From IMG/VR virus record IMGVR_UViG_3300044626_000317, positions 1-23,370 of that record: DNA of 23,370 bases. One strand, written 5' to 3'. This document shows positions 1-23,370 of this stretch, one piece after another. A model generated the notes under the pieces. That model had not been told where the DNA came from and searched no databases. It saw only the letters and a list, made by a program, of their open reading frames with translations. Position 1 is the first letter of the stretch; every line of letters starts with the position of its first letter. Origin of the DNA: a virus. The position numbers and the translations under genes were made by a program.

Positions 1-1102
1 ATCTGAAACATTCGCGCGGAGTTAATCTTCTGATTTTGTAATTTTGAACAACGACGTTATCCTTTTGAACACTTGTTAATGTATTACTTGTCCCATTTGT
101 ATTGATTTCAAGTCTTTGTTCTGTAATCGATCCAGTTGATCTATCTGATGGATCATTTGGATTGCGACCTCTAAATGCTCCAATCATTACACCTTGATTG
201 CAGGCTGTGTCTAATGTCTGAGCAACACCTTTACCAACTCTTCCTCTTCGTGTTTCTGAATTTGGTACACTAAAATTAATTGAATCACCTTCGTGAGCTT
301 CCTCATATCCTTTTGATGTAGCTGATTTTATTTTTAATTTATTCGTATCAAAACATGGAACATCACCACCTACTTTTACGCATGGTGCAAATGAATTGTT
401 TATATCAATTGGTTTTGCTTCTCTAAAATCTGTTGTCAAAACAAAATTTATCATTTTTTCACTCAAAAAATACTTATCCTCAACATCGTTTTCAAGTACA
501 TCCTTTAATCTCTTAGTAAAATGCTCTTCTCTTGGAAATTGAAAGTTATTATCTGCATCATCTCGGATTCCAATCAAAAAAACTCTCTCTCTATTCTGTG
601 GGACACCATGATGCTTTGAGTTCAACACTTGCCAATATAAATGATAAGGAACTGATTCCTCATAAGGAAACAAAACAGGAACACCATTGACTGATTTTCC
701 ACCTAACATATTAATCCATTCTTGGAATGTTTTACCTCCATCATCAGAAAGCAATCCTTTTACATTCTCAAAGATGAAATATCTTGGTTTGTTTTTTTCA
801 ATAAATTCATAAGAATTAAAAAACAATATACCTCGTTTATCATCCTTGCCAAGTCTTTTTCCAGCCAATGAGAATGCTTGGCATGGAGGAGATGTCATAT
901 AAATGTCCAATGAATCAGATGGAATCTCTCTGTCATATACATTGGTTGGATAGTATTCTGGCTCACCATAGTTATGAATGAATGTTTGCCTTGCGTACTT
1001 ATCCATGTCACAAGCAAAGAGTTCTTTGTATTGAACACCCAATCTCATTAATGCTTGATTAAATGCACCTACTCCGCTGAAATCACTACCTACTTTTATC
1101 AT
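1..1102 (-). CDS. C5-cytosine DNA methyltransferase, 3' end cut by window edge
   Basis: Transfers a methyl group from SAM to carbon 5 of cytosine in DNA, probably to protect phage DNA from host restriction. Read from an ATG at 1102-1100, 367 codons stay open to the window edge. Motif order is canonical: motif I DFSGVGAF at residues 7-14, motif IV SPPCQAFS at 71-78 with catalytic Cys74, motif VI ENVKG at 112-116, motif VIII QNRERVFLIG at 169-178, and the start of motif IX, RRLTPRECF, at the edge. The roughly 180 residues between motifs VIII and IX would hold the target-recognition region; the target sequence cannot be read from the protein. Only the last part of motif IX, motif X and the C-terminus are missing. 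It is the last visible gene of a small cassette downstream of a terminator and a candidate promoter, 12 bases after its upstream neighbour. Family certain; role inferred. Confidence 0.95.
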   Translation of the reverse strand, partial: MIKVGSDFSGVGAFNQALMRLGVQYKELFACDMDKYARQTFIHNYGEPEYYPTNVYDREIPSDSLDIYMTSPPCQAFSLAGKRLGKDDKRGILFFNSYEFIEKNKPRYFIFENVKGLLSDDGGKTFQEWINMLGGKSVNGVPVLFPYEESVPYHLYWQVLNSKHHGVPQNRERVFLIGIRDDADNNFQFPREEHFTKRLKDVLENDVEDKYFLSEKMINFVLTTDFREAKPIDINNSFAPCVKVGGDVPCFDTNKLKIKSATSKGYEEAHEGDSINFSVPNSETRRGRVGKGVAQTLDTACNQGVMIGAFRGRNPNDPSDRSTGSITEQRLEINTNGTSNTLTSVQKDNVVVQNYKIRRLTPRECFR

Positions 1103-1114
1103 ATCTTCTCAACT

Positions 1115-1330
1115 TTAATGATTAACGGAGGCCACATATCCATCTTCTTTATTGCATCCTCTGGACTGTTGGCTTGAATTGTTTTGTGTTGGATTGTCCA
1201 CTTGCCATCCTTCACTTTGTATGTTACTCTGAAATTCTGCATCTCTTTTTGCTCTTAAATAATTATCATATAAATTAGAATTGAATGTGCCAGCTTTTTG
1301 CCACCAGTATTCATAATGTGCTGTTGTCAT
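1115..1330 (-). CDS. Small hypothetical protein, 71 aa
   Basis: Not recognised. The protein is polar, with an aromatic N-terminus (YEYWW at residues 7-11), a probable helix around residues 20-40 and an Asn/Gln/Ser-rich second half. Its ATG overlaps the stop of the upstream gene as ATGA (1330-1327), a pattern used repeatedly in this window, which supports real translation. It lies 12 bases upstream of the cytosine methyltransferase and probably shares its transcript. No membrane segment or catalytic motif is visible. It could be an accessory to the methyltransferase or an unrelated phage gene. Confidence 0.6.
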   Translation of the reverse strand: MTTAHYEYWWQKAGTFNSNLYDNYLRAKRDAEFQSNIQSEGWQVDNPTQNNSSQQSRGCNKEDGYVASVNH

Positions 1331-1536
1331 ATCTTGTTTTTATAAATGGTTAAACGACTTATTGCTCTTGCACATGTGTCAATCCTATTGTCAAACTTAT
1401 CAGCAAGTCCATAAAGACCAGCTCTTTTCAAGTCTGGAATCAGAGATTGATACATTTTTATTCTATAAGTGAATCCATTGATAATGGCATTGACATTCTC
1501 AATCTTTTCAAGTCTTGTAATTATCTCCTCTCTCAT
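1327..1536 (-). CDS. Small helical hypothetical protein, 69 aa
   Basis: Not recognised. The sequence is charged and likely all-helical (starts MREEIITRLEKIE, ends RLTIYKNKI), with no membrane segment. The reading frame is open to an upstream ATG at 1581, but I place the start at 1536 because that ATG overlaps the stop of the upstream 48-codon gene as ATGA (1536-1533). The stretch between 1536 and 1581 is better explained as the end of that gene. Part of the small cassette that leads into the C5-methyltransferase. Confidence 0.6.
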   Translation of the reverse strand: MREEIITRLEKIENVNAIINGFTYRIKMYQSLIPDLKRAGLYGLADKFDNRIDTCARAISRLTIYKNKI

Positions 1537-1679
1537 CTCATTAAATTTAAAAAGGTAAACAATCCACCACAAACAATACAAACGATTGTCAGAAGGCTTA
1601 AAACTGCACTCAAAAAAGATTTGTGCTCTTCATTCGCTGGAATGAATGGCTCAATAATGGTAATTAATTTTGCTTTCAT
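1533..1679 (-). CDS. 48-aa single-pass membrane protein
   Basis: A short gene starting with ATG at 1679. Residues 1-22 are mixed and charged (MKAKLITIIEPFIPANEEHK); residues about 23-46 form one hydrophobic helix containing LLTIVCIVCGGLF. The stop overlaps the next start as ATGA. It is the first gene after the terminator at 1766-1800 and lies about 27 bases downstream of a TAACTTTG element. Small single-pass proteins near phage lysis genes can be holins, but this one is separated from the endolysin by a terminator, so the role is open. The gene itself is supported by the coupled overlap and coherent membrane topology. Confidence 0.6.
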   Translation of the reverse strand: MKAKLITIIEPFIPANEEHKSFLSAVLSLLTIVCIVCGGLFTFLNLMR

Positions 1680-1705
1680 ATCTGTTTTTGTTAATTATTA
1701 TGAAT

Positions 1706-1735
1706 CAAAGTTAAGAACTTTTTTCACTTATGAAA
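1706..1735 (-). promoter_or_regulatory. Candidate Bacteroidota-type promoter of the methyltransferase cassette
   Basis: On the minus strand a TAACTTTG (1713-1706) matches the TAnnTTTG -7 element known for Bacteroidota. An imperfect -33 element, TTTC (1735-1732), lies 18 bases upstream, slightly short of the usual 19-21. It sits after the terminator and about 27 bases before the ATG at 1679, where a separate cassette would need a promoter. Not experimentally shown. Confidence 0.5.
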
Positions 1736-1765
1736 CTATTTTAACATTTTTTAACAAATCAAGGA

Positions 1766-1800
1766 ATAAAAAAAGGGAATGATTGCCGTCACTCCCCTTC
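1766..1800 (-). terminator. Rho-independent terminator after the late operon
   Basis: On the minus strand AAGGGGAGTGA (1799-1789) pairs with TCATTCCCTT (1782-1773) around a CGGCAA loop, with one bulge and one G-U pair, followed by seven T (1774-1768, the first overlapping the stem). It lies 40 bases after the stop of the 92-aa gene and closes the structural and lysis operon. The reverse strand has a poorer tail, so the direction is probably leftward only. Confidence 0.75.
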
Positions 1801-1830
1801 TCTTTATTCACTTAAAACAGATATGCACTA

Positions 1831-1860
1831 CAAATATAGTTATTTTCTTTTTCTAAGCAA
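1831..1860 (-). promoter_or_regulatory. Candidate promoter just upstream of the terminator
   Basis: TTG (1860-1858), a 19-base spacer and TATATTTG (1838-1831) on the minus strand fit the Bacteroidota -33/-7 pattern well. The element overlaps the last codons of the 92-aa gene and lies only about 30 bases before the terminator. Transcripts would be about 60 nt unless they read through. It may be a chance match in AT-rich DNA. Confidence 0.35.
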
Positions 1861-2118
1861 GAATTTAACAACCTTTCCAATCAATCCTGATTGCTCATTA
1901 ACATCAACCTTCACCTCTCCATTGTTGATCTCAACATCAACCTTCTCAGAATCAACCTTGATGCTCTTGTTGTCCTTATCTTTATGTAATTCAACATCAA
2001 CCTTTGGAGTATCAACCTTAACATCAGTTACTCCATCCTTTCTGGTGATCTTTACATCAACATTCTTGGTATCAATGTTTATATTCAAATTCTTTTTTGG
2101 TCTCCCTGGCTTTTTCAT
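1840..2118 (-). CDS. AT-hook-like, VDV-repeat small protein, 92 aa
   Basis: Not a family I can name. The frame is open to an ATG at 2196, but I choose the ATG at 2118 because it overlaps the endolysin stop as TAATG. It begins MKKPGRPKKN: a GRP core flanked by Lys, like an AT-hook, which in other proteins binds the minor groove of AT-rich DNA. Residues about 11-75 alternate hydrophobic and charged residues with recurring VDV/KVDV units (NVDVKI, DVKVD, KVDVEL, IKVDSEKVDVEI, EVKVDV), suggesting a repeated beta-strand structure. The C-terminus is basic (KFLLRKRK). DNA or envelope binding would be an inference. It is the last gene of the late operon, directly after the endolysin and before a terminator. 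Confidence 0.7.
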   Translation of the reverse strand: MKKPGRPKKNLNINIDTKNVDVKITRKDGVTDVKVDTPKVDVELHKDKDNKSIKVDSEKVDVEINNGEVKVDVNEQSGLIGKVVKFLLRKRK

Positions 2119-2636
2119 TATGCTTCGTTTGTTGTTATTACTCCTTTTGCCGCAAGATGCACAACTCTCACAGATGCTGGCTGTGCAACTTTCCATGCTG
2201 TCCTTCTTGCTTGGCTTAATCTATCCTTTGCAATGCGTGAAACGCTAACTGAGTTATTCTGATTGCCTCCAAGCACATGATAATGTGTTGCATCTTCACC
2301 AACATAAATTCCAACATGACCTCCTCCATTCCTTGTGAATGTCAACACATCTCCAAGCATTGCCACCTTTGCCACATTACCATACTTATTCCAGTTCAAT
2401 GCCCACAATGGATGCTTGACAACATCTAATCCAGCAGCATGAGCACAATAAGCTACGAATAAACCACACCAGGGGATCTCATCATTGGTGTAAACCTTCT
2501 CAAGTCCAAGAGCTTTTGCCCAGGATAGAATGGTTGGATTGTGTTGTTTGCCAACTATCTCCTTTGTGCCAATGTGCTTAACAGCCTCAACCAATATCTT
2601 TGGAGCTGTTTCTTTTTTTAGCCATGCATAGCTCAT
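2118..2636 (-). CDS. Endolysin, CHAP/NlpC-P60-type cysteine peptidase, 172 aa
   Basis: Peptidoglycan-degrading enzyme used for host lysis. It resembles the TIGR02594-type family, in which an N-terminal helical stretch carrying a HNPTI-like motif precedes the catalytic core: here KQHNPTILSWAKALG at residues 30-44. The probable nucleophile is Cys57 in DEIPWCGLFVAYCA. The probable catalytic His107 is in GGGHVGIYVGED, followed by YHVLGGNQ with Asn125. GDVLTF precedes the His, as is usual for CHAP domains. There is no signal peptide, so it would need a holin or similar to cross the inner membrane. Its ATG overlaps the upstream stop as ATGA, and its stop overlaps the next start as TAATG. The two upstream genes are small membrane proteins, giving a compact lysis cassette. 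Confidence 0.88.
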   Translation of the reverse strand: MSYAWLKKETAPKILVEAVKHIGTKEIVGKQHNPTILSWAKALGLEKVYTNDEIPWCGLFVAYCAHAAGLDVVKHPLWALNWNKYGNVAKVAMLGDVLTFTRNGGGHVGIYVGEDATHYHVLGGNQNNSVSVSRIAKDRLSQARRTAWKVAQPASVRVVHLAAKGVITTNEA

Positions 2637-2878
2637 ATTGAATCTCTTTGGATGTAAATATACTTAATTTTTCTTTTGATTGTCAATAGACTATCCACAT
2701 CATGCTTAAGCTTCTCAACCTTGATCTCATTTTCTTTCTCAAGATCATGCAAATATTTTTCAGCTTTGATTGTGGTTTCATCTTTCTTTGGTGCCTTATA
2801 TTGATGAGTTGGCATTGGTGCAAATATTGCAAATAATGAGCTTGCAATTGTGGCAATCAATAATACTTTATTCTCCAT
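2633..2878 (-). CDS. Small membrane/coiled-coil protein, probable lysis accessory, 81 aa
   Basis: Residues about 5-22 (VLLIATIASSLFAIFAPM) form one hydrophobic segment that could be a membrane anchor or signal. Residues 30-70 are strongly charged with heptad-like spacing (KAEKYLHDLEKENEIKVEKL), predicting a coiled coil. This anchor-plus-coil layout and its place between another such gene and the endolysin suggest a spanin (Rz-like) or holin role. No lipobox Cys is present, so it is not an Rz1-type lipoprotein. It overlaps the upstream gene by 11 bases and the endolysin start by ATGA. Lysis function is inferred from layout and position. Confidence 0.6.
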   Translation of the reverse strand: MENKVLLIATIASSLFAIFAPMPTHQYKAPKKDETTIKAEKYLHDLEKENEIKVEKLKHDVDSLLTIKRKIKYIYIQRDSI

Positions 2879-3110
2879 CGAGTTTCTTATTTAGTTCTTT
2901 TTGAAACAATATATCTTGCATCAGTTTTTTATCTGCCTTTCTTTCCTCATCACAATCATCAATCTTTTTTTGTTGTGTTTTGATTTCATTCTCTTTGGAT
3001 GTGATTAGATATCTGCCAATCATAATAACTATGGCAAATAAGACAAAGAATAAATAAGTAAATGGACTTTTTAAGAATGTTTTAAAATCAAGTTTGAATA
3101 TTTTCTCCAT
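2868..3110 (-). CDS. Small membrane/coiled-coil protein, probable lysis accessory, 80 aa
   Basis: After a basic N-terminus, residues about 15-37 (SPFTYLFFVLFAIVIMIGRY) form one transmembrane helix. The rest is Lys/Glu/Asp-rich and likely a coiled coil (about residues 39-76). Topology resembles an inner-membrane spanin subunit or small holin. It is the first of two similar genes before the endolysin, so the two may work together, but they share no obvious sequence identity beyond layout. It follows the 225-aa structural gene after 11 bases. No enzymatic motif is seen. Confidence 0.6.
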   Translation of the reverse strand: MEKIFKLDFKTFLKSPFTYLFFVLFAIVIMIGRYLITSKENEIKTQQKKIDDCDEERKADKKLMQDILFQKELNKKLDGE

Positions 3111-3121
3111 ACTTTAATATG

Positions 3122-3799
3122 CTAATATGTTTTATTCAGCACAAATATATCTGAGTATATTGAATTGTTAGCATTATTTGAACTCCATTGAGCTGTGATA
3201 TTTAAGGTATTGCTGATGGTAGTATCAAATGTTGTTGAGTTTATTTTATTCCAAGCGAATCCTTGTTGAGTTCCAGATGCTAATTTTAAGATATGGAATT
3301 GTGCCAATGATACAACTGATGCAACACCAGCTGCTCCAATGGCTCTGATTGTGAATGTTACACTTAACATGAATACTTGATTGGTGATTGCTGGCATTGT
3401 TAGGGGACCAGAGCTACCTAAATCAACAGATCCAGCTTTCAATCTTATTGTCAATGTATTATTATTCTGAGCACTCATAACTCCTCCCATTTCAACTCTG
3501 AATGAATCACCAACTTTGAAACCATTCGCTGGCACAGATAAACTACCAACACCTCCATCAATCAAAGTCAATTCACTTGTTGTTGCTGTTATGGTTGTGC
3601 TATTGGCTGTCTGAGCAAATAAACCCACATTTGTCGTGGCTGATGGACCAGGAATAGTGACAACAGTCTCTCCTCCACTATCTGCAGCTGTGACTCCATC
3701 ACCGGTAAATTTTAAAGTTGATCTCTGAGTTAATGTTGTGCTCTCATCCTTGATGGTATCATAAGCTTGAGCTGTGACGTTGATAGTTGTTGTTGCCAT
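3122..3799 (-). CDS. Beta-rich putative virion protein, 225 aa
   Basis: Rich in Thr, Ser, Asn and Val with almost no charge clusters, typical of beta-structured tail or capsid surface proteins. The N-terminus carries a pattern I associate with fibre-type proteins of Bacteroidota phages: LTQRSTLKFTGDGVTA (residues 23-38), then DSGGETVVTIPGPS. The remaining 170 residues look like a jelly-roll-type domain with short beta strands (for example VGDSFRVEMGGVM and LTIRLKAGSVDLG). There is no catalytic motif. Its ATG overlaps the upstream stop as TAATG. It sits between head/tail connector genes and the lysis genes, a usual place for fibre or decoration proteins. Exact role unknown. Confidence 0.6.
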   Translation of the reverse strand: MATTTINVTAQAYDTIKDESTTLTQRSTLKFTGDGVTAADSGGETVVTIPGPSATTNVGLFAQTANSTTITATTSELTLIDGGVGSLSVPANGFKVGDSFRVEMGGVMSAQNNNTLTIRLKAGSVDLGSSGPLTMPAITNQVFMLSVTFTIRAIGAAGVASVVSLAQFHILKLASGTQQGFAWNKINSTTFDTTISNTLNITAQWSSNNANNSIYSDIFVLNKTY

Positions 3800-4383
3800 T
3801 ATAAGTTGATATTAATAGTATTATTTACTGTTGTGTTTTGAGTAAAACTATCTTCAAGAGTTCCATTGACATATACCTCATAATCTGTTGTCAGATCACC
3901 GCAATTGGTTGCTGGAGGATTGCCATTCTCAAAATCATAATCATCATAAGGAATGGAACACCAGTCATTATAATCATAGATTGCAACTGTTGCTGCCATT
4001 GTCCATCCAGCTGTAACATCTGGTCCACGATTAATGAATGGTTGAGTCTGAATATCTCCGACAATATCCATGAACTCCTCAAATCTCCATTGTTGGAATG
4101 TAACTCTAATGTCATTGCATATGCTCAGGCAATCAGAATGTATCTCATTGATCTGTCTATATTCCTGAAGATTGTATTTATCACAGATTGAGATGATCAT
4201 ATTGATGTTCACAGATTGAGCAGTCATTGTTCCTGGTTGCAAAGTTACAACCATCAAAGGATATTGAGCTGCATCTCTTGAGACAGCATCAATGAAATCA
4301 CCTTGAAAGAATTCGTTTATCTGTCTGTGCTCTGTTGCTATTATTTCCAGCTCTTTCATCAGCTGGTTTAATGTTTTTTCCAT
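3799..4383 (-). CDS. Putative head-tail connector or tail-completion protein, 194 aa
   Basis: The family is not firmly recognised. The N-terminal half is helical (MKELEIIATEHRQINEFF), followed by mixed alpha/beta sequence with YPLMVVTLQPG around residue 42. The C-terminal part is acidic and aromatic (DYNDWCSIPYDDYDF), ending in a Thr/Asn-rich beta-like tail. This composition plus its place directly after the DUF6712-like connector suggests a neck or tail-terminator protein. A second ATG at 4359 (MKELEI) is an alternative start that would reduce overlap with the 45-codon gene upstream. The stop overlaps the next start as TAATG. Function inferred mostly from context. Confidence 0.55.
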   Translation of the reverse strand: MEKTLNQLMKELEIIATEHRQINEFFQGDFIDAVSRDAAQYPLMVVTLQPGTMTAQSVNINMIISICDKYNLQEYRQINEIHSDCLSICNDIRVTFQQWRFEEFMDIVGDIQTQPFINRGPDVTAGWTMAATVAIYDYNDWCSIPYDDYDFENGNPPATNCGDLTTDYEVYVNGTLEDSFTQNTTVNNTININL

Positions 4384-4435
4384 CCTTATTGAGATATGCT
4401 TTTAATTTATCAATCTGTTTCTTTGAGAATTTCAT
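4298..4435 (-). CDS. Possible 45-codon gene overlapping its neighbour
   Basis: A short basic reading frame (MKFSKKQIDKLKAYLNKDGK, ending DKRILSR). Its ATG overlaps the stop of the connector gene as ATGA (4435-4432), the same coupling seen at other genes here, and it fills the otherwise empty 48 bases before the next start. It overlaps the 194-aa gene by up to 86 bases in another frame, which is long, so it may be a short regulatory or leader peptide rather than a folded protein. Function unknown. Confidence 0.4.
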   Translation of the reverse strand: MKFSKKQIDKLKAYLNKDGKNIKPADERAGNNSNRAQTDKRILSR

Positions 4436-4944
4436 TGTATCCAGTTCAATGGTTTATATCCAGTATCATCTTTCTTGACATATTCATTGCAATGATCTGA
4501 GCACATATCACAATACTCTGGATATTTTGTTGCTTGATCATCTTTAAGATATCCAATCAATCTCTCTTTATAAAAATATGCATCCTTTCTCAACTGATCT
4601 CTAAGCTCAGCAACTTGATTCAATTCAAGAGTTGTTTGATTATCATCTTGCACTCTTCCGGCACCTTTATTTGTTAGCTTATCAGTCAATAAAAGAGCAG
4701 CTCTGTAATCAACGAATGCAACCAAACAAGGTACAACATAATCATTCATGAGATCCAAGTAATCTTGAGTCCATGTGTTTGTCTCAACTCTATCAAGCAA
4801 TGCTCTGAATAATGGAGTCCCAAGAGCTGGCTGAATATGCATGTCTTGAGATCTCTTGATGGCCACAGCCAAGAGCTTGGTATCTGTATTGTTGTGAATG
4901 ATACCGAGCTTTTTTAAATTTTCAACTGATAATAGGTAGTTCAT
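4432..4944 (-). CDS. DUF6712-like head-tail connector protein, 170 aa
   Basis: Likely a neck protein joining portal and tail. The N-terminal pattern, a short strand with LLSVENLKKLG followed by a helix with IKRSQDMHIQPALGTPLFRAL (read in two pieces, about residues 29-49), is the hallmark I associate with DUF6712-type connectors of Bacteroidota phages (hydrophobics, then AQxxxIxPxLGxxLY). The middle is helical with an all-alpha feel. The C-terminus has three Cys in CDMCSDHC, which could bind metal. Length fits the family. Start overlaps the upstream methyltransferase stop as ATGA; stop overlaps the possible 45-codon gene in the same way. It normally lies close to the portal gene; here a methyltransferase intervenes. 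Confidence 0.7.
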   Translation of the reverse strand: MNYLLSVENLKKLGIIHNNTDTKLLAVAIKRSQDMHIQPALGTPLFRALLDRVETNTWTQDYLDLMNDYVVPCLVAFVDYRAALLLTDKLTNKGAGRVQDDNQTTLELNQVAELRDQLRKDAYFYKERLIGYLKDDQATKYPEYCDMCSDHCNEYVKKDDTGYKPLNWIQ

Positions 4945-5630
4945 AGCACATAAGTAAATGGAAATCTATATTCATGGTTGTGACCATCAACATAAATTAG
5001 TTTATAACCTCTATTAATAAATGTCTTGTGAAAAGATCCAGTTAAATATTTTATTCTGCGATCCCCTACACAAGTGTAATCCCAACCATTTATGGTTTCT
5101 CCTTTTTCAAATGTAGGAGTTATAATAATATTTTCAGCAAATGACTCAACCCATTCAAGAAATTTATTGACATCTATTTTATTATTTGTCCATTCATCAG
5201 AATTTATTGATCCTTTTGCAACAAGATAATCAACTTTTTGTATTGATGGTCTGTCAATTCTATAGTCATTATAATATCCTTCAAAGCCAAGTAACTGACA
5301 AAATCTAAAAATTACTGGATCATTATCAACAAACAAACATTTCTTTGCTCCCATATCTTTGGCAACAATTAAGCTCTCTGCACTACCTGGACCTAAATCA
5401 ATAATTGATTTATCTTTAAAATCAATATTTAAATAATTATAAATGCTTGACCATATTAATCTATGATGCTCAGCTCCATTGTAGTTGTGAATATTATCAA
5501 CTTGTGAATGGATATATCCCCATAATGATGTCAGATTCTGATAATGCCCTGGAGTATCTTTTATCCATGACACAAGCTCATCCATATTCATTTCCTTACA
5601 ATGCTTTCTTAATTCTGGATATGTTTTCAT
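4941..5630 (-). CDS. SAM-dependent methyltransferase-like protein, 229 aa
   Basis: A class I Rossmann-type methyltransferase by its SAM-binding motif I, SIIDLGPGSAES (residues 75-86), with an acidic motif II at the end of the next strand, LFVDNDP (99-105). After that, YLVAKGSINSDEW resembles the motif III/IV region, but the (D/N)PPY signature of DNA amino-methyltransferases is missing, which argues against a DNA N6-adenine or N4-cytosine enzyme. Substrate unknown: glycan, small molecule or protein are all possible. It is placed between portal (1 base upstream) and connector (ATGA overlap downstream), in the middle of essential head genes. Its AT-rich sequence with more TTA and ATA codons than the flanking genes suggests a separately acquired cargo gene. 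Confidence 0.78.
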   Translation of the reverse strand: MKTYPELRKHCKEMNMDELVSWIKDTPGHYQNLTSLWGYIHSQVDNIHNYNGAEHHRLIWSSIYNYLNIDFKDKSIIDLGPGSAESLIVAKDMGAKKCLFVDNDPVIFRFCQLLGFEGYYNDYRIDRPSIQKVDYLVAKGSINSDEWTNNKIDVNKFLEWVESFAENIIITPTFEKGETINGWDYTCVGDRRIKYLTGSFHKTFINRGYKLIYVDGHNHEYRFPFTYVL

Positions 5631-5631
5631 A

Positions 5632-7593
5632 TTATCTTTTTACAACTAATTGCTGAATCCATTCATGTCTACACCATGGTGTTGAGGCGCCAGTATCTGG
5701 ATTTGTATACCATCCACCTCTGTATCTCCAAACATCTCTGTCAACTCTTGATGATATTGTATTAATTTCATCTCTTGAATATAGTCTATTCAATGACATA
5801 AGTCTCTCGCAAAATTGTCTTGATCCACTCTTTGCTGGAGGCACATCTAATCTGGTGCGATATCCATAACGCACTTCAAATCTTTCAATTGGAATCTGCT
5901 CCTCACTAACTAATTGCTTTCCCAAATCAGTTACCTCTCCTTTCACCAGGATATCCCACTTCATTAATCTTGACATTGACTTTGCAATCTCTTCGATATT
6001 TGTGTTCAATGCCTTTGCAATACCATTAGAATCTTCACCATCACCAATCAACTTCAATACATTTTTATCAAAATCATTAAGCTCAGCTGATATCTCAGCA
6101 ATTGTTGCAAATAATTGCTCTTGCTTTGAGAATACATCAGCGGATGGAGTATCCCATGCAATTGGAAATGTTGCATATACTTTATAATTATCAGCTGATT
6201 CACCGTATTCAGCAAAGTATCCAATCTCATCATCTTGATGATCAAACTTGCATGATGACATTTGCTGTGCTGCTGGTTGCAATCCAACTATTCTGCGAGC
6301 TTGTGCCTCATCAATGGTTGGAAATGATGCCAAGACAATACTCAATGCACTCTCAGATGTCAACATTCCTTCTTTAATCTTAGCAACCACATCAATAAGT
6401 GATGCAATCTGAGCTCCATTTAATGCTGATTTTGCGACATCAACTTGAGTTTCATTTGCTGGAATATCACCAACTGGAGCAACAGCTGTTGGCTCTTGAG
6501 TTGTTCCTATTGGAGTCACATCTTTAAGTTTAATTACTCCAGTCTCTCCAGATAATTTAACCATGTAATTCAATATCCACTCAATTCTTTTTTGTCTTGT
6601 CTCAACATAAGTCTTTTTAAAGATCTCAAATAGATCTGCACTCTCAGCTGCATTGAATGATCCCTCTGGAGCAACACCAAATAATGATGGAGCAACAACT
6701 GAATGAGCAACCAATATGTTCTGTTGCACACTATCCTCAAGCATATCATATCTTTTATCGAGATCATTGCCGGTTAAGTTGTCAACCTTTGGAGCTTGAT
6801 CTGCAGATGGTGCAAATGTTATGATGATATCTCCAGAATTCTCAATTGCAGATGCTGGATTCTTGATTTGATTCTTAAATGACTCTGCCTCCTCTTGAGT
6901 TTCTGGAAAGCCATCCATAAATGTGATCATTGTACCAGACTTGAATCCATTCTGTAGTTCATACATATGGAATTTACTGATATCACAATCAGTCTGAATC
7001 GATGTGATGCCTCCTTGATATGGCGGCTTAGGATATACACCATGCTCCTTTCTGCCCTTCTTAGCTGGATCCTTGTAATACAATACAAATGATCCTGTCT
7101 TATTGGTCTCATCAAGAGCTGGCAATGTTCTTAGATTTGTTTTCTCAGCTGATTGCTGTTGCACTGTCCAGTCATCAGAAAGATAGTACATTCTTTCATC
7201 TGATGAGATTCTGATTGTATCAATGGCAAGATACTCCCACACAGCAACTCTGGTCCCTTCTCTGTTCCAAGTACCCTTTACTGCGAATGCACCAAACAAC
7301 TCATAATCAAATGCCAATTGCTCAACAATTTCATTCATATTGAAATCAGAATAAGGATTGGCAATGAATCTTGCAAGCTCTCCAGATACAACCTCAAGAC
7401 CTCCACCAGCAATGTAATGCGTTTTGTTCTTTATGATACCTTGGTGCCAGGCTGATCCATTGTAAAGATCAACTAAAAAATAAGGATAGTCATTCTTTTT
7501 TCCCCACTTAATAAAGCCAAGCATTCTGTCTTGCTCCTCAATTGGAAGGACAAAATCCTTTCTGAATGACATTGATTCAAGTTTCTTATTCAT
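5632..7593 (-). CDS. Portal protein with C-terminal head-morphogenesis-like domain, 653 aa
   Basis: Forms the dodecameric DNA channel at one capsid vertex. Residues about 1-380 are portal-like: an early IKWGKKNDYPYFLVDLYNGS segment, a hydrophobic core, a SKFHMYELQNGFKSG region, a stem helix (NQIKNPASAIENSG) and a LVAHSVVAPSLFGV segment. A Pro/Thr/Ala linker follows (about 385-410), then a region with a winged-helix-like look (about residues 500-560, IAKALNTNIEEIAKSMSRLM). The last 80 residues contain RYGYRTR, SGSRQFCERL and RGGWYTNPDTG ending in CRHEW, resembling a Mu F-type head-morphogenesis domain in which a conserved Cys/His cluster closes the fold. The gene overlaps its upstream neighbour by 8 bases. 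Far longer than a plain portal of 400-500 residues, in keeping with a fusion. Confidence 0.82.
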   Translation of the reverse strand: MNKKLESMSFRKDFVLPIEEQDRMLGFIKWGKKNDYPYFLVDLYNGSAWHQGIIKNKTHYIAGGGLEVVSGELARFIANPYSDFNMNEIVEQLAFDYELFGAFAVKGTWNREGTRVAVWEYLAIDTIRISSDERMYYLSDDWTVQQQSAEKTNLRTLPALDETNKTGSFVLYYKDPAKKGRKEHGVYPKPPYQGGITSIQTDCDISKFHMYELQNGFKSGTMITFMDGFPETQEEAESFKNQIKNPASAIENSGDIIITFAPSADQAPKVDNLTGNDLDKRYDMLEDSVQQNILVAHSVVAPSLFGVAPEGSFNAAESADLFEIFKKTYVETRQKRIEWILNYMVKLSGETGVIKLKDVTPIGTTQEPTAVAPVGDIPANETQVDVAKSALNGAQIASLIDVVAKIKEGMLTSESALSIVLASFPTIDEAQARRIVGLQPAAQQMSSCKFDHQDDEIGYFAEYGESADNYKVYATFPIAWDTPSADVFSKQEQLFATIAEISAELNDFDKNVLKLIGDGEDSNGIAKALNTNIEEIAKSMSRLMKWDILVKGEVTDLGKQLVSEEQIPIERFEVRYGYRTRLDVPPAKSGSRQFCERLMSLNRLYSRDEINTISSRVDRDVWRYRGGWYTNPDTGASTPWCRHEWIQQLVVKR

Positions 7594-7921
7594 AAATGTT
7601 AAATGTTATATTTGTTGAGAATTCATTTGATGGTGAATCTTGAACATATACATGAGCTCTGCCCTCCTCAACCAATCCATCTGATAAATCTGGATCTAAA
7701 TTCACAGCGGATGTCTGCTGATATATTCTATAAGTGTAGTATCCATCATAATCAAAGGTGACATCCACACCATCAGTCAGTTCAAACTCATCATATCTGG
7801 TGATGGCATTGCTGAGATTTGGTAGAATGCAATAATATTTTAAGAAAGATTGTTCATGCTCAAACTCAAAGAGGTAATGAACTGGACTCACTGTTGTCAG
7901 TTCTGTCACTGTCACTATCAT
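7586..7921 (-). CDS. Conserved phage structural-type protein, 111 aa
   Basis: Residues 1-30 begin MIVTVTELTTVSPVHYLFEF, followed by EHEQSFLKYYCI and an acidic beta-rich second half (RYDEFELTDG, FDYDGYYTYRIYQQ). The YLFEFxxEQSxxxYYCI and DGYYxYRIYxQ patterns fit a small protein family I have seen in Bacteroidota phages without a defined role. The frame is open to 7954, but I choose the ATG at 7921 because the protein pattern begins there and the overlap with the upstream gene is shorter (56 bases). It lies directly before the portal and overlaps its start by 8 bases. Confidence 0.6.
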   Translation of the reverse strand: MIVTVTELTTVSPVHYLFEFEHEQSFLKYYCILPNLSNAITRYDEFELTDGVDVTFDYDGYYTYRIYQQTSAVNLDPDLSDGLVEEGRAHVYVQDSPSNEFSTNITFNIYE

Positions 7922-8102
7922 TGTTGATGTTGAGCTCTTCTCTAATCTTAGCATCTTTAATTAGTTTAGGTTTACGTTTTTCAAATATGTGCAAGAGTCC
8001 AATCTTAGCATAAAAATCCTCTTTGCCTCTTTCAATAGCTATCCATTTACTTAGTAATGGGGACCATTGCATTGAGCCTATATATTTTTTAAGTATTTCC
8101 AT
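7866..8102 (-). CDS. Small hypothetical protein with acidic Ser/Asp tail, 78 aa
   Basis: Not recognised. Residues 1-45 are basic and aromatic (MEILKKYIGSMQWSPLLSKW, then KRKPKLIKD); residues 55-78 are an acidic, probably disordered tail (NNDSDSDRTDNSESSS). The DNA for this tail also encodes the start of the next gene in another frame, so tail composition may be constrained by the overlap. It is the first gene after the terminator at 8116-8140; its ATG lies five bases from a TATATTTG element. No membrane helix. Function unknown. Confidence 0.55.
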   Translation of the reverse strand: MEILKKYIGSMQWSPLLSKWIAIERGKEDFYAKIGLLHIFEKRKPKLIKDAKIREELNINNDSDSDRTDNSESSSLPL

Positions 8103-8106
8103 GATT

Positions 8107-8114
8107 CAAATATA
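8107..8114 (-). promoter_or_regulatory. Candidate -7 promoter element abutting a start codon
   Basis: TATATTTG on the minus strand matches the Bacteroidota -7 consensus TAnnTTTG and lies between the terminator T-tract and the ATG at 8102. No TTTG is visible at the expected -33 spacing. If used, transcription would start at or next to the ATG, giving a leaderless mRNA for the 78-aa, 111-aa and portal genes. Confidence 0.3.
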
Positions 8115-8115
8115 C

Positions 8116-8140
8116 AAAAAAAGGAGGGACACATCCCTCC
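8116..8140 (-). terminator. Rho-independent terminator after the tail-tube-like gene
   Basis: Minus strand GGAGGGA (8140-8134), TGTG loop, perfectly complementary TCCCTCC (8129-8123), then seven T (8122-8116). It lies about 25 bases after the stop of the 176-aa gene. It would limit read-through from the highly expressed capsid and tail genes into the portal region. Confidence 0.8.
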
Positions 8141-8165
8141 CTTATGATAAGAGTTTATTCAATTC

Positions 8166-8696
8166 TTAAATTGATGGAGATTGCTGTGCCAATAAAGAGG
8201 CATAAACAGCTGAATCAACATCTGGAACTGGATCATTTTCCAATCCACCCATGATGATATCATGACCTAATCTGTCAGATTTCAATACTCCAGATCCATA
8301 AGCGGAAGCCTCAGCAATTTGAAGGCCTTCACCGAATCCAAGAGCAACAGTAGTTCCATCAGCTTTCTCTACAATTGCAACCACTTCATTCTGACCTAAC
8401 AAATGAATCTCAGAACGTAATTCTTTTGTATCCGAAGCCAAGATCATTGTCAAGGTTTGTTCATACCAAAGAGTTCCATTTCCTTTATTCACTCGGATTG
8501 GTGCAGTGTAACTTGATAAGTTTGATTTTAACTTATATAAGAATACTTCACCAGTTACAGTCAGAGCAGTGATCTCGTTATCAACAATTGTGGATGCAGA
8601 AACATTTCCCAAAGGAAACAACATAACAGATTTGATACCACCTTTTCCATTGGTACATGTTCTGTCATTGTATCCGGTTGTCATATTACAAGCCAT
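8166..8696 (-). CDS. Probable major tail (tube) protein, 176 aa
   Basis: A compact beta-rich protein with an N-terminus of the type seen in Bacteroidota phage tail-tube candidates: MACNMTTGYNDRTCTNGKGG, then IKSVMLFPLGNVSAS. The middle has LTMILASDTKELRSEIHLLG and NEVVAIVEKADGTTVALGFG, resembling the strand pattern of tube proteins; the C-terminus is acidic and probably disordered. Length fits major tail proteins. It lies directly after the major capsid gene and is bracketed by two hairpins, as expected for a highly expressed structural gene. It could alternatively be a head decoration protein. The Gly/Cys-rich first 18 residues do not look like a signal peptide. Confidence 0.6.
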   Translation of the reverse strand: MACNMTTGYNDRTCTNGKGGIKSVMLFPLGNVSASTIVDNEITALTVTGEVFLYKLKSNLSSYTAPIRVNKGNGTLWYEQTLTMILASDTKELRSEIHLLGQNEVVAIVEKADGTTVALGFGEGLQIAEASAYGSGVLKSDRLGHDIIMGGLENDPVPDVDSAVYASLLAQQSPSI

Positions 8697-8726
8697 TGTT
8701 CTTAGTTTTTTTAATGTTATTAAATA

Positions 8727-8746
8727 GGGAGGAGTTACCCCCTCCC
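8727..8746 (-). terminator. Weak terminator-like hairpin between capsid and tail-tube genes
   Basis: On the minus strand GGGAGGGG (8746-8739) pairs with CTCCTCCC (8734-8727) over eight positions with one mismatch, around a four-base loop. It is followed by TATTTAATAAC, which is AT-rich but not a T-tract. It may be a partial terminator or an mRNA 3'-end stabiliser rather than a full stop. Confidence 0.45.
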
Positions 8747-8757
8747 GTTATTATTTA

Positions 8758-9729
8758 TTAGTTTGGAGATCCAGTTCCATTCCATACTCCGATCTGATCC
8801 AAGAAAGGTACTTGAACACCAGCTCTGAACTTAGAACGTAAATAGATTACATCATCATCTTGAGAATACCACAAATCAAAGTTTTCAAAGTCAGATGATA
8901 AGTCAGTACCAAATACAAAGTGAGAAGCTCTACCAGTGTATATGTTATCAAGACCATTCAATCCATTAACTTTAACAATTCTCATGTTTGTTCCTGGTAA
9001 AACAAGCTCATTCAAGTCACCAATGTTTGATGGATTGTAGTGGAATAAATTATCATCAACTAAATTCTTAGTCAAGTAGTTGAAATTCTCACGTCCAGTG
9101 AAACAAATGAAGTCACCAGCCTCAGCAACATTTGCTGGAGTCTCAATGAAACAATTGTAAAATACATCAAATGCATTAGATGCAGAGATTGATGCAACAG
9201 ATGTAGTGTTCAAATTAACACAACCATTTGCAGTCGTTAAGAATTGACGGAATCCATTCATCTTAGCCAAGTTACCAGATCCAGAAACTTTGTTTCCTTT
9301 CCAGATTAATTTGTCCAATTCAAATGAATGTAACTGCAATAAATAGCTGATGATTTGTTGCTCAAATGGAAGAGTCTTATCTTCTGCAGATGCACCTGGA
9401 CGCAATCCTAACTGAGTCCAAAAACCATCAAGATCTTTTTGACAGAAAGATTTCATATATCCAAGAGTCTCAACTGCAATTGCACGATCAGTGAATACAG
9501 TGTCTCCATCTGGAGTCATTGTACAATCACCATCCTGGTAAACAATTGAATCATCCATTAATTTCAATTCTTGAGATCCTTTGATCCCTTGCTGAATTGT
9601 TACATATTGTAATGTGCGAGCTTCAGTAACTGACTTAACAATTAAGTCCTCTCTTTGCTCATCAACATAAGCGGCAAGACCAGAAACATCCCAGTCAAAC
9701 TTGCCTTTAAGATACTTTTTTAATGACAT
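8758..9729 (-). CDS. Major capsid protein (HK97-fold type), 323 aa
   Basis: Assigned from sequence look and context. It starts MSLKKYLKGKFDWDVSGLAA with an amphipathic N-arm, followed by LQYVTIQQGIKGSQELKLMD (E-loop and early strands). ISYLLQLHSFELDKLIWKG resembles the spine-helix region; AFDVFYNCFIETPANVAEAG and FICFTGRENFNYLTKNLVD fit the A-domain segments of Bacteroidota phage capsids. The C-terminus ends in a strand-rich RSKFRAGVQVPFLDQIGVW. Length is typical of a mature-size capsid protein without a long delta domain, consistent with the separate scaffold-like gene upstream. It lies five bases after that gene and is followed by a hairpin. Confidence 0.82.
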   Translation of the reverse strand: MSLKKYLKGKFDWDVSGLAAYVDEQREDLIVKSVTEARTLQYVTIQQGIKGSQELKLMDDSIVYQDGDCTMTPDGDTVFTDRAIAVETLGYMKSFCQKDLDGFWTQLGLRPGASAEDKTLPFEQQIISYLLQLHSFELDKLIWKGNKVSGSGNLAKMNGFRQFLTTANGCVNLNTTSVASISASNAFDVFYNCFIETPANVAEAGDFICFTGRENFNYLTKNLVDDNLFHYNPSNIGDLNELVLPGTNMRIVKVNGLNGLDNIYTGRASHFVFGTDLSSDFENFDLWYSQDDDVIYLRSKFRAGVQVPFLDQIGVWNGTGSPN

Positions 9730-9734
9730 TTTTA

Positions 9735-10313
9735 TTAGATTTTATTACGTTTCAAAAACATTTGTCTGGCTGTCAAGTTGCCAACTTTGCTGAATTTCTC
9801 AGCTTCTTTGGTTTCCACAGATGGTTGAGCTTTGAAAGCCTCGAATTCACTTTTCAATGAACTCAACTCATTAACCAATGTTGCGTTATTTTCTGCAATA
9901 GCCTTAGTCATTTCTGCTAAGCCTTCGACAGCTTTTGAGAATGCCTCAAGTTTTGCATTTACAATTGATTCAACTTGCTCTGCACTCATTGACTCAGCAC
10001 TTGTTTCCTCAACAGCAACCTCTCCATCTCCTTCATTTTCTCTCTCATCAATTATGTCTGTGATGATACCTTCTGCATCAACAACAATTGATACACCGGC
10101 AAGCTCACCAGATAATGCATGAGTTCCTTCTGGAGCTGGAATCATTTCGCCATCAGCAACAACAAATACTGGCATACCAACCTCAAGAGCTTCATACTCT
10201 ATCACAGTTGTGCCATCAGCCAAAGTTGCTTGTTCAAATCTTTCAACGCTTTTTGAGAATTGTGCTTTCATTTCAGCAATCAATTCCTTAATAGTTTGTA
10301 ATTCTTTGTTCAT
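9735..10313 (-). CDS. Scaffold-like capsid assembly protein, 192 aa
   Basis: Probably a scaffold removed by the adjacent protease. Residues 1-27 form a helix (MNKELQTIKELIAEMKAQF). Residues 28-90 form a small beta domain with ATLADGTTVIEYEALEVGMP and VVADGEMIPAPEGTHAL, which I recognise from scaffold-type genes of related phages. An acidic linker follows (90-110, DERENEGDGEVAVEET), then a coiled coil (about 108-165, MSAEQVESIVNAKLEAFSKA). A basic C-terminus (TARQMFLKRNKI) could contact the capsid. Position between protease and capsid gene, strong charge and coiled coil all fit a scaffold. No catalytic motif is seen. Confidence 0.72.
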   Translation of the reverse strand: MNKELQTIKELIAEMKAQFSKSVERFEQATLADGTTVIEYEALEVGMPVFVVADGEMIPAPEGTHALSGELAGVSIVVDAEGIITDIIDERENEGDGEVAVEETSAESMSAEQVESIVNAKLEAFSKAVEGLAEMTKAIAENNATLVNELSSLKSEFEAFKAQPSVETKEAEKFSKVGNLTARQMFLKRNKI

Positions 10314-10325
10314 GTTTATTATAAT

Positions 10326-11228
10326 TTATTGTTCGAAAATACCTAACTCTTTGAGCTTAGCCTCTGCCCATCTCTTTCCAGCAAGACCTCCCCATAATAA
10401 ATATGAGATTGTTCCACATGCTGAATTGTCATCTGGATTATAATACTCCTCTGCTCTTGACAGATATGAATACATCCTCTTGATGATGGCCACTGAGACA
10501 GTTTGCTTGTTTGCCAAAGTCGTTGCTCTTAAGCGGCCCACTCTGGTGGCACATTTATTTCCATACTTTTGGTTGAGCTCAATTCCTTTCTTGGCATTGT
10601 TGCTCACAGCTTCTGGATAGTCATTGTAAAATCTTATGTATTCCTGGACTGATTTCAGCTCTTGATAAATGTAAGCGAATTCATGCTCCCATCCTTTGCC
10701 AGTCTCAAGCAATTGGAATACTCCCTCAATTGAGAAGCCAGTAAACATTCCAGACTTGGCTGCCTCATATACATCTTTATTGGTTACCTTGTAACTCACA
10801 ATCCATGATCCATCATTTTCTTTGTTGAATCTTTCTGGAGCTGTGAATCCTTTTGCCTCATCAATGATGTAACTCATGATCATATAGATCCCATCAACCA
10901 CTCTCTTGCTGTCATGCTCAAGATTTACATTGTTGAAATTATCTCTGCGAGCATAGTCAAATACAATATCCTTGATTGCTTGCTTTGAAAAGTTCACATA
11001 ATACTCTTCATTAGTCTGAGGATCTCTTCGATATATGGGAGTATCTGCAGATATAGCGACTCCAGTGATGACTTGCTCCTCATCATTGAATTGATAAGCA
11101 ATTTTTTTGCTGAATGTCTCAAATGATTTCTCATGTGCTGGATTGGCTACCAATGAATTGAATGATACTGTTGTTTCTGGATCATCAAGATCAATCACAA
11201 TATCATAAAGAGGTAATTCTCTAATCAT
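10326..11228 (-). CDS. Prohead protease, XkdF-like serine protease with C-terminal domain, 300 aa
   Basis: Cleaves scaffold or capsid N-arms during head maturation. The N-terminus has the XkdF-like signature SFNSLVANPAHEKSFETF (residues 22-39) and VITGVAISADTPIYRRD (53-69). Probable catalytic residues are His105 in VNLEHDSKR and Ser166 in MFTGFSIEGVF, matching the His...Ser order of capsid-assembly proteases. From about residue 200 an extra domain follows (FYNDYPEAVSNNAKKGIELN, later CATRVGRLRATTLA and WGGLAGKRWAEAKL), of a kind fused to several phage head proteases and portals. The frame is open to 11309, but I choose ATG 11228 because the family signature begins right after it and the upstream stretch overlaps the divergent plus-strand gene. 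Its own transcript must cross that gene or start within it. Confidence 0.8.
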   Translation of the reverse strand: MIRELPLYDIVIDLDDPETTVSFNSLVANPAHEKSFETFSKKIAYQFNDEEQVITGVAISADTPIYRRDPQTNEEYYVNFSKQAIKDIVFDYARRDNFNNVNLEHDSKRVVDGIYMIMSYIIDEAKGFTAPERFNKENDGSWIVSYKVTNKDVYEAAKSGMFTGFSIEGVFQLLETGKGWEHEFAYIYQELKSVQEYIRFYNDYPEAVSNNAKKGIELNQKYGNKCATRVGRLRATTLANKQTVSVAIIKRMYSYLSRAEEYYNPDDNSACGTISYLLWGGLAGKRWAEAKLKELGIFEQ

Positions 11229-11252
11229 AAATATTATGTAAATTTGTTCGAA

Positions 11253-11900
11253 ATGGTTTTTGTCTATCCATACCACAGCAAGTCTGAGTCTGACTTTGAA
11301 ATCAACCAATCAATCAGATGGTTGAGATTAATATATCCAGATGCAGAGATATGGACCATTGGCAAATCTGTTGCTGGAGCCAATAATCTGCCATGCAATC
11401 AACACAATAATATCAGAGGATGTGATGTGACAAATAGGATTCTGACTTTTGCCAGGAACATTGGAGGTGATTTCATCTATATGAACAAAGATTTTTTCAT
11501 TACAAAGATATGGCAACCTCATGTGGCCATAAACATGGGATCAATCATTGTTAATCCAGAACATCCTCCACATACTCAGATTGCTCAACAAAATACTTTA
11601 GAATTCTTAAAACATAACAGCTTTACTGCGTACAATTATGAGACACATACTCCAGTTATGATGAACAGCAAAAAGCTGATTGATCTATTTGACAACATTA
11701 ATTGGCAGAATGACAACCATTTCATCAAATCAATTTATTGCAATGTTTATAAAGTACCATCAAAGGAAGGATTTAATTGCAAGGTATCTGTGCCATCCAT
11801 TGACAAAGCAAAGGAATTCATTGCACTCCAGGGATGTTTCTCAACTGGTGATGGTTTCTGGAATCAATCCAGATCTAATTGGATTAAAATGTACTCTTAG
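11253..11900 (+). CDS. Glycosyltransferase-like (stealth/GT-A type) protein, 215 aa
   Basis: The only plus-strand gene in the window. The N-terminus MVFVYPYHSKSESDFEINQS and IRWLRLIYPDAEIWTIGKSV fits the first nucleotide-sugar strand and helix of a GT-A fold. DFIYMNKDFFI (residues 73-83) sits where related phage transferases have a strand ending in NDD/DxD; here the motif is NKD, so one acidic residue is replaced. A later YNYETHTPVMMN (128-139) resembles the DxHTP segment of stealth-like phosphosugar transferases. Start: ATG at 11253; a TTG nine bases upstream in frame is less likely. It lies 24 bases from the divergent protease start and overlaps the end of the tape measure gene by 17 bases. 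It could modify a virion or host glycan, or be a degenerate enzyme. Confidence 0.65.
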   Translation: MVFVYPYHSKSESDFEINQSIRWLRLIYPDAEIWTIGKSVAGANNLPCNQHNNIRGCDVTNRILTFARNIGGDFIYMNKDFFITKIWQPHVAINMGSIIVNPEHPPHTQIAQQNTLEFLKHNSFTAYNYETHTPVMMNSKKLIDLFDNINWQNDNHFIKSIYCNVYKVPSKEGFNCKVSVPSIDKAKEFIALQGCFSTGDGFWNQSRSNWIKMYS

Positions 11901-14592
11901 CCTCTTGCACCTCAACCTTATTTTGAGTGCCAGTTATATCAGACTCAAGGACCACAACTTGACTGACTGGAACATTGCCTCCTTGACCTTGTCCTAATGT
12001 TGTCAGATCTGTTTGCTGTGCATTTGTGTTGGCTGTGAATGAACTTGCACCGGCACCAGCTTGACCTCCTCCTCCTCCAGTTGATAATTGTGGTGGAGTT
12101 GGTGCAGTTCCTGACTGATATTTTTGATTCATAACAGCCAAGGCTTGAGTCAATCCAATAAGACCAGCACTTGCAATGGCAGCAATACCAGCTGGAGATG
12201 GTGGTGGACCAAACTGAGCAATCCCCTTAACAATTGCACTGGCTGTGTCGATAGCAATCTGTGCAAGCTTCAATGCTTTATCTCTGTTGAATTGAGCTTT
12301 CTTGATTTTCTCTTCCTCCTCATAGGCTTTGAGTTGGACATCATATTTTTGCTTAGCAAATTTTTCCTCAATCTGTTTTTTCTGATCAGCCGTTAATCCT
12401 TCTTGATTCAATTCAGCTTGTAACTTAGCATCCAAGTTTGCAAGATCTGCATCTCTATTCTCTGCAATCTTATTCAACCTGGCTTGATCAATTTCATTCA
12501 TCAAAGCATTCAAATCCTTCAATTGATTCAATGCCTCTTGAGCTCCCTCAATTGCTTGAGTCACTCCTTTAAGCTGCTCCTCTCTTGATTTGATTGCATT
12601 CTCTTTCTCCATATCAGAATACTTCTTATCAATCTCAGCTTTTTTCTTTTTATATTTTTCAGTTAAAATATTCTCTTTGTCAAGATATTCCTCCTCATCA
12701 ATGAGACCAGCTTTCAAAGCATCCAATGCAATGTCTTTCTCACTTTCGTAAGTAGCTTTCAAATCCATTAATTCATTGTCCTTATCTGAATTGAAAAGCC
12801 TTGTATATTTTTCTCTGATCTCTCTCTTTTTAGCTTCTGTCTCAGCCAATTTTGCAAGCTCAATATCAGAATATTTTTTTATCAAATCAGCTTTGTCAAT
12901 CTGAAACTGCATCTCAACTTGAGCCTCAAGTTGTTTATCTCCATGAGCTTGTTCAAGTCTTTTGTCTGATTGGATGACAAGCTCTTGTAATTCTTTCTCA
13001 AATCCAGCTTGCATCAATTCCATTGAAAGAGCAAAGCGATCATCCTCTGCTTTTATTCTTTCTTCATTAGCTTTTTTCTCAGCCTCTGCAATAGCTTTTA
13101 ATCTATTGAGTTCCTCTTCTTTTTCTTTCTCTCTTCTGGCTTTCCTTTTTTCAGCGGCAGCTTTTGCAGCATCCTCTCTTTTTTTCTCTGCATCCTTATT
13201 GGCATCATCTCGTTTCTTTTGCTCTTCAATTTCAAGGATGGTTAAATCTTGAGAGTTCTTTTTATTTTCTTTGTATTGTTCATAAGATGCTCTCTTTGTA
13301 TCTTTAAGTGACTTCTCTAATTTTTTAGCTCGATCACTATCTGCATCTCCTAATGACTTAAGTAATGCAAGCTCTTCCTCATAAGCTGCAATCTTTTGTT
13401 TTTGCATTTGAAAAATTGCTCTACCAGATTTTAATGCAGCCTTAAGTTTCTTTTCCTCCATTTCCTCTGTAGTCTTTCCAGCGGCTTCAGCCTTTCTGAT
13501 TTCAAAGGATAGATTATCATCAACAGCTTTTGCTTTCTTTTTCTCAGCTGCAATCTTTTTGTTCATCTCTTTTTCTGTGGCATCTGTCTTTGCCTTTGCA
13601 TTGGCTTTCATCTTTGCTGTCTGAGCATCATCAATGACTCCAAAATATTCAAGAGCTTTGACAATTCCATAAATAGCTCCGACAAATATTAACAAAGGAC
13701 CACTTACCAATCCTAAAATAACTGCAGAAAGAATTTTTATTTTTGGTCCAAGCTTATCAAACCAATTATAAGCTTTGGTAACCGCTGCAGATACCTTATC
13801 AAAATTTGCAATCAATAAACCAATACCAACAACAATGGCACCAATACCAGTTGAAATCAATGCTAATCTAAACAATTTCATTGCTGTTGTTGCTCCTCCA
13901 GTTGCTGTGGCAAGTCCAACATTTGCACCAGTCTGAGCTTGTGTAGCCGCAACTCCAGCCAATGCTGGAGCAATACTGCCAGTCATTATGAAATTCTTAG
14001 CTTTCTCAAGTCCATTTCTTAATTGCAATCCAAGGATTGACTCCTTGTTAAGATTATTTGCTATGATTGAAACTGAGTTGACAAGTCCCTGGACAGCTTG
14101 CAATTTAACCATTGTTTGAACAAGAGCCTCATTCTCAACACCAGCCAATGCAGCTGCAGATTGAATTCCTTGGAATGCAGCTGCTCCAGTCTCAACTCCT
14201 TGCAAGGTAGTATCCAATCCAACAAAGTCAGATGACAATGCCATTGTCTGAGCCTTGAGATCACCAATCTCATCTTTTAATCCAGCCGCATTTGAAATGG
14301 CTTGCTTTCCAATTGGACTCTCAGCTCCAGCTCTTGCCGCTAAATTCTGATATTCCTTCATGAGCTTAGTCATCTCACGCATTGAGAGACCACCATCCTC
14401 AAGTCTCTGATTAAGCTCAGCAAGCTTCTGATCAAATGTCTCCATTCCTTTTGTGGAGGCATCTGTTGCTGTCTTGGATGTATCTTTTAAATCTTTGTTC
14501 AAATCCTCAACAGCCTTATCAAAGGCTTGAATATCTTGAACAGATTTACCAGTATCAACCTTGAGTGAGAATACCGCTGTTTTTTCTGCCAT
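11884..14592 (-). CDS. Tape measure protein, 902 aa
   Basis: Sets tail length and is threaded through the tail tube. Length, coiled-coil content and hydrophobic segments are characteristic. It opens MAEKTAVFSLKVDTGKSVQD, typical of tape measures. Residues about 240-265 (LISTGIGAIVVGIGLLIA) and 286-315 (LSAVILGLVSGPLLIFVGAI) are membrane-like helices. Residues about 330-760 are extremely rich in Lys, Glu and Ala with long coiled coils (KEKEEELNRLKAIAEAEKK). A third hydrophobic stretch (AGIAAIASAGLIGLTQALAV) precedes a Gly-rich linker and a Gln/Thr-rich C-terminus. By the usual rule of about 0.15 nm per residue the tail would be near 135 nm. It follows the fibre cassette instead of the chaperone gene, which is unusual. 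No peptidoglycan hydrolase motif was noticed. Confidence 0.9.
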   Translation of the reverse strand: MAEKTAVFSLKVDTGKSVQDIQAFDKAVEDLNKDLKDTSKTATDASTKGMETFDQKLAELNQRLEDGGLSMREMTKLMKEYQNLAARAGAESPIGKQAISNAAGLKDEIGDLKAQTMALSSDFVGLDTTLQGVETGAAAFQGIQSAAALAGVENEALVQTMVKLQAVQGLVNSVSIIANNLNKESILGLQLRNGLEKAKNFIMTGSIAPALAGVAATQAQTGANVGLATATGGATTAMKLFRLALISTGIGAIVVGIGLLIANFDKVSAAVTKAYNWFDKLGPKIKILSAVILGLVSGPLLIFVGAIYGIVKALEYFGVIDDAQTAKMKANAKAKTDATEKEMNKKIAAEKKKAKAVDDNLSFEIRKAEAAGKTTEEMEEKKLKAALKSGRAIFQMQKQKIAAYEEELALLKSLGDADSDRAKKLEKSLKDTKRASYEQYKENKKNSQDLTILEIEEQKKRDDANKDAEKKREDAAKAAAEKRKARREKEKEEELNRLKAIAEAEKKANEERIKAEDDRFALSMELMQAGFEKELQELVIQSDKRLEQAHGDKQLEAQVEMQFQIDKADLIKKYSDIELAKLAETEAKKREIREKYTRLFNSDKDNELMDLKATYESEKDIALDALKAGLIDEEEYLDKENILTEKYKKKKAEIDKKYSDMEKENAIKSREEQLKGVTQAIEGAQEALNQLKDLNALMNEIDQARLNKIAENRDADLANLDAKLQAELNQEGLTADQKKQIEEKFAKQKYDVQLKAYEEEEKIKKAQFNRDKALKLAQIAIDTASAIVKGIAQFGPPPSPAGIAAIASAGLIGLTQALAVMNQKYQSGTAPTPPQLSTGGGGGQAGAGASSFTANTNAQQTDLTTLGQGQGGNVPVSQVVVLESDITGTQNKVEVQEAKSTF

Positions 14593-14602
14593 TAGTTATG
14601 GT

Positions 14603-14824
14603 TTAATTTTCAAAAGGTGGTGGTGTTGGTTTTGGTTCGTAAGGAATCAAATCTAAGTCTTTAACCCAAAGAAAGTCAGGATTTACACATTGCTCCATTT
14701 CCTCAACTGATATAACCCAATTATTATTAGCATCTTCAATAGGATTGAAATAAGAATCAGGTGCGTACCATTGTCCGACTAATTCGTCTTTTTGTTCTAT
14801 TGTTAAAAGTCCTACTTGTATCAT
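14603..14824 (-). CDS. Small acidic tail-fibre-associated protein, 73 aa
   Basis: Acidic and aromatic, with a pattern common in small genes next to fibre genes of Bacteroidota phages: LLTIEQKDELVGQWYAPDSY (residues 6-25), then FNPIEDANNNWVISVEEMEQ and a Pro-rich end (YEPKPTPPPFEN). In such genes the NPIxDxxxNWVIS part probably binds a fibre tip. It lies 19 bases after the lectin-like protein and 10 before the tape measure. Function as fibre cap or chaperone is inferred from context. Confidence 0.6.
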   Translation of the reverse strand: MIQVGLLTIEQKDELVGQWYAPDSYFNPIEDANNNWVISVEEMEQCVNPDFLWVKDLDLIPYEPKPTPPPFEN

Positions 14825-14843
14825 ATTATTATTAATTTAAATG

Positions 14844-15665
14844 CTAAACTTGGCGAGCCAAGGCTGTGTTAAATGCTTGTACAGCTGTGTAAAAGTTAGC
14901 CGCTTCGGTGTCTGTTAAACCTTGACCTATACTTGCAAAAGCTATTTGCTTAGCTGAGTAATAATTATTACCTCCGTTTTCATTAAAAGCACCAATACTA
15001 TAATTAAAATTAGCTAAAGGAGTATAAGACACAGTTGTTCCTGTTACTACTTTTGTTGAATTTCTCCAACCATTTACAACATTTGAAGCTGTCCTATTTG
15101 CTAAATAAAATCCTCTTGAATCGGCATCAGAATATGTTATATAAGAAGCTTGTGAATTTACTCTATAATATGTAAGTCCAGAAGCCCTTAAAAATATACC
15201 ACCTCCTCCGTCAAATACTCCACCCGTTACTCCAAGTTCACATTGAAAACTACTTGTTCCTGTTGTTCTTGAATATACACTTATACTATGAGAATTTAAA
15301 GATGCATTTGTTGATAGATTATAACCTGTGTTACCCCATCCATTAACACCTCCAAATTGAACACCTAAATTACTATGAGTAACACCTCCATTCCATCCTA
15401 TTTGATATTGTGCTGTATTCTTTAAGTTGTAAGAGTGTTTAGTTGCCGTTCCACCAACCATTGGATATAAAGCTGAAAATTTAGTCCAAATGCTGTACCC
15501 TTTTAAGTCAACTACCAACTGATTAATAGCCACTTGTTGAGTAGGGTCTGTTATTGCAGCCGCTGTTATGAATGCTTGTGCATCGGGGTCAACTGGTGTT
15601 CCAGAGGCTGATCTGGCTAAGATGCCATGTGTTGCTAAAAACATACTATTGCCGTAACCAATCAT
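14844..15665 (-). CDS. Lectin-like tail fibre / receptor-binding candidate, 273 aa
   Basis: Residues about 23-60 carry DAQAFITAAAITDPTQQVAI followed by NQLVVDLKGYSIWTKFSALY, and then MVGGTATKHSYNLKN: a module I know from Bacteroidota phage fibre and adhesin genes. The rest is a beta-sandwich of concanavalin-like look (SHSISVYSRTT, FDGGGGIFLRAS, NVVNGWRNSTK), ending FASIGQGLTDTEAANFYTAV. These proteins probably contact a surface glycan. The frame is open to 15677, but I choose ATG 15665, which overlaps the upstream stop as ATGA. Part of a cassette of fibre-like genes that looks exchangeable. Receptor unknown. Confidence 0.7.
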   Translation of the reverse strand: MIGYGNSMFLATHGILARSASGTPVDPDAQAFITAAAITDPTQQVAINQLVVDLKGYSIWTKFSALYPMVGGTATKHSYNLKNTAQYQIGWNGGVTHSNLGVQFGGVNGWGNTGYNLSTNASLNSHSISVYSRTTGTSSFQCELGVTGGVFDGGGGIFLRASGLTYYRVNSQASYITYSDADSRGFYLANRTASNVVNGWRNSTKVVTGTTVSYTPLANFNYSIGAFNENGGNNYYSAKQIAFASIGQGLTDTEAANFYTAVQAFNTALARQV

Positions 15666-15928
15666 AATACCAAACAAACAGATCCAGATGTCAATGTGAC
15701 ACCACTAAACTTTGCACCATTAATTGGTCTGATGATTGCACCAGCTTTCACTGCTGTTGCTGTTGCCGCAATGTAAGTTGATTTGACATCTGTACCCGCA
15801 ACTCTAATTGCTGAGAATACTGTATCCTCAAGCACTATAATTGCATCATGATCAACAGTTTTTGCAACTGTGTTATTAACTATAAAAGTTCCTTGTTGTG
15901 CTGTTAGCACGCTGTTAGCTATTGCCAT
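15662..15928 (-). CDS. Small beta-rich virion protein, fibre-associated, 88 aa
   Basis: Almost all beta-type sequence: MAIANSVLTAQQGTFIVNNT, then VLEDTVFSAIRVAGTD, a VKAGAIIRPINGAKFSGVTL segment and LTSGSVCLVL at the end. The AGAIIxPxxGxKFSxxxLxSGxV pattern is one I associate with small decoration or fibre-base proteins of phages. No charged coil or membrane helix. Stop overlaps the lectin gene start as ATGA. Function inferred from pattern and position. Confidence 0.6.
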   Translation of the reverse strand: MAIANSVLTAQQGTFIVNNTVAKTVDHDAIIVLEDTVFSAIRVAGTDVKSTYIAATATAVKAGAIIRPINGAKFSGVTLTSGSVCLVL

Positions 15929-15935
15929 TTTTTAT

Positions 15936-16247
15936 TTATTTTAAATCAATTATTACTTCGTATCCTTGTTGCTCATAAGCTATCTTAGCATATTTGTGAG
16001 CTATCTCTAAAGATTGTACTTCACCTGACTCAAGATTGGCTTGATAACTTCCAATTGGAACATCAGTATAAAGCATTTTAGCTTCTGCAAATGTTTCTGA
16101 ATTTGCAAATGTTGCTACTTCACCTTGAATAGTGTTACCTGAATAGTCTCCTAAAAATCTAATCCTACCATAAACTTCTGGAATTTCAATATTAGTTCCT
16201 GAGATTGTAATCTTTTTTTCTTCTGTTGCTTTAATTAAAATTGCCAT
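15936..16247 (-). CDS. Hypothetical beta-rich tail-module protein, 103 aa
   Basis: Not recognised with confidence. It starts MAILIKATEEKKITISGTNI, continues with beta-prone segments (VYGRIRFLGDYSGNTIQGEV), and a middle helix (NSETFAEAKMLYTDVPIG); it ends KYAKIAYEQQGYEVIIDLK, which resembles the hinge end of small proteins found in fibre regions of Bacteroidota phages. No catalytic motif. It sits between a large fibre-type gene and an 88-aa beta protein, 7 bases before the latter. Likely a minor virion protein. Confidence 0.55.
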   Translation of the reverse strand: MAILIKATEEKKITISGTNIEIPEVYGRIRFLGDYSGNTIQGEVATFANSETFAEAKMLYTDVPIGSYQANLESGEVQSLEIAHKYAKIAYEQQGYEVIIDLK

Positions 16248-16258
16248 AATATATTTTT

Positions 16259-17224
16259 TTATGCTAAAATACCTAAATTCCTTAATGCTTTTACTACTTG
16301 TTTTAACGTGTAACCATCAAATGTATCTGTATCCGTCAAAGTTGTTCCACCACCTCCGGTTAATGTAGCTGCCGCAACTCCAGTTGTTTCTTGGTATATT
16401 TTTATAATATTTCCATTTTCTGTTTGTATATGTGGTGCCGCATTACCTGCTGTTATATCAGCTGAATAAAGTTGGTATGAATCAGTTACATTTGCTGTTG
16501 GTGCAGTTCCATTTCTATGAGCAATTACACTAAAGCCATTAAAAGAAAATGAATTTGCTGTATTTCCAGTGTTTCTTACTCTAAAAATAATATCAGTTTC
16601 TAATGCCCCTTGTGCTCTAATATCAAGCCTTGCGGAAGGTGAAGTTCCTTGACCTAAAGATAAAAGACCTAAAGTATTATTAAAAACTAAATTTGCTGAA
16701 TTTAATAACAATCCAGAATTTTGAAACAATATACCACCATTTGTACCACCAGTGATGGTTGTTGCATTCCATGTAAGATTTGTTGCATTAGTTGTCCAGC
16801 TTAATGTACCCGTTCCATTTGTTGACAAAACCTGCCCACTCGTTCCATCTGCTGTTGGTAAGGTATAGGTTGTATTTGAGCTTAAAGAATTAGCAGCCTT
16901 TAAAGCTACATAATTAGTTCCATTATCACTATCTTCCATAAACCTAAGTTCTGTTGGCTGTGTTGAATTACCCCCAATTAAAACAGCCCCAGTACCATTC
17001 GGCTCAATTATAATATTGCCATTTGAGGCACTTGTTATTATCTGACCATTTACATCAAGATCACCTCCAAGCTGTGGAGATGTGTCTAAACTCAGCTCAT
17101 TAATCTCTGATCCAGTTACTTTCCTTGACACATAAGATGGTCCACTCACTTGAGCTATCTCAATCAAATCTGTGCTTGCAATCTTGCTTGCCTTCGCTGT
17201 TAAGTCTGATATTTTAACTCCCAT
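16259..17224 (-). CDS. Tail fibre-like structural protein, 321 aa
   Basis: N-terminus MGVKISDLTAKASKIASTDL, then IEIAQVSGPSYVSRKVTGSE, is the usual anchor of fibres built on ISDLxxxxxxxxDLxxIxxxG units. It is followed by TSPQLGGDLDVNGQIITSAS and VLIGGNSTQPTELRFMEDSD, and by YTLPTADGTSGQVLSTNGTG with TGTLSWTTN, a motif of fibre shafts in many phages. The rest is Asn/Thr/Gly-rich beta structure ending in KQVVKALRNLGIL. No chaperone-type peptidase (S74) triad was seen. It follows the 791-aa tail-tip gene by 3 bases. Likely trimeric, attached at the tail tip. Confidence 0.78.
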   Translation of the reverse strand: MGVKISDLTAKASKIASTDLIEIAQVSGPSYVSRKVTGSEINELSLDTSPQLGGDLDVNGQIITSASNGNIIIEPNGTGAVLIGGNSTQPTELRFMEDSDNGTNYVALKAANSLSSNTTYTLPTADGTSGQVLSTNGTGTLSWTTNATNLTWNATTITGGTNGGILFQNSGLLLNSANLVFNNTLGLLSLGQGTSPSARLDIRAQGALETDIIFRVRNTGNTANSFSFNGFSVIAHRNGTAPTANVTDSYQLYSADITAGNAAPHIQTENGNIIKIYQETTGVAAATLTGGGGTTLTDTDTFDGYTLKQVVKALRNLGILA

Positions 17225-17227
17225 TGT

Positions 17228-19603
17228 TTATGGATTTATGAATCTAATTTGACCATCTTCTGTCAACCTTGTTTGACTATCTTCTGTGAATCTTGCATTT
17301 GGATCTGTATATGGATCATATGGTGGAGTCACAATTGTTGTCTGGATACCTTCTCCTTCTATTATGCGAATCAGTTCGACAACTGTTGAGGTATTCTTTC
17401 CACTCTGATAATCACTAACTTTTAGTAACCTATATACAACACCATCAATGTTAATTAAGTTTCTAAAATCAAGACTATTGACGTCTGATGGTCTCAACAT
17501 AACTGAGCAGCTGATTTGCTTTCCAAATCTTGATATTAATTCCTTGATGAACTTTTCATGATACAGATATAAGTTGTTGGTTGTGTATGTTGTTGTCGAC
17601 CAGAATACATAATTAGGAACACCAAAATTAAAATCAAAAGATGGTGAATCAAGGCTGTTGAGGTGACCAACATAAGGATATGAAAGCTCAGCACTTGGAG
17701 ATCCATTCTCTGATCTATGAGTCCAATCTCCAGTTCTTAATCCTCCAAGCTGCACAATGAATGGCTTGCCTTTTTTCTTTTCAACAACACTGGTGCCATC
17801 CTCATTGAACTTAACTTGGAATGATCTTGGCACAATCAAGTCGGTAAATGATCCTGGTGAATCTTCTGGAATGGCAGCCAATAATCTTTGAGAGAATGGC
17901 AGCTTGAATTCAGTATCATTGATTGCAAATTGACTTTGACTCTGAATCATGAATGATCCATATTGCTGTTTGATATCTTCAAAATATCTGTTGTTCCAAT
18001 AGTCATCCTCTTGCTCAAAATTAAAATTGTAATTCTTTGAACTGAAGTTTATTGTTGGCTCAATCTTAATCTCTTTGCTTCTATCTAATTTTTCACTCCA
18101 ATCAATTGCATCACCGCTGGCATTATAAAAATCAGCTAATGGCTCAATATCAAGAATGCTTGCATCTGCATTGCTTGGCTTGACATACAAGTTGAATGCA
18201 GTTACCAATCCTTTAAAGAATTGATCGCATGTCATGTCTGGAAGGAATGCAGATAAATTAACTGTGCCTCCAGCCGTTAATGTCTGAGCTTCTTTTAAAA
18301 CATTTAAATCAGCTGTGTTGCTTTCAATGGCTGTTTCAATTCCATTAGTTCCTGCAGTACCTCCATAGATTTGACCTTGCTCTAAGACGTATTTTATTTT
18401 GAATGATAATGAATCATTGATCAATAAATTAATTTGTCTTGTATATGAGAATGAATATGTTGTTGAATAACCAGATGCAGTCCCACTCAATTGACCAGAA
18501 TAAACAACATCATTTGAAATGGCAACATTGTTCTTATAAATAATTAATTCAAGTCTATATGATCCATATATCAAACCAGTTCCTTGAGATGTTGTCCATG
18601 TCACATCATGATCTCCTTGATATTCAATTGTGAATAAACCCTCAGATGCAGCTACCACATTTAATGGTGACGATGTTTGTGCTTGAGATAAGTCATCTTG
18701 ATTAATCGTACAATCATAATTATCCCATATTGAATAATATGAATTTAACAACCAAACTGCAGAATCACCATAACTCAACCCTTGCAATGTTCCAAAAATA
18801 ATATAACCATTTCCATTGTTATTCTCTGTTGTGAATACACTATCAGCATCAGCTTGAGCATCAGTAATGGTTGGTAAATCTCCACCAGGATATGCAAGCA
18901 ATAGCTTCTTGAATAATTGACTCTCAAAGAACTGACTGCTCCATGTTATTCCACAATAAGCAAATGCCTTCTCTAATATCTCATAACAAAATACTTGAGG
19001 AGGTATGTGCTCAACTCCAAATGTAGATGGAGCTGGCCGAGTAAACCCGTAATCAATCAAGCCGTAGTAATATCCTCGACCAGTCCATCCTTGTGAGTCT
19101 TGATTACTGGATGGAGATCCATTCAATTGGATGATTCCATTCCAAGTATCTTGCTGATCTGTTAATGTCAAGCTGTGATTGTATTCTGAGAATCCAAGCT
19201 CATTGACCTTGATCTTTGCCAATCTTGAGATGTAGTCAATTGTGTCACTCACAAGAGTAATCTCAAAAGACCATATTCCATTAAGTAATTTGCAGCTCAT
19301 TAACTGAGCAACACCATTGAACTCAAGCAATCCATTCTGGTAGTATTGTGCTTCCGCCTTGATGCTTGGATCAAAGTCAACAAAATCAGATTCTGTGTCA
19401 CTGATCTTTTCAGTTGCACTCAAGGTGAACACACTCAACATCAGAGATGTGTTGTTCTTTGTTCCTGGTAATGTAATGGTCTTTGACTTATTGCCCTTTC
19501 TTGCATTGAGATCCTTGATATCACTGATGTTGAATGTCAATGGAAATGGAGCATCTTGATCAATATCAACCAACCTCCCATTTATGAATAACTCTCCAGC
19601 CAT
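17228..19603 (-). CDS. Tail-tip / baseplate-type protein, 791 aa
   Basis: Large beta-rich protein of a family I associate with Bacteroidota phages. The N-terminus has ELFINGRLVDIDQDAPFPLT, then FNISDIKDLNARKGNKSKTI and TLPGTKNN, a recurring opening of such tail proteins. The central region holds a fold with aromatic segments and a large number of Asp/Asn-Gly turns (for example CDQFFKGLVTAFNLYVKPSN with DASILDIEPLADFYNASG, which resembles baseplate-hub sequences). The C-terminus carries two copies of an 8-residue unit (RFTEDSQT, RLTEDGQI; residues 771-786). No lysozyme or peptidase motif was seen. It overlaps the 392-aa gene as TAATG and precedes the fibre gene; probably the tail-tip hub or central fibre. 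Confidence 0.68.
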   Translation of the reverse strand: MAGELFINGRLVDIDQDAPFPLTFNISDIKDLNARKGNKSKTITLPGTKNNTSLMLSVFTLSATEKISDTESDFVDFDPSIKAEAQYYQNGLLEFNGVAQLMSCKLLNGIWSFEITLVSDTIDYISRLAKIKVNELGFSEYNHSLTLTDQQDTWNGIIQLNGSPSSNQDSQGWTGRGYYYGLIDYGFTRPAPSTFGVEHIPPQVFCYEILEKAFAYCGITWSSQFFESQLFKKLLLAYPGGDLPTITDAQADADSVFTTENNNGNGYIIFGTLQGLSYGDSAVWLLNSYYSIWDNYDCTINQDDLSQAQTSSPLNVVAASEGLFTIEYQGDHDVTWTTSQGTGLIYGSYRLELIIYKNNVAISNDVVYSGQLSGTASGYSTTYSFSYTRQINLLINDSLSFKIKYVLEQGQIYGGTAGTNGIETAIESNTADLNVLKEAQTLTAGGTVNLSAFLPDMTCDQFFKGLVTAFNLYVKPSNADASILDIEPLADFYNASGDAIDWSEKLDRSKEIKIEPTINFSSKNYNFNFEQEDDYWNNRYFEDIKQQYGSFMIQSQSQFAINDTEFKLPFSQRLLAAIPEDSPGSFTDLIVPRSFQVKFNEDGTSVVEKKKGKPFIVQLGGLRTGDWTHRSENGSPSAELSYPYVGHLNSLDSPSFDFNFGVPNYVFWSTTTYTTNNLYLYHEKFIKELISRFGKQISCSVMLRPSDVNSLDFRNLINIDGVVYRLLKVSDYQSGKNTSTVVELIRIIEGEGIQTTIVTPPYDPYTDPNARFTEDSQTRLTEDGQIRFINP
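17250..17297 (-). repeat. 24-bp tandem repeat (two units) in the tail-tip gene
   Basis: Two adjacent 24-base units, 17250-17273 and 17274-17297, share the pattern TGACyATCTTCTGTsAAyCTTGyw on the plus strand (minus strand codes RFTEDSQ/RLTEDGQ). They encode an 8-residue repeat at the end of the 791-aa protein. Confidence 0.85.
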
Positions 19604-20781
19604 TAGTTAAGTTGAGATCTATATGTGAATGTTCTATCTATGTTGACAGTCTCTTGAATCAGACCATCTCTTCTGCGTTGCTTTAATGTGTAGTTTGAAT
19701 TGGTTACCTTAACTGGCTCAAACTCAGTTCCATTCTCTCTCTCAAGATATACCAATGGACTATCATACAAAGATTTAACCAACCATTGTTGAATGTCTTG
19801 ATTAATCCAATCAGAATTCAATGTCAAAGTCTCAGTCTTAGTCTTGGCAAAGTTAATTGCTTGACCAGCATACAATGGATATGTGTAGCTCGTATCATCC
19901 CACACTCCTGGATCTCTCTGATATCCATAGCTCTGCACATTGGCAGCTTCGGTTGAAACAAGGCTGAATGTGAATGAATCAAATGATCCAAACTTATTCA
20001 ACCAATGCAGTCTATATGTATCATATCTCTTGCAATCAAGGTCCATGTAAATTGTGAATGTCTCTGTTGCAATATCTGTCAACTCAACATAAACAGTGTA
20101 ATAATAACAATCATCAAAATCAACTTGATTGATTGCTGTGTTGTCAATAATAACTTGAGGCCCAACATTCAGAATCACAAATTCACTCTCTGTAATATTA
20201 TAAGATCCAAATGCAATGTTGCTTCCATTGATGTCAAACAAGTTGACAACCAATGTGGCTGTCTGAGCTCCAGTTTGCTCAAAGTATCCGAGATAGAAAT
20301 TCTCTTCCATTCCACAAAGAGCTCTCTTTGATCTTGGAAAATATGTTAAGAATTTAGCATAATTTGTTTGCCATGGATCGTAATCATCATAATTGAAATT
20401 AACCCACTCTCTATATTCAAGAGCTCCATTGAATGCAAGCAATGTTGCACTGGTATCATCATCTTGAATTGTCGGAGTTGATCCATATTTCTCATATACC
20501 TTGATGTAATATTCAACCATTGAATTGGTTGCGTTGTATTCAATTGCCGTTGTTATTTCTGGATTGGCAACAACACTCTGCACAGCTTCACAAACATCAA
20601 TGCGTCCAAGAGTATTGAATTGCCTGAATACCTCTTGAGTCAATCTCAATTGTCCATCAATATAAACCTCAACAATAAAACTAAAATTTGGTTGAGCTGT
20701 CTGATCACTGCTAAATGTGAACACCAATGGATTGCCAGCTGGTGCAATTAGTTGCGGCTCATCATATATGGTTATTGCCAT
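19603..20781 (-). CDS. Putative tail-tip or distal tail protein, 392 aa
   Basis: Family not named with certainty. N-terminal MAITIYDEPQLIAPAGNPLV, FTFSSDQTAQPNFSFIVEVY and LGRIDVCEAVQSVV look like a beta domain with a disulfide-independent fold. A YDDYDPWQTNYAKFLTYFPR segment follows. RLHWLNKFGSFDSFTFSLVS (residues about 269-288) is the best-preserved stretch and resembles distal-tail or baseplate wedge-type proteins of Bacteroidota phages. The C-terminus carries LKQRRRDGLIQETVNIDRTF. It overlaps the upstream 174-aa gene by 10 bases and the 791-aa gene by one. Position before the tip gene suggests a baseplate role; that is an inference. Confidence 0.58.
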   Translation of the reverse strand: MAITIYDEPQLIAPAGNPLVFTFSSDQTAQPNFSFIVEVYIDGQLRLTQEVFRQFNTLGRIDVCEAVQSVVANPEITTAIEYNATNSMVEYYIKVYEKYGSTPTIQDDDTSATLLAFNGALEYREWVNFNYDDYDPWQTNYAKFLTYFPRSKRALCGMEENFYLGYFEQTGAQTATLVVNLFDINGSNIAFGSYNITESEFVILNVGPQVIIDNTAINQVDFDDCYYYTVYVELTDIATETFTIYMDLDCKRYDTYRLHWLNKFGSFDSFTFSLVSTEAANVQSYGYQRDPGVWDDTSYTYPLYAGQAINFAKTKTETLTLNSDWINQDIQQWLVKSLYDSPLVYLERENGTEFEPVKVTNSNYTLKQRRRDGLIQETVNIDRTFTYRSQLN

Positions 20782-21296
20782 GTTTCTGTATTTTTATCAA
20801 ATTTAATTTCAAACATCAACCCGGTAATCTCAGCCAAGTCATTTGCTATCTTAGTCAACACCTCATCAGTGATGACATTGTCAGTGATTCTCTTTGGCTT
20901 TAATCCTCGTTGCTTGATGTTGGATGCAACAGCATACGCATGTGACATCTCAAGTCCTTTCCATTGACTGATCGCTGTTGCCATGTTATGAGATACACCA
21001 GGATAGTTGAATGAGAATTGACTACCATAGTTGTTGGTCCCCACAGCATTCACACCTTGATCCACAAATGGATAGTAATCATCAGCCTCTAATCTGAATG
21101 ACAGCTGTCCAGTTGGAACTGGGATGATTGATGCTGCCAATCCTCCAGTATTGTTGGCAACTTTCTTTGTGTAATCTCTGAACTCTGTTGCAAGCTGATT
21201 TGATATCTCAATTAAGAATCTATCATATACGCTTGCCGGTTGCTCAGCATCATTGGCTGATATCCCAAAGTCATCAAGAAAATCAAGATCTGCCAT
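20772..21296 (-). CDS. Putative HK97 gp10-like tail-completion protein, 174 aa
   Basis: Likely joins head and tail. Residues 22-60 are helical (SVYDRFLIEISNQLATEFRD), followed by a PTGQLSFRLEADDYYPFVDQ segment and GVNAVGTNNYGSQFSFNYPG: a run of short strands and Gly/Pro turns similar in layout to HK97 gp10-type proteins, which have a helix, then a (x)VExGTxxxxPxPF-like loop. The Lys/Arg-rich segment NIKQRGLKPKRITDN near residue 130 resembles the helix-basic stretch of such proteins. It overlaps the frameshifted end of the upstream gene by 14 bases, so it is tightly coupled to it. Assignment is moderate; a minor tail protein is the alternative. Confidence 0.5.
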   Translation of the reverse strand: MADLDFLDDFGISANDAEQPASVYDRFLIEISNQLATEFRDYTKKVANNTGGLAASIIPVPTGQLSFRLEADDYYPFVDQGVNAVGTNNYGSQFSFNYPGVSHNMATAISQWKGLEMSHAYAVASNIKQRGLKPKRITDNVITDEVLTKIANDLAEITGLMFEIKFDKNTETWQ

Positions 21297-22073
21297 TACT
21301 TAATATGCGTTGATGTTCTTTTTCATCCACTATCTTAAAGTAGTTCATCCAGAATAAAGTCTTTACATAAGGTTGCTGCGTAACTTTGTCCACACTGATT
21401 CCCATTTCTTTGGATAGTCTATGTAAGATAGTTGTCCAATTAAACCACTCCGAATCTTCTGGTCTTGAGCTATCTGCATCATCTCCATCTTCGCCCTCGC
21501 TGTCTGAATTCCTAAGATAGCCATCCTCCGCTTTTCTGATAAGTCCAAAAAAAAACTAAAGAAATTTAGAAACTCATCACCAGGGAAATGGTCCTTGAAT
21601 AATTTATATCTATCCTCATTAGGATTCAGCACTCTGCCTCTGTCATCCTCTTGGCAATATTCCATGCCTTTCTCAACATACATAATTGCCAGAGCTTGAC
21701 ATGGATCTTGGCTAATATCCTCAATCAGTTTCAAGTCAATGATCTGTCCAGTTGAAACATGCCCAAAGTTTTTCTCAAATCTGAATTGCTTCCCTTCAAT
21801 CTCAATGATCTCATTTGGCTCCTGGTAATTGTACGATGTTAATATCTGAAGCATATGAGCAGATGCAGCTTGAATGCTGTTTACATCAGCTCGCTTAATC
21901 TTGTTGATTGACTCTCCAGAGAATAAGCTTAACAACTGACATTGGAAGATTAGAAACTGAGTGATGTCATCCTTCTGGTCCTTCATTGCCTCAGCCATCA
22001 TGAGCCATCTGGTCATCTGATCTGGAGTGCATTGACTTATTGATGTCGGTAGTTTTATCTCAAGTTCTTTCAT
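21283..22073 (-). CDS. Probable -1 frameshift fusion (GT-type chaperone), 263 aa
   Basis: Zero-frame residues 1-175, a -1 slip on T-TTT-TTT, then 88 residues to a stop at 21285-21283. The extension opens with an acidic linker (DSEGEDGDDADSSRPEDSEW) and then a helical domain: WTTILHRLSKEMGISVDKVT, PYVKTLFWMNYFKIVDEKEH. A stop in that frame (TAG at 21558-21556) sits just before the slippery run, so the extension can only be reached by slipping. It ends 14 bases inside the next gene, removing the otherwise unusual 66-base gap. T-type tail assembly chaperone extensions of other phages have a similar WxxIIHxLAxG...L..Y pattern. The tape measure, the usual neighbour, is 7 kb away. A sequencing error in the T-run is the alternative. 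Confidence 0.62.
21363..22073 (-). CDS. Tail-assembly-chaperone-like protein, zero-frame product, 236 aa
   Basis: The gene directly after the large terminase subunit; its ATG overlaps that stop as ATGA (22073-22070). A longer frame opens to 22127, but the coupled start at 22073 is preferred. The sequence is mostly helical, with LPTSISQCTPDQMTRWLMMA near the start, FEKNFGHVSTGQIIDLKLIE and CQALAIMYVEKGMEYCQEDD in the middle. Residues 173-175 (SFF) are coded by a nine-T run, and the zero frame continues to residue 236 in a Lys/Arg/Met-rich tail. The alternative -1 product is listed separately. N-terminal part resembles G-type tail assembly chaperones in being a helical protein whose end is replaced by frameshift; no homology was established. 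Confidence 0.65.
   Translation of the reverse strand: MKELEIKLPTSISQCTPDQMTRWLMMAEAMKDQKDDITQFLIFQCQLLSLFSGESINKIKRADVNSIQAASAHMLQILTSYNYQEPNEIIEIEGKQFRFEKNFGHVSTGQIIDLKLIEDISQDPCQALAIMYVEKGMEYCQEDDRGRVLNPNEDRYKLFKDHFPGDEFLNFFSFFLDLSEKRRMAILGIQTARAKMEMMQIAQDQKIRSGLIGQLSYIDYPKKWESVWTKLRSNLM
21547..21555 (-). promoter_or_regulatory. Slippery sequence for -1 ribosomal frameshift
   Basis: Nine consecutive T on the minus strand, read in the zero frame as AGT TTT TTT TTG, give a perfect X-XXY-YYZ heptamer T TTT TTT (21555-21549). Slipping back one base places reading in the frame of the 88-residue extension. No downstream stem-loop was identified by eye. Confidence 0.6.
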
Positions 22074-23272
22074 ACTCTTAAAGCCATATACCTTCCTCTG
22101 TTGCTGTATTCCTTTCTGCAGTTCCAAGCCAATGCTGTTGAGATGACACCATCATCATGCAATCCAGCTGGTGCAGAATAAGTCACGTTCCTGGTATTCG
22201 GATTGTAAATATAAGAAAAATTCTCAAGCTCATCAATCAACCATTGTTCATTAACAATTGAAATTGCTGATTGCTCAAATGCCACAGCCAAATCCTCAAT
22301 GATTATTGGCTTTGTTTTGGAGGTAGTGACAAATGGATGGATCATATTCCTGCACCTGGTTGCCAGCATCTCAAAGAATACATCACCTTGATTGTTGACC
22401 TCCACCAATGCGGTTGCATTGTATTGCTTGATCAGTGTTGCCACCTTCTCAATGATCTTGCTCCACTCATCGTGTCTCCATCTATGAGCAGCAACCATCT
22501 TTCCATCCTGGTTGATGATTGTGAGCACAGTGTAGTCATCAGCTCTACCAATATCAAGACCAGCATACATCTTTGATGTCTTGGCTCCAGCACCAATGCA
22601 ATCAGATACGTTTCTGAATATACCACTGGCATTGTCAATGAACTCAGCCAGATACTCTTGCCGGAACACATAATCTGGTAGAGACCGCTTTCTCTCATCC
22701 AACTCCCTTGGATCAATCATGGGATTGTCATAGGATGTGAAATGAAAGTAAGCATATCTATCATCATAGTTTGGTTGCATGCAAAGCTTATGGAAATGAT
22801 TCCTCCCTTTTGGAGTTGAGATGAATATAACCTTCTTTCCTTTGACCAAAACTGTTGCACTCAAGACCTCATCCCAAAGCTCTGGTCTGGTGAATGCCAT
22901 CTCATCCACAACCATGTAATCAAATGTATTACCTCGGATATTGTCTGGTCTCTCTCCAGAGAAAAATTCAATGGTTGAGCCAAATCCTGAGATCATCAAG
23001 TCTGATCTATTGAAAGTAAACAATCCACTGGCTGTGGTTGCCCTCTCCATTTCAGAGAATACTTTCTTGCCTTGCTTATAAACTGGAGTTACCCAAGCAA
23101 TCTTACACCCTTTGTCATTGATTGCCCACCAAAGTAATTGGTTGATGCCGAGCATTGTCTTGCCAAACTGCCTACCTATGTTGAGAGCATAGTACTTCTC
23201 ATGACCATGGTTGATGGCATCATGAATGGACCTCTGATTGTCATGAGGCTTGTAGCCTTTGATTGTACTCAT
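22070..23272 (-). CDS. terL: Terminase large subunit, 400 aa
   Basis: ATP-driven DNA packaging motor and headful or site-specific nuclease. ATPase domain: Walker A-type GRQFGKT (residues 33-39), Walker B DYMVVDE (118-124) with catalytic Glu124, and the C-motif ISTPKG (151-156). RNase H-like nuclease domain: first Asp in MYAGLDIGRADDY (Asp240, with Asp245/246), second acidic residue in LVEVNNQGD (Glu291), third in LHDDGVIST (Asp373/374). All expected acidic positions are present, so it is predicted active. Length of 400 residues is on the short side but complete. Start ATG overlaps the small-subunit stop as ATGA. The next gene overlaps its stop in the same way. Confidence 0.95.
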   Translation of the reverse strand: MSTIKGYKPHDNQRSIHDAINHGHEKYYALNIGRQFGKTMLGINQLLWWAINDKGCKIAWVTPVYKQGKKVFSEMERATTASGLFTFNRSDLMISGFGSTIEFFSGERPDNIRGNTFDYMVVDEMAFTRPELWDEVLSATVLVKGKKVIFISTPKGRNHFHKLCMQPNYDDRYAYFHFTSYDNPMIDPRELDERKRSLPDYVFRQEYLAEFIDNASGIFRNVSDCIGAGAKTSKMYAGLDIGRADDYTVLTIINQDGKMVAAHRWRHDEWSKIIEKVATLIKQYNATALVEVNNQGDVFFEMLATRCRNMIHPFVTTSKTKPIIIEDLAVAFEQSAISIVNEQWLIDELENFSYIYNPNTRNVTYSAPAGLHDDGVISTALAWNCRKEYSNRGRYMALRV

Positions 23273-23370
23273 TCAAAATCAAACTTCTCTACATTCCTGG
23301 TCTCAACTTGTTGACGATCATGCATGCCGAGTCTGTTCTTTGCGTAGAATATTCCTTTGCCTTCATTGCC
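23269..23370 (-). CDS. terS: Terminase small subunit, C-terminal fragment, cut by window edge
   Basis: Thirty-three residues reaching from the right edge to a TGA that overlaps the terL start as ATGA. The stretch GIFYAKNRLGMHDRQQVETR fits the end of small terminase subunits, where a helix with xxKNRxGYxDxQxxE precedes a short disordered tail. The DNA-binding N-terminus lies outside the window. Assignment rests on this motif and on the position before terL. Confidence 0.7.
   Translation of the reverse strand, partial: GNEGKGIFYAKNRLGMHDRQQVETRNVEKFDFE

Follow-up and report, generated by a model that had tools for sequence, protein, structure and literature searches.

A strand-repeat protein family beside phage lysis enzymes is a candidate outer-membrane disruptor that may alternate with unimolecular spanins

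What does a small protein of repeated strands, basic at both ends, do as the last gene of a phage lysis cassette? The gene in question lies at positions 1840 to 2118 on the minus strand of a virus record of 23,370 bases (the whole stretch analysed, here called the window), which also carries terminase, portal and protease-like genes. Its product, MKKPGRPKKNLNINIDTKNVDVKITRKDGVTDVKVDTPKVDVELHKDKDNKSIKVDSEKVDVEINNGEVKVDVNEQSGLIGKVVKFLLRKRK, is 92 amino acids long; we refer to it as the VDV protein and consider it a candidate outer-membrane disruptor. Upstream on the same strand lies an endolysin of 172 amino acids (2118 to 2636), CHAP or NlpC-P60-like, with Pfam matches just below the cut-offs; a relative of this enzyme in locus L045 passes the cut-offs for both families. 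The endolysin is preceded by an 81-aa ORF (2633 to 2878, minus strand) with a hydrophobic N-terminus, an otherwise charged sequence and no lipobox, and by an 80-aa ORF (2868 to 3110, minus strand) with a single hydrophobic segment, holin-like or accessory, for which PHROGs gave only weak matches. The ATG of the VDV gene and the stop codon of the endolysin overlap by one nucleotide (TAATG), an arrangement seen in 67 of 80 relatives (the best 80 of 94 from one scan of viral contigs), and the original prediction was right to make the gene the last of the lysis genes. In the window the frame is open further upstream and could encode 118 aa, but the 92-aa start is likely because many relatives have a stop codon immediately before the methionine. 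A terminator-like hairpin with a U-run that is partly paired in the predicted fold (1755 to 1812, minus strand; -20.1 kcal/mol, z -3.6) begins 27 nt past the VDV stop; it was seen by folding, and a terminator pattern scan listed none. The endolysin is 60% identical to Flavobacterium phage proteins, which points to a host that is probably one of the Bacteroidota.

Other features of the minus strand deserve mention in their own right. An open frame of 369 codons (1 to 1107) extends past the start of the window and reads SPPCQAFSLAGKRLGKDDKRG; by its motif it looks like a putative cytosine-5 DNA methyltransferase. The ORFs at 1099 to 1242 and 1115 to 1330 overlap by 128 bases in different frames, and both have matches in distant relatives (G006, L067); this points to a conserved pair of overlapping genes. 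Among the structural genes a 902-aa protein (11884 to 14592) had no PHROG match at E 0.01.

The VDV gene is, with high confidence, real and under purifying selection. Its dN/dS is 0.09 (617 pairs among 36 relatives, first 75 codons) and the variable sites at the three codon positions in these relatives are 31, 15 and 66 of 75. The repeated units that had been noticed in the sequence are present beyond chance: nine [VI][DKN][VI] triplets were observed, where 20,000 shuffles gave 1.9 on average and never more than 8 (p 5e-5), and four strict [VI]D[VI] triplets, where they gave 0.56 (p 0.0015). Charge is unevenly spread in the window protein, with a net +5 for residues 1-10, -4 for residues 11-75 and +6 for residues 76-92, giving +7 for the whole; the C-terminus is thus basic, as had been proposed.

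AlphaFold2 gave a mean pLDDT of 80.6 and a pTM of 0.61 for the window protein with a diverse alignment of 56 rows; a first model made with close relatives only had a pLDDT of 60. Seven strands and a C-terminal helix were common to both models. The strands are predicted at residues 11-16, 21-27, 30-36, 40-46, 51-57, 60-65 and 68-73, joined by turns of 2-4 residues, and form a body encoded by codons 11-73 (1900 to 2088, minus strand), with block means of 85-92 for residues 11-70. The N-terminal tail has a mean of 63, and the C-terminal stretch (codons 78-92; 1843 to 1887, minus strand), a low-confidence predicted helix of cationic character, falls from 65 to 51. Of the repeated beta structure expected from the sequence the strands are borne out by prediction; Foldseek found no PDB match for either model at E 0.001, adhesins and solenoids included. 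VIA-align placed the membrane-piercing protein of phage phi92 in its top row (Z 7.8, rmsd 2.0, 57 residues aligned) and the OspA sheet lower (Z 6.8, rmsd 3.5, 71 aligned), values under the Z of 8 below which, by the tool's own note, a match may reflect just a common arrangement. A BFVD search with the first model returned three phage proteins at E below 0.001 with identities of 81, 38 and 34%, two of them called "uncharacterized" and one nameless.

The N-terminal tail (codons 1-10; 2089 to 2118, minus strand) had been read as an AT-hook, a motif that binds AT-rich DNA in its minor groove. The basic tail is there, and its likeness to AT-hook proteins lies in the KKPGRPKK core of one VDV clade; a DNA-binding hook found no support. 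GRP was present in 40 and absent from 40 of the 80 close loci (the best 80 of the 94 viral-contig relatives), where the N-termini lacking it read MKTPKKKK, MKEPKKKK, MKKPAKPKK or MAKKKN, and because of this absence, which the original prediction had itself named as grounds against a hook, the AT-hook fails as a family trait, a conclusion we hold with high confidence. Among 104 distinct members GRP occurs within the first 15 residues in 36 and is absent from 68, and at least four lysines or arginines are found in the first ten residues of 93. Divergent members start MAKKK, MGRKKK or MSKKEKK, and members of 87 aa, which start MENRKEDFEV or similar, lack a lysine-rich tail. Unlike in AT-hook proteins, then, the core is not conserved and the tail is missing altogether from some members, and we rejected the hook at the level of the family. 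The GRP clade may nevertheless bind DNA in a lineage-specific manner.

To which family does the protein belong? In some close relatives the enzyme alongside is of the M15 peptidase or Amidase_2 type rather than the CHAP type, and loci were also retrieved by the M15 and amidase enzymes (in each case the best 80 from a larger number). In these enzyme-fetched loci a profile made from the close relatives found divergent VDV members at E 3e-16 to 6e-7, which are 23-40% identical to the window protein; three more profile rounds over the same loci gave no new member at E 1e-4 or better. Members are 87-103 aa long. Outside these loci, three members used as tblastn queries found nothing at E 1 in 50,697 phage records, none of the members tried came near a Pfam or NCBIfam cut-off (nor did Pfam with the first 24 residues alone give a match), and a PDB sequence search found nothing at E 1. 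PHROGs gave no match better than E 0.01, the top one being phrog_13736 with 7 of 61 members at E 0.1. None of 58 pattern-matching stretches in genome contigs was confirmed as VDV, and no VDV was seen in the stretches examined of five phages (best E 0.43): the gut crAss-like Carjivirus communis and cr271_1, whose cassettes were covered, Tenacibaculum phage PTm1, a 735-kb phage and Flavobacterium phage FPSV-D2. The LiaG model of NCBIfam (NF049997), which shares with VDV a repeated-strand stretch aligning over residues 15-86, scored E 0.0014 and 17.9 bits against a cut-off of 285, far below it, and the resemblance is probably one of composition. The open-access literature searched yielded no description of the family, which has no name to search by, in keeping with the original statement that no family with this combination was known.

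Some of the divergent carriers look crAss-like; near the cassette of L239, a 277-aa gene is about 25% identical to Crassvirales PD-(D/E)XK nucleases, a weak resemblance that a few other phages share. In L067 the portal (match at 1937 to 2833) is 25% identical to that of the window, and the CHAP enzyme (4485 to 4997) and VDV (5001 to 5273) are 70% and 68% identical. From these values the enzyme and VDV seem to move as a pair between phage backbones.

VDV almost always adjoins the lysis enzyme. This was so for 115 of 118 matches in 117 unique loci, 94 after the enzyme and 21 before it, and the enzymes were of the CHAP, M15 or Amidase_2 type. The exceptions are L169, where a gene lies between, a second copy in L179, and L002, whose frame is open from further upstream, the VDV gene itself beginning immediately after the enzyme. 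In L179 (3493 to 4022) two VDV-family frames stand in tandem, the second of 70 residues and lacking the first strands. In 17 of 17 new loci VDV again adjoined the enzyme, here before it. We regard the family, the gene and the enzyme-side slot as established with high confidence. A further small protein recurs in this neighbourhood: in many divergent cassettes a 52-aa protein (such as MKFRNNWK...FTLKNR, L153, 3465 to 3623) follows the enzyme or VDV, with similar proteins in like position in L161, L169, L233, L253 and L436; PHROGs gave nothing at E 0.1 for the one tested.

Where loci of these enzyme families lack VDV we frequently found, often in the same slot, ORFs with the topology of a unimolecular spanin (u-spanin), defined here as a lipobox together with a C-terminal TM segment. 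The strict rule returned 25 of them. The enzyme is directly adjoined by 15, with 8 ahead of it and 7 behind, and the other 10 are found at different places within 2 kb. Among the ORFs of this topology that were listed, lengths are 140-209 aa. In the CHAP loci L320, L321, L331, L332 and L341 such an ORF stands immediately before the enzyme. These calls are topological ones, since PHROGs named none of the six tested as a spanin; unimolecular spanins are annotated in phages of marine flavobacteria, according to part of PMC8776804.

No examined locus carried both VDV and an ORF of u-spanin topology. The first set comprised 201 unique loci, 117 with VDV and 84 without, searched over 2 kb. Pooling M15 and amidase loci, the topology occurred in 0 of 47 VDV loci versus 25 of 84 VDV-less ones. 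In Fisher tests, which count kin loci as independent, the difference was 0/25 versus 9/42 for M15 (p 0.021) and 0/22 versus 16/42 for amidase (p 0.0005); restricted to loci with flanks of at least 2 kb on both sides it was 0/15 versus 5/25 (p 0.14, not significant alone) and 0/15 versus 12/21 (p 0.0003), respectively. The CHAP loci (0 of 70 with both) give no fair test because they were fetched by VDV itself. A looser rule requiring the lipobox only was satisfied in 3 of 117 VDV loci versus 27 of 84 others, and 59 of the 84 VDV-less loci had neither VDV nor the u-spanin topology. A second set of 72 previously unseen loci, whose 17 VDV loci are all amidase loci, gave 0/17 versus 19/55 by the strict rule (Fisher 0.0036) and 23/55 by the relaxed one; among its enzyme-fetched loci the figures were 0/17 versus 11/45 (Fisher 0.026) and 14/45. 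When a u-spanin served as the query, 15 unique loci were retrieved, and none of them contained VDV.

Lineage history is a real confounder of this exclusion. The enzyme trees require few changes of VDV, 5 for M15, 4 and 6 on two amidase trees and 2 for CHAP, and on well-supported branches the independent pairs differing in VDV numbered 2, 3 and 3, and 1. The VDV-less partner has a u-spanin on average in 0.3 (M15), 1.6 and 2.6 (amidase) and 0.8 (CHAP) of these pairs; the opposite type of pair cannot arise because no locus has both genes. With so few independent exchanges, none of the phylogeny-corrected sign tests reached 0.05. Individual loci show both sides of the matter. L349 (VDV) and L353 (u-spanin topology) have amidases that are 81% identical, followed by five ORFs that match in order at 36-79%, and differ in the upstream cassette: VDV adjoins the enzyme in the former, and the u-spanin-topology ORF lies one gene from it in the latter. 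L348 shares with its near enzyme relatives L351 or L355 only the enzyme among the ORFs compared, and since such pairs can differ in all other ORFs compared, part of the exclusion is due to exchange of whole modules or to lineage history. Judging from the loci, the wall-cutting enzyme and the outer-membrane step may be exchanged independently of each other, with no cassette holding more than one recognisable module of these two outer-membrane kinds.

If VDV occupies the place of a spanin, is there another spanin in these phages? On the coding strand of the window, which is possibly a fragment, no lipobox ORF of at least 30 aa was found in any frame with ATG, GTG or TTG starts. Six VDV records of 33 kb, whose completeness is not stated, contained one 53-aa lipobox candidate on the VDV strand and otherwise candidates on the opposite strand. 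In one u-spanin control record the same scan returned a clear ORF of 177 aa, together with a lipoprotein-like ORF of 52 aa and chance-like ones. There is thus no clear spanin-like lipoprotein in the seven VDV records, by lipobox scan; the 81-aa and 80-aa neighbours in the window could be spanin-pair proteins of another topology. VDV itself does not look like a u-spanin: the window protein has no cysteine, starts MKKPGRPKKN and lacks the lipobox and signal peptide, and has no C-terminal TM segment, the predicted cationic helix of 14 residues being too short and too charged. By like reasoning, section 15 of PMC6139136 infers that phages without spanins have another way to disrupt the outer membrane.

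The constant slot beside the enzyme, the exclusion with u-spanin topology and the lack of a clear spanin-like lipoprotein lead us to propose VDV as the component of lysis that disrupts the outer membrane, a non-homologous replacement of the spanin; we give this reading close to an even chance. The holin would open the inner membrane and the endolysin would cut the peptidoglycan, after which VDV would disrupt the outer membrane of the host, taking the place of the spanin without signal peptide, lipobox or TM segment. The protein would accumulate in the cytoplasm and leave it through the holin along with the endolysin, and its cationic C-terminal helix, carried on a beta body that is perhaps oligomeric, would act on the membrane. 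The basic C-terminal tail is kept in every VDV row shown in the alignment. Tails such as GFLKKIGNFISKIF were amphipathic beyond shuffles at 0.05 in 8 of 10 hand-picked members; the tail of the window protein was no more so than shuffled tails (p 0.15), and likewise that of one member of the KKKK clade.

The same position beside the enzyme and near TM proteins would suit a protein that acts in lysis timing or enzyme handling by binding to holin or enzyme, either antiholin-like or a chaperone of the endolysin. The overlap of the VDV start with the enzyme stop in most of the close clade is consistent with such a role, and its cationic helix might attach to the inner membrane. But VDV is kept with three unrelated enzyme types and different sets of TM proteins, which argues against one specific partner, and the exclusion with u-spanin-topology ORFs would go unexplained; we consider this reading unlikely, if with a sizeable share of the probability. 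VDV might also be the soluble, bridging part of an unusual two-part spanin whose other part is a membrane-anchored neighbour, as charged proteins with one hydrophobic segment lie upstream in the window (2633 to 2878 and 2868 to 3110) and in other VDV cassettes. These neighbours vary between VDV lineages, similar TM proteins occur in the VDV-less loci L195, L197 and L232, and no outer-membrane anchor is seen, which makes a two-part system very improbable in our estimate.

A role outside lysis, as a late structural or DNA-associated protein (a spike tip or a genome-binding protein) that is in the cassette by chance, would fit the GRP core of one clade and the phi92 protein in the top VIA-align row, and the top PHROG of the window enzyme is a baseplate hub and tail lysozyme. 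Against it stand the unconserved N-terminal tail, the VIA-align score in the range of common arrangements, and the neighbour itself, an enzyme that stands alone, is exchangeable with M15 and amidase, and shares its cassette with TM proteins; we judge such a role improbable.

An outer-membrane disruptor of this kind would have partial precedents. Small cationic proteins in this role reportedly include the disruptin of phage phiKT (Holt et al. 2022). Spanin-less phages and disruptors other than spanins are described in section 15 of PMC6139136 and in part of PMC12819732, where the disruptin is a small, cationic, anchorless phage protein proposed for the outer-membrane step. As far as that account goes, VDV shares with the disruptin its small size, its charge, the lack of an anchor, the location in the lysis region and, within the reach of the lipobox scans, an occurrence in phages with no clear spanin. 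The disruptin has an amphipathic helix, a property that in VDV is clear for divergent members and not for the window tail, and VDV is mostly a predicted seven-strand body with a helix only at its end. The likeness is one of setting and charge, and we do not class VDV as a disruptin. With unimolecular spanins of the T1 gp11 type VDV shares the endolysin-side slot in related phages and differs in lacking the lipobox, signal peptide and C-terminal TM segment; u-spanins depend on beta-sheet oligomerisation, as stated in part of a review (PMC9636201). The phiKMV-like endolysins with a cationic amphipathic C-terminal domain (PMC6139136, section 15) resemble VDV in that a cationic C-terminal helix is delivered with the enzyme, but in VDV it would be carried by a separate small protein beside the enzyme.

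Taken together our results define VDV as an alignable family with a predicted fold and a neighbourhood signature, recognisable by profile and by its slot beside the enzyme. More tentatively, and with somewhat less than even probability, we propose that uncultured phages which by inference infect Bacteroidota, crAss-like ones included, use a soluble disruptor made of a beta body and a cationic helix that trades places with unimolecular spanins. If this were true, the outer-membrane step would be carried out by a disruptor that is neither a spanin nor a simple peptide, in cassettes where the enzyme is interchangeable, and through this exchange with unimolecular spanins VDV may explain some of the phages that have yielded no spanin.
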